Part shown: one piece after another, positions 1 through 49,588 of the stretch
Layout of the letters: each line of letters starts with the position of its first letter
How positions within the stretch are numbered: the stretch's first letter is position 1
Origin: Candidatus Accumulibacter contiguus
Lineage (GTDB): Bacteria > Pseudomonadota > Gammaproteobacteria > Burkholderiales > Rhodocyclaceae
Direction of reading: 5' to 3'
NCBI RefSeq assembly: GCF_012940005.1
Contig: NZ_SPMX01000055.1
Location: forward strand, 1-49,588
Length of the DNA: 49,588 bases
Position numbers and translations under genes: made by a program
The notes under the pieces: generated by a model
Told to the model about the DNA's origin: nothing
Databases searched by the model: none
The model's input: the letters and a program-made list of their open reading frames with translations, nothing else

Positions 1-144
1 GCAGCCGCCTCGGCCGCCTGACGTTCAGCCTCGCGGCGAGCGGCCACCTCGGCCGCCTGACGTTCGGCCTCGCGACGAGCGGCCACCTCGGCCGCCTGAC
101 GTTCGGCCTCGCGACGTGCAGCCGCCTCGGCCGCCTGACGTTCA
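1..144. repeat. 39-bp tandem repeat inside the coiled-coil gene
   Basis: Three nearly identical 39-bp units occupy 1-39, 40-78 and 79-117, and a partial fourth starts at 118. Each unit contains CGGCCGCCTGACGTTC. 39 bp is 13 codons, so copy-number change keeps the reading frame of the minus-strand gene. The array runs off the left edge, so more units may exist. Confidence 0.85.
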
Positions 145-392
145 GCCACCTCGGCCGCCTCGCGCTCGGCCTTCTCGGCGGCCTGGCGTTCGGCCAGGCG
201 ACGTGCGGCGGCCGCTGCCGCCTGGCGTGCGGCCTGCTCGGCAGCCTGACGTTCGGCTTCGCGGGTGGCCTGTTCACGCGCTTCTCGATCCGCTCGCTCA
301 GCCGCTGAACGGCGAGCGACGAAGAAGCGGATCAGGAGAAAAGCCGCGAGCACAGCTACAGCGATCAACAGCAAGGTCTGAATCATGGTCAT
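1..392 (-). CDS. Membrane-anchored Ala/Glu/Arg-rich coiled-coil protein, 3' part outside window
   Basis: The minus strand is open from the window edge to an ATG at 392, preceded by AAGGGAG six bases upstream; a second in-frame ATG is at 386. After MTM comes one hydrophobic segment (IQTLLLIAVAVLAAFLLI), then RFFVARR, which looks like a single N-terminal membrane anchor with the basic side in the cytoplasm. The remaining ~100 visible residues are almost only Ala, Glu, Arg and Gln, a composition expected of a long helical coiled coil, and contain a 13-residue tandem repeat (RREAERQAAEVAA). I do not recognise the family. It is divergent to ribBA, with 364 bp between them. The C-terminus and full length are unknown; a TolA-like or scaffold-like role is only a guess. 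Confidence 0.75.
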   Translation of the reverse strand, partial: MTMIQTLLLIAVAVLAAFLLIRFFVARRSAAERADREAREQATREAERQAAEQAARQAAAAAARRLAERQAAEKAEREAAEVAERQAAEAAARREAERQAAEVAARREAERQAAEVAARREAERQAAEAA

Positions 393-714
393 TGAATTGC
401 TCCCTTCATCATTGGCATCACAAACACCGGCAGCTGCCGACGCCCAACCGGCCGCTGTTCCATGCCCTGGCCGATACAGCCACTCCATCCATATCAACAT
501 GATAAAACGAATGACCAGGCAGTTGGGTGATCGATTGGCAACAGTTCGACAGTCTCCGATGAATCATGAGCCACATCCGAACATGGCGGAGATGCCTGGA
601 AACTGAGAGAATCCGCCTTTGCGAACCATTCCAGCCAATCGGGAGCCCTCCGATCGGCATGAATCGACGCCAACGGGCATCAGGATCGGCAGCGAATCCT
701 GGACAACACACGGT

Positions 715-741
715 TTGCCCGCTCGACAAACGAGCGGGCAA
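715..741 (+). promoter_or_regulatory. Perfect 11-bp hairpin just upstream of the ribBA ribosome binding site
   Basis: TTGCCCGCTCG (715-725) and CGAGCGGGCAA (731-741) form an uninterrupted 11-bp stem around the loop ACAAA. It ends three bases before the Shine-Dalgarno GAGGAGG (745-751) of ribBA. It could act as a translational or mRNA-stability element. No T-run follows, so it is not a classical terminator. The rest of the 393-756 gap shows no convincing gene, and I could not find the conserved FMN riboswitch core there. Confidence 0.5.
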
Positions 742-756
742 GCAGAGGAGGTATCC

Positions 757-1893
757 ATGGCACCACAAAGCACTTCTGCCGATGTCTCACCGATCGACGA
801 GATCCTTGTCGAAATACGCGCCGGGCGAATGGTTGTCCTGGTGGACGAGGAGGATCGGGAAAACGAGGGCGATCTGGTGCTGGCCGCCGAGCATGTCACT
901 CCCGAGGCAATCAACTTCATGGCCCGTTTTGGCCGCGGCCTGATCTGCCTGACGCTGACCGAGGCGCGCTGCCGGCAACTGGGCCTGACGCCGATGGCGC
1001 GCGATAACAAGAGCCCTTACAGTACGGCATTCACGGTTTCGATCGAGGCGGCAGAAGGCGTGACCACCGGCATCTCGGCTCACGACCGCGCGCTGACCAT
1101 TGCGGCTGCGGTGTCCCGCAACGCACAACCGGACGACATCGTGCAGCCAGGCCATGTCTTCCCGATCATGGCTCGCCCCGGCGGCGTCCTGGTGCGCGCA
1201 GGTCACACGGAAGCTGGCTGTGATCTGACGCTGTTGGCTGGACTCGAACCCGCGGCGGTAATCTGCGAGATTCTCAAGGAAGATGGCAGCATGGCGCGTT
1301 TCGACGACCTTGTCGAGTTTGCGCATGCGCACGGTCTCAAGATTGGCACCATCGCCGATCTGATTCATTACCGTAGCCGGCACGAAACGCTGATCAAGCG
1401 CACCCTCTCCAAAACCGTGCAGTCTGCATACGGCGAACTCACTCTGCACGCCTATACCGACTGCACTTCGAACGAAGTGCACCTGGCGCTGACCAAGGGC
1501 GAAATCCGTCCCGACCAGGAGACACTGGTGCGTGTCCACGAACCGTTGTCGGTCGTCGATTTCCTGGATCCCGGCGGGGGTCGACATACTTTTTCACTGC
1601 ATGATGCGCAGGCCGCACTGGCGCGAGTGAACGCCGGCGTGATCGTGCTGCTGCATCGTCCCGAAAGCGGCCAGGATCTGCTCGCGCTGCTCCGTGCGCC
1701 AGTCTCTGGCAAGCGTCCGGCGGCGACACGCTGGGATCCTCGCATCTACGGCATTGGCGCGCAGATCCTGCGCGACCTCGGTGTCGGCAAGATGAAACTC
1801 CTCTCCAGCCCACGCCGGATGCCGAGCATGACCGGTTTCGACCTCGAAGTGACTGGCCATATCGCCACCCCGGCTGACCTTGAAAGACTCTGA
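757..1893 (+). CDS. ribBA: 3,4-dihydroxy-2-butanone-4-phosphate synthase with degenerate GTP cyclohydrolase II-like C-terminal domain
   Basis: The N-terminal half is RibB, which converts ribulose 5-phosphate to the four-carbon precursor of riboflavin. It shows [10 protein letters not shown] (acidic metal/substrate loop), [12 protein letters not shown] and [11 protein letters not shown]. The C-terminal half aligns in position with RibA, but where RibA has its zinc-binding cysteines and nucleotide site this protein reads [20 protein letters not shown], without the cysteines. It is therefore probably only a DHBP synthase (RibBX-type), with GTP cyclohydrolase II supplied elsewhere; that is inference. 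The ATG at 757 was chosen over the longer reading from 619 because GAGGAGG sits five bases upstream and the N-terminus then fits the family (378 aa). First gene of a ribBA-ribH-nusB-thiL-pncC run. Confidence 0.92.
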
Positions 1894-1929
1894 TGGGTAC
1901 CCCAAAAAAAAATTGCAGACACTCCAGCC

Positions 1930-2409
1930 ATGGCACGTTACGAGAATATCCACGAATACGAAGCTGTGCTCAAGGGCGACGGACTGGCGATTGGCGTGGT
2001 CATGAGCCGCTTCAACCAGGACATCGGCGAAGGTCTGCTCAGCGCCTGTACGAGCGAACTCAAGCGTCTCGGTGTCGCTGAAGCCAGCATTCGCATCGCC
2101 ACCGTCCCAGGCGCTCTGGAACTCCCCCTGGCGCTGCAGGGCATGGCAGGTAGTGGCCATTTTGATGCCCTGATCGCACTGGGTGCGGTGATCCGCGGCG
2201 AAACCTATCATTTCGAGATCGTCTCCAATGATTCCTGCCGGGCACTGATGGACGTGCAGATCAAGAGCGGCATTCCGATTGCCAACGGCATTCTGACCTG
2301 TGAAGACGACGATCAGGCGCTGGCTCGCATGCAGCAGAAGGGGGCCGATTGCGCACAGGTGGCAGTCGAGATGGCCAATCTGCTGCGCGCACTCGGGGAG
2401 CAATGGTGA
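1930..2409 (+). CDS. ribH: 6,7-dimethyl-8-ribityllumazine synthase
   Basis: Lumazine synthase (159 aa) condenses the DHBP made by RibB with 5-amino-6-ribitylamino-uracil in the penultimate riboflavin step. Visible family motifs are [23 protein letters not shown] (substrate binding), [16 protein letters not shown] with the catalytic histidine region, and [11 protein letters not shown]. It starts 36 bp after ribBA; an A-rich stretch (AAAAAAAAA near 1904) lies between them. Its TGA shares one base with the preferred nusB ATG, so translation of the two is probably coupled. Confidence 0.96.
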
Positions 2410-2903
2410 TGGCAGCGCAGTTGCCAGCAACTCCGGCGAGCAAACCGGCTGCGCTCAGGTCTCCGCGCCGACGGGCGCGCGAGTTTGTCCTGCAGGGACT
2501 CTACCAGTGGCGGGTGAGCGGTAACGACGAAGCGGCGATTGAAGCCTATCTGCGCGACATTGACGATTTCGACAAGGCCGACCGTGAATTCTTTGTCGGT
2601 CTGCTGCGTGGCGTTCTCGCGCAGCGGCAGATGCTCGAGGGAAAATTGCAAGGCTATCTCGATCGTCCGTTCAGCGAACTCTCGACGATCGAGGCCTGTG
2701 TTTTGCTGGCCGGTGCTTTCGAGTTGAGCAATTACCCGCAAACGCCGTACCGGGTCATTATCAACGAGTCGATCGAGCTGGCCAAGGCTTATGGTGGAAC
2801 CGATGGCCACAAGTACGTGAACGGCGTTCTCGACAGACTCGCCGCCAGCTTGCGTCCGGCCGAGGTCGAAGCCAGACGGGCGGGGCGCGCCAGAGGCCGT
2901 TGA
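2409..2903 (+). CDS. nusB: Transcription antitermination factor NusB
   Basis: NusB binds boxA RNA together with ribosomal protein S10 (NusE) and supports rRNA antitermination. The protein (164 aa) has the all-helical NusB pattern: RRRAREFVLQGLYQW at the N-terminus, DKADREFFVGLLRGV in the middle, and YRVIINESIELAKAYGG with KYVNGVLDRLA at the end. The ATG at 2409 overlaps the ribH stop (TGATG) and has GGGGAG eight bases upstream; ATG 2403 is in frame but too close to that site. The N-terminal ~15 residues, rich in Ala and Pro, are an ordinary extension. ribH-nusB linkage is usual in proteobacteria. Confidence 0.95.
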   Translation: MAAQLPATPASKPAALRSPRRRAREFVLQGLYQWRVSGNDEAAIEAYLRDIDDFDKADREFFVGLLRGVLAQRQMLEGKLQGYLDRPFSELSTIEACVLLAGAFELSNYPQTPYRVIINESIELAKAYGGTDGHKYVNGVLDRLAASLRPAEVEARRAGRARGR

Positions 2904-2944
2904 GCGGAGCGTCGATACATTCAACCCCTTACCCGGATGCGGTG

Positions 2945-3904
2945 ATGCCCAGCGAGTTCGAACTGATCCGACGCCATTTCGTGCGGCCGACGCCGCAGGC
3001 AATCCTCGGCCCTGGCGACGACTGTGCGCTCATCGCTTCCTCGCCAGGCATGCAGTTGGCGATTACCACTGACATGCTGATCGCCGGTACACATTTCCTG
3101 CCGAATACGGATCCCCACCAGCTCGGCTGGAAAACGCTGGCGGTCAATCTTTCCGATCTCGCCGCGATGGGGGCCAGGCCGCGCTGGGCTTTGCTTGCCG
3201 GCAGCCTGCCGGCAGCGAACGAGCCCTGGATCGCGGCCTTTGCCGACGGACTCTTTGCTTGCGCCAGTCACTACGGCGTCGACGTCATCGGTGGCGACAC
3301 GACGCGTGGCCCGCTCACTTTCTGCCTCACCGCCATCGGGGAAGTCCCCGTCGGCACGGCCCTGCGCCGTGACCAGGCATTGCTCGACGACGACCTCTGG
3401 GTCTCTGGGCAGCCCGGTCTCGCGGCCCTGGGTCTGGCGCACCTGCAGGGGCGGACCGAGCTTGCCGAGGTGCTCGTCAAACCCTGCCTGGCTGCCCTGC
3501 AACGGCCGCTGGCGCGCGTCGAACTGGGGCTTGAGCTACGCCAGCGTGGCCTGGCGCATGCCGCCATCGATGTCTCCGATGGTCTGCTCGCTGACCTTGG
3601 CCATGTTCTCGAGCGTTCGGCAGTTGCCGCCGAGCTTTTCGTGGCGCAGCTACCGCCGCTGCCGGCGGCAGCAGACCCTGTACTGGCTCGCCGATGTCAG
3701 CTCGCTGGCGGTGACGACTACGAACTGGTATTCTCCGCAGCACCGGCAAGACGCGCCGAGATCGCCGAACTCGCAGTCCGGCTGGCGTTGCCGCTCTGGT
3801 GTTGCGGCCGTGTCATCAGAGCAACTCCCGGCCAACTGACGCTGGTCGACGACGACGGGCAAGCGGTGCCCATCAAGGACAAGGGATATGATCACTTTGG
3901 CTAG
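2945..3904 (+). CDS. thiL: Thiamine-monophosphate kinase
   Basis: ThiL phosphorylates thiamine monophosphate to the diphosphate cofactor. Recognisable elements are GPGDDCALI near the N-terminus, TTDMLIAGTHF, WKTLAVNLSDLAAMGARP, GGDTTRGP, AIDVSDGLLADLGH and GGDDYELVFSA, in the order expected of this PurM-like kinase. ATG 2945 gives 319 aa, the usual size; a TTG at 2900 would add 15 residues and overlap the nusB stop, but the added stretch does not look like family sequence. The 3' end overlaps the start of the small pgpA-scar ORF. Confidence 0.95.
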   Translation: MPSEFELIRRHFVRPTPQAILGPGDDCALIASSPGMQLAITTDMLIAGTHFLPNTDPHQLGWKTLAVNLSDLAAMGARPRWALLAGSLPAANEPWIAAFADGLFACASHYGVDVIGGDTTRGPLTFCLTAIGEVPVGTALRRDQALLDDDLWVSGQPGLAALGLAHLQGRTELAEVLVKPCLAALQRPLARVELGLELRQRGLAHAAIDVSDGLLADLGHVLERSAVAAELFVAQLPPLPAAADPVLARRCQLAGGDDYELVFSAAPARRAEIAELAVRLALPLWCCGRVIRATPGQLTLVDDDGQAVPIKDKGYDHFG

Positions 3905-3962
3905 CTCGCCTTCGCTTCACTTCCTGCTCCTGCTGGCGATGCTGCGCTACATACGCGAATGA
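3888..3962 (+). pseudogene. pgpA: 24-codon ORF, possible in-frame deletion scar of pgpA
   Basis: A short ORF starts inside the end of thiL (ATG 3888, with AAGGA upstream) and stops by ATGA overlap with the pncC start. Its product begins MITLASSPSLHFLL, resembling the N-terminus of phosphatidylglycerophosphatase A, and finishes LLLLAMLRYIRE, which could be a PgpA C-terminal end. PgpA normally sits exactly between thiL and cinA in betaproteobacteria. I infer that the central ~150 codons were removed in frame and both translational couplings kept. The match is short, so a chance ORF cannot be excluded. Confidence 0.4.
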
Positions 3963-4468
3963 TCCGACACGATCAGGCCGCCCTTGAAACCCTGGCCGCC
4001 GCAGTGGGACAGTTGCTGCTGGCGAATGGCGAGCGCCTGGCGACGGCGGAATCCTGCACCGGTGGCTGGGTGGGACAGTGTCTGACCGCGATCGCCGGGA
4101 GTTCCGCCTGGTTCGACCGCGGTTTCATCACCTACTCGAACGACGCCAAAATCGAGCTTCTCGGCGTTGCCGCCGACACCCTATCGGCGCACGGCGCGGT
4201 CAGCGAAGCGACAGCCAGGGCCATGGCCCTGGGAGCACTGCAGCGTAGCCGTGCCGACTGGGCTCTGGCCATCACCGGCGTCGCGGGTCCGGGCGGGGGT
4301 TCCCCGGGCAGGCCGGTCGGCACTGTCTGCTTCGCCTGGGCCGGATTGGCAGGATGCGCGGCCACCTGTACCCGTCATTTTCAGGGCGACCGCGAATCGG
4401 TGCGAGCGCAGTCGGTTGCGCATGCCCTGAGCGAGCTCCTCGAACATGCCGGAAGCCGTCTGGTTTGA
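3959..4468 (+). CDS. pncC: Nicotinamide-nucleotide amidohydrolase (CinA C-terminal domain protein)
   Basis: Stand-alone CinA C-terminal domain protein (169 aa) that deamidates nicotinamide mononucleotide to nicotinic acid mononucleotide for NAD salvage. The family signature is clear: RLATAESCTGGWVGQ near residue 27, WFDRGFITYSNDAK, GAVSEATARAMALGAL, AITGVAGPGGGSPGRPVG, and FQGDRESVRAQSV near the C-terminus. The N-terminal molybdopterin-binding-like half of full CinA is absent, as usual in proteobacteria. It starts by a 4-base overlap with the small upstream ORF and is the last gene of the rib/thi run. Confidence 0.93.
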   Translation: MIRHDQAALETLAAAVGQLLLANGERLATAESCTGGWVGQCLTAIAGSSAWFDRGFITYSNDAKIELLGVAADTLSAHGAVSEATARAMALGALQRSRADWALAITGVAGPGGGSPGRPVGTVCFAWAGLAGCAATCTRHFQGDRESVRAQSVAHALSELLEHAGSRLV

Positions 4469-4585
4469 CGGTCGCAGCAATGACCCGCCGGTTCGACCAG
4501 ACGAGTAATCTCGCAAGCCATTTCGGCCAATCCATGCAGCCTTGTAATAAGATGAGTCACTCGAACGTGCCTTACCTTCCGCCCC

Positions 4586-6373
4586 ATGCGCTCCGGCCTC
4601 ATGTATTTACCTTTATTCCGGCTTCCGCTACTACCGATCCTGCTGTGTTCTGCGGGAGTAGCCGAGGCGGTGGCTCTCGGCAAGATGACCGTGCTGTCAC
4701 ACCTCGGATCGCGCTTCGAAGCCGAGGTCCAACTCCTGGATACGGCTGCCGGCAAGCAGCCGTTGGCGGAATGTTTTCGCCTTGGCCAAAGGGGCCAGTC
4801 AGGCGAAAGCGACATCCCATTGCTGACGCGCGCTCGTCTCACCGTTGAGCAGCGCGGCAGCGGGTTGCGTTTGCATATCGTTTCCGAGCAGACCATCAGC
4901 GAACCGGTATTGCAGGTCAATCTGCATGCCGGTTGCGGCGCCGAGGTGGTACACAAGTACCTGCTGCTGGTCGATCCTCCCCTGGCCAGCAAGCCACCGG
5001 TGGACCTGCCTGCTGTCCGAATGGCAGCAGTAGCGGAGCCAGTCTCCCGCCAGCGACCGGCCACAAACTCACCACCCGGCACACCGGATAGCCAAGTGCT
5101 AGCGGCTGCGCGTCCTGTCACGAACCCCGGAGCGGCTTCGGCAGGCGATACGCAGACCGGCTTGCCACCGGAACGGCAGCTTCCCCGGAAACCCTTCCCC
5201 GGCTATGGTGCGACCGATCGCCTGCTCCTTTCCGGCGGCGCCGACAGCCCGCAGCCACGAATCGCTGACGACCTGCCTCTGCGTCTGAGTACCAGGCTAT
5301 CTGCCCAACTACTGAACAAGACCACCGACAATCAGCGCTCGATGCTGCGTATCGAGTACCAGCTCTTGTCGGCACTACACACGCAGGCGGAGCAGCAACT
5401 GGTGGTCGCGGAACAGGTACGGCGGCTGGATGCGGCGCTCAACGACCTGCAGAGGAAGAGCCTGGGTCAGAGCAGCAAGCAGCAGACATTCGTCGCGGCG
5501 GCTGTGCCGGCAGGCATGCCCCAGCCGGCCACAGCGCCATCCCGGATTGCGGCCGCGCCGGTAGCGCGAGTGAACGAGAACAAGGATTGGTGGCTTGAGG
5601 CCGGGCTTCTGTTCGGGCTGGTTGCTGGCTTGACCTGGCTGCTTCGCCGCCGTTCTGGCCGTGCGTCTCGCCTGCCGGATATTGCCGAGCCCATGCCTCG
5701 GCCGGGTGATTCCAGCGACGATGCCGATAATCGACACCAGACCATTGGGCTCGCGGAACGTCCGGCGATGACTACCGAGAGCGAGCCAGTTATGGACACC
5801 ACTCTTCTGGTTCCGGACGGCGTCGCGAGGGAGTCGGCTGCGCGCGACGACGATGAGGCGACTGCGGTACTCCAACTCGCCGAGATCATGATTTCCTTCG
5901 GACGTGTCACGGGAGCGGCACAGGTGCTCGAAGAGTTTGTCGAACAAAAGCCGACGCTAGCTGTGACGCCCTGGTTGAAACTGCTTGAGGTATACCGTCA
6001 GAATGAGCAGCGTGAGGCCTTCGAAGCACTCGGCTTGAGGCTTACACGCCACTTCAATGTCGCTGCAGCGGACTGGGAAAGCGCCGAGGAACTCGTAGAA
6101 CCGGTCTTTGCTGCCAGCGATGGGCAGGCTGCGTCGATCGAACAACTGCTGGAGCGCCTCCCCAGGGTGGGGCAATTGCCGCATATCCGGGTTGCAGTGA
6201 CACGTACCTGGAATTCCCCCGAATGTCTGGCCTACCTGCACAAACTCTTGCGCAACAACCGCGATGGCGAGCGCAGAGGCTTTCCTCTGGGCACCGCGCG
6301 TGAGTTGCTGTTTCTGATCGACCTCCTCGAAAGCCGCCTCGCGCACCAGACCGGAATCCTGCAGACGGAATGA
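4586..6373 (+). CDS. FimV-like inner-membrane protein
   Basis: The 595-aa product begins with a signal-type hydrophobic stretch ending in AGVAEA, followed by VALGKMTVLSHLGSRFEAEVQLL, the hallmark start of FimV N-terminal domains. A basic/Pro-rich linker follows, then a coiled-coil-like part (RIEYQLLSALHTQAEQQL) and one transmembrane helix near residue 340 (WLEAGLLFGLVAGLTWLL) followed by RRRSGR. The cytoplasmic tail has FimV-type TPR-like helices (VLQLAEIMISFGRVTGAAQVL, then LLEVYRQ). FimV relatives act at the cell pole in type IV pilus assembly and twitching. It is shorter than Pseudomonas FimV, and no pilus genes are adjacent, so the exact role is uncertain. ATG 4586 is the first good start. 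Confidence 0.8.
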   Translation: MRSGLMYLPLFRLPLLPILLCSAGVAEAVALGKMTVLSHLGSRFEAEVQLLDTAAGKQPLAECFRLGQRGQSGESDIPLLTRARLTVEQRGSGLRLHIVSEQTISEPVLQVNLHAGCGAEVVHKYLLLVDPPLASKPPVDLPAVRMAAVAEPVSRQRPATNSPPGTPDSQVLAAARPVTNPGAASAGDTQTGLPPERQLPRKPFPGYGATDRLLLSGGADSPQPRIADDLPLRLSTRLSAQLLNKTTDNQRSMLRIEYQLLSALHTQAEQQLVVAEQVRRLDAALNDLQRKSLGQSSKQQTFVAAAVPAGMPQPATAPSRIAAAPVARVNENKDWWLEAGLLFGLVAGLTWLLRRRSGRASRLPDIAEPMPRPGDSSDDADNRHQTIGLAERPAMTTESEPVMDTTLLVPDGVARESAARDDDEATAVLQLAEIMISFGRVTGAAQVLEEFVEQKPTLAVTPWLKLLEVYRQNEQREAFEALGLRLTRHFNVAAADWESAEELVEPVFAASDGQAASIEQLLERLPRVGQLPHIRVAVTRTWNSPECLAYLHKLLRNNRDGERRGFPLGTARELLFLIDLLESRLAHQTGILQTE

Positions 6374-6413
6374 CTGCGCGCGCCGGCGGAAGGTTCTGCT
6401 TATTTATACACTC

Positions 6414-6429
6414 CTGTATATGAGGACAT
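6414..6429 (+). promoter_or_regulatory. LexA (SOS) box upstream of recA
   Basis: CTGTATATGAGGACAT matches the LexA operator CTGT-N8-ACAG except for the last base. It lies 94 bp before the recA ATG in an AT-rich stretch that probably holds the promoter. The placement fits SOS control of recA-recX. Confidence 0.75.
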
Positions 6430-6522
6430 TTTTATGGTGATGTGGATGCGAGCATCTCGAGCACGGTCGAACGTGGGATAATTCCTCTCAATCAAGGAAA
6501 GTCAAGGAAAAGGACAGCAACA

Positions 6523-7536
6523 ATGAACGACAACAAGTCGAAGGCGCTGACCGCCGCGTTGGCCCAGATCGAAAAGCACTTTGGCAAGGGCTCGATCATG
6601 AAGATGGGCGAAGGGAGCGTCGTGACCGACATCCCGGTCGTTTCCACCGGCTCGCTGGGGCTCGACATCGCTCTGGGCATTGGCGGCCTGCCACGCGGTC
6701 GCGTGGTCGAAATTTACGGCCCGGAGTCCTCGGGCAAGACAACTCTGGCCCTGCAGGTGATTGCTGAAATGCAGAAACTCGGTGGCACGGCCGCTTTCAT
6801 CGATGCCGAACATGCTCTCGATCCCGGCTATGCCCAGAAACTGGGCGTGAATCTTGATGAACTGCTCATCTCGCAGCCGGACAACGGCGAACAGGCTCTG
6901 GAAATCGCCGACATGCTGGTGCGTTCGGCCAGCGTCGATGTGGTGGTCATCGACTCAGTAGCGGCACTCGTCCCGAAGGCGGAGATCGAAGGTGAAATGG
7001 GCGATTCCCTACCCGGCCTGCAAGCCCGTCTGATGAGCCAGGCGCTGCGCAAGTTGACGGCCAATATCAATCGCACCAACACTCTGGTGATCTTCATCAA
7101 CCAGATCCGCATGAAAATCGGCGTCATGTTCGGCAGTCCGGAAACCACCACTGGTGGCAACGCTCTCAAGTTCTATGCTTCGGTGCGCCTCGACATTCGC
7201 CGCATTGGCAGCATCAAGAAGGGTGATGAAGTCATTGGCAACGAAACCCGGGTCAAGGTCGTCAAGAACAAGGTCGCTCCCCCTTTCCGCGAAGCCATCT
7301 TCGATATCCTGTATGGTGAAGGAACCTCGCGCGAAGGCGAGATCATCGAACTCGGGGTGCTGCACAAACTGGTCGACAAGTCAGGATCCTGGTACGCCTA
7401 TAATGGCGAAAAAATTGGCCAAGGCAAGGACAATGCCCGTGAGTACCTCAAGAGCAAGCCGCAAATCGCCGAGGAAATCGAGGCCAGGATCCGTGTGGCG
7501 GTGAAAGTCCCATCCCCTGCGATCATCACTTCATGA
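6523..7536 (+). CDS. recA: Recombinase RecA
   Basis: RecA (337 aa) forms ATP-dependent filaments on single-stranded DNA, drives strand exchange and activates LexA self-cleavage. Visible elements are the Walker A motif [18 protein letters not shown], the Walker B region [12 protein letters not shown], loop L2 around [28 protein letters not shown], and the usual C-terminal domain. A longer reading from 6442 is possible, but ATG 6523 gives the conserved start [21 protein letters not shown]. It is preceded by a LexA box and followed nine bases later by recX. Confidence 0.98.
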
Positions 7537-7545
7537 GGTCCAGCG

Positions 7546-7980
7546 ATGGCCTTGCGCGAACGTGCTCTGCGCCTGCTCGCCCAACGCGAGTACACGCGTC
7601 AGGAGCTGTCACGCAAGATCGCACCCCTTGCCGAATCGGCAGAGCAACTGGAAGTCTTGCTCGACGATCTGACGAGAATACATCTGCTTTCCGATGAACG
7701 TTATGCGGAAGCGCGGCGCAATTCGCGAGCGCCGCGCCTGGGCGACGCGCGACTGGCTTATGAACTTCGCTCCAGGGGAGTTGCAGCTGAACTGGTGCGC
7801 ACTACCCTGGCCGCCGGAGAAGACGAGTTGACGCGCGCGCGGCGGGTCTGGCAGCGGCGCTTTGGCAACATTCCGGCAGATACCGTCGAGCGTACTCGGC
7901 AAATGCGCTTCCTGGCCGGCCGAGGATTTTCGGGTGAGACCATTCGGCGCTTGCTGAGCGCCACTCTTGAAGACGATTGA
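7546..7980 (+). CDS. recX: Regulatory protein RecX
   Basis: RecX binds RecA filaments and limits their extension and ATPase. The 144-aa product has the three-helix repeats of the family: LRERALRLLAQREYTRQEL at the start, LLSDERYAEARRNSR in the middle, and FLAGRGFSGETIRRLL at the end. It starts nine bases after recA and is presumably on the same LexA-controlled transcript. lptB follows three bases after its stop, an unusually tight junction between an SOS gene and a lipopolysaccharide-export gene. Confidence 0.93.
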   Translation: MALRERALRLLAQREYTRQELSRKIAPLAESAEQLEVLLDDLTRIHLLSDERYAEARRNSRAPRLGDARLAYELRSRGVAAELVRTTLAAGEDELTRARRVWQRRFGNIPADTVERTRQMRFLAGRGFSGETIRRLLSATLEDD

Positions 7981-7983
7981 GCC

Positions 7984-8718
7984 ATGTCAGACCAGCAGAG
8001 CACATTGTCAACCCATCACCTACACAAGCGCTACAAGTCCCGTACGGTGGTCCATGATGTTTCCTTCGACGTGCTCAGCGGTGAAGTCGTCGGGCTGCTC
8101 GGTCCGAACGGTGCCGGCAAGACGACCTGTTTCTACATGGTGGTCGGTCTGGTCGCGTGTGATGGTGGCGACGTTCATCTCGACGGCGTCAAGTTTACAC
8201 ATTTGCCGATTCACCAGCGCGCCCGCCTGGGCGTTTCCTACCTGCCGCAGGAAGCTTCCGTTTTTCGCAAGCTGACGGTCAGTGAAAACATCAAGGCCGT
8301 GCTTGAATTGCAAAAGTTGTCGGCAGACGAAATCGCAGCTCGCACCGGTGATCTGCTCGAAGAGTTGCACATCAGTCACCTGCGCGCCAGCCCCGCGACT
8401 TCCCTGTCCGGAGGTGAACGGCGGCGAGTTGAAATTGCCCGTGCCCTTGCCAGCGGACCACGATTCATTCTGCTCGACGAGCCTTTCGCTGGTGTCGACC
8501 CGATCGCGGTGCTCGACATCCAGAAGATCATCCGCTTTCTCAAGGAACGCGGCATCGGGGTTCTGATTACGGACCACAATGTTCGCGAAACGCTGGGGAT
8601 CTGCGACCACGCGTACATCATCAACGAGGGTAGCGTCCTTGCCGCTGGTCGGCCGGACGAAATCATCTATAATGAAAATGTCCGAAAGGTGTACCTGGGC
8701 GAGAATTTCCGCCTCTGA
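7984..8718 (+). CDS. lptB: LPS export ABC transporter ATP-binding protein LptB
   Basis: LptB (244 aa) is the cytoplasmic ATPase of the LptB2FGC machine that extracts lipopolysaccharide from the inner membrane. It shows Walker [10 protein letters not shown], the Q-loop region YLPQEASVF, the signature [15 protein letters not shown], Walker [17 protein letters not shown], the H-loop [11 protein letters not shown] and the family tail [12 protein letters not shown]. lptA and lptC, commonly just upstream of lptB, are not present; recX is there instead. lptB-rpoN-hpf-ptsN-hprK order is conserved in betaproteobacteria. Confidence 0.96.
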
Positions 8719-8798
8719 ACCCGACGGTCCTTCAGCCATAATTCGAGAACCATACGGGCAGTTCCCATGCCAATGCGGTGGCTTACCCGGTTCCGTAC

Positions 8799-10224
8799 AT
8801 GAAACCATCCCTTCAGCTCAAGCTTACGCAGCATCTTGCGTTGACCCCCACAGCTGCAGCAATCGATCCGATTACTGCAGCTGTCCACGATCGAACTCGA
8901 ACACGAGCTGGAGAAATACTTGCTGGATAACCCGCTGCTCGAACGGGAAGAAGAATACTCTGCGCCTGCAGCGGCGCATGGCGACGGGAGCGATGATGCC
9001 TCTCCGCCGGATGCCGGAGGTGTCGACTCGCCAGGCGAGCACACCCCTATCGATGATGAAAGCTGGCTGGACGATCAAACCGCATCCTTTGGCACCTCCG
9101 GGTCCTTCGACGACGACGATGGCGATGGCGACTATCAGGACATCCAGGCGGCCACCGTCTCGCTGCGCGAGCACCTGTTGTGGCAGCTTGGCCTGATGAC
9201 GCTCCCCGACCGCGACCGCGTGCTGGTGCGCTGCCTGGTGGAAGCACTGGACGATGACGGCTACCTGACCCAGTCGCTCGATGAACTGGTTGAAGTAATG
9301 CCGAACGAACTGGAGATTGCACCGGAAGAGCTGCAGATCGCGCTCAACCATCTGCAGCACTTTGACCCGACCGGCGTCGGCGCGCGCAGTGCGCAGGAGT
9401 GTCTGCTACTGCAACTCGCAGCGCGTCCAGATGATGACGCCTGCACGCTGGCGCAGGAGATCGTGGGTGAGCACCTGGAACTGCTGGCCAGTCACGATTT
9501 TCCCAAGATCAAGAAGCTGACGGGTTGTGAGGACGACGCCCTGCGTGCCGCGCATTTGCTGATCTGCAGCCTGAATCCGCGGCCCGGAGCCGCATACGCT
9601 TGTCCTGAAACCCGTTATATCACACCGGATGTGGTAGTGCGCAAAATCCGCGGACAGTGGTCGGTAAACGTCAATGCCGACGCCTTCCCACGGCTGCGCA
9701 TCAACAGTCTCTACGCCCAGATTCTTTCCAGACAGCGTGGCTCTGGTCTCGCCGGACAACTCCAGGAGGCTCGCTGGCTGATCAAGAATGTGCAGCAACG
9801 GTTTGACACGATCCTGCGTGTGGCGCAGGCTATTGTGGAACGTCAGCGCCAGTTCCTCGATCACGGGGAAGTCGCGATGCGGCCACTGGTCCTGCGCGAG
9901 ATCGCTGAAGCCTTGGGACTGCATGAATCAACCATTTCGCGGGTGACGACCCACAAGTACATGGCGACACCTCGCGGGATTTTTGAATTGAAGTATTTTT
10001 TTGGCAGCCACGTCAGCACGGAAGCTGGCGGGGCCTGTTCAGCAACGGCTATTCGCGCACTGATCAAGCAAATGATCAGCGCAGAAGAGCCGAAGAAGCC
10101 TCTCTCGGATAGCCAGATATCCGAGGTTCTTGGCCAGCAGGGCATTGTCGTGGCACGGCGAACAATTGCAAAATACCGTGAAGCGCTCAGTATCCCGCCG
10201 GTCAATTTACGCAAGTCCATTTAG
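8799..10224 (+). CDS. rpoN: RNA polymerase sigma-54 factor, with a +1 frameshift near codon 17
   Basis: Sigma-54 directs RNA polymerase to -24/-12 promoters and needs enhancer-binding ATPases. The natural start is ATG 8799 ([17 protein letters not shown]); the frame then breaks in a run of five C at 8845-8849. Removing one C gives [20 protein letters not shown], the conserved region I, and joins the long downstream frame. As written, frame 1 stops at 8930 and only a 434-aa product from TTG 8920 is readable, lacking most of region I, which couples the factor to its activators. The rest is intact: acidic region II, core-binding domain, HTH ([19 protein letters not shown]) and an RpoN box region ([16 protein letters not shown]). 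A homopolymer sequencing error is the likeliest cause. Confidence 0.9.
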
Positions 10225-10240
10225 AAGAAGGAGCCACATC

Positions 10241-10567
10241 ATGAACCTGCAAGTCAGTGGACACCGCCTCGAGATCACCCCGGCCCTACGCGATTACGTC
10301 ACCGGCAAGCTCGAGCGAATCATTCGTCATTTCGACAACCTGATCGACGTAAACGTGATTCTGTCGGTGGACAAGCTGAACCAGAAGGCCGAAGTGACAG
10401 TTCATCTCGCAGGAAAGGATGTCTACGTGGAGTCTGTAGACGAAGACCTCTATGCCGCGGTGGATGGTCTGGTCGACAAACTGGAGCGTCAGGTCCAGAA
10501 GTACAAGCAGAAGCTGCAGGACCACCATCGCGGAAACAAGATTACCGATCACATCGTTGCCGAGTGA
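10241..10567 (+). CDS. hpf: Ribosome hibernation promoting factor
   Basis: HPF/RaiA-family protein (108 aa) that binds the 30S decoding region and promotes inactive ribosome dimers in stationary phase. The family pattern is clear: [41 protein letters not shown], and [19 protein letters not shown]. The ATG at 10241 is preceded by AGAAGGAG and gives the canonical N-terminus. It is the short form, without the long-HPF dimerisation domain. It sits directly after rpoN. Confidence 0.96.
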
Positions 10568-10665
10568 TAGAAGTAGTCCGCGCACGGGCCAGGCGGCAAG
10601 TCCGTTGATGCCGTGCGCTTCCTTGTCTTGATTCATCCACGTCCGTTTTTTCGGGTTTTTGTCGC

Positions 10666-11112
10666 ATGAGCCAGATCACCCAACTACTACCCCTCGAAAA
10701 CATCATTCTTGATCTCGACGCGAGCAGCAAGAAACGCGTCTTTGAACATGTGGGGCTGCTTTTCGAAAACTACCTCGGCATCGCTCGCAGTACTGTGTTC
10801 GACAGTCTGTTTGCGCGCGAGAAACTCGGCTCGACCGGTCTCGGTCAGGGTGTGGCGATTCCGCATGGCAGGATCAAGGGACTGAAAGATGCCACGGGCG
10901 CTTTTCTGCGACTTGCTACGCCGGTACCGTTTGATTCTCCCGACGGCAAGCCGGTCTCGCTGCTGTTTGTCCTGCTGGTCCCGGAGGTGGCGACCGAGCA
11001 ACACCTGCAAATCCTCTCCGAACTGGCGCAGCACTTTTCCGACCGCAACTGTCGAGAAGCGCTGTCCAAGGCAGCCAACCCGAGCAATATTCGCCAGCTT
11101 TTTGCCGACTGA
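10666..11112 (+). CDS. ptsN: PTS IIA-like nitrogen regulatory protein (EIIA-Ntr)
   Basis: The 148-aa protein has the fold of mannitol/fructose EIIA domains and the phosphorylation site AIPHGR with its histidine. It receives phosphate from EI-Ntr/NPr and acts as a regulator (potassium, nitrogen, sigma-54 linked processes) rather than in sugar uptake. Other family segments are KKRVFEHVGLLFE, FDSLFAREKLGSTGLG and LLFVLLVPEVATEQHLQIL. It lies between hpf and hprK with only two bases before hprK, matching the betaproteobacterial PTS-Ntr locus. Confidence 0.95.
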   Translation: MSQITQLLPLENIILDLDASSKKRVFEHVGLLFENYLGIARSTVFDSLFAREKLGSTGLGQGVAIPHGRIKGLKDATGAFLRLATPVPFDSPDGKPVSLLFVLLVPEVATEQHLQILSELAQHFSDRNCREALSKAANPSNIRQLFAD

Positions 11113-11114
11113 GC

Positions 11115-12059
11115 ATGAACGCCCGGCGTCAGTCCAGTGTAGCCCAGCTGTATGAGGACCACCGCGATAAATTGAAGCTTTCGTGGGTCATTGCCGTCGG
11201 CGTTGACCGAGCGATCGAGCTCAAGGAGCAGGGCTATTTCGGCGCCGACGTCGTCGGTCACCTCAACCTGATTCATCCGGAACGGCTACAAGTGATCGGC
11301 CGAGCCGAACAAGCCTGGGGCTGCCGCGTGACCGCGGAACGTCTGCGCTCACAGGTGAAGGAACTGATGGCCGCCAAGCCCCCGGCGCTGATTATCGCTG
11401 ACGACCTTGAAATCCTGCCGACGATTCGTGAGGCCTGCGAATCGACACAGACGCCGCTGTTTGTCAGTCCGAAACCCTGCTCGGCGGTGATCGAGCTATT
11501 GCGCATCTATCTTTCCCGTCGACTAGCCGGTTCGACATCGGTGCACGGCGTGCTGATGGATGTTTTCGGCATGGGTGTTCTGATTACCGGTGATTCCGGA
11601 GTCGGCAAGAGCGAACTCGCTCTGGAACTGATCTCGCGCGGCCATGGTCTGGTTGCCGACGATGTCGTCGAGCTTTCCTGCATCGCGCCGACAACGATTG
11701 AGGGGCGCTGTCCGAGCATGCTGCGGGACTATCTTGAAGTACGCGGCCTGGGCCTCCTCAACATCCGCACCATCTTCGGAGAAACCGCTTCGCGCCGGAA
11801 GATGAAGCTCAAGGTGATCGCTCATCTGCAAAGGCAGATCAGTGGTTCGGATGGTCCGCGCCTGCCCCTCGACGCGCAAACCCAGGAAATTCTTGGCGTT
11901 CCCATACGTAAGGTCGTCATTCCCGTCGCTGCCGGGAGAAACATTGCCGTTCTCCTCGAGGCGGCGGTGCGCAACAGCATCCTCCAGCTTCGCGGTATCG
12001 ACAGCATGGGAGATTTCATTAACCGCCAACAGCAGGCTCTCCTTGACGACGACCTGTAG
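11115..12059 (+). CDS. hprK: HPr kinase/phosphorylase
   Basis: HprK phosphorylates and dephosphorylates a serine of HPr-type phosphocarriers. The 314-aa protein has the N-terminal MurF-like domain, then VHGVLMDVFGMGVLITG, the Walker A GDSGVGKSELAL, LVADDVVEL, and the family signature LEVRGLGLLNIRTIFGE. It follows ptsN by two bases, suggesting co-translation. In gram-negative bacteria this enzyme links to regulation rather than to classic carbon catabolite repression; that is family knowledge. Confidence 0.95.
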   Translation: MNARRQSSVAQLYEDHRDKLKLSWVIAVGVDRAIELKEQGYFGADVVGHLNLIHPERLQVIGRAEQAWGCRVTAERLRSQVKELMAAKPPALIIADDLEILPTIREACESTQTPLFVSPKPCSAVIELLRIYLSRRLAGSTSVHGVLMDVFGMGVLITGDSGVGKSELALELISRGHGLVADDVVELSCIAPTTIEGRCPSMLRDYLEVRGLGLLNIRTIFGETASRRKMKLKVIAHLQRQISGSDGPRLPLDAQTQEILGVPIRKVVIPVAAGRNIAVLLEAAVRNSILQLRGIDSMGDFINRQQQALLDDDL

Positions 12060-12108
12060 CAGTGGCTTAATCACCAGACTTCTTCACCTCGAAAAGGAGA
12101 AACTCCCG

Positions 12109-12312
12109 ATGAAAGCCCTAATCGCCCTTGTCACTCTTGCTTTCGCTACCGGCGGCGCCTTTGCCGCCGAAGAGAAAAAGGCGCCCTCAGCAGCCCAGAA
12201 GGCGCAGCAGGAAAGAATGTCCGCCTGTAACGCACAGGCCAAAGAAAAGAATTTGAAAGGCAATGAACGCAAGCAGTTCATGAGCGAGTGTCTCAAAGCG
12301 AACCCAACCTGA
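12109..12312 (+). CDS. psiF: Small secreted PsiF-repeat protein
   Basis: A 67-aa product starts at ATG 12109 with AAAGGAGAAACT before it. It has a signal peptide (MKALIALVTLAFATGGAFA, cleavage likely after AFA), a Lys-rich linker, and one PsiF-type motif: QQERMSACNAQAKEKNLKGN followed by ERKQFMSECLK, with the two conserved cysteines. Proteins with this repeat were first named for phosphate-starvation induction in E. coli, but their function is unknown. It is downstream of hprK and probably has its own expression signal. A longer ORF reading from 11842 is antifamily and overlaps hprK. Confidence 0.85.
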   Translation: MKALIALVTLAFATGGAFAAEEKKAPSAAQKAQQERMSACNAQAKEKNLKGNERKQFMSECLKANPT

Positions 12313-12355
12313 GCCTTGCGTCGCCCGTGCCTGGTCAGGCTGACTCACCGCGCCA

Positions 12356-12736
12356 TCAGTCAAGGGATTCCGATCTGGCATCTGCAGCCAGCAGGTCTGC
12401 TTGCCGAAGGCACGCCACGTAGCCGTGGCGATGGCGTTTGAGCAGCCTGGCCAGGCGCCGATCGGCTTCCTGATGGGTGGCACAGAGATCGTTCAAGAAA
12501 GCATTGCAGGCGGCCCAGCGCCCTTCCGGCGTAGGCAATACGACGACTGGGCGACCGCCGTCAAGAACAGCGACCAGGCAAGGGGACTCACTCCCGACCC
12601 AGGAAGCGGCAACCAGGTCCGTTGCTTCGTGGCGCGGTATGCACAAAGCGACCAGTGCGTCTATGGGTGAATCACACTCGACACAAACGATGGCTGGAAA
12701 ATAGCCGTGATCAGGTGGTTTGGTGGATGAGTTCAT
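12356..12736 (-). CDS. Hypothetical protein, 126 aa
   Basis: I do not recognise this protein. Codon third positions are GC-rich as in neighbouring genes, and the composition looks like a folded globular protein, with segments such as VAVLDGGRPVVVLPTPEGRW, an Arg/His-rich stretch (RRLARLLKRHRHG) and five cysteines. It starts MNSSTKPP from ATG 12736; no good Shine-Dalgarno is visible. It is convergent with psiF and divergent from the FAD hydroxylase gene. Confidence 0.55.
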   Translation of the reverse strand: MNSSTKPPDHGYFPAIVCVECDSPIDALVALCIPRHEATDLVAASWVGSESPCLVAVLDGGRPVVVLPTPEGRWAACNAFLNDLCATHQEADRRLARLLKRHRHGYVACLRQADLLAADARSESLD

Positions 12737-12821
12737 GATGGTGAACTTCTAGCACCCTTGGCCGCGCTTGTACATTCCCGATCGTGTGCGGCAGCACTTT
12801 CATTTCTCTGGGTTTCACAGT

Positions 12822-13991
12822 ATGCAAGTCACGGACTTCGACGTCCTTATCGTTGGTGGCGGACTGGCGGGCCTTTCTCTGGCCTGCGCACTGCGCGACA
12901 CGCGCCTCAGGGTTGCCCTGGTCGAACAGCGCCCGCCGCTTCCTGCACCGGGCTGGGACGCGCGCGTTTACGCGATCTCCCCGGTCAACGCTGACTTCCT
13001 GCGAGCAATCGGCGTCTGGAAGCACATGCCGGCCGAGCGCATGGCGCCAATTTCAGCCATGAAAATCGTTGGCGACCGCAGCGCAAAGCTCGATTTCTCG
13101 GCTTACGAAACGGGTGTTCCCGAACTTGGCTGGATTCTTGAATCATCGCTGATGGCCTGCGAACTCTGGGAGAGCGTCAAACGGCAGGGCAACCTCACCC
13201 TGCTTTGCCCGGCGACGCCCAAAGCCCTGGAAATGGCTTCAGTGGCCGCGGCGCTGACCCTCGGCGACGGCCAAACCGTGTCTGCCAGGCTGCTCGTCGG
13301 CGCTGACGGACGAGACTCCTGGGTACGTGAAGTACTTGGCTTGCGGGCGATCAATACGCCCTACGGCGAGATGGGGCTAGTCGCCAATTTCGAGTGCCAG
13401 CGTCCACATCGCGGCATCGCACGTCAATGGTTTCGTCACGACGGGGTGCTGGCCTGGCTGCCGATGGCGGGCAATCGCGTTTCCATCGTCTGGTCCACGC
13501 CTGACGAAAACGCACTGGCCATGTTGGCACTGCCAGCCGAAGAACTGTGCACCCGGGTTGCCGCTGCTGGCAATCATGAGCTGGGCGCTTTCCAGTTGCT
13601 GACCCCGGCAGCCGCCTTCCCGCTACGCCTGATACGGGTGCCGCAGATCGTTGCGCCGCGCTTGGCGCTGCTTGGCGACGCGGCACACGGCATTCACCCG
13701 CTTTCCGGGCATGGCATCAACCTCGGCTTTCAGGATGCGCAGGTACTGGCCGGTCTGCTGGGGGCCACACCGGACTGGCAGGACATCGGCAGTGAGCGTC
13801 TGCTGCTTCGCTATCAACGGCAAAGGCGCGAGGAAACGCTGCTCATGCAAACCTTTACGCACGCACTACACCACCTTTTCCAGCAAACCTTTCCCGGAGT
13901 CAAACCATTGCGCAATTTCGGAATGAACCTGACGAACGCTTTGCCAGTCTTAAAGAATCTGTTTGTGCGCTATGCCATTGGCGCTTTCTGA
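12822..13991 (+). CDS. UbiH/UbiF/COQ6-family FAD-dependent hydroxylase
   Basis: Flavin monooxygenase of the ubiquinone-hydroxylase family (389 aa), probably adding a hydroxyl to the aromatic ring of a ubiquinone precursor. It has the N-terminal Rossmann motif VGGGLAGLSLACAL, the middle LLVGADGRDSWVRE (DG motif) and the FAD-binding GDAAHGIHPLSGHGINLGFQDA region near residue 285. ATG 12822 gives the canonical start just before DFDVLIVGGG; an upstream reading from 12768 adds no family sequence. The exact ring position cannot be told from sequence, so no symbol is assigned. dsbC follows after 27 bp. Confidence 0.88.
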   Translation: MQVTDFDVLIVGGGLAGLSLACALRDTRLRVALVEQRPPLPAPGWDARVYAISPVNADFLRAIGVWKHMPAERMAPISAMKIVGDRSAKLDFSAYETGVPELGWILESSLMACELWESVKRQGNLTLLCPATPKALEMASVAAALTLGDGQTVSARLLVGADGRDSWVREVLGLRAINTPYGEMGLVANFECQRPHRGIARQWFRHDGVLAWLPMAGNRVSIVWSTPDENALAMLALPAEELCTRVAAAGNHELGAFQLLTPAAAFPLRLIRVPQIVAPRLALLGDAAHGIHPLSGHGINLGFQDAQVLAGLLGATPDWQDIGSERLLLRYQRQRREETLLMQTFTHALHHLFQQTFPGVKPLRNFGMNLTNALPVLKNLFVRYAIGAF

Positions 13992-14018
13992 TGCGTTCCC
14001 TTTCCGGAGAAACTACTG

Positions 14019-14726
14019 ATGTATAAACAACTAATGCCGTTTGCACTTGCCGCAGTCCTCAGTCTGCCAACCCTTGCGGACGAGGCCAGCGTCAAGAAAG
14101 CGGTTGAAGGCAAGCTCGAACGTCCGGTCAGCAGCGTGACCAAGACCCCCTACCTGGGTCTCTACGAAGTCTACGTCGATGGCCAGATCGTCTATACGGA
14201 CGAGAAGGTTTCAGCGCTGCTCCTGGGTGCTCTGATCGATGCCAAGACGATGAAGAGCGTGACCGAGGAGCGGATGCAGAAACTCACCGCAATCAAGTTC
14301 TCGGACTTGCCGCTGACATTGGCGGTGAAACAGGTGCGTGGCGATGGGAAACGTGTCTTCGCCACCTTCGAAGACCCGAACTGCGGTTACTGCAAGAAAA
14401 TGGCCAAGGACATCGCCAAGCTGGATAACGTGACGATTTACACTTTTCTCTACCCGATCCTCTCGCCGGATTCGCTGGAGAAGTCGAATCAGATCTGGTG
14501 TGCCGCCGACAAGGCCAAGGCATGGAATGACTGGATGGTCGATGGCAAGGCGCCAGCAGGCAAGGGGGATTGCGATACGACAGCAGTCAAGAAAACCATC
14601 GAGACAGGCCGCAAGTTGGCGATCAACGGCACGCCGACGGTCTTCTTCGCGGATGGGGAGCGGATCCCTGGTGCCATTCCTCTGGCCAGGATCGAACAGA
14701 AGCTCGCCCAGAACCCGGCCAAGTGA
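14019..14726 (+). CDS. dsbC: Thiol:disulfide interchange protein DsbC
   Basis: Periplasmic disulfide isomerase (235 aa). A signal peptide (MYKQLMPFALAAVLSLPTLA) is followed by the DsbC dimerisation domain (YLGLYEVYVDGQIVYTD), then the thioredoxin domain with active site DPNCGYCKKM. The cis-proline region is NGTPTVFFADG near residue 205. DsbC shuffles wrong disulfides and is kept reduced by DsbD. It is convergent with the CDF transporter gene; TTTCCCGC (14732-14739) and GCGGGAAA (14758-14765) form an inverted repeat at this junction but lack a T-run. Confidence 0.93.
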   Translation: MYKQLMPFALAAVLSLPTLADEASVKKAVEGKLERPVSSVTKTPYLGLYEVYVDGQIVYTDEKVSALLLGALIDAKTMKSVTEERMQKLTAIKFSDLPLTLAVKQVRGDGKRVFATFEDPNCGYCKKMAKDIAKLDNVTIYTFLYPILSPDSLEKSNQIWCAADKAKAWNDWMVDGKAPAGKGDCDTTAVKKTIETGRKLAINGTPTVFFADGERIPGAIPLARIEQKLAQNPAK

Positions 14727-14744
14727 CCCCGTTTCCCGCAGGAA

Positions 14745-15935
14745 TCAGCGGCCCCTGGCGGGAAAAACCTGCCGACCGTAGTGGATCGACAGGGAACTGA
14801 TCAGTGGATATTCCGCCAGTTGCCTGGCGATCTCGCGTTCAGCCTTGTTGACCGCGGCAAGATCTCCGAGGGCCTGGCGAGGCAGGAGTAACTCGGCTTC
14901 GATGCGGCCATTGAGATAATGCAGGATGACTCGCCGGGGTTCCGGAAGATCGGCGAGCATGGGGGCCAACTCCTTCATCAGTTCACTACGGTCGGGCATG
15001 CTCTGGAGCTTGCTGTCGTGATCCATATCATCCTCGACGTCGACATGAACGAGCACGTCCGAAACCGAGGCATGGCTGTCGAGGACGCGCTTGCGGGTCA
15101 TCTCGGCAATACGGTGACCTTCCGAAACACCAATGCGCGCGTCGACACAAACATGTGCATCGACCAGTGAGCGATGCGCCATGCGACGGGTGCGCAGCTC
15201 GTGGAGATTCCTGACGCCGGGGGTATCAACGATCACTTGGCGGATGCTGTCGACCTCCTCGACCGACAAGCCGGTGTCGATCAGTTCCAGAATGGCATCC
15301 CAGGCGAACACCACGCCCATGCGGACGATCATGAAGCCGACGATCACTGCTGCCACCGAGTCGGCAAAGTTGTAGCCCATCAGATTGCCGACGATTCCCA
15401 AGGCCACCACCAGTGACGAGGCGGCGTCGGAGCGGGCATGCCAGGCATTGGCGATCAGCATCGGCGAACGCAGGCGCTCACCCACGTGCAGCATGTAGCG
15501 AAACAGGCCCTCCTTCGCCGCCAGTGCAAGGATCGCGGTCCATAGCGCCAGCTGCTGTACCGGTGGCAGGTTGTCGAGGTTCTGCAGCTTCACCCCGGCG
15601 CCCCAGATGATCCCGGCGCCAGTGACTGCGAGAATGGCTCCCAGCGCAAACGATGCCGCCGTTTCAATGCGGGCATGGCCATAGGGATGGCGTTCGTCGG
15701 CAGGATCCTTGCTGTGGTGAGCAGCGAAGAGCACCAGGAAATCACAGACCAGATCGGATAGCGAATGCAGGCCGTCGGCGATCAAACCTTGGGAATGGGC
15801 AACGATGCCCGCGACGACCTGCGCGCTGGTCAGGAAAATATTGACCAGCACGCTGACCCAGGTGACACGCTGTGTCATACCGTGCCGCCCTGGGTCGTCG
15901 AATGAGATTGCAGGGGTGTCGTTACGTCCGCTCAT
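14745..15935 (-). CDS. Cation diffusion facilitator (CDF) family transporter
   Basis: Inner-membrane divalent-cation/proton antiporter (about 396 aa from ATG 15935; ATG 15968 is an alternative). Six hydrophobic helices occupy roughly residues 15-215. The metal sites are recognisable: HSQGLIADGLHSLSDLVCDF in helix 2 and HPYGHARIE after it, then NAWHARSDAASS in helix 5. The cytoplasmic domain follows (VDSIRQVIVDTPGVRNLHELR) with His-rich HVCVDARIGVSEGHRIAE, and there is an extended extra C-terminal region. Substrate (Zn, Fe, Co, Mn) cannot be fixed from sequence. No good Shine-Dalgarno decides the start. Confidence 0.88.
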   Translation of the reverse strand: MSGRNDTPAISFDDPGRHGMTQRVTWVSVLVNIFLTSAQVVAGIVAHSQGLIADGLHSLSDLVCDFLVLFAAHHSKDPADERHPYGHARIETAASFALGAILAVTGAGIIWGAGVKLQNLDNLPPVQQLALWTAILALAAKEGLFRYMLHVGERLRSPMLIANAWHARSDAASSLVVALGIVGNLMGYNFADSVAAVIVGFMIVRMGVVFAWDAILELIDTGLSVEEVDSIRQVIVDTPGVRNLHELRTRRMAHRSLVDAHVCVDARIGVSEGHRIAEMTRKRVLDSHASVSDVLVHVDVEDDMDHDSKLQSMPDRSELMKELAPMLADLPEPRRVILHYLNGRIEAELLLPRQALGDLAAVNKAEREIARQLAEYPLISSLSIHYGRQVFPARGR

Positions 15936-15994
15936 GGCTCGGCTACTTTCGGAAATACCGCCCGGCATGGGATCGCGAACGGGTGGTGCGATGC

Positions 15995-16594
15995 TCAGTG
16001 GTCAAGTGAACTCACTACCTGCGAAAAGGTTTGTGCGATTTCCGCCGATTGTGCAAGCCCCATCTCACGTTCGATCTTGGCCAGGGAAAAGATGCCACAG
16101 AGGATGTGATGGTCTTCTTCATCGTGGTCTACGACCAGACAGTAAGGCGTCCCCAGCTCCTTCAGGGTTGCCACGACGTTGCCTACCCGGGCCAGGCTCA
16201 CATCTTTGAGATGCATCACTTCGACATCATCGTGTTGTTTGATCATCACATCGCCGACTACCAGTTCGCTGGGACGAACGCCCATCGTATGGGCTACGGC
16301 CAGCGGCCGGTGACCCTTGGTCCCGGCTTCGGTGACGATCCCCTGCAACTGTCTCTGCTCGTCGGCCACCAGCAGGTAGTGCACATGGCACAGCGCCATG
16401 ATCCGGTTGGCATCGTCAAGCGAGGCATCGCGCGCAATCGTGATCGGCGTCATGCGCTGAAAATCGGTCATCACCCGCAGCGCCGGCGAATGGGCATCAA
16501 CCGGAGTGCTCGTTGCTGCCCTTCTTGGCAGGTAACAGGGGACGCCTCTCTTGAGCCGGGTCCAGGGCAAAGGCTTGAATCGAGTATCTGGCAT
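15995..16594 (-). CDS. CBS-domain protein
   Basis: A 199-aa soluble protein with a CBS pair: the first motif around MTPITIARDASLDDANRIMA, continuing HYLLVADEQRQLQGIVTE, and the second around VGDVMIKQHDDVEVMHLKDV to YCLVVDHDEEDHHILCGIFS. CBS pairs bind adenosine nucleotides and usually sense energy or ionic state. There is no attached catalytic domain, so the partner is unknown. ATG 16594 was chosen over ATG 16657 because AGGAG lies just upstream. It lies just downstream of the CDF gene promoter region and is divergent from carA. Confidence 0.8.
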   Translation of the reverse strand: MPDTRFKPLPWTRLKRGVPCYLPRRAATSTPVDAHSPALRVMTDFQRMTPITIARDASLDDANRIMALCHVHYLLVADEQRQLQGIVTEAGTKGHRPLAVAHTMGVRPSELVVGDVMIKQHDDVEVMHLKDVSLARVGNVVATLKELGTPYCLVVDHDEEDHHILCGIFSLAKIEREMGLAQSAEIAQTFSQVVSSLDH

Positions 16595-16697
16595 TTCCTG
16601 ATTTCTCCTGATCTGTGGTAGTGCAGGGATTAAAGCACTGTGCCGGGCTTCTGACAAGCGCTGGCTGCACAGGTTTCAGACGCTGGCAGCCTGCGAA

Positions 16698-16728
16698 TTG
16701 CCCAATTAAGGGTTCTTTCCGGTATAAT
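16698..16728 (+). promoter_or_regulatory. Probable carA promoter
   Basis: A perfect -10 hexamer TATAAT occupies 16723-16728. The nearest -35-like element is TTGCCC at 16698-16703, with a long 19-base spacer, so activation or an alternative -35 is possible. It would place transcription start near 16735, giving a leader of about 100 bases ahead of carA. Confidence 0.6.
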
Positions 16729-16750
16729 CCTGCGGCTTGCAAAGAACCGA

Positions 16751-16780
16751 GCGGGAGGGCTGTGTGCCCGTCCCGCTTTT
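16751..16780 (+). terminator. Terminator-like hairpin in the carA leader (possible attenuator)
   Basis: GCGGGAGGGC (16751-16760) pairs with GCCCGTCCCGC (16766-16776), leaving one bulged G, and is followed at once by TTTT. It sits between the promoter and the carA start, so it should cut transcription unless read through. Such a position suggests attenuation of carAB by pyrimidine, arginine or purine supply; the sensing mechanism is not visible. Confidence 0.6.
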
Positions 16781-16838
16781 GCGTATCTACAGCTTGGACA
16801 GGCAGCAAATTCAACCGCAGCCACCACAGGAGTCCTTC

Positions 16839-17996
16839 GTGTCCTTGTTACCCACTCTTCCGCCCGCGCTTCTCGCACTGGCCGACGGCACGCTTTTCCG
16901 CGGCCTGGCGATCGGCGCCGGCGGCAGTACCAGCGGCGAGGTCGTGTTCAATACGGCGATGACTGGCTACCAGGAAATACTGACCGATCCCTCGTACTGT
17001 CGCCAGATCGTCACCCTGACCTACCCGCACATCGGCAACGTCGGTTGCAATGCCGAGGACTTCGAGTCACCAGGCAATCATGCCGCGGGTCTGGTGATTC
17101 GTGATCTGCCGGTTCGCGCCGAGAGCTGGCGGCTGCAGGAGACACTGGCCGGGTATCTGCAGAAACATGGCATCGTGGCGATTGCCGGTATCGATACGCG
17201 CAAGCTGACACGCCTGCTGCGGGAAAAGGGCGCGCAGGCGGGCTGCATCATGGCGTTCGAGGTCGATGAGGAACGTGCGCTTGCCGAGGCACGTGCCTTC
17301 CCCGGTCTTGCCGGAATGGACCTCGCCAGGGTGGTCAGCGTTGCGGCGTCCTACGAGTGGTCCGGCGGGCCATGGCACTTGGGCGGCTATCGTGCTGCGC
17401 CGACACCATTGTGGCATGTCGTCGCCTACGATTTCGGCGTCAAACACAACATTCTGCGCTTGCTGGCGGCGCGTGCTTGCCGGGTGACGGTGGTGCCGGC
17501 AGAGACCACGGCGACTGAGGTCTTCAAGCTGCAACCGGACGGAGTATTCCTTTCGAACGGACCTGGCGACCCCGAGCCTTGCGATTACGCAATCACGGCG
17601 ATCCGTGAAATCCTCGCCAGGCGCCTACCGATTTTCGGGATTTGTCTGGGTCACCAGTTGCTGGCGCTGGCCTCGGGCGCCAGGACGATGAAAATGAAGT
17701 TCGGCCATCATGGCGCCAACCACCCGGTCAAGGATCTCCAGACCGGGCAGGTCCTGATCACCAGCCAGAACCATGGCTTCGCGGTGGATGCCGATACCCT
17801 GCCGGCGAACCTGCAGGCAACGCACGTGTCGCTGTTTGACGGATCACTGCAGGGCCTGACGCGTAACGACCTGCCTGCTTTTTCCTTCCAGGGCCACCCG
17901 GAAGCCAGTCCGGGGCCGCACGACATCGCCTATCTGTTCGACCGCTTTGTCCAGATGATGCAAGACGAAAAGGCGACTCATGCCCAAGCGCACTGA
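16839..17996 (+). CDS. carA: Carbamoyl-phosphate synthase small subunit
   Basis: Glutamine amidotransferase subunit (385 aa) that supplies ammonia to CarB for carbamoyl phosphate, shared by arginine and pyrimidine synthesis. It shows the N-terminal domain ([20 protein letters not shown]) and a class I amidotransferase domain with [13 protein letters not shown], nucleophile cysteine in [13 protein letters not shown], and the final His/Glu in [11 protein letters not shown]. The GTG at 16839 was chosen because CAGGAG lies six bases upstream and the N-terminus fits E. coli CarA length; the reading from 16737 would include the leader hairpin. It overlaps carB by 17 bases. Confidence 0.95.
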
Positions 17997-20900
17997 CCTC
18001 AAGAGCATTCTGATCATCGGTGCCGGTCCGATCGTCATCGGACAGGCCTGCGAGTTTGACTACTCCGGTGCGCAAGCCTGCAAGGCGCTGCGCGAGGAAG
18101 GCTACCGGGTGATTCTGGTGAACTCCAATCCGGCCACGATCATGACCGATCCGGAAATGGCGGAAGTCACCTATATCGAGCCGATTACCTGGAAAGTCGT
18201 CGAAAAAAATCATCGCCAAGGAGCGTCCAGACGCGCTGCTGCCGACCATGGGCGGGCAGACGGCGCTGAACTGTGCGCTCGATCTGGCCAGACATGGTGT
18301 TCTCGAACGCTTTGGCGTCGAGATGATCGGTGCCACCAGGGAAGCCATCGACAAGGCCGAGGACCGCGAGAAGTTCAAGGTGGCGATGACCCGCATCGGT
18401 CTCGGTTCAGCTCGTTCGGCGATGGCGCACTCGCTGGAGGAAGCGCTGCAGGTGCAGGCGATGATCGGCTATCCGGCAATCATCCGCCCATCGTTCACCA
18501 TGGGCGGTTCGGGTGGCGGCATTGCCTACAACCAGGAAGAGTTCGTCGAAATCTGCAAACGCGGCCTCGAAGCCAGTCCGACCAGCGAGTTGCTGATCGA
18601 GGAGTCGCTGATCGGCTGGAAAGAGTTCGAGATGGAGGTGGTGCGCGATCGCAAGGACAATTGCATCATCGTCTGTTCGATCGAGAACCTCGACCCGATG
18701 GGGGTGCATACCGGCGACTCGATTACCGTTGCTCCGGCACAGACGCTGACCGACAAGGAATACCAGATCATGCGCGACGCTTCAGTGGCGGTGTTGCGCG
18801 AGGTCGGCGTCGATACCGGCGGCTCGAACGTCCAGTTTGCGATCTGCCCACAGGACGGGCGGATGATCGTCATCGAGATGAACCCGCGTGTTTCGCGTTC
18901 TTCGGCGCTGGCGTCGAAGGCCACCGGCTTTCCGATCGCCAAGGTGGCGGCAAAACTGGCGGTAGGTTATACGCTCGATGAACTGGCCAACGACATCACC
19001 GGTGGCAAGACCCCGGCCTCGTTCGAGCCATCAATCGACTATGTGGTCACCAAGGTGCCCCGTTTTGCCTTCGAGAAATTCCCCGAGGCCGACTCGCGGC
19101 TGACCACGCAGATGAAATCGGTGGGCGAAGTCATGGCCATCGGGCGAACCTTCCAGGAATCCTTGCAAAAGGCCTTGCGCGGCCTTGAGATCGGCGTCGA
19201 CGGCTTCGACGAGCGCAGCGTCGATCGCGAGGAAATCGAGATGGCGCTCAGCGAAGCGCGCCCGGAACGTATCTGGTACGTGGCCGACGCCTTCCGGATC
19301 GGTCTGAGTCTGGGCGAGATTCATCGGCTGACGGCGATCGATCCATGGTTCCTGGCGCAGATCGAGGATCTCTACAAGAAGGCCGAACATATCCGCGGCA
19401 GGCCGCTCGCTTCGCTGTCACGCGACGAGTTGTGGTATCTGAAACGTGCCGGTTTTTCGGACAAACGCCTGGCGACCCTGATGCGGACGACGCAGACGGC
19501 GGTTCGCGAGCGCCGGCATGCGCAGCTGATTCGCCCGGTCTACAAACGTGTCGACACTTGCGCAGCCGAATTTTCGACCGATACCGCATACCTGTACTCG
19601 ACCTATGAGCAAGAGTGCGAGGCGAATCCCAGCGACCGGAATAAGATCATGGTCCTTGGTGGCGGCCCGAACCGCATCGGCCAGGGGATCGAGTTCGACT
19701 ACTGCTGCGTGCATGCTGCGCTCGCGCTGCGTGCCGAAGGTTATGAGACGATCATGGTCAACTGCAATCCGGAAACGGTATCCACGGACTATGACACCTC
19801 CGATCGTCTCTACTTCGAGCCGCTTACGCTCGAGGACGTGCTGGAAATCGTCGCCGTGGAAAAACCGATCGGCGTCATCGTCCAGTATGGCGGGCAGACC
19901 CCACTCAAGCTTGCACGTGACCTCGAAGCCAATGGCGTACCGATCATCGGCACCAGCCCGGACATGATCGACGCTGCCGAGGATCGCGAGCGATTCCAGA
20001 AGCTGCTCCAGGATCTGGGCCTCAGACAGCCGTCCAACCGTACCGCACGAACCGAACCCGAGGCACTGCGCCTGGCAGCCGAAATCGGTTATCCGCTGGT
20101 AGTTCGTCCGTCGTACGTGCTCGGCGGCCGGGCAATGGAAATCGTCCATGAAGAGCGCGACCTCGAACGCTACATGCGTGAGGCAGTCAAGGTTTCCAAC
20201 GATTCGCCGGTGTTGCTCGATCGTTTCCTGAACGATGCCTGCGAAGTGGACGTCGATGCGCTCTGCGATGGCCAGGAGGTGCTGATCGGCGGAGTGATGG
20301 AGCATATCGAACAGGCCGGCGTGCATTCCGGTGATTCGGCGTGTTCGCTGCCGCCGTATTCGCTGTCGACCGAATTGCAGGACGAACTGCGCCGGCAGAC
20401 GCGGCTGATGGCCATGGGGCTGAAGGTCTGCGGTCTGATGAACGTCCAGTTCGCGATCCAGAGGGGAGTCGTTTTTGTCCTCGAAGTCAACCCGCGCGCA
20501 TCGCGTACGGTTCCCTTCGTTTCCAAGGCCACCGGGCTACAGTTGGCAAAAATCGCTGCCCGTTGCATGGTTGGACAATCACTCGCCAGCCAGGGGGTCA
20601 CCCAGGAAGTGGTCCCGAATTATTTCTCGGTCAAGGAAGCCGTTTTTCCTTTCGCGAAGTTCCGTGGCGTCGATACCATTCTGGGTCCCGAAATGAAGTC
20701 GACGGGCGAGGTGATGGGAGTTGGTCTCAGCTTTTCCGAGGCCTTCGTCAAGAGTCAGTTGGCAGCAAGCGTTCGCCTCCCGAGTTCGGGGCAGGTGTTC
20801 ATCAGCGTCAAGGAATCGGATAAGCCGAAGGCGGTGAATATTGCCCGCGAACTGCAGGCGACAGGGTTTACACTGATTGCCACGCGCGGTACGGCGGCGG

Positions 20901-21193
20901 CAATCGCGGCAGCAGGAATTGCCGTGACGCCAGTGAACAAGGTGACCGAAGGTCGTCCACATGTGGTCGACATGATCAAGAACAACGAGATCGTCCTGAT
21001 CATCAATACCGTGGACGAAAAGCGCAAGGCCATCAGCGACTCTCGCTCGATCCGCACCTCTGGCCTCGCGGCAAGAGTGACGATCTACACAACGATCTGG
21101 GGCGCCGAAGCGGCAGCGGACGGGATCAGGAATCGTGGCGAGCTGGTCGTCTATCCGATACAGGATTTGCACGCACAACTGAAACTTAGTTAA
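17980..21193 (+). CDS. carB: Carbamoyl-phosphate synthase large subunit, with a +1 frameshift at 18203-18209
   Basis: CarB (about 1070 aa once corrected) makes carbamoyl phosphate from bicarbonate, ammonia and two ATP. The first frame runs [21 protein letters not shown] to ITWKVVEK and then breaks in a run of seven A; with six A it continues [20 protein letters not shown] and enters the long downstream frame, whose two ATP-grasp halves are intact ([11 protein letters not shown] in the first, [14 protein letters not shown] in the second) along with the C-terminal allosteric domain. As written, synthesis from ATG 17980 would end in an unrelated 333-aa frame. carB is essential for pyrimidine synthesis in most bacteria, so a homopolymer error is the simplest reading. 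greA follows. Confidence 0.93.
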
Positions 21194-21252
21194 CCCATGG
21201 ACGCGCCGAATCCGCCGATCTGGAGGGTGCCGGTGGTTTGGCAACGGATAAG

Positions 21253-21729
21253 ATGAGCAAAATACCTGTGACCGTCAATGGCGCCGAGAAACTCCGCGCC
21301 GAACTGCATAATTTGAAAACCGTCGAACGCCCACGCGCCATCGCAGCGATTGCCGAGGCGCGTTCGCACGGCGATCTCTCGGAGAACGCCGAGTACGACG
21401 CAGCCAAGGAACGGCAGGGATTTGTCGAAGGCCGCATCAAGGAAATCGAGAGCAAACTCGCGAATGCGCAGATCATCGACCCGAAGCTGCTCGACGCCGA
21501 CGGGCGTTGCGTTTTCGGGGCAACGCTCGATCTCGAGGACCAGGAAACCGGCCTCAGCGTCAGCTATCAGATTGTCGGTGAGGATGAGGCCGACATCAAG
21601 GCGGGCAAGATTTCGATCAACTCGCCCATCGCACGTGCGCTGATCGGCAAGTTTGCCGGTGACATCGCCGAGGTTCAGGCCCCCGGTGGTATTCGCGAAT
21701 ACGAAATCATTGAAGTCCGCTACGAGTAG
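21253..21729 (+). CDS. greA: Transcription elongation factor GreA
   Basis: GreA (158 aa) enters the RNA polymerase secondary channel and stimulates cleavage of backtracked RNA. The coiled-coil tip has the key acidic pair in [17 protein letters not shown], and the C-terminal globular domain shows [18 protein letters not shown] followed by [13 protein letters not shown] 21253 gives the usual start [14 protein letters not shown]; a TTG at 21238 is possible but adds no family sequence. It follows carB by about 60 bases, a common betaproteobacterial linkage. Confidence 0.96.
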
Positions 21730-21734
21730 GTAGC

Positions 21735-22199
21735 ATGCGACGCCTTGCGGATGCACTGTACGACGTGGCGCTGACCCTCTGGGTTGGTGGCTTGTGGACG
21801 ATCGGCTATCTCGTGGCGCCGACCCTGTTCGCCGCGATGAGTAGAGACCGTCAGACGGCAGGCATGCTTGCCGGCAAGCTCTTCGAGTTGATGGGCTGGG
21901 TGGGCCTGGCCTGTGCGACCTACCTGTTGTTGTTCCTGTTGCTGCGTAGCGGCAGCGTGGTCATGCGGCGCTGGAACTTCTGGTTGCTGCTGTTGATGCT
22001 CGTACTCACCGCGGTCAGTCTGTTCGGACTGCAGCCGCTGTTGGCGCAGCTCAGGGCCGACGCCTTGCCGCGCGAAGTGATGGAGAGCGTGTTGCGGAAC
22101 CGCTTCGCTGCCTGGCATGGCGTTTCGAGCATTCTCTACCTTGTTCAGAGCGTGCTCGGCCTGCTGCTCGTGACCCGTGCCGAGCGCGGCGGCAGATAA
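21735..22199 (+). CDS. DUF4149 family membrane protein
   Basis: A 154-aa integral membrane protein with four hydrophobic helices: LYDVALTLWVGGLWTIGYLV, VGLACATYLLLFLLLR, WNFWLLLLMLVLTAVSLFGL and SSILYLVQSVLGLLLVTRAE. The conserved features of DUF4149 proteins are present: the Trp-Gly-Gly start and FAAWHGVSSILYL near the end. The function is unknown. It starts five bases after greA and is likely cotranscribed. Confidence 0.85.
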   Translation: MRRLADALYDVALTLWVGGLWTIGYLVAPTLFAAMSRDRQTAGMLAGKLFELMGWVGLACATYLLLFLLLRSGSVVMRRWNFWLLLLMLVLTAVSLFGLQPLLAQLRADALPREVMESVLRNRFAAWHGVSSILYLVQSVLGLLLVTRAERGGR

Positions 22200-22255
22200 G
22201 GACGTGCGCTGTCCGAGAGACACCTCCTCCGGCGATTTCCCCGGTCACAGCAGAA

Positions 22256-22615
22256 TCAGCGCTCCGAATTTCCCTGGAAGCTGCGCTTGCTGGGGCGCCG
22301 ACCAAGGGGTCTGGTGTGTGGCCGGGCAGCCTGGGCTGGCTTGTCCGCTGGCGGGCGCCAGATCACCAGCAGTTTGCCGATATGTTGGACCGGCGCCGCG
22401 TCGAGCTGCTCACAAATTGTCGCGAGGAAGTGCTCACGGACTTCACGGTCATCGTGATAGACCCGGATCTTGATCAGCCCATGACTGGCGAGACTGGCGT
22501 TGACCTCCTTGACGACCGATTCGGAGAGGCCGTTCTGGCTGATCGAGACCACGGGATGCAGGGAATGCGCGCGGGCGCGCAAGGCGCGTCGCTCGTTGGA
22601 ACTGAGGTTGAGCAT
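22256..22615 (-). CDS. yhbY: YhbY/CRM-domain RNA-binding protein
   Basis: YhbY binds pre-50S ribosomal particles through its CRM domain. The 119-aa product has MLNLSSNERRALRARAHSLH, VVSISQNGLSESVVKEVNASL, and HGLIKIRVYHDDREVR, continuing to GKLLVIWRP. ATG 22615 has AAAGG upstream and gives the family start; the longer reading from 23077 is antisense to rlmE. A basic, unstructured tail (RPHTRPLGRRPSKRSFQ) extends beyond the domain. It is divergent from rlmE, as in many proteobacteria. Confidence 0.92.
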   Translation of the reverse strand: MLNLSSNERRALRARAHSLHPVVSISQNGLSESVVKEVNASLASHGLIKIRVYHDDREVREHFLATICEQLDAAPVQHIGKLLVIWRPPADKPAQAARPHTRPLGRRPSKRSFQGNSER

Positions 22616-22660
22616 GCAGGGTACCTTTGTTGAAGCATCCATTTTAGCGGGTTTTGGCGA

Positions 22661-23281
22661 ATGAATCGAAGTAGATCGAGCAATGCCTGGTTGCGTGAAC
22701 ATGTCAACGACCCGTATGTGCAGCGGGCGCGGGCTGAAGGCTATCGTTCGCGCGCTTCCTACAAGCTGCTTGCGATGGATGACAAGGATCATCTCATCCG
22801 CGCTGGCGACGTGGTCGTTGACCTGGGGGCGGCCCCCGGTGGCTGGTCGCAGGTCGCAGCGAAGAGGATGCAGGGCCGGGGCCGCATCATCGCCGTCGAT
22901 CTGCTGGAGATGGTGCCTTTGCACGGTGTGACCTTCGTCCAGGGAGACTTCTGCGAGCAGGAAGTACTCGATGTCCTCGAAAACCTGCTCGGGGGTGAGA
23001 AAGCAGGGCTTGTTCTTTCCGACATGTCGCCCAATATATCCGGCGTTGCGGCTTGCGACCAGGCCCGTGGCTCGCACCTCGCCGAACTGGCTCTGGAATT
23101 CGCCCGCAACTGGCTGAAACCCGAAGGCGCTTTTCTGGTCAAAGTTTTTCAGGGTCAGGGTTTTACTGATTTTCTGCTGGAAATGCGCAAGACTTTCAAT
23201 GTGGTGTCCGCACGCAAGCCGGACGCCTCGCGTGATCGCAGCCCGGAAGTATATCTGCTGGGCAGGACCTTGAAAGAGTGA
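22661..23281 (+). CDS. rlmE: 23S rRNA (uridine 2'-O) methyltransferase RlmE
   Basis: RlmE (FtsJ/RrmJ) methylates the 2'-OH of U2552 in the 23S A-loop. The 206-aa protein has the start [20 protein letters not shown], the KDKE-type catalytic residues in SRASYKLL and the SAM motif [12 protein letters not shown], then [11 protein letters not shown] and [11 protein letters not shown]. It is transcribed away from yhbY and toward ftsH, the classical rlmE-ftsH linkage of heat-shock genes. Confidence 0.96.
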
Positions 23282-23407
23282 GAGTATCTTCGATGTCGCT
23301 TTTGCTTCAGCAGGGGCGAATCGGTTTAGAATGTACTAATGTGAACTTGTGAAATGGCAAGGTTTCGCGAGAAATCCCGGATCGGGTAACGTGGAAGAGG
23401 TAACGCA

Positions 23408-25291
23408 TTGAATAACATGTTCAAAAATCTGGCAGTCTGGCTGGTGATCGGTCTTGTTCTGATGACGGTGTTCAACCAGTTCAACAATCGCCAAGTAACC
23501 CAGTCGTCGATGGAGTATTCGCAGTTTATCGAGGAAGTGGGCAAGGGTACGATTGCCAAGGTGGTCATCGAGGGGCGTGTGCTCAAGGCAACGACGACCG
23601 ACGGCCGCAAACTGACCAGCTACGCGCCACCGGATCTATGGATGGTTTCCGACCTGCTGAAACACGGAGTCAAGATCGAGGCCAAGCCCGAGGAAGAGCA
23701 ATCGTTCCTGATGAGCATCTTCGTCAGCTGGTTCCCGATGTTGCTGTTGATCGGCGTATGGATTTTCTTCATGCGCCAGATGCAGGGCGGCGGACGCGGC
23801 GGCGCTTTCTCATTCGGCAAGAGCAAGGCACGGCTGCTCGACGAATCGACCAATACCATTACCTTTGCCGATGTTGCCGGTTGCGACGAGGCCAAGGAGG
23901 AGGTTTCGGAACTCGTTGATTTCCTGCGCGATCCGTCAAAATTCCAGAAACTCGGTGGGCGTATCCCGAAGGGCGTGCTACTGGTTGGCAACCCCGGTAC
24001 CGGTAAAACGCTGCTCGCCAAAGCGATTGCCGGCGAGGCCAAGGTGCCTTTCTTCTCGATCTCGGGTTCCGACTTCGTCGAAATGTTCGTCGGTGTCGGC
24101 GCTGCGCGCGTTCGCGACATGTTCGAAAACGCCAAGAAACATGCTCCCTGTATCATTTTCATCGATGAACTGGATGCGGTGGGTCGTCAGCGTGGCGCCG
24201 GACTTGGCGGTGGCAATGACGAACGCGAGCAGACGCTCAACCAGATGCTGGTCGAGATGGACGGCTTCGAGGCCAGCGTCGGGGTCATCGTGATCGCCGC
24301 CACCAACCGTCCCGACGTGCTCGACCCGGCGCTGATGCGTCCGGGACGTTTCGACCGTCAGGTCGTCGTCCCACTTCCCGACATCCGTGGGCGGGAACAG
24401 ATTCTCGTGGTGCATATGCGCAAGGTGCCGCTGTCCCCCGACGTCAAAGCGGACATCATCGCCCGCGGGACCCCCGGTTTTTCCGGAGCCGACCTGGCCA
24501 ACCTGGTCAACGAGGCGGCCCTGTTCGCCGCGCGTGGCAACAAGCGCCTGGTCGACATGGAAGACTTTGAAAAGGCCAAGGACAAGATCATGATGGGCGC
24601 CGAGCGTCGCAGCATGGTCATGAACGAGGACGAGAGGCGCAATACGGCATATCACGAATCCGGGCATGCAGTGGTCGCCAAGTTGATGCCCAAATCCGAT
24701 CCGGTGCATAAGGTGACCATCATCCCGCGCGGTCGTGCGCTCGGCCTGACCATGCAATTGCCGGAGGAGGATCGCTACGCTTACGACCGCGTCTACCTGA
24801 TGAGCCGGATTGCCGTTCTGTTCGGTGGCCGTATTGCTGAAGAGCTGTTCATGAACCAGATGACCACCGGGGCGTCGAATGACTTCGAAAGGGCAACGCA
24901 AATGGCGCGTGACATGGTCACCCGCTACGGCATGTCCGATGCACTCGGTCCGATGGTCTATGGGGAAAACGATGGTGAGGTTTTTCTCGGACGCTCGGTG
25001 ACCACGCACAAGAACATGTCCGAAGCGACGATGGAGAAGGTCGATGCGGAAATACGCCGGATCATCGACGAGCAGTATGCTTTGGCGCGTCGAATGCTCG
25101 AAAATCATCGCGACAAGGTCGAGGCAATGGCAGCAGCGCTGCTTGAACTGGAAACGATAGACGCCGACCAGATCAATGACATCATGGAAGGCAAGCCACC
25201 ACGCCCACCCAAGCAGCCACAGGCACCGTCGCCGAGCAAGCCGGACCACAACACGCCGGATGCCGCGCCCAGCGCAACCGCGCCGGCCTGA
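23408..25291 (+). CDS. ftsH: ATP-dependent zinc metalloprotease FtsH
   Basis: Membrane-bound AAA protease (627 aa) that degrades misassembled membrane proteins and regulators such as LpxC and sigma-32. N-terminal TM helix ([18 protein letters not shown]), periplasmic loop, second TM ([19 protein letters not shown]), then AAA Walker [14 protein letters not shown], Walker [21 protein letters not shown], zinc motif HESGHAV and ligand region [14 protein letters not shown] 23408 is used because GGAAGAGG lies seven bases upstream and the start [11 protein letters not shown] matches the family. The C-terminus is Pro-rich. Confidence 0.97.
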
Positions 25292-25308
25292 GTGGAGTAG
25301 CGCCAGTT

Positions 25309-25328
25309 GGACCCGCGTCAGCGGGTCC
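25309..25328 (+). terminator. Perfect 8-bp hairpin between ftsH and folP
   Basis: GGACCCGC pairs with GCGGGTCC around loop GTCA. A T-rich run (CTTTTTTAT) follows only ~17 bases later, so it may be a weak terminator or processing site rather than a full stop of transcription into folP. Confidence 0.4.
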
Positions 25329-25353
25329 GGTCCAACGCTTGTTCGGCTTTTTT

Positions 25354-26178
25354 ATGCTGCTTCGCTGCGGGGATTTTCAACTCACACTCGCCCGTCCTCT
25401 GGTGATGGGCATCGTCAATCTGACCCCGGATTCATTCTCCGGTGACGGTTTGGCGGGCGACGCCGCAAGGGCAATCGTGCGCGCTCACCGACAGATCGAA
25501 GAAGGTGCAGATCTGCTCGATATCGGAGCCGAATCGTCGCGCCCAGGTGCCATTCCGACAACCGTTGAAGAGGAACTCAGCCGCCTGCTGCCTGTGCTGG
25601 ATGCGCTGGACGGATGCGGTGTGCCGATTTCGGTCGATACCTACAAGCCTGAAGTGATGCGTGCAGCGTTACTGCACGGCGCTTCGATGATCAATGACAT
25701 CTACGCGCTGCGCCGGCCCGGTGCACTTGCTGCGGTGGTCGACAGCAACTGTGCAATCTGCCTGATGCACATGCGCGGCGAGCCATTGACGATGCAGGAG
25801 AGTCCCGTCTACACCGATGTCGTCGCCGAGGTCCTGAACTTTCTCCATAGCCGTGTGACGCAGGTCAGAACAGCCGGGATAGCGAGTGATCGTCTGGTGC
25901 TTGATCCGGGTTTTGGCTTCGGCAAGACGCTGCAGCACAACCTCGAACTTCTGCGTCGCTTCGCCGAGTTACCGCTTGCCGGACTGCCCGTATTGGCGGG
26001 CATATCACGCAAATCGATGCTCGGTGCCATTACCGCGCGGGCGGTCGGAGACCGCTTGGCTGCCAGCGTCGCCGCCGCCTTGCTGGCCGTGCAACGCGGT
26101 GCACGCCTGTTGCGTGTTCACGACGTCGCGCAGACACGCGACGCTCTGGCCATCTGGCAAGCCGTGGAAGATCAATAA
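25354..26178 (+). CDS. folP: Dihydropteroate synthase
   Basis: FolP (274 aa) condenses p-aminobenzoate with dihydropterin pyrophosphate in folate synthesis. The signatures are MGIVNLTPDSFSGDG, DIGAESSRPGA, PISVDTYKPEVMRAAL and LVLDPGFGFGKTLQHN, with GISRKSMLG before the C-terminal RVHDVAQTRDAL. ATG 25354 was preferred to TTG 25339. ftsH-folP-glmM is the standard order. Confidence 0.95.
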   Translation: MLLRCGDFQLTLARPLVMGIVNLTPDSFSGDGLAGDAARAIVRAHRQIEEGADLLDIGAESSRPGAIPTTVEEELSRLLPVLDALDGCGVPISVDTYKPEVMRAALLHGASMINDIYALRRPGALAAVVDSNCAICLMHMRGEPLTMQESPVYTDVVAEVLNFLHSRVTQVRTAGIASDRLVLDPGFGFGKTLQHNLELLRRFAELPLAGLPVLAGISRKSMLGAITARAVGDRLAASVAAALLAVQRGARLLRVHDVAQTRDALAIWQAVEDQ

Positions 26179-26280
26179 GCCTGTTTGTGTCTTTCTTGAC
26201 AGTCGCTTCACCGGCGTTTGCGTAGAATGGAACCCATTCGACAGACGTCGACTCATCTGCGCTCCGAGGGAGAGAAAATC

Positions 26281-27648
26281 GTGACAAGAAAGTATTTTGG
26301 GACGGACGGCGTACGCGGGCGTGTTGGGGAAGTCCCGATCACGCCGGATTTCGTCATGCGCCTGGGGCATGCGACAGGAAGGGTGCTCGCTGCCCGCGAC
26401 ACGGCGCGCAGCCATGTCAAGGCGGGAGAGCGGCCAGCGGTCCTGATCGGAAAGGACACACGTATTTCCGGCTACATGCTGGAAGCCGCGCTGGAAGCCG
26501 GGTTTTCTGCCGCCGGTGTCGATGTCTGCCTGGTCGGGCCAATGCCCACGCCAGCCATTGCTTACCTCACCCGCGCCCTGCGCTTGCAGGCGGGAATCGT
26601 CATTTCTGCTTCGCACAATCCCTACTATGATAACGGAATCAAGTTCTTTTCGGCAGGGGGCACCAAGTTGCCCGATGAGATGGAGTCCGAGATTGAAGCA
26701 GCGCTCGACGAGCCGCTGACTTGTGTGCCTTCGGCCGGTCTTGGCCGTGCACGGCGAATCGATGATGCGGATGGTCGTTATATCGAGTTCTGCAAGAGCA
26801 CTTTTCCGTTTGAAATGGATCTGCGGGGGCTGAAAATCGTTGTCGACTGCGCAAACGGTGCGGCTTACCACATCGCACCGCATGTCTTCCACGAACTGGG
26901 CGCCGAGGTGAGCAGTATCGGCACCGAACCGAACGGCCTCAACATCAACCAGGAGGTCGGTGCCACGGCTCCCGGAGCCCTACGTGACGCTGTCGTGGCA
27001 CAAGGTGCCGACCTCGGGATTGCGCTGGATGGAGACGCTGACCGGGTCATGATGGTTGACGCTGTCGGCAATATCTACGATGGTGATCAACTCCTGTTTG
27101 CGGTAGTGCGGAGCCGGCTGCGCCAGGGCAGTGTGGCAGGTGTCGTGGGCACCTTGATGAGCAATCTCGCCCTTGAGCATGCGCTGGCTGAATTCAATGT
27201 ACCTTTTGTCCGCGCCAATGTCGGCGACCGATACGTGATGGACATGCTGAGGCAAAAGGGTTGGCTTTATGGTGGGGAAAATTCGGGGCACATTCTCTGC
27301 CTCGACCGACACACTACTGGCGATGGCATCGTTTCCGCCCTGCAGGTGCTTTCTGGGCTGCGTGACGCGGGGGGCGATCTGCAACAACTCCTCGGGAACC
27401 TGAAGCTCTATCCACAAAAGCTGATCAATGTTGCGCTGAGCAAGGGCTTTCCCTGGAAAGACCACCCCCTGATCGGAGCCGCGCAGCACGAGGTGGAGAG
27501 CGAACTCGATGGTTGTGGGCGGGTGCTCCTGCGTGCTTCGGGGACTGAACCGCTGCTGCGCGTGATGGTCGAGGGTCAGGACTTGGCGACAGTCTGTCGA
27601 GCGGCCGAGAAGTTGGCAAGCGCTGTGCGTGAAGCCGTTTCTTCTTGA
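26281..27648 (+). CDS. glmM: Phosphoglucosamine mutase
   Basis: GlmM (455 aa) converts glucosamine 6-phosphate to the 1-phosphate for UDP-GlcNAc, needed for peptidoglycan and LPS. It shows the start [16 protein letters not shown], the phosphoserine loop [16 protein letters not shown], the metal loop [20 protein letters not shown] and [14 protein letters not shown] near the end. The GTG start at 26281 with GAGGGAG upstream is preferred to the longer reading from 26218, which precedes the conserved N-terminus. Confidence 0.96.
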
Positions 27649-27732
27649 TCCGGGCGGGCAGCGGTGCGCGCATGGCTTTGACCGATCACATGCAGCATGT
27701 GCATTGATACCGAAATCCTTCAAAAATTTCCC

Positions 27733-27761
27733 TGGAGTTCCGCGGCAAGTCTGTTTATAAT
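27733..27761 (+). promoter_or_regulatory. Probable rpsU promoter
   Basis: TATAAT at 27756-27761 is a perfect -10. With a 17-base spacer the -35 would be TGGAGT at 27733-27738, a weak match. The region is AT-rich compared with its surroundings and lies 46 bases before the rpsU ATG. Confidence 0.55.
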
Positions 27762-27807
27762 ATGCGGCTAAACTATATTTTGATGTTTTTGAACCTGGGA
27801 AGAGTCG

Positions 27808-28020
27808 ATGCCTGCTATTCGCGTCAAGGAAAATGAGCCGTTCGAAGTTGCGATCCGCCGTTTCAAACGAACCGTCGAGAAGACCGGTCTGCTGACCGAG
27901 TTGAGAGCTCGCGAGTTCTACGAAAAGCCCACTGCCGAGCGCAAGCGCAAGCTGGCCGCAGCGGTCAAACGTCATCACAAGCGGATGCGCAGCCAGACCT
28001 TGCCGCCCAAGATGTACTGA
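27808..28020 (+). CDS. rpsU: 30S ribosomal protein S21
   Basis: S21 (70 aa) is a basic small-subunit protein needed for initiation on natural mRNAs. The sequence is canonical: [19 protein letters not shown] followed by [20 protein letters not shown], then the Lys/Arg-rich tail [21 protein letters not shown] precedes the ATG. It leads the macromolecular synthesis operon rpsU-dnaG-rpoD. Confidence 0.97.
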
Positions 28021-28044
28021 CACCGGATTGGCGTTGCCTGGATA

Positions 28045-28072
28045 GCCGCCCGTCTGTAGACGGGCGGCTTTT
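28045..28072 (+). terminator. Intrinsic terminator between rpsU and dnaG
   Basis: GCCGCCCGTC and GACGGGCGGC form a perfect 10-bp stem with loop TGTA, followed by TTTT. Partial termination here would let rpsU be expressed far above dnaG and rpoD, as known for this operon in E. coli. Confidence 0.85.
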
Positions 28073-28109
28073 GTCGCTTCTGAAACTGTAGCTGTTCAAG
28101 GGAGCCCCA

Positions 28110-29855
28110 TTGATCCCGGACACTTTCATTCAGGAGTTGCTGTATCGCGTCGACTTGGTCGACCTGATCGACGGCTACGTTCCGCTGAAGAAAACGGGCG
28201 CCAACTTTGCCGCGTGTTGCCCGTTCCACAGCGAGAAGTCGCCTTCTTTCACGGTCAGCCCGAGCAAGCAGTTTTACCACTGCTTCGGCTGCAGCGCGCA
28301 CGGCAATGCAATCAGCTTTCTTATGGAGTACGCCGGCCTGGGCTTCGTTGACGCCATCAAGGAACTCGCTGTTCACGCCGGCATGCCGTTTCCCGAGGAT
28401 CAGGGACATGCTCCAGCACACGCTCCGAAATCACAAGCGCTTGCCGAAAGCATGGCGCGGGCCGCCAGATATTACTACGAGCAACTCAAGTGTTCCGAAA
28501 AGGCAATCCGCTACCTCAAGGAACGGGGGGTCAGCGGAGAAATTGCCCGCAGGTTTGGCCTCGGTTATGCGCCAGAGGGATGGCAGAACCTCGCTGCCGC
28601 TTTCGATGATTACAGCAGTCCTGATCTGCAACTATCGGGCCTGGTGATCAGCAATGAGCGAGGGCGTCTCTACGACCGTTTTCGCGAGCGAGTGATGTTT
28701 CCGATCATCAACCAGAAGGGCGAGGTGATCGCTTTCGGCGGCCGTGTACTTGGGCAGGGCGAGCCGAAATATCTGAACTCTCCCGAAACGCCTCTGTTCG
28801 AAAAAGGCCGCGAGGTATTTGGGCTGCCGCAGGCACGCGCGGCCATACGCGAGCGCGATACGGTGATTGTCGTCGAAGGTTATCTGGATGTCGTGGCTCT
28901 CGCGCAGTACGGAAACGGCAATGCGGTTGCCACGCTCGGTACAGCCACCACGAGCATGCAGGTACAGAAACTGCTGCGCCAGGCGGAGCGGATCGTTTTC
29001 TGCTTTGATGGCGATGCCGCCGGACGTAAGGCCGCGTGGCGTGCCCTGGAGAACAGTCTTGAGGCGTTGACTGAACAGAAAAGCATTGCCTTTGTCTTTC
29101 TCCCGGACGGCGAGGACCCCGATAGTTTTGTTCGCAGACACGGCGGCGAGGCTTTTCGGCAGATGATCGCGCAGGCGACACCGCTCTCCGATTTTCTGCT
29201 GAGTGAACTGTCGGCACACTGCGATCTGAGCAGTGCCGAAGGCAATGCGAGGCTGGTCGCCGACGCTAAACCGCTGCTGGGCCGCCTGCAGTCTTCCCTG
29301 CTTCGACTGCAACTGGTCAAGCGCCTGGCACAGGTCAGTGGTTTTTCGCAAGCCGAGGTGGAAGGGCTGTGCGAACTGCGACCACTGACGCAGCCAGAGC
29401 CGGCGCGCGCGCCACGACAAGCACCTTCGCTGCTACGGCCATTGCTGCGCCTGTTGCTCCAGAAACCGCAACTGGCCTCAGGCTTGCCACTCGACCTGCT
29501 TCCCGGCAACTCGACTGAAGCCGGAGCGGTGCGTCTGATATGTGAAACGATTGCTGCTGCCGGCACCCAGTCACTGGCCTACCCAAGCCTGATCGAAAAG
29601 CTCAGAGGCAGCGAATGTGAGGGCATCCTGCGTGCAGCCGCGGCTGAACTAATGCAAGAGCCTTTTGCCGAAGACGAGATTGATGCCGAATTTACTGGCG
29701 CGGTCCAGCAGCTACTCGAAGGCGCACACAAACGAGTCTTCATGCAGTTGCAGGAGAAGGCTCAGAGGCTTGGGGTGAGCGGACTCTCGAGCGAAGAAAA
29801 GCGGCAATATCTAGCGGCGCTCACTGCGCGTGGGCGGCACGGCACCGGAGTATAA
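28110..29855 (+). CDS. dnaG: DNA primase
   Basis: DnaG (581 aa) makes RNA primers for replication forks. TTG 28110 gives the family start MIPDTFIQELLYRVDLVDLI with AAGGGAG upstream. The CHC2 zinc finger is CPFHSEK ... FYHCFGC (residues ~35-65); the TOPRIM domain shows VVEGYLDVVALAQ and FDGDAAGRKA near 255-310. The C-terminal helicase-interaction domain is present but poorly conserved, as usual. The transcript continues to rpoD 46 bp later. Confidence 0.95.
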   Translation: MIPDTFIQELLYRVDLVDLIDGYVPLKKTGANFAACCPFHSEKSPSFTVSPSKQFYHCFGCSAHGNAISFLMEYAGLGFVDAIKELAVHAGMPFPEDQGHAPAHAPKSQALAESMARAARYYYEQLKCSEKAIRYLKERGVSGEIARRFGLGYAPEGWQNLAAAFDDYSSPDLQLSGLVISNERGRLYDRFRERVMFPIINQKGEVIAFGGRVLGQGEPKYLNSPETPLFEKGREVFGLPQARAAIRERDTVIVVEGYLDVVALAQYGNGNAVATLGTATTSMQVQKLLRQAERIVFCFDGDAAGRKAAWRALENSLEALTEQKSIAFVFLPDGEDPDSFVRRHGGEAFRQMIAQATPLSDFLLSELSAHCDLSSAEGNARLVADAKPLLGRLQSSLLRLQLVKRLAQVSGFSQAEVEGLCELRPLTQPEPARAPRQAPSLLRPLLRLLLQKPQLASGLPLDLLPGNSTEAGAVRLICETIAAAGTQSLAYPSLIEKLRGSECEGILRAAAAELMQEPFAEDEIDAEFTGAVQQLLEGAHKRVFMQLQEKAQRLGVSGLSSEEKRQYLAALTARGRHGTGV

Positions 29856-29901
29856 GGGATGATACAATCAAGAGTTTTTCCAGTCTAACGCTATTCGGGA
29901 A

Positions 29902-31854
29902 ATGGTCATGATAAGGGAAAAGGTAGTAACTACGAAGGCGGCGAAAGCCAAGGCAGCGGCAGACCTTCTGGCGCAAGTCGGGAGCCAACCGGTACCGGTT
30001 GACGACGAAACGCGCAAGATGCGTCTCAAGACGCTGATCAAGCTCGGCAAGGAACGAGGCTTTCTTACTTACGCCGAAATCAATGACCATCTGCCTGATG
30101 ATGTCGTCGATGCCGAGCAGATCGAAAGCATCATCAGCACCTTCAACGACATGGGCATCCAGGTCTATGATGAAGCGCCGGATGCCGAAACGCTGCTGAT
30201 GTCGGATGCCACCCCGGCGGCCGGTGCAGACGATGCCGATGTGGAAGAGCAGGCGGAACAGGCGCTGTCAACGGTGGACTCCGAGTTCGGCAGGACGACC
30301 GACCCGGTACGCATGTACATGCGCGAAATGGGTTCGGTCGAGTTGCTGACCCGTGAAGGCGAAATCGAGATTGCCAAGCGCATCGAAGATGGCCTCAAGC
30401 ACATGATCCAGGCGATCTCCGCCTGCCCGACAACGATTGCCGAGATCCTCAGTTGCGCCGACAAGATCGCACGCGATGAGATGCGCATCGATGAATTGAT
30501 CGATGGGCTGATCGACCCCGAAATTGACAACTCACTCGAAGAGTTGGCCGAGGAGGTGGCTGAGGACGATGAGGAAGACGAGGAAGAAGGCGGCGAGGCG
30601 GTCGAGGGCGCTGCTGCTGCCGCCTCGTTGCTCAAACTCAAGACGGAAGGGCTTGCACGCCTTGAACTGATCAGATTGCACTACGCACAAGCACATGGCG
30701 TTTTGCCCAGGAAAGGTTCCCAGGACAAAACCTACCTCAGGCTCCAGCAGCAGATCTCGGAAGAGATGATGGGCATTCGCTTTACTTCGAAAACGATTGA
30801 GCGTCTGTGCGACTCGGTCCGCGCGATGGTCGATGAGGCGCGTGCCTGCGAGCGCAAGATCCAGCGGATCTGTGTCGACACGGTGCGCATGCCGCGGGCG
30901 CATTTCATCAAGGTCTTCCCCGGCAACGAACTCAACATCGACTGGGTGGATGCCGAGATCGCTACGGCCGGCAAGACCTATGGCGCGATCCTCTCGCGCA
31001 ACGCGCCGAACATCAAGGAAGAGCAGAGGAAATTGCTTGCTCTGCAGGACCGTATCGGCATTCCGTTGCGCGAATTGAAGGACATCAACAAGCAGATGTC
31101 TACCGGTGAAGCCAAGGCACGCCGCGCCAAACGGGAAATGACCGAAGCCAATCTGCGACTGGTGATCTCGATTGCCAAGAAGTACACCAATCGCGGCCTG
31201 CAATTTCTCGATCTCATCCAGGAAGGCAATATCGGTCTGATGAAGGCCGTTGACAAATTCGAATACCGGCGCGGCTACAAGTTTTCGACCTATGCCACCT
31301 GGTGGATCCGCCAGGCGATCACTCGCTCGATCGCCGATCAGGCACGCACCATCCGCATCCCAGTGCACATGATCGAGACGATCAACAAAATGAATCGCAT
31401 TTCCCGGCAAATTTTGCAGGAAACCGGTCTGGAAGCCGATCCGGCAACACTGGCCAAGAAGATGGAGATGCCGGAAGAGAAAATTCGCAAAATCCTGAAG
31501 ATCAGCAAGGAGCCGATCTCGATGGAAACGCCGATCGGCGACGACGATGACTCGCATCTTGGCGACTTCATCGAGGATCATGCGACGCTCGCACCGACCG
31601 AGGCTGCCCTCTACTCGAGCCTGCGCTTCATCACCAAGGACGTGCTGGACACCCTGACTCCGCGCGAAGCGAAGGTATTGCGCATGCGCTTCGGAATCGA
31701 AATGAACACCGACCACACCCTTGAGGAAGTCGGAAAACAGTTCGACGTGACCCGTGAGCGAATTCGACAGATCGAAGCCAAGGCGCTCCGGAAGCTTCGC
31801 CACCCATCACGCTCAGACAAGTTGCGCAGCTTTCTGGACAACGGCAACAGCTAG
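29902..31854 (+). CDS. rpoD: RNA polymerase primary sigma factor (sigma-70)
   Basis: Primary sigma factor (650 aa). Region 1.1 lies at the N-terminus ([20 protein letters not shown]), followed by region 1.2 ([17 protein letters not shown]), a non-conserved acidic stretch ([13 protein letters not shown]), region 2 ([20 protein letters not shown] then [17 protein letters not shown]), region 3 and region 4 with the -35 HTH ([20 protein letters not shown]). Alternative ATG 29908 lies two codons in. It ends the rpsU-dnaG-rpoD operon. Confidence 0.97.
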
Positions 31855-31892
31855 CACCTGCAGCTGCGCCGTTTCCCGCAGGGTGCAGATAC

Positions 31893-32474
31893 ATGCACAT
31901 GCCGCTTTTTCCAGTCAAGCGCCTTCTTGACTTGTCACTCGCCTGCCTGGCGGCGGTTTTGCTACTGCTCCCTGCGGGTCTGCTCGCTCTGTTGGTCAAG
32001 CTGACGTCGCCCGGACCCGTGCTGTATTGGTCTGATCGCGTCGGACGTCACAACCGGATTTTCAGAATGCCGAAATTCCGCAGCATGCGGGTTGGAACCC
32101 CGGTCGTGGCGACCCATCTACTAAGGGATGCGCAGGCTTGCCTGACGCCCGTGGGCTCGTTCCTGCGCAGATCCAGCCTCGATGAACTGCCCCAGTTATG
32201 GAGCATTCTGGTCGGCGACATGAGCTTTGTCGGGCCGCGTCCGGCCCTGTATAACCAGCATGACTTGATTGCCCTGCGCAGCGAACTCGGGGTTCATGAG
32301 TTGCTACCGGGACTGACCGGTTGGGCACAGGTCAACGGCCGCGATGAACTGCCGATTTCCCAAAAGGTCAAGCTCGATAGCGAGTACCTGCAACGCCAAT
32401 CCTTGTGGCTGGATATTCGGATACTGTGGCTGACTTTTGCCAAGGTTCTGCGCAGAGAGGGGGTAACTCATTGA
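31893..32474 (+). CDS. Polyprenyl-phosphate sugar-phosphate transferase (WcaJ/PglC-type)
   Basis: A 193-aa monotopic membrane enzyme that transfers a sugar 1-phosphate to undecaprenyl phosphate, the first step of a glycan. A hydrophobic reentrant helix (LLDLSLACLAAVLLLLPAGL) is followed by SPGPVLYWSDRVGRHNRIFR, KFRSMRV, RRSSLDELPQLWSIL (with the catalytic DE), FVGPRP and PGLTGWAQVNGR. The product is the short PglC form lacking the N-terminal sensor domain. No other glycan genes are adjacent, so the sugar and the glycan are unknown. Confidence 0.88.
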   Translation: MHMPLFPVKRLLDLSLACLAAVLLLLPAGLLALLVKLTSPGPVLYWSDRVGRHNRIFRMPKFRSMRVGTPVVATHLLRDAQACLTPVGSFLRRSSLDELPQLWSILVGDMSFVGPRPALYNQHDLIALRSELGVHELLPGLTGWAQVNGRDELPISQKVKLDSEYLQRQSLWLDIRILWLTFAKVLRREGVTH

Positions 32475-32556
32475 CGGTCGCTGTTCGGGCACAAGCAGTA
32501 CGGACGCACTGACCACGGATTCATCTTTCCCAATCACCACCCGCGAAGGATAACCC

Positions 32557-33786
32557 ATGCCGCATGGCAGAAAAGACTTCGGATCAACGCCGCAGAGGAC
32601 TGGTTACAGTCAGGTCGCCAAAGTTGCGGTTCAGGAAACCACTCTGTGTGTCAAGGAAATGCATGGCGCCATTGCCGACAAATCTTTCAATGTCTTTCGG
32701 CGAATTCCGCTGCTTTGCTGGCCGGCTCAGCTCGTGCAAGCCGTTCATGACAGCATTTCAGCAGGCGTCTACGCAACAATTCACCACGGTAGCGGCGGTA
32801 TTCTCGAGGCTGCGGCAATACTCGAAAGGCAGCACTCTTCCCCTGGCAAGCCACCGGGGCGCTTCGCAAGCGGCCTGCACAGCGCACTCAATGGCGCTTT
32901 CGGAGACCATCTTGCTGCCAGTAACAACTTGCTGGCGATTAACATGGCGATTCGGGTACACGGCAACAGCGTGCCGCTGAATACCGATGCGCTGCGCAGC
33001 GCTTTTCCCGAAGCGGACAGGCGCCTGTGCGTTTTCGTCCACGGACTGGGTTGTGACGAACATTGTTGGGAATGTACCGATCGTGGCGAACCTGCAGCCG
33101 CGTGCGAAAGCCATTTTGGACACCAGCTGCAAGCGGAATTCGCCTGCACACCGCTCTACCTGCGCTACAACACCGGCCTGCCGATTGCCGAAAATTGTGC
33201 GCAACTGGCAGTTTTTCTCGAGGATTTGCTGACTGCCTGGCCGCAGCCAGCCAGTGAACTGCTGATCATCGGTCACAGCATGGGCGGACTGATCGCGCGT
33301 GGCGCCTGCGATCAGGCGGTGGCGGCGGGAATGCAATGGCCGCAGTCGACACGGATGCTGATCTGCCTCGGATCTCCGCATCTCGGTTCACCACTTGAGC
33401 GACTCGGTCAGTTGGCAACCACCGCCTTGAAACTCAGCGCAGTCACCCGTCCCCTCGGGAATATTGCCGCGACGCGCAGCCAAGGCATCAAGGATCTGCG
33501 CCGAGGTCCCGGTGCTCCGCAGACGCTACCCGAGCCACACACGATTGCTTTCCGCTTTCTTGGCGCCAGTCTCGCCAAAAATGTCGAGCATCCGCTCAGC
33601 GAATTCCTTGGCGATGGGCTGGTGCCTCTGAGTAGCGCGATCACACACGAAATTGAAGGCGACGTCGAAAGCGCCAGGATCGGCAAACTCGGTCACCTGG
33701 GATTGCTGAACGACACGCGCGTCTATCGGCAGATCAGGGAATGGCTCGGTGTGCTGTACGAAGCCGAAACGCCGGTAGAACGCTGA
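32557..33786 (+). CDS. Lipase/PGAP1-like alpha/beta hydrolase
   Basis: A 409-aa protein whose second half is a lipase-like alpha/beta hydrolase: oxyanion-region HG in CVFVHGLGCDEHCWE, nucleophile Ser in IIGHSMGGLIARG, LGSPHLGSPLERL, a candidate acid Asp in FLGDGLVPLSS and His in GHLGLLNDTRVY. The first ~140 residues contain a VHDSISAGVYATIHHGSGG stretch and no recognised domain; no clear signal peptide is seen. The substrate is unknown; a membrane lipid, polyhydroxyalkanoate or acyl-ester role is guesswork. Confidence 0.78.
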   Translation: MPHGRKDFGSTPQRTGYSQVAKVAVQETTLCVKEMHGAIADKSFNVFRRIPLLCWPAQLVQAVHDSISAGVYATIHHGSGGILEAAAILERQHSSPGKPPGRFASGLHSALNGAFGDHLAASNNLLAINMAIRVHGNSVPLNTDALRSAFPEADRRLCVFVHGLGCDEHCWECTDRGEPAAACESHFGHQLQAEFACTPLYLRYNTGLPIAENCAQLAVFLEDLLTAWPQPASELLIIGHSMGGLIARGACDQAVAAGMQWPQSTRMLICLGSPHLGSPLERLGQLATTALKLSAVTRPLGNIAATRSQGIKDLRRGPGAPQTLPEPHTIAFRFLGASLAKNVEHPLSEFLGDGLVPLSSAITHEIEGDVESARIGKLGHLGLLNDTRVYRQIREWLGVLYEAETPVER

Positions 33787-33933
33787 TGCCGCAATGAGTG
33801 CCGCAGTCTCGGGTTGCAGGCAGGACAGGAGGCGGGATCCTGCTTTCCCTTTGCCGGCGTCAAGTTGCATACACCTGAGCTGACCGTACATCGCCGGCAT
33901 ATTGCACGCTGGCCCCGTCGCCGCCCGGTTCGT

Positions 33934-34578
33934 CTACCCGGCTGCCAGCAGAATTTCTGGTACTCCCCAGATGCGCACACCTGTGGGCGGGTTTTCCACT
34001 GCCCGTACCAGCGCTCTCACCATCTGCTCGATGTCGATCAGACCGAAGCGCCTTGCCGCCTCGCGTGTTGGCGGCAGGTGCTCGAACAGGCGGTAGGCTG
34101 GGAGAAGCAGCAACGGCCAATGATGGCCGGGTCCCAGCACATACCACGGGCGAAGAAAGCTGGCTGCGATGCCACTGGCGCGGATCAATCTTTCGCCCTC
34201 GGCACGCGCGGCAATGTAGGCCTGCATCACCGGTGCCGGTTGGGCAACGCTGAGGTAGAGCAGGTGATTGATTCCGGCCTCCATCGCTGCGGTCAGCGCC
34301 GCGCCTGCGGAGGCGAGATCGACGCTCCGGAAATCCGCAGCCTTTCTCGGCCCTGGGTGGGCAACCCCAACCAGATGGACCAGGACGTCGGCCCCCTCGA
34401 TCTGTTGCACGTAGCTTGCGGCATTGAGCGCATCGCCGACGACGATGCGGCAGCCGGGTGCTAGCCGGTTTGCCGACTCCTGCCGCGTCAACGCCGTAAC
34501 CCGATGGCCGCGTGCGAGCAATTCCGGAATCAGGTGGCTGCCAATGTAGCCTGTGCCGCCGGTCACGAATACGTGCAT
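33934..34578 (-). CDS. NAD-dependent epimerase/dehydratase-like protein
   Basis: Short atypical SDR (214 aa) of the NmrA/NDUFA9-like type: MHVFVTGGTGYIGSHLIPEL has the GxxGxxG dinucleotide motif, then VVGDALN and VLVHLVGVAHPGP. The usual YxxxK pair is replaced by AYIAARAEGERLI, where a Tyr and distant acidic residues remain, so catalysis may be lost. ATG 34578 has GGGAAGGG upstream. It lies downstream of parA on the same strand, 145 bp apart. Confidence 0.78.
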   Translation of the reverse strand: MHVFVTGGTGYIGSHLIPELLARGHRVTALTRQESANRLAPGCRIVVGDALNAASYVQQIEGADVLVHLVGVAHPGPRKAADFRSVDLASAGAALTAAMEAGINHLLYLSVAQPAPVMQAYIAARAEGERLIRASGIAASFLRPWYVLGPGHHWPLLLLPAYRLFEHLPPTREAARRFGLIDIEQMVRALVRAVENPPTGVRIWGVPEILLAAG

Positions 34579-34723
34579 CTTGCCCTTCCCGGATGAATTG
34601 TTGAGTGGGTCGATGCATCTGCATACGAGCAGAATGCTTTTCTGGATGCACAACTGCAAGCAGATGCGGCCGGGAATGCGTCGGAGCAGCGTCAACGGTC
34701 ATGGCGTCACGGCTTTCACGTAC

Positions 34724-35488
34724 CTACCGAAGGAGCCGGTCGTAGAGAGCCGTGAACTCGCAGGTCAGCTTGTGCCGAGGGTCGAGGTGGATCATCGGTA
34801 GCGCCTGATGGTGTGACTCACGAATCTTGATCGACGCCGACAGGAAGGCATCCAGGATCGGCAGTCCTTCGGCGCGCAGTTCATCGACCAGACGCAAGGG
34901 CAGCTTGGCACGTGCCTGGTACTGGTTGACCACAATGCCTTCCAGCCGCAGGCCACGGTTATGGTCGGTCTGGATTTCGCGCACGCTGTCCAACAGCGAG
35001 TACAGGGCGCGACGCGAGAAATCATCGCAATCGAACGGGATCAGGCAGGTGTCGGCGGCGATCAGCGCCGAGCGGGAGAAGAAGTTCAGGGCCGGCGGGG
35101 TATCGATGAAAATTTCGTCATACCCCTGCAGCTTCTCCAGCGCCTCCCGCAGCTTGTACATCTTGTAGCGTGACTCGAGCTTGAACTGCACTTCCTCCAG
35201 CTTGGCGTCAGAAGGCAGCACGGCAAGATCGGGAAACTGTGTGGGGACAACGTAGGCATCGAGTGTCTCGGGAAACAGCTTGTAGCCAAGAATGTCCTCG
35301 AAGAAATTGGCGAGGGTCTTGGTCTGTTCGTCGAGTGCCTTGCCGAGCAGATAGCGGGAAGCATTGGCTTGTGGATCTAGATCGACCACCAGCGTTCGCT
35401 TGCCCTGCGCAGCGGCAATGGCCGCCAGGTTGCAGGCGATCGTCGACTTGCCAACGCCTCCCTTCTGATTGAAAACGACTCGGCGCAT
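34724..35488 (-). CDS. ParA-family ATPase without a ParB partner
   Basis: A 254-aa ATPase with deviant Walker A FNQKGGVGKSTIACNLAA at the very N-terminus, DLDPQANAS (Walker A'), and FIDTPPALNFF. It belongs to the small ParA/Soj/MinD group that positions cargo by DNA- or membrane-dependent dimer switching. No parB or parS site is seen nearby, so it is probably an orphan that positions something other than the chromosome. The reading starts with ATG 35488. Confidence 0.87.
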   Translation of the reverse strand: MRRVVFNQKGGVGKSTIACNLAAIAAAQGKRTLVVDLDPQANASRYLLGKALDEQTKTLANFFEDILGYKLFPETLDAYVVPTQFPDLAVLPSDAKLEEVQFKLESRYKMYKLREALEKLQGYDEIFIDTPPALNFFSRSALIAADTCLIPFDCDDFSRRALYSLLDSVREIQTDHNRGLRLEGIVVNQYQARAKLPLRLVDELRAEGLPILDAFLSASIKIRESHHQALPMIHLDPRHKLTCEFTALYDRLLR

Positions 35489-35624
35489 GACATTTCCCCA
35501 TGAATGGTAAGGATTTCATGAAGTGTAGCCAAATCCGCGGGGCGAGTCGAGGAGCACGCATGCCCGAGAAGGCATCATCAACTCGATCTAGGTTGTTGCG
35601 CTACGCCCAGTAAGGACAGGATGC

Positions 35625-36335
35625 TCAGCAGACGTCTGCCAGTACTTTGCTCAGCCAGGCCTCGATGTCATGCAGTTCTTCGAGGCACACCGTATGCTCG
35701 GCAGCGTAGCCGTGCCACTGTACCGGATAGTCCGCTGCCTTCAGCAACTTGGCTGAACGCTTTCCCAGGTCGTAGGGAATGACCGGATCGGCACGCCCAT
35801 GCGCCATGAAGATCGGCACATCGCGGTTGGCCGGCTGCGCTTCTGCAGCCAGGGTATCGGCCAGCGGCAGATAGCACGACAGCGCCAGGATCCCCGCCAG
35901 GCGCCGTGGATGGCGCAGGCCGGTGTGCAAGGCAATCACTCCGCCCTGTGAGAAACCGGCAAGCACGATTCGCGCATCCGCTATCCCGCGTGCATTTTCC
36001 CGATCGAGCAGGTCCTCGATCTGTCGTGCCGATGTACGCACACCCTCTGCCTCTTCTCGTCCCGGCGCAAAATCGAGCGTGACGATATCATACCAGGCGC
36101 GCATCACGTAGCCACCATTGATGGTCACTGCGCGCATGGGCGCATGCGGAAAGATAAAACGGAGCGCTGGCAAGCGGTCAAAGTCGAACTCATCGACAAT
36201 CGGCTCGAAGTCATGCCCGTCGGCCCCGAGGCCGTGCAGCCAGATGATCGCGCACCTTGGGGATTCCCCGGTTTGCCGCTCGACGGTGGGCAGCAACTGG
36301 CGATCAGCGGTGGCAGGGGTCGGCTTGGCAGTCAT
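35625..36335 (-). CDS. Phospholipase/carboxylesterase family protein
   Basis: Alpha/beta-hydrolase of 236 aa close to bacterial carboxylesterases (EstB group). It shows IIWLHGLGADGHDFEPIVDE, catalytic Ser in LAGFSQGGVIALHTGL, Asp in MAHGRADPVIPYDLG and His in YAAEHTVCLEEL. No signal peptide is seen, so it is cytoplasmic. ATG 36335 has AAGGA seven bases upstream and was chosen over the longer reading to 36392. Substrate not predictable. Confidence 0.86.
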   Translation of the reverse strand: MTAKPTPATADRQLLPTVERQTGESPRCAIIWLHGLGADGHDFEPIVDEFDFDRLPALRFIFPHAPMRAVTINGGYVMRAWYDIVTLDFAPGREEAEGVRTSARQIEDLLDRENARGIADARIVLAGFSQGGVIALHTGLRHPRRLAGILALSCYLPLADTLAAEAQPANRDVPIFMAHGRADPVIPYDLGKRSAKLLKAADYPVQWHGYAAEHTVCLEELHDIEAWLSKVLADVC

Positions 36336-36492
36336 TGAAGGGATCCTTGTTCTTGTCGGTAGTCGCCATTGTAGCAGTCGCACCGCATGCATCGATTAAT
36401 GTGAAAATCGCATCCGCGACTCACGAATCCTGCCTTGAGCCTGGTCGAAGGGCTCCCTCTCCACTTGCGGGTGAGGGGGCGGGGGAGTGGGA

Positions 36493-36542
36493 AACGGTCA
36501 TGCCTTTCATGATCGGGGGTGCCTGCAATAGCCATGACCGTT
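36493..36542. repeat. Inverted repeat with 30-base loop between esterase and dehydrogenase genes
   Basis: AACGGTCATG (36493-36502) and CATGACCGTT (36533-36542) are exact inverses. A GC-rich CCCTCTCC...GCGGGTGAGGGGG stretch just before (36447-36480) resembles REP-like palindromes of some betaproteobacteria. The dehydrogenase stop is five bases further on. Confidence 0.4.
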
Positions 36543-36547
36543 AGTGG

Positions 36548-37642
36548 TCAGACCTTGCGGATCTGGGTCATGATTGCTTTGGTAATTGCTGCCGTTCCGT
36601 CCTGTCCTCCGAATTCGATCGGGCAGATCATGGTCAGTGCTTTTTCAACCGCACGCTCCAGGATGCGTGCGCCATGCGCCAGTCGGGGTTCGCCATGCTG
36701 GTCGGCCAGCCAGTCCAGCATCAGCGCCACCGAAAGGATCTGGGCTATCGGGTTGGCAATCCCCTGACCGGCCATGTACGGGGCACTGCCGTGCGCAGGC
36801 TGAAAAACGGCGTGCTTGTCCCCGATGTCGGCCGATGGTGCCAGACCGAGGCTGCCAACGACGCCAGCCGCGAGGTCGGAAAGGATGCCGCCGAAAGCGT
36901 TCTCGGTTACCAGGACATCGAATTCCCAAGGCGCCTTGACCAGGTTCATGGCCGTTGCATCCACATACGCATACTCGGCCTTGACCTCAGGATGATTGGC
37001 TGCCACCTCGGCGAAGATCTTGCGGAAAAAGGCCATCGAAGAGAGCACATTGGCCTTGTCGACACAGGTGACCTTGCCCGAACGCCGCCGGCTCTTGGAG
37101 CGTCGTGCGGCGATACGGAAGGCAAACTCGGAGATCCGGCGGCTGCCGTTGCGCGAGATCTTCATCGTCTCCCAGGCGATCCGGTCTTCCTCCAGCGTCC
37201 CTCGCCCGCGCGAGTAGAGGAGCCCTTCGGTCTGCTCGCGCACGAGAACGAGATCGATCAGCGCTGCTCGCTTGTCGGTAAGCACTCGCGGCAAGCCGGG
37301 ATAGCTGCGGATCGGGCGCAGACCGGCGTACAAATCCATTTCAACCCGCAGATCAAACTGAGTGGAGATTTCCGTTCCATCGGGATAACGAACATCCGGC
37401 AGGCCAATGGCGCCGAATAGCACGGCATCGGCTTTCTTGCACACGGCCATGCTCTCGTCGGAGAAAGCGTTGCCGGTTTTCTGGTAAAGAGTGGCGCCAC
37501 CTTCGAGGTGACGAAAATCGAAACCGATGCCACCCAGGCGCTCTTGCAGGATGTCGAGAACCTGCAGGCTGGCAGCCACGATTTCAGGGCCAATACCGTC
37601 GCCGGGAATGACAGCGATATGAAAGCGAGAATCTCTTTTCAT
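36548..37642 (-). CDS. Isocitrate/isopropylmalate-family dehydrogenase
   Basis: A 364-aa beta-decarboxylating dehydrogenase. It begins KRDSRFHIAVIPGDGIGPEI and contains DLYAGLRPIRSYPG, KRAALIDLVLVREQTEGLLY, VTENAFGGILSDLAAG and HGSAPYMAGQGIANP. The REQTEGLLYSRG loop differs from LeuB (which has RELTGGIYFG there), so the substrate is probably not 3-isopropylmalate; tartrate- or homoisocitrate-like acids are possible. No leuC/leuD nearby. ATG 37642 gives the canonical start; the longer reading from 37729 does not. Confidence 0.85.
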   Translation of the reverse strand: MKRDSRFHIAVIPGDGIGPEIVAASLQVLDILQERLGGIGFDFRHLEGGATLYQKTGNAFSDESMAVCKKADAVLFGAIGLPDVRYPDGTEISTQFDLRVEMDLYAGLRPIRSYPGLPRVLTDKRAALIDLVLVREQTEGLLYSRGRGTLEEDRIAWETMKISRNGSRRISEFAFRIAARRSKSRRRSGKVTCVDKANVLSSMAFFRKIFAEVAANHPEVKAEYAYVDATAMNLVKAPWEFDVLVTENAFGGILSDLAAGVVGSLGLAPSADIGDKHAVFQPAHGSAPYMAGQGIANPIAQILSVALMLDWLADQHGEPRLAHGARILERAVEKALTMICPIEFGGQDGTAAITKAIMTQIRKV

Positions 37643-37927
37643 GGTTTCCGTTATCCTGAAAGTGCAATGCTGCTGAGGTGAACGACCCTTGCGGGCCAGT
37701 ACGATATGGGCAAGTGAATTGTCAGGCAAGTGCTTTCACAATTCCCGTGCATGGCGCTGCTCGCCCATGCCAGACAGCGGTGCTGCAGCAAGGGTACCAG
37801 ATCCGTCAGCCGCAGGTCATGCCCGCCGTCCATGCTGGCCACATCCGTGCACACTTAATGAAAACGCGCCGCGCGGTCAAGGGCTTTTTGCCGCATGTCC
37901 CGGTTTTCGTGCAGCCGGGCGCAAGCA

Positions 37928-38204
37928 TCAATCCTCACAACTTAGCACTTTGTCATAATAGTTTATAGGCATGGAGAGATGAGGCTTGGGCTGAGGTTTT
38001 CGAGGCCGGGACCGATCGGGGACGAATTTTTGAAGGTTCGCGGCGAGTTCCTGCATCAGGGATTGGAGACTGCGCGTGGTGGCCGTTCCGAGAAGCAGCC
38101 AGCGACCGATCTGGCGCTTGATCTTGTCGATCGCCTGGGTGCGGTTGATCTTGTAGGACGATCCGGGGTCGAGATGGGTGTCGGTGGCGAAGTAAGCGGC
38201 CGGG
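37928..38204 (-). pseudogene. C-terminal fragment of an ORF cut by the IS66 element
   Basis: The minus strand is open from the IS66 left end (38204) to TGA at 37928-37930. The product contains AYFATDTHLDPGSSYKINRT, QAIDKIKRQIGRWLLGTATT and a basic Pro-rich end. There is no start codon of its own at the 5' side: it is truncated exactly at the IS boundary. I cannot name the family; a transposase tail is plausible because of the location. Confidence 0.5.
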
Positions 38205-38289
38205 GTAACCGTTCACACCCCCGCAAAAATTCACGCGCAGCGGCAAGTTCTATGTCATAATTGGCGTAACGTAACGACGACACGACGCG

Positions 38290-39869
38290 ATGCACCTGCG
38301 CAAGCACGACCTTCTGCAAATGAACGACGAGTGGCTGAAGAAGCTGCCGGCGGAGCGATTGCTGGAGGTGTCGAAGCGTTTGCTGGACGACGTCAAAGAG
38401 TGACATGATCGGCTGAACCAAAACCCGGACAACAGCTCGCGCCCGCCCACGAGCCAGGCCCCTTGGGAGAGAGCCAGCGACGCGGAGGTGGGCCAGGATT
38501 CGCCAAGCGAGACCAACCCGGTAGAAGCGGATGAAGGGGAGACGGAAACCGGGGAGGTAAGGGAAGAGACGGCCCAATCGGAAGAGAAGTCCCCCTCAGC
38601 GCCGAAGGCGGCAAAGAAGAAGGCCGGCAAGCCGCTCGGCAGTCAGGGCTTTGGCCGTACCCAGAAACTGACGGTCACCGCCACTTGCGAGCACCGACCG
38701 GAGAACTGTGCGGCGTGTGGGCTAGCGCTGGCGGCGGACGCCAAGTCAGAGGCTTACACGGGCTGGGACGAAATCGACATTGCCCCGCCGGCAGAAGGCA
38801 GGATAGGGCTGCTGTTCAGTGTCACGCGTCATCTCCTGCTCGAAGTGGAGTGTACCTGTGGTCATGTCAGCCGTGCGCAGCCTTGGCGGGCGCCGCCGGA
38901 CAGCCAGTGGGAGAAGGTCGAGCTGGGCGAGTGGCGCTTGGTGGGCCCCCAGTTGGCCGGAGTCCTCGTCTTCCTCGGGCTGCGCATGCGCCTGTCGCGG
39001 GCGCGTATTCGCGAGGGGCTGATGGAATTATTCGGCCTGATGCTGAGCACCGGCGTGATCGACGAGACGATCCGGGAAGCGGGGCGCGCCAGTTTCCCGC
39101 TGGAGGATAGGTTGGTAGCGGACCTCGTGCCGGCGCCGCAACTGAATGGGATGAAACCTCATGGAAGGAATCCGGCCTGCTGCTGTGGCTGTGGGCTTTG
39201 GTCACGACCCACACGGTGCGGTTCCTCATTGGCCCGCGCACCGCGGAAATTCTGGAGAACGCCTTGCAAGACGGCTATCACGGCATGCTCATCAGCGATG
39301 GCTACGTGGTCTACCGCGCCTGGAAAAACCGCCTGCGCTGTTGGCCGCATCTGATGCGCAAATTGCGAGGCCTGGCCGAATCGACCGATAGACGGGTGGC
39401 CGGGGTCGGCAAGGAAATGGAAGGCCTCATGCAAACGCTGATGGACGCCATCTACGCGGCGAGGATCGATCCGCCGCCGGAAGGGCTGCCTGTGCGCTAC
39501 GCGGTCGACATCGCGCGGCTCCGGCACCTATGCGAGGCGCATTGGATGGATGCCCACCCGGCGCTACGCAGCGTCGTGCGCGAATTTCTCTACGACTGGG
39601 AGGTGATCCTGCGCCCGGTCGCCGAGCCCCCTCTGCCGCTTTCCAACAACGCTGCCGAACAGGCGCTGCGCCACTGGGTGATTGCACGCCACATCAGCCA
39701 CGGTACCCGCTCCGAAGCGGGGTCTCGCGCCTTCGCGCTCCTGGCCAGCGTCATCGAAACCTGCCGCCGTCGTGGGGCATCCTCCTGGCGCTACCTCGGC
39801 ACCGTCATCGCAGCCGCGCGCAAGGGCTTGCCGCTCCCGCCGCTCCCAGCCATCCCGGCAGCAGCATAA
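38290..39869 (+). pseudogene. tnpC: IS66-family transposase (TnpC), nonsense mutation plus frameshift
   Basis: Starting at ATG 38290 the frame reads HDLLQMNDEWLKKLPAERLL, then meets TGA at 38401 and continues HDRLNQNPDNSSRPPTSQAP, the classic TnpC N-terminus. A zinc-finger-like HRPENCAACG and CTCGH follow. The DDE core then shifts frame near 39147 (three G where four would keep the frame: DETSWKESGLLLWLWALV). The rest is intact: ILENALQDGYHGMLISDGYVV, PLSNNAAEQALRHWVIARHI and a Pro-rich end whose TAA is also the start of the 94-bp element. So the transposase is almost surely inactive unless the shift is a sequencing error. Confidence 0.85.
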
Positions 39870-39960
39870 GCGGTCGTGAAGAAGTCTTCCGACATTTCAA
39901 CAGCTAATCCATGAGGAAATGCCGTCTCGGAATGTCGGAGAACTTATCCAAGACCGCTTA
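39867..39960. repeat. 94-bp palindromic (MITE-like) element, copy 1
   Basis: The ends TAAGCGGTC and GACCGCTTA are exact inverses, and the homology continues inward for about 30 bp (TAAGCGGTC-n-TGAA-n-AAGT and TCCGACATT). A second element of exactly the same length and similar ends lies at 48909-49002. The TAA of its first base triplet doubles as the tnpC stop codon. No flanking duplication is clear. Confidence 0.8.
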
Positions 39961-40006
39961 GGGGGAGTGAACGATTACGCATAGGGGGAGTGAACGGTTA
40001 CAAACG
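39961..40006. repeat. Two tandem 23-bp units at the IS66 right end
   Basis: GGGGGAGTGAACGATTACGC at 39961 and GGGGGAGTGAACGGTTAC at 39984 repeat with a 23-bp period. Both resemble the IS66 terminal repeat, the outer one almost perfectly. It may record a slipped or nested insertion event. Confidence 0.65.
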
Positions 40007-40054
40007 CTCTGCAGTTTTGGGGTAACTGCAGTCCGACGCATCTAAGCGGCTTAA

Positions 40055-40852
40055 TCATCGACCCGAGTTTTTCTTAAGCATCCGAGGTGGAGGTCTGTCT
40101 TGAATTCGGTATTGCCAATGCAAGTACGTGCCTTGCAGAAACTCCAAAGTAAAGGGAGTCCTGGTCGCGGGATCGAGCGCGAAAAGTTGTTGCTCGGCGA
40201 CGAGAACCGGCGTATACGATGGTTCGTTTTGGAGAGCGAGATCGTGCAATTCGAGGCGATTGGGGAAGCGCGCTGTGAGGATTGTGTCTCGCGAAGTCAA
40301 GGTATACCCATATGACTCATAGACAGTGATTAGCGACTCCTTCGCGAAGTCATGGTCGGCCAAGAAGGTCGGACTGAATCGTTTTGGGTCTAAGTAAACG
40401 CGGTGGAGGGCTCGAGGCTTCCCCCCCAGATAGCGTATCCGTGGGATTACTATGAAAGGCTCTGGCTCCATTAAGCCCAGAGCGGTATAAGCTCGCGTTT
40501 CCATTTGCGTTAAGGGATTATCCGCAAATGGCAAACGCATTACCATTTCTCTCGCGATGACCTCCGTTCTTACCTCTTCTCCGAGAAGATGGGCTGATCG
40601 TGTGAAGCTGAACTCTTCAGCCTCATGGTGGATGAGCGCGGACAACACCATGGCAGAGCCGTCCCCTTGAAGCTTGATCCAGCCGCTCTGCGCTGCGGCC
40701 TCTAGCCCTTCAGTGATGGCCTCCTTGCTGCATCCCCACATCTTGCCAAGTTCTGCCGTGCTCGGAAGGGAGGCACCTTCGCCCAGGCCTTTCTCGCTGA
40801 TCAAGTGCTGAATTCGTGCCTGTATTGAATGCTGATCGTTTGTCATAAACAT
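40055..40852 (-). CDS. GntR-family transcriptional regulator with UTRA-like ligand domain
   Basis: The N-terminal winged helix is of the GntR type: IQHLISEKGLGEGASLPSTA followed by ELGKMWGCSKEAITEGLEAA. The C-terminal ~165 residues look like a UTRA domain (FSFTRSAHLLGEEVRTEVIA, then FIVIPRIRYLGGKPRALHRV), which usually binds a small phosphosugar or similar ligand. ATG 40852 gives 265 aa (TTG 40900 would add 16 residues). It is the last gene of the minus-strand cluster, 267 bp downstream of the radical SAM gene, and a candidate repressor of the whole cluster; this role is inferred. Confidence 0.75.
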   Translation of the reverse strand: MFMTNDQHSIQARIQHLISEKGLGEGASLPSTAELGKMWGCSKEAITEGLEAAAQSGWIKLQGDGSAMVLSALIHHEAEEFSFTRSAHLLGEEVRTEVIAREMVMRLPFADNPLTQMETRAYTALGLMEPEPFIVIPRIRYLGGKPRALHRVYLDPKRFSPTFLADHDFAKESLITVYESYGYTLTSRDTILTARFPNRLELHDLALQNEPSYTPVLVAEQQLFALDPATRTPFTLEFLQGTYLHWQYRIQDRPPPRMLKKNSGR

Positions 40853-41119
40853 CCCAGTCCCTGGTGTTTGGATAGTTTTGTGGCCGGATTTCTTGGCCAA
40901 CTCCTTGATGGAATACCTCTTCCCCGCGGCTTGCAGCCTTCACCCTCGAGCAGCGCTATGGCTGCTGTATTTGGAGCTACTGTCATGCTTTGTGACCGGT
41001 TGCCTAGCACCAGCGAGAGTTGTAGTGAGGACAACTCTGGATGGCTTCGGCAGATCGGTGAGCAGCGATAGAACTCGTACCCCGCCTATCACGTTTGTTC
41101 CCGGGGTCTTGTTCTTGAA

Positions 41120-43632
41120 TTACTCGACCGGCAGGTGCTGCCGATCGAGCTCTCTACTATATGCCTCGATATGACGTAACAGAATGGCCTCATCCTCACT
41201 CCTCTTTCGAAAAACACCTCTAGCGATCATTTGCGACACTTGATTCACAAGGTCACGTACTTCACGTTCCGCCTGGGTGCAGATTTGCCCAAGCTGATCA
41301 TCCATACCACCGATCACGGCTGCCTCGCCTAGACTCTCCATCATGTCGAGATAGATCTCAGCATTAGCCTGAACGGTTTGTGTCGCGAAGTCGACCGCTT
41401 CATCTCCCCCCGTGCCAATGGCTCTTCGAGATGGTCTTTAAGGCGTAGAAGACCGGAGCACTAGACCGAGATATCCTGTGAACGGCCTCGGCTAACTGGG
41501 CGACTGGCGGGTCAGCAAACCGGTAGCGGGATGACATAAAGTTCGGATCTTGTTCCCCGGTCAGGAGGCCCTGGCTGTCTAGCGTCTGCTTAATAGCAGT
41601 CCCCTCGTTGACCACTAGTGGCCGAAACGGCCATGTGTTGTAGCGCACGAGACCGTTCGCTCTGAAAAAAGGCGATGTTCTCAAGAAGTTCCTCAATTGT
41701 TAAGTTTGGATCGAACATTATAAAGCCGACATCAATGTCTAAATCCAACTCTTGAAGCACCTTTAAAGCACACAACGTATCATCGATAGTCTCTTTTCGG
41801 TTGTATCTGAGTTTCTGCGCCCAACTGCCGCTTTCGAGCCCAATATAGACACGGGTCAACCCGGCATTCCGAAGAAGCTGGAGCGCATATCGAATTCTCC
41901 TGTTTTCTTCGGCGATCTTCTGCGTTCTTGGCTCCCTGGAAATGATCAGAGGCGTCGTAAAAATTCGGAACGAGACCTGAGTGTCCCATTTCTGGGCTAT
42001 CGACGCCATCCCAAGGGCAAAATCATGAATCCGGTTCAGAGCGGTCACGCTTCGGCCGCCGAAAAACTCGTCATCGCAGAACTCGATTTCCCGAATTCCT
42101 CGAGAAACGAACATCTCGACGTTCTGAAATACTCGCTCAAGGGAGAAATGCCGCCACTTTGTGGAGGGCGACGGAGTGGTCACGTCGCCAATGGCGTCAA
42201 TCTTGGTTGAGGCGTTGAAGCTGCGCCAGCGGGTGCAATAGGTACAGCTAAACACACAGCCGCGGCTTGTCTGGATCATGTTTGTGATGCCCGGCTTGAC
42301 CGTGTCGGCTGACGGAGGATGCGGAAGCGCGGTTAGGTCCAAGTTGACCAGTGGTGTGCGATGGATTGCGCGCGTCTCATTGCACCGGTAAACGATGTTG
42401 TTGATGTACTGGAGCTGGGTCCGCCCGCGGATGAACTCGACGAGGCCGCGCATGACCAATTCCCCCTCATGTAGGCAGACGATCGCCGTAGGTATGCGCA
42501 AGTCATTTAGAAAGCGCTCAGGGAAATAGGTTGGCAGCTGATTGCCAAGAACAAGAATCGATCCCTGTGCTCTGGGATCTTGGCTATACAGGTCAAGGTA
42601 ACGGTCTACGAGCTGTAGCGTCCCGAGCTCGACCGACAATCCGACGATAGCAGGGAAAGCAGCGCGCTCACGATTGAATGCTCTATCGACTAAGTCGAGA
42701 CGATCTAGCCGACGCACGGTGATGGCGACTTCGTCGCCATACTCCCCAAGCAAATCACCGGTCAGCGTTTCGACGCTGAGGTTATTCCACAAGGCGTAGT
42801 GCCATGGAGAGCCGAACGTCACGAACTCGATGCTTGTCGGCGTGATGGGAAACTCCTTGGCTAGGATATCAGCTAGTGCGTCCCGCACGAGCCCATCGTC
42901 CGGCCCAATTGTGCGTCGAAAGCCGTTCGCGCGACGCTCTGCGATGAAGTAACTGGCATTGGCGCGAACTTGACGGCCCATGCCAGGCAAGAGGTCGAGC
43001 TTGTCCAGAAAGTCCTCATCGGACGCAAGCTCGGCTGCTTGGAGAGGCGTAACTCCGTGGCCTGGGCTCTGCTGGTTTACCACTATCAGGCGATCGAGCA
43101 CCCAGCGACGCGTGCCGGCGGGCACGGGGTCGCGACGATTTTGACTCGTCAGCGAGTGGTAACATGCGGCAAAGAGCAGTAACTGACGCAGATCATCGGA
43201 ATCTACACCTAACTCGTTAAAGAGCTGCTCTCTCACGTAGATCGCATCCCCATCGCAAGCGACCAGGAAGTCAACGCCTTTACAGCGAAAGGAGTAGCGC
43301 CGAAAAGGTTGGCTGTGGCTTGCGAACGCGTTGCTCCCGTGCGAACCAGTTGAATCAGCCGCGCATGGTGGCTGAATGGACCGACCGGAGACAGCCTGAG
43401 CAGAGGGGTTACCGACAATGACGAGACGTGATGGTGAGTTGCTGTGATTGATCTGGGGTGCGAACTCCCGCAGTGGACGCACTGACAAGGGACACACTTT
43501 GATCAAATCCTCTATGGATGACCGAAGGTGCTTTAGCCGGTAGTGCGTGGGCGGGGGGAAACCAGGTGCCACGAGCCCTGTCATCGACCCGGTGGGGCTT
43601 TCTTCGCTAGTGGACGACCGTGTCGTGTTCAT
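41120..43632 (-). CDS. Cobalamin-binding-type radical SAM protein, two homopolymer frameshifts
   Basis: As written the frame breaks in A6 (41665-41670) and C6 (41406-41411, plus strand). Deleting one base in each joins three frames into one 836-codon gene (2511 bases, divisible by three); the third part, 41120-41344, has no start codon of its own in that frame. Read this way the tail runs LTIEELLENIAFFRANGLVR and later SKSHWHGGDEAVDFATQTVQ. The radical SAM motif is C459-x3-C463-x2-C466 in TSRGCVFSCTYCTRW. Before it, residues ~330-420 look like a B12-binding domain (IVGLSVELGTLQLVDRYLDL, LVLGNQLPTYFPE, CLHEGELVMRGLVE), but without the DxHxxG cobalamin-ligand motif. The first ~300 residues are unrecognised. 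The start ATG 43632 overlaps the LysR stop (ATGA), with GGAGG upstream. Likely a methyltransferase- or rearrangement-type enzyme; substrate unknown. Confidence 0.8.
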
Positions 43633-44471
43633 GCTTTCACAACCTCCTTCCACAAGTCCGGTTCTAGTACGCCACCTAGTCTGCGCTCGTCCACCTTTCG
43701 ATGAAGCGCGACCAACTCATCGACAACGTCTCGCGCGGGACGATTGACCGACAGGTATTCCCAGTCGAATTTGCTGAGATAGATGTCGGGCAGCACTAAG
43801 CGGTAGGGCAGCCCGCGCCGAACCATCTCGAGCGCGGACAGGTAGGAGGTTGCGAGCGGTCCGTGAGGCGTCATAACCTCTGGTTCGACCAGCGCAACGC
43901 GGTGGTTAAGTTTTTCCCCATAACCGCCGGATTCCCAGGTCAGCGTCGAGAGCACTCTTGCGCTGGTTCCCCGTGGGGCGGCGATGACGGCCCTCCACGG
44001 GGCGAGAGAAACCATAGCAATATCTTCGTCGATCGTGGTTGCCGAGCCTCGGTGCACGATGGCAAGGTCAATGTCGCCGTCGCGCAGGGCGTCTACCGCT
44101 GCCGTCGACCGTAGAAGCAATGCGCGAGGTGTGTAATCCAGTCTGGCAAAGACTTGGCGCACGAGCATTGCCGACAGACTGCCCGCAGAAACGCGAGGAA
44201 ACCGTATGGCAGCGGCAATCTCGTCGTCATTGCGCCGAATTGCTTCAGCCAACCGCTTGACCTCTGCGGGGAAGACCAACCGGTGTCCTTCATTCCAGCT
44301 TAGGCCGGTGTCGCCGACAACCTCGTCTATCCGATTTAATAGGCGGTCGATGGAGGCTCGGTCCACCCCAAGAAACATGGCCGCTTCGCTCTTGGAGGCA
44401 GGTTTCCTCGCTACCAGTCGGACGAGGGAATCCATGTCTCGCCGCGTGAGGCTCATCCTTTCGCGAGGCAT
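43629..44471 (-). CDS. LysR-like transcriptional regulator
   Basis: A 280-aa protein with an N-terminal helix-turn-helix (DSLVRLVARKPASKSEAAMF followed by LGVDRASIDRLLNRID) and a C-terminal periplasmic-binding-protein-like effector fold (VDALRDGDIDLAIVHRG, and AVIAAPRGTSARVLSTL). The HTH is less canonical than in typical LysR proteins. It lies inside the operon, 11 bases after the glycosidase-like gene, and its stop overlaps the radical SAM start, so the two are translationally coupled. A regulator in mid-operon is unusual; feedback on the same transcript is possible. Confidence 0.7.
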   Translation of the reverse strand: MPRERMSLTRRDMDSLVRLVARKPASKSEAAMFLGVDRASIDRLLNRIDEVVGDTGLSWNEGHRLVFPAEVKRLAEAIRRNDDEIAAAIRFPRVSAGSLSAMLVRQVFARLDYTPRALLLRSTAAVDALRDGDIDLAIVHRGSATTIDEDIAMVSLAPWRAVIAAPRGTSARVLSTLTWESGGYGEKLNHRVALVEPEVMTPHGPLATSYLSALEMVRRGLPYRLVLPDIYLSKFDWEYLSVNRPARDVVDELVALHRKVDERRLGGVLEPDLWKEVVKA

Positions 44472-44482
44472 CGCTTCCCTAC

Positions 44483-45442
44483 CTACAAGTGACCGCCAAG
44501 CACGGGATGACTCACCGGCTGCGGAAAGCTGCCCAAGTCGAACATAATGAATACCGTGCCGGAAGGACGATGATTAGGGCCGGCGACGACGACAACCGGC
44601 GTGGCGCCGGTTTTCGGGCAGTAATACCAGCCGACACTGCCGCCGTTATCCAGAACAATCGCCTGCTCTATGTCCAAAGCCACCAGCCTGCAGGCGATGT
44701 CGGTCAGCGAGCCGGTTATTGCCGCGCACAGCACCGACCCGTCGGCACGTCCGCCCAGCACGCCATGCAGGATATTACGGCTTGGCTTCGCGCGATGGCG
44801 TTCCGCGATCGCATCGATCCGCATGCAAATGGATTCGTCATCAAGGCCATCCTGCTTACCGACTTCCCAGGCATCAGCGAGTTCATGCCAAGCCTGCGCC
44901 GACGGTCCGATCAAGCCTTTCGGGTGCACCTCGTAGGCGTGGGCGGGGTCGGAGCAATTGGCAACAACAAAGGATCGCGACACAGGCCTGCCATCGATAA
45001 CCAGAGGCAGTCCGGTCAGGATATCGGGTTCCTCCGGAAGGCTGCCCAATGGATGGAACGAGACACCACTCCCGCCAAGCGCCGCAACCGGCCAGCAGGG
45101 ATCAAGGGGCGGATCGCCGGCCCGACCGAACCAGGATCCTTTGAGGCGCAGCCGGAAACCGAACTCGTTCAACACGTTGCGTGCACCGACAAGCATCGAA
45201 TGCCCCCGTCCTTCGCTGCGGGCCAGAACATCGGCTGCGCACCGGACATCGGAGCCGTAATCGCGCCAAGGGAGTTCAACGCGTGGTTCTTCGTTCCGGG
45301 CCAGGGCAATACGTTCGGCCCGAAAGGATGATCGTACGTACCCGTAGCTTGGACTCGACACAGCCGCCGCTCCAGGGAAGAACGCGCGGGCCGGTGTCCC
45401 CGCCGGGAGATCGAGAAGTGCAAATTGGGCGAAACAAGCCAC
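44483..45442 (-). CDS. Phosphodiester-glycosidase-like (NAGPA-type) protein
   Basis: The C-terminal third resembles the NAGPA/phosphodiester glycosidase domain: GRADGSVLCAAITGSLTDIA and then IEQAIVLDNGGSVGWYY (residues ~231-275), where the family has a DGGGS loop. The glycines are kept but the first is replaced (LDNGGS at 264-269). It starts with GTG 45442, 18 bases after the ROK gene stop. No signal peptide is seen, so it is likely cytoplasmic, unlike most secreted relatives. The first ~120 residues are unrecognised. A role cleaving or binding a sugar-phosphodiester is inference. Confidence 0.6.
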   Translation of the reverse strand: MACFAQFALLDLPAGTPARAFFPGAAAVSSPSYGYVRSSFRAERIALARNEEPRVELPWRDYGSDVRCAADVLARSEGRGHSMLVGARNVLNEFGFRLRLKGSWFGRAGDPPLDPCWPVAALGGSGVSFHPLGSLPEEPDILTGLPLVIDGRPVSRSFVVANCSDPAHAYEVHPKGLIGPSAQAWHELADAWEVGKQDGLDDESICMRIDAIAERHRAKPSRNILHGVLGGRADGSVLCAAITGSLTDIACRLVALDIEQAIVLDNGGSVGWYYCPKTGATPVVVVAGPNHRPSGTVFIMFDLGSFPQPVSHPVLGGHL

Positions 45443-45460
45443 GGATCGGTCTTCGCAGGT

Positions 45461-47362
45461 TCAGACAAGGAACACGGGGTCGATCTCACGGATCGAGTCG
45501 TCGCCGCCGCTCGACGACGAAGGAGAGAAAAAAGTCTCCCATGCCGCGCGTGCGGCTCCCTCCGCCGCATTAGTTTCACCTGCTTCGCATCGCAGAAATT
45601 TCAAGCCCTTGATAGCATGAGACCCATCCGGGCTTTCGGTCTCGAAGCCATAGAATGTCTTCAAGTGCTCCTTCGCTTCCTGCCCCAATTTTTCACCGAT
45701 AACGGTCACAGGCCCACCCGACAAATAGACAGCATCTGCCTTGAGGATGTCGGCACACATAGCAATAAGATCCGCTGTTAGCCACGACGCTCTTTCCAGC
45801 AGATTGCTCATGCTGCTCAAATACCCGCTAAGTTGTTGCTCGCGCACTTGCTTAAGCAATTCCCTGCATTTACAGTCATCCTTCATCCATGTCAAATGCG
45901 CAGGCAAGTTATCGAAAACCTCCTTCTCCCACTCGTTGGTGTTAAACTGCTTCTCATTGGACTTGGAGAGTTCGTACAGCCAGCTCACTTCCCTGTTGCT
46001 CATGGGGGAATTGAAAAGATCCTTTGCGATCCGAGGATTTGTCTTTTCTGAGAATAGCTGATTGGCAACCCCAGCAGGAAAGTTGCCTCCCTTCTGGTAG
46101 TCAAGAAACGGCTCAACCAGATTGATGATCATTTTCCCGATTTCGTTCAGAAATGGGGTTATCTTGTCGTGTTCGACGAGCCCAAGTGCCGTTCCGGTTC
46201 CGGCCACCACGACCATCAGGCGTTTCCCTGTCCACGACTCGCCTAATAGTCTGGCCCGAGCTGCGTTGACGTGGCCGTCACCGTCGTTAATCAGTCGAAC
46301 ATAATCCCCAAATTGACTTACAAAACCCTCGCGGATTTTCAAACCGTGAATATCATCGGGCGAATTGTCCTTGATGGTCGAGCTAAGCTTCTCAAACTTT
46401 GCGAGAATCCCACTCGTCCCCGCGACGTACTCTCGTCCTGGCTCACCCCGCACCGGGCCCGGCCACGTTACTCCCACGCATAGGCCCTTCAGATCTATAT
46501 CCTTCGCTTCTGGATTCGCTTTTAGCTCCGCTTTTATATGACCGCAAACATACGTACAAAAATCCTCACCGTTCCTATACTTTGTTCCTCGTTCTGTGAG
46601 CAGTTTACCGGGAATAAATGGTTCGAAGGCGGAGGGCTTGCCCTCAACCTTGACGTGTTTGTAGAGGCACCATTTGATGCTCGTGCCTCCAATGTCGATA
46701 CCGAGGAGATAGGGAGATTTATCACCTGCGTTATGTTGAATTCCGGTACGGACAGGTTGGTCAGCTAAATTGAGATAACGCTGGCAGCCAACCTGGAGCA
46801 AATAGGCCCGCAAAGTTTCATGATTGTCTTTCTCCTGAACCCACTTGATAGCTTTGATCCATTGGTCCCGGCGAGCGGAATTAATTCTGTTGCCAGACTC
46901 TGCTTGCAAAAAGTCGACTTCAAGATCCCCTGGTCCGAGCAACATGCGAAGATTAACCCATGCTGCAGCAGCACAGCGAGCGACTACAAGTTTCGGATTC
47001 CACCAGCCTCCATTGTTATAGAGCTCCGCAACCGTGCTCGGCTCTGCGCCTTTATCTGGCCCAGGCAGGCGGTCGACTGTGCTTTGGAGATCGCGGGTTT
47101 TTGGAGCGATCAATGGTAGGGGCAGTGCAAAAGCCCTAACAGTGAACTTCTCGTTCGCCGGTGCCGACCACCTCAACGTCATCAGGCAAAATTGTTTGCT
47201 ATGTTCTCGATGAAGTTCCCGAAGCAGCCGGTCCACATACGGAACCGGCAGGAAATGATGGCCACCAAATTCCCAAGATCGGGCGCTCCATTTTATATAC
47301 TTTAAGAGCCCTTTTCCGATAAGGGACCAAGGATCAAGATCGCTAGTCGTGTCATTGCTCAT
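45461..47362 (-). CDS. ROK-type sugar-kinase-fold protein with an unknown N-terminal domain
   Basis: The 633-aa protein has ~210 residues of unrecognised sequence, then a ROK fold: phosphate loop LLGIDIGGTSIKWCLYK (223-230), NDGDGHVNAARARLLGES with catalytic Asp 360, VVVAGTGTALGLV (GTG ~388-390) and adenosine-side AVYLSGGPVTVIG near 560. The ROK substrate motif ExGH is altered to NEIGKM (H replaced by K) and the zinc motif CxCGxxGC is missing. The enzyme could phosphorylate a sugar or act as a sensor. ATG 47362 with GAGGAGCG upstream. Length is twice a typical ROK kinase. Composition is less GC-rich than core genes. Confidence 0.72.
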   Translation of the reverse strand: MSNDTTSDLDPWSLIGKGLLKYIKWSARSWEFGGHHFLPVPYVDRLLRELHREHSKQFCLMTLRWSAPANEKFTVRAFALPLPLIAPKTRDLQSTVDRLPGPDKGAEPSTVAELYNNGGWWNPKLVVARCAAAAWVNLRMLLGPGDLEVDFLQAESGNRINSARRDQWIKAIKWVQEKDNHETLRAYLLQVGCQRYLNLADQPVRTGIQHNAGDKSPYLLGIDIGGTSIKWCLYKHVKVEGKPSAFEPFIPGKLLTERGTKYRNGEDFCTYVCGHIKAELKANPEAKDIDLKGLCVGVTWPGPVRGEPGREYVAGTSGILAKFEKLSSTIKDNSPDDIHGLKIREGFVSQFGDYVRLINDGDGHVNAARARLLGESWTGKRLMVVVAGTGTALGLVEHDKITPFLNEIGKMIINLVEPFLDYQKGGNFPAGVANQLFSEKTNPRIAKDLFNSPMSNREVSWLYELSKSNEKQFNTNEWEKEVFDNLPAHLTWMKDDCKCRELLKQVREQQLSGYLSSMSNLLERASWLTADLIAMCADILKADAVYLSGGPVTVIGEKLGQEAKEHLKTFYGFETESPDGSHAIKGLKFLRCEAGETNAAEGAARAAWETFFSPSSSSGGDDSIREIDPVFLV

Positions 47363-47401
47363 TGTGGCGCTCCTCTCGTCTGATTGGGCGATGGCGAACC
47401 A

Positions 47402-48478
47402 TTACATGCCAGTGCTGGGTTCGGGGATTCTGACGTCAAGCCAAAGATTGAAGGGCTTTAGCAGATGGACATGATGGAACGAATAATTATTCGAAGTGGT
47501 AGTAGCACACCACCGTCGTGAGACGCTATCGACATCCACTGTAAACTCCTTGTCACAAATTGCCATATGCAAGTTTTCCACGTCAGATTTGCGCCAGTGA
47601 CGGCCTAAGCTGATTGAACAGAAATGCTGCTTTGGCTGAGAAAGAGTTAGGACCTTTTCCACTATTAGCTGCCGTATTTTACAAAGAGCCTCCTCAAGAT
47701 AATTGCCGTACTCGAATGAAAGGAGGGCGGAATCCTCAGGCTTGGCCTGGGGTTCCTCCTCTGCTCCCACGAATTTCTCGACTTCCTGCAGGTCGTCGTC
47801 CAGGTCCGAGTTTGTATTCCCCGAGGAAACCCGACGACGGCCGTCGAGGGCAAGCGCCGCATATGCGCAGGAGCGCCAATAAGATGTTGGAAGCGTCTCG
47901 CCCAGCGCCGCTGAAATAACCGTCTTGAGTTTGCCCAGGCAGCGCGCACCGTCATCACAAAACGTCTTGGGAGGTCCATAGGTCGACACCTCACACGAAA
48001 GTCGAGAATGGAGCATTCCGCGCAGCGTATTTTGGAAGGCGATCATCGCGCAGACCCGCCTTGCTGACTTATCTCCGAGTTTTCCGCGCAGTGAATTCCA
48101 GGCAGCGTCGGCGGAGTAGAAATCATGGTGCCATCGCTGGTGCCAGCTATCGTGGCTGTGCAAGACCGCGAGGTACGTCAAGGCGGCCCAAGATGTCCGC
48201 CCCAGATCGGTGTCGGGTTCGAGTTGGTACATCTCCTCGCGACTTTGATCTGATGTGCCGGCCAAGAGAGCACCCAGGCGCTGCGACGAGCCCTCCAAGC
48301 GCGCGCGGACCGCTTCCAGCAGAAAGTCCTGCACCCACTGCTTCCCCTTACAGGCCAAGATCCAATCATCGGTGTTGACAGCCTGCTCGTCGGATAGCGC
48401 CTCAAAGAACCGCTCCGTGTCGTTACGGACAGTCTCAGTCTTCGGAACGATCAAACCACAGAGATCTCTCGGTTTCAT
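47402..48478 (-). CDS. Unrecognised 358-aa protein, first gene of the cluster
   Basis: I do not recognise this protein. It is a soluble protein with Trp/His-rich stretches (SHDSWHQRWHHDFYSADAAW), some cysteines (SYWRSCAYAALALDG; FCDDGARCLGK) and a low-complexity acidic stretch (SDLDDDLQEVEKFVGAEEEP). No membrane segment or signal peptide is seen. ATG 48478 has GGAGGGG upstream. It is transcribed first from the promoter with dyads and is followed by the ROK gene after 39 bp. As the first and unique gene it is the natural marker for finding other copies of the cluster. Confidence 0.65.
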   Translation of the reverse strand: MKPRDLCGLIVPKTETVRNDTERFFEALSDEQAVNTDDWILACKGKQWVQDFLLEAVRARLEGSSQRLGALLAGTSDQSREEMYQLEPDTDLGRTSWAALTYLAVLHSHDSWHQRWHHDFYSADAAWNSLRGKLGDKSARRVCAMIAFQNTLRGMLHSRLSCEVSTYGPPKTFCDDGARCLGKLKTVISAALGETLPTSYWRSCAYAALALDGRRRVSSGNTNSDLDDDLQEVEKFVGAEEEPQAKPEDSALLSFEYGNYLEEALCKIRQLIVEKVLTLSQPKQHFCSISLGRHWRKSDVENLHMAICDKEFTVDVDSVSRRWCATTTSNNYSFHHVHLLKPFNLWLDVRIPEPSTGM

Positions 48479-48509
48479 CTCTATTCCCCTCCACGTTGCT
48501 ACTGAACTA

Positions 48510-48537
48510 AGTGTACTATCTATGCAGCAAATGTCAA
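48510..48537 (-). promoter_or_regulatory. Promoter of the accessory cluster
   Basis: On the minus strand TTGACA (48537-48532) is a perfect -35; with a 16-base spacer the -10 is TACACT (48515-48510), 4 of 6 consensus matches. It lies 32 bases before the ATG at 48478, leaving a short leader with GGAGGGG. The dyad at 48512-48526 covers the -10 and spacer, the classic repressor position. Confidence 0.6.
48512..48526 (-). promoter_or_regulatory. Proposed operator O1 (over the -10 region)
   Basis: TGTACTATCTATGCA on the plus strand. It shares 14 of 15 bases with O2 and overlaps the cluster's -10 element, so a bound protein would block RNA polymerase. Candidate binders are the cluster's GntR or LysR-like protein; neither is shown. 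Confidence 0.55.
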
Positions 48538-48575
48538 GCTATTCTACGGTTCAAAGGCGTATATATCCGTTTACT

Positions 48576-48590
48576 TGTACTATCTATACA
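48576..48590 (-). promoter_or_regulatory. Proposed operator O2 (upstream copy)
   Basis: TGTACTATCTATACA, a dyad of the form TGTA-N7-TACA. It begins 64 bp from O1, close to six helical turns, a spacing that permits DNA looping between bound regulators. The homology extends past the dyad (CTATCTAxxCACC and ATG), making two 23-bp imperfect direct repeats. Confidence 0.55.
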
Positions 48591-48646
48591 CCAGATGGCC
48601 AGTCTGATAAAGGCAGGGTCGGCATCATCTTGGGAGGATCAGGGAG

Positions 48647-48919
48647 CTAGGCGAGCAACGGCATGCGGTGATACTCGATCTGTCGGTAACGGACCGGGCC
48701 GTCCTCGTCGGAATGGTGCAGGACCAGCGGCCGCAACAGGAATTCCCAGTGGGACGAGATGCACGGCGCGCGGAAGCGACTGACGAAGGAGAGGTACTTG
48801 CTGCGCTTCTCGTAATCGGAGACAGCCAGAACCTTGCCGTCCGATGTCAGCCATTCGGCACGCCGAAGGCAGTGGCCGCCGCTGCCGTCGTCGTCCCAGT
48901 AGGGCGGATAAGCGGCCAT
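48647..48919 (-). CDS. Hypothetical protein, ~90 aa, start inside the second palindromic element
   Basis: I do not recognise it. The product reads MAAYPPYWDDDGSGGHCLRR, then AEWLTSDGKVLAVSDYEKRS and RQIEYHRMPLLA. Its ATG (48919) lies within the 94-bp element copy 2, so the insertion may have created or replaced the start of an older gene. It could be a gene cut by the element. No Shine-Dalgarno is evident. Confidence 0.4.
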   Translation of the reverse strand: MAAYPPYWDDDGSGGHCLRRAEWLTSDGKVLAVSDYEKRSKYLSFVSRFRAPCISSHWEFLLRPLVLHHSDEDGPVRYRQIEYHRMPLLA

Positions 48920-49002
48920 CAAAAAGTTCTCCGTGCTTCCGTGCCCGGTTTGCCGAGGCCCGTAGCCTTCTGAAGATCGGAGAACTTATCCGAGGGCGCT
49001 TA
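48909..49002. repeat. 94-bp palindromic (MITE-like) element, copy 2
   Basis: Begins TAAGCGGCC and ends GGGCGCTTA. Its right arm (48977-49002, TCGGAGAACTTATCC and on) matches the copy 1 right arm 23 of 26 bases; its left arm matches the left arm of copy 1 in outline (TAAGCGG, AAGT, TCCG). The middles differ. The element is the same length as copy 1 and flanks the other side of the cluster. On the minus strand its TAA also serves as the stop of the ORF at 49000-49115. Confidence 0.75.
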
Positions 49003-49115
49003 GGCGCGCCCGAAGCGGTAGAGCGTGTCCTGGACCTGCCGCAGGTCGAGATCGTCGTCGGCGATCTCGACGACGACGATCTCGACATCGATGTCGTAGA
49101 AGAAATACAGATAGG
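49000..49115 (-). pseudogene. ORF tail ending at the palindromic element
   Basis: The minus strand ends YLYFFYDIDVEIVVVEIADD followed by DLDLRQVQDTLYRFGRA and TAA at 49000-49002. Upstream of ~49115 the frame (to 49299) no longer looks coding, suggesting that the second insertion element replaced the gene's start. I cannot name it; a toxin- or nuclease-like small protein is conceivable. Confidence 0.3.
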
Positions 49116-49322
49116 TGCACGATGTCGAAGGTCGTCGGCTCGGTGCTGTTACGTCCTCCCCTGGCTGAGGTCTAAGGGCTCGAAATATCCCGCGCACGGT
49201 CGGGAAGAAGAAAGAAGCACTGCCTGAAAGAGGTCGGGACGAAGGGGGAAGAGGAAGGGCTGGGACACCTCTGCTATCGTGGGAAGTTATCGAGACCACC
49301 CGGATAGAAAGGAGCCCAGCCC

Positions 49323-49588
49323 ATGCGACGAATTGTAATCGGCATCACCAGTCTTGAGCAGCATATCGAGGCAGTCAAGGCCAACCCCGAGCACTACCGG
49401 CCGCGGTGCTGCCCCCACTGCGGCATCAAGCTCCTTTGGCGGCACGGGCACTATGAGCGCAAGGCCGGTCGGCAACTGGAGCAGCGGTCGCTCAATCCGG
49501 TGCCGATCTGCCGCTACCTTTGCAGCGGATGCCAGCGCACGTGTTCGCGCCTACCGGAGTGCATCGCACCGCGGCGCTGGTATGACTG
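49323..49588 (+). CDS. Zinc-ribbon transposase N-terminus (DUF6431-like), runs off the window
   Basis: The frame from ATG 49323 to the window end has two zinc-ribbon pairs, CCPHCGIKLLWRHG and YLCSGCQRTCSRLPECIAP, followed by RRWYD, a pattern of IS transposases carrying this domain. GGAG lies close upstream. The element's left end is probably in 49115-49310, where I see no gene, but I could not place its inverted repeat. The C-terminal part is outside the window. Confidence 0.7.
   Translation, partial: MRRIVIGITSLEQHIEAVKANPEHYRPRCCPHCGIKLLWRHGHYERKAGRQLEQRSLNPVPICRYLCSGCQRTCSRLPECIAPRRWYD

What the first reader, a model, noticed from the sequence alone, without database searches (positions are those of the whole stretch)
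40055..48478. Candidate undescribed gene cluster: B12-type radical SAM + ROK fusion + phosphodiester-glycosidase-like + two regulators
Six minus-strand genes are packed tightly (gaps of 39, 18, 11, -4 bases; the GntR gene is 267 bp further on) in DNA less GC-rich than the core. The combination of an unknown 358-aa protein, a ROK-fold protein with a novel 210-aa N-terminal domain, a cytoplasmic phosphodiester-glycosidase-like protein, a mid-operon LysR-like regulator, a cobalamin-type radical SAM protein and a GntR/UTRA regulator fits no system I know. Inference: a sugar- or phosphosugar-linked pathway, possibly making or modifying a glycoside or nucleoside-like compound.
Basis: partly seen in the sequence, partly recalled or inferred. 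Interest (0 to 1): 0.9.

Follow-up and report, generated by a model that had tools for sequence, protein, structure and literature searches.

The report
Rare radical-SAM sugar or nucleoside operon
Five neighbouring genes, including a vitamin-B12 radical enzyme that resembles the one making the antibiotic oxetanocin, form a rare shared operon in two Accumulibacter genomes and probably build or process an unusual sugar- or nucleoside-like molecule.

Summary
The cluster is real, but the conserved unit is five genes, not six. U358, a ROK-like fusion, a phosphodiester-glycosidase-like protein, an HTH/LysR-like regulator and a B12 radical SAM (rSAM) protein recur in the same order and strand in a second Accumulibacter genome, G020 (44 to 82% identity), with three identical junction lengths. 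GntR is absent there. Two operator-like repeats, 64 or 65 bp apart, lie at nearly the same distance upstream in both genomes. A contig from another class keeps a ROK fusion, GntR/UTRA and a glycosidase-like gene together. The operon is rare: ROK fusion in 2 of 101 genomes, U358 in 2 of 200, own genome included. The rSAM protein resembles OxsB (E 6e-26), the oxetanocin ring-contraction enzyme. The window's rSAM gene is broken into three frames at homopolymer runs, as carB is, so assembly errors are likely. Best reading: a mobile, co-regulated pathway acting on a phosphorylated sugar or nucleoside. Substrate and product are unknown; both structure predictions failed.

The parts
47402..48478 (-). 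U358: first gene of the operon, family unknown; its G020 counterpart is 44% identical and keeps an HSHDxWHQxWHHDF stretch
   Evidence: No match in Pfam, NCBIfam or PADLOC up to E 1, PHROGs up to E 0.1, or solved structures up to E 5; G020 counterpart; AlphaFold model unusable, pLDDT 44.5
45461..47362 (-). ROK-like (ASKHA fold) protein with about 210 extra N-terminal residues
   Evidence: hhalign of the three fusions against 9 ROK proteins: E 4.1e-6, probability 87, over 155 columns of the N-terminal lobe; DIGGT, IND and GTG motifs kept, ROK zinc motif absent; 61% identical in G020, related in G248
44483..45442 (-). NAGPA (phosphodiester glycosidase)-like protein; only the C-terminal half of the family matched, below the curated cut-off
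   Evidence: Pfam PF09992 E 0.0029 here and 2.6e-4 in G020, profile positions about 94-166 of 169; DNGGS and NHRxxGT invariant in 3 of 3; AlphaFold model unusable, pLDDT 36.3
43629..44471 (-). Putative transcription regulator: HTH-like N-terminus plus weak LysR-type effector-binding domain
   Evidence: PF03466 E 7.1e-4, 19.4 bits against cut-off 28; PF00126 (LysR HTH) not among matches; 80% identical in G020
41120..43653 (-). B12-binding radical SAM gene, OxsB-like, broken into three frames in this assembly (first frame 41590-43653)
   Evidence: Three-frame match to the intact 858-aa G020 protein; Radical_SAM E 1.1e-13 and weak B12-binding E 3e-4; OxsB E 5.9e-26 for the G020 protein
48510..48537 (-). 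Sigma-70-like promoter of the operon (10 of 12 consensus matches, 16-bp spacer) overlapping the nearer operator-like repeat
   Evidence: consensus match only; 3 sites found in the region against a mean of 4.0 in shuffles; overlap read
48512..48523 (.). Operator-like repeat, near copy (TGTACTATCTAT)
   Evidence: a repeat of other sequence at nearly the same position in G020
48576..48587 (.). Operator-like repeat, far copy, 64 bp from the near one
   Evidence: a repeat of other sequence at nearly the same position in G020
40055..40900 (-). GntR/UTRA regulator gene, adjacent but not part of the conserved unit
   Evidence: UTRA E 1.6e-11; GntR E 1.3e-4, below its cut-off; no match in the G020 locus; a GntR/UTRA gene lies between the ROK and NAGPA-like genes in G248, 22% identical over 162 residues

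Best explanation
The five genes from 48478 down to about 41120 are one co-transcribed, horizontally moving accessory operon that acts in the cytoplasm on a phosphorylated sugar or nucleoside. A repressor or activator (most likely the operon's own HTH/LysR-like protein) binds two sites 64 to 65 bp apart, one inside the promoter of the first gene. The ROK-like kinase phosphorylates the sugar part. The B12 radical SAM enzyme then rearranges or methylates the sugar carbon skeleton, as OxsB rearranges the furanose of deoxyadenosine phosphates. The phosphodiester-glycosidase-like protein makes or breaks a sugar-phosphate bond, either releasing the product or freeing the substrate. The first protein (358 aa) is of unknown role.

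Shown: gene order, strand, junctions and repeat layout shared by two genomes, family-level similarities, rarity in the genomes searched, different genomic sites. Inferred: co-transcription, horizontal movement, cytoplasmic location, which protein binds the repeats, substrate class, order of steps, product.
For: Same five genes, order and strand in G020, with identical ROK-NAGPA, NAGPA-LysR and LysR-rSAM junctions (18, 11, -25 bp). Identity runs from 44% (U358) to 82% (NAGPA-like), so these are not recent copies. Paired repeats at nearly the same place upstream in both genomes (offsets 41/105 and 35/100 in the 150 bp before the start; 0 of 400 shuffles reach the observed repeat length in either). 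The G020 rSAM protein matches OxsB at 93.8 bits; the next solved chain is CysS at 14.1 bits, and no curated B12-rSAM family exceeds 37.0 bits for the window copy or 34.3 for G020. [quoted passage not shown] the G020 protein also has about 285 residues before its B12 region. Divergent ROK fold. ROK-like plus NAGPA-like pair kept on a G248 contig. None of the five proteins matched a transporter family.
Against: OxsB similarity covers only the B12 and radical domains (residues 290-663 of 858), and B12-rSAM enzymes act on very different substrates. The short G248 contig shows no rSAM gene, so the rSAM step may be an add-on; G248 is a 74%-complete genome, so the contig's owner is not certain. NAGPA similarity is below the curated cut-off and limited to half the domain; the PF09992 search did not report the window's copy at E 0.001, and hhalign with one protein above the cut-off gave probability 1.5, E 0.034 (unrelated control 0.2, E 0.33). 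Both structure models failed. No activity is shown, and the window's rSAM gene is broken as assembled. No OxsA-type HD domain was matched. The repeats were noticed before they were tested, the words differ between the genomes, and in 8 of 100 shuffles of the whole window the 12-base word matched at least twice with up to 2 mismatches (observed: two exact matches).
Confidence: 0.42

Rival explanations
1. Catabolic or salvage unit: the conserved core is only ROK-like kinase plus glycosidase-like hydrolase plus a regulator. The hydrolase frees a sugar from a glycosyl phosphodiester, the kinase phosphorylates it, and the regulator senses the sugar phosphate. The rSAM and U358 genes are lineage-specific additions.
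For: G248 (another class) has ROK fusion, GntR/UTRA and NAGPA-like genes head to tail, with no rSAM gene on its 4.2-kb contig. GntR/UTRA regulators often sense sugars (recalled).
Against: The contig ends soon after, so an rSAM gene cannot be excluded there. No transporter family matched. In Accumulibacter the rSAM gene overlaps the regulator gene and its first 664 residues are 78% identical, close to its neighbours (the two later pieces 82 and 65%).
Confidence: 0.3
2. Defence or conflict system carried on a mobile island.
For: Rare, at different genomic sites in the two genomes, with an IS66 element on one side; very weak PADLOC matches.
Against: The only PADLOC hits among six proteins are PDC-M51A in the radical SAM region (26 bits) and PDC-S09 (13 bits). 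No relatives of the NAGPA-like, ROK or U358 proteins in viral contigs, none of rSAM in phages. No nuclease, helicase or toxin family matched, though U358 is unknown.
Confidence: 0.07
3. Decaying remnant: the window copy is a non-functional accessory cluster, with the rSAM gene a true pseudogene.
For: Two frame changes in the rSAM gene; the neighbouring IS66 transposase also appears split.
Against: Both changes sit at runs of six identical bases, and the housekeeping gene carB on the same contig changes frame at a run of seven A, which points to assembly errors. The four other operon genes are open over their full length, and the G020 copy of rSAM is intact.
Confidence: 0.2

Closest known systems
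Oxetanocin A cluster (OxsA/OxsB) and albucidin cluster (AlsA/AlsB in PMC13331322; AlbA/AlbB in PMC7074753)
   Same: A B12-binding radical SAM enzyme with an extra N-terminal region; OxsB is by far the best solved match. OxsB and AlsB act on deoxyadenosine phosphates according to PMC13331322 (passages); PMC7074753 (passages) had proposed unphosphorylated deoxyadenosine for albucidin.
   Different: No OxsA-type HD domain and no second rSAM protein matched here; instead a ROK-like fusion, a NAGPA-like protein, a regulator and U358.
ROK family kinases (Pfam PF00480)
   Same: Colinear N-terminal lobe with DIGGT, IND and GTG motifs.
   Different: No Pfam ROK hit for the two Accumulibacter proteins and only E 0.093 for G248; weak allose-kinase hit in NCBIfam (E 0.0078); no CxCGxxGC zinc motif; about 210 additional N-terminal residues and about twice the usual length.
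NAGPA / phosphodiester glycosidase (Pfam PF09992)
   Same: C-terminal half of the domain with a DNGGS motif.
   Different: Below the curated cut-off; the N-terminal 220 residues match nothing; presence of a signal peptide was not tested.
Sphingobium yanoikuyae plasmid locus NZ_CP139981.1 (GntR, SurE, radical SAM, NUDIX)
   Same: Best rSAM relative among 11 matching plasmid records (28.8%, E 1e-32), next to a GntR gene and nucleotide-type hydrolases.
   Different: 575 aa, no ROK or NAGPA genes annotated nearby; the protein matches many B12-rSAM families (22 families listed), so the link is loose.

Membership tests
OxsB/AlsB-type B12 radical SAM enzymes | CxxxCxxC-type cluster motif and radical SAM domain | tested here: met
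   CVFSCTYC in both copies; PF04055 E 1.1e-13 and 1.6e-11
OxsB/AlsB-type B12 radical SAM enzymes | Closer to OxsB than to other B12-rSAM enzymes | tested here: met
   93.8 bits to OxsB, 14.1 to CysS, other solved chains lower; NCBIfam B12-rSAM models at most 37.0 bits and 34.3 bits. No tree with AlsB was made.
OxsB/AlsB-type B12 radical SAM enzymes | B12-binding domain | tested here: inconclusive
   PF02310 E 3e-4 and 7.9e-5, below the cut-off of 32.1 bits; DxHxxG motif (recalled) absent in 2 of 2
[quoted passage not shown]
   An N-terminal region of about 285 residues exists, but the phmmer match starts at residue 290
OxsB/AlsB-type B12 radical SAM enzymes | Acts on a deoxyadenosine phosphate | not testable with these tools
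   Needs an enzyme assay
ROK family | ASKHA N-terminal lobe with phosphate motifs | tested here: met
   hhalign E 4.1e-6, probability 87, against 9 ROK proteins; unrelated control A5 probability 0.85
ROK family | CxCGxxGC zinc motif (recalled) | tested here: not met
   Absent in 3 of 3 fusion proteins; present in 13 of 13 ORFs that two other motifs picked out of 20 ROK loci
NAGPA (PF09992) | Score above the curated cut-off of 25 bits | tested here: not met
   18.3 bits (window), 21.7 bits (G020), none for G248
NAGPA (PF09992) | Gly-rich D-x-GGS motif near the C-terminus (recalled as catalytic region) | tested here: met
   DNGGS invariant in 3 of 3
LysR-type regulators | PF00126 DNA-binding domain plus PF03466 effector domain | tested here: not met
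   PF03466 only, below cut-off; PF00126 not among matches at E up to 1 for either copy
Known anti-phage defence systems | Confident PADLOC match of a core gene | tested here: not met
   No match above 26 bits, 6 proteins scanned

The most novel reading that the evidence does not exclude
A new type of specialised-metabolite pathway in Accumulibacter, a bacterium of phosphorus-removing wastewater plants (recalled). A ROK-like kinase, an OxsB-like B12 radical SAM enzyme and a cytoplasmic phosphodiester-glycosidase-like enzyme, with two protein parts that match no family in the libraries searched (U358 and the ROK N-terminal region), make a rearranged or C-methylated sugar- or nucleoside-phosphate product under a shared two-operator switch.
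Probability: 0.28. Interest if true: 0.72.

Novelty: new variant of a known kind. Interest (0 to 1): 0.5.

Why it matters
According to the review seen here in passages, only two natural oxetane-containing nucleosides are known, made with the OxsB and AlsB enzymes (PMC13331322). An OxsB-like enzyme in a quite different, recurring gene setting, in an environmental proteobacterium, would widen the chemistry and give a small operon that can be expressed whole. U358 and the ROK N-terminal region are candidate new protein families.

Tried and rejected
Chance adjacency: rejected, because the five genes recur in order in G020. GntR as operon member: not supported by G020. The repeat word occurs only twice in the window at up to 2 mismatches, neither copy near the GntR gene.

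Relatives in plasmids: ROK window protein, no match; G248 NAGPA-like protein, no match; rSAM, 11 of 72,556 records, all below 60% identity. Viral contigs: no relatives of the NAGPA-like, ROK or U358 proteins. Phages: no rSAM match. One genome-contig scan with the NAGPA-like pair found 1 locus among 44 pattern matches, which is G020 itself.

G398 NAGPA hit (E 8.3e-4, a 96-aa open frame): by eye no ROK or rSAM gene among the ORFs listed around it; treated as chance.

Structure prediction of U358 (pLDDT 44.5) and NAGPA-like (36.3), each from two sequences: unusable, so no fold search was run. hhalign of the NAGPA-like profile to one NAGPA protein above the Pfam cut-off: weak (control).

A first ROK comparison used alignment A11, in which two of five rows were not ROK proteins because I had picked wrong ORFs (seen). 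It was replaced by A12 with nine of the 13 ORFs listed from 20 loci.

Neighbourhoods of the plasmid rSAM relatives: 4 of 11 looked at; one record had no annotation; in the other three no ROK or NAGPA gene was annotated.

Literature: no paper on this gene combination stood out in the listings of eight PMC searches (three of them returned 0 papers; listings only), nor in the OxsB search. Two papers were read in passages. The library lacks most subscription journals.

Full report
What is there. The window is a whole contig (C91) of a genome in the same genus as a record titled Accumulibacter sp.. Between an IS66 element (38.5-39.9 kb) and the contig end lie six minus-strand genes as reported. The rSAM gene is split into three frames: the G020 protein aligns in pieces 1-664, 652-748 and 747-833, with changes at runs of six A and six C; the last frame ends at 41120. 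The window has only 8 runs of six or more A/T and 5 of six or more G/C. The housekeeping gene carB (named from its sequence, recalled) likewise changes frame at a run of seven A. Assembly indels are therefore the likelier cause, though a real pseudogene is not excluded. An intact 858-aa copy exists in G020.

Recurrence. Counts include the own genome. Of 101 genomes (own plus relatives), 2 have the ROK fusion, the window's own and G020; of 200, 2 have U358. In wider samples the NAGPA-like protein was found in 3 of 398 (own, G248 and a doubtful G398) and 1 of 185 (own); the ROK profile in 2 of 398 (own, G248); and the rSAM protein at E up to 1e-20 in 1 of 299 (own). G020 is not among the matches of these wider samples, so it was evidently not drawn. 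Around G248, 1 of 200 (NAGPA-like) and 1 of 48 (ROK) were positive, both times G248 itself. The Pfam NAGPA family matched 2 of 61 relatives: G073, above the cut-off, and the G020 operon gene, below it; the window's own copy was not reported. G020 is the public record NZ_JAPUVR010000076.1, the only locus found in one genome-contig scan; that scan used two short patterns and reaches near relatives only.

The G020 operon. It holds U358, ROK fusion, NAGPA-like, HTH/LysR-like and rSAM genes in that order on one strand. Identities from the alignments are 44, 61, 82, 80 and 76%. Three of the four junctions are identical in length to the window's: 18, 11 and -25 bp with the same start choice; the first differs (39 against 2 bp, depending on the ROK start). 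The operon lies beside a ferric-reductase-like and a cytochrome-b5-like gene (my reading of the ORFs). The ferric-reductase-like gene has a match in 14 of 23 genomes searched. In the five of these examined, including the window's own genome on another contig (C113), tblastn finds the two flank genes together, but not the four G020 ORFs from beyond the operon that I tested. The following ORFs look alike in the window's genome and G013 and different in the other three (by eye). The ROK search had already shown no operon in those four relatives. The operon is therefore accessory, and it sits at different sites in the two genomes that have it.

Control region. In both genomes a repeated word lies upstream of the first gene: TGTACTATCTAT twice, 64 bp apart, in the window, and GATGTATACAT twice, 65 bp apart, in G020. 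Counted in the 150 bp before the start codon, the copies begin at 41 and 105, and at 35 and 100. None of 400 dinucleotide shuffles reached the observed exact-repeat length in either case; the test was made after the repeats were seen. Across the whole window the word found two exact matches, while 8 of 100 shuffles had at least two matches with up to 2 mismatches. The near copy overlaps a TTGACA-16-TACACT promoter-like site in the window. In G020 I read TTGACT-16-TACATT at the same place, not scored by a tool. The promoter scan by itself is not significant (3 found, mean 4.0 in shuffles); the shared layout is the evidence. The two words differ in sequence, so the same binding protein is not proven.

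The distant relative. A 4.2-kb contig of G248 (same phylum, different class; 74% complete) carries a 648-aa ROK fusion, a GntR/UTRA gene and a 319-aa NAGPA-like gene head to tail. BLASTP of the ROK proteins gives 29% over 219 aligned columns, E 2e-13. The NAGPA-like proteins are 27% identical in the full alignment, with DNGGS and NHRxxGT kept. The core thus appears to be kinase-like plus glycosidase-like plus a regulator. The contig is too short to show whether rSAM or U358 is nearby.

The proteins. The rSAM protein has radical SAM and weak B12-binding domains. Among 177,635 distinct solved sequences only OxsB matches well (E 5.9e-26; CysS next at E 0.07). No curated B12-rSAM family exceeds 37.0 bits for the window's copy or 34.3 for the G020 copy. 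By contrast, the Sphingobium relative matches OxsB and several other families strongly, so OxsB similarity alone is not proof of function. OxsB and AlsB act on deoxyadenosine phosphates according to PMC13331322 (passages); PMC7074753 (passages) had proposed deoxyadenosine itself for albucidin. The ROK-like protein is a divergent ASKHA member without the ROK zinc motif. NAGPA similarity is partial and below the cut-off. U358 matches nothing.

Judgement. A shared, rare, accessory five-gene operon is well supported. A pathway on a phosphorylated sugar or nucleoside is the most likely function (about 0.4). A salvage or catabolic unit built on the ROK and NAGPA pair is the main rival. The product is unknown, and no listing from the literature searches made here showed this combination.

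Noticed in passing
window 17980-21193: carB (carbamoyl-phosphate synthase large subunit, named from its sequence) changes frame at a run of seven A near 18203, suggesting homopolymer indels in this assembly.
   Followed up: partly
window 38488-39869: The IS66 transposase gene next to the cluster appears split into two frames; only the second piece has a Pfam match.
   Followed up: partly
L013 7323-11203 (Sphingobium yanoikuyae plasmid NZ_CP139981.1): GntR, SurE nucleotidase, radical SAM and NUDIX genes sit together on a plasmid typed as conjugative: another possible nucleotide-linked radical SAM cluster.
   Followed up: partly
window 48639-49588: Upstream of the operon, two short open frames (48647-48922 and 49000-49299) have no Pfam match up to E 0.1, and the contig then ends.
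   Followed up: partly
L036-L040 (five Accumulibacter genomes): After a ferric-reductase and cytochrome-b5-like gene pair the following ORFs look alike in two of five genomes and different in the other three; it may be a site that takes up accessory genes.
   Followed up: no
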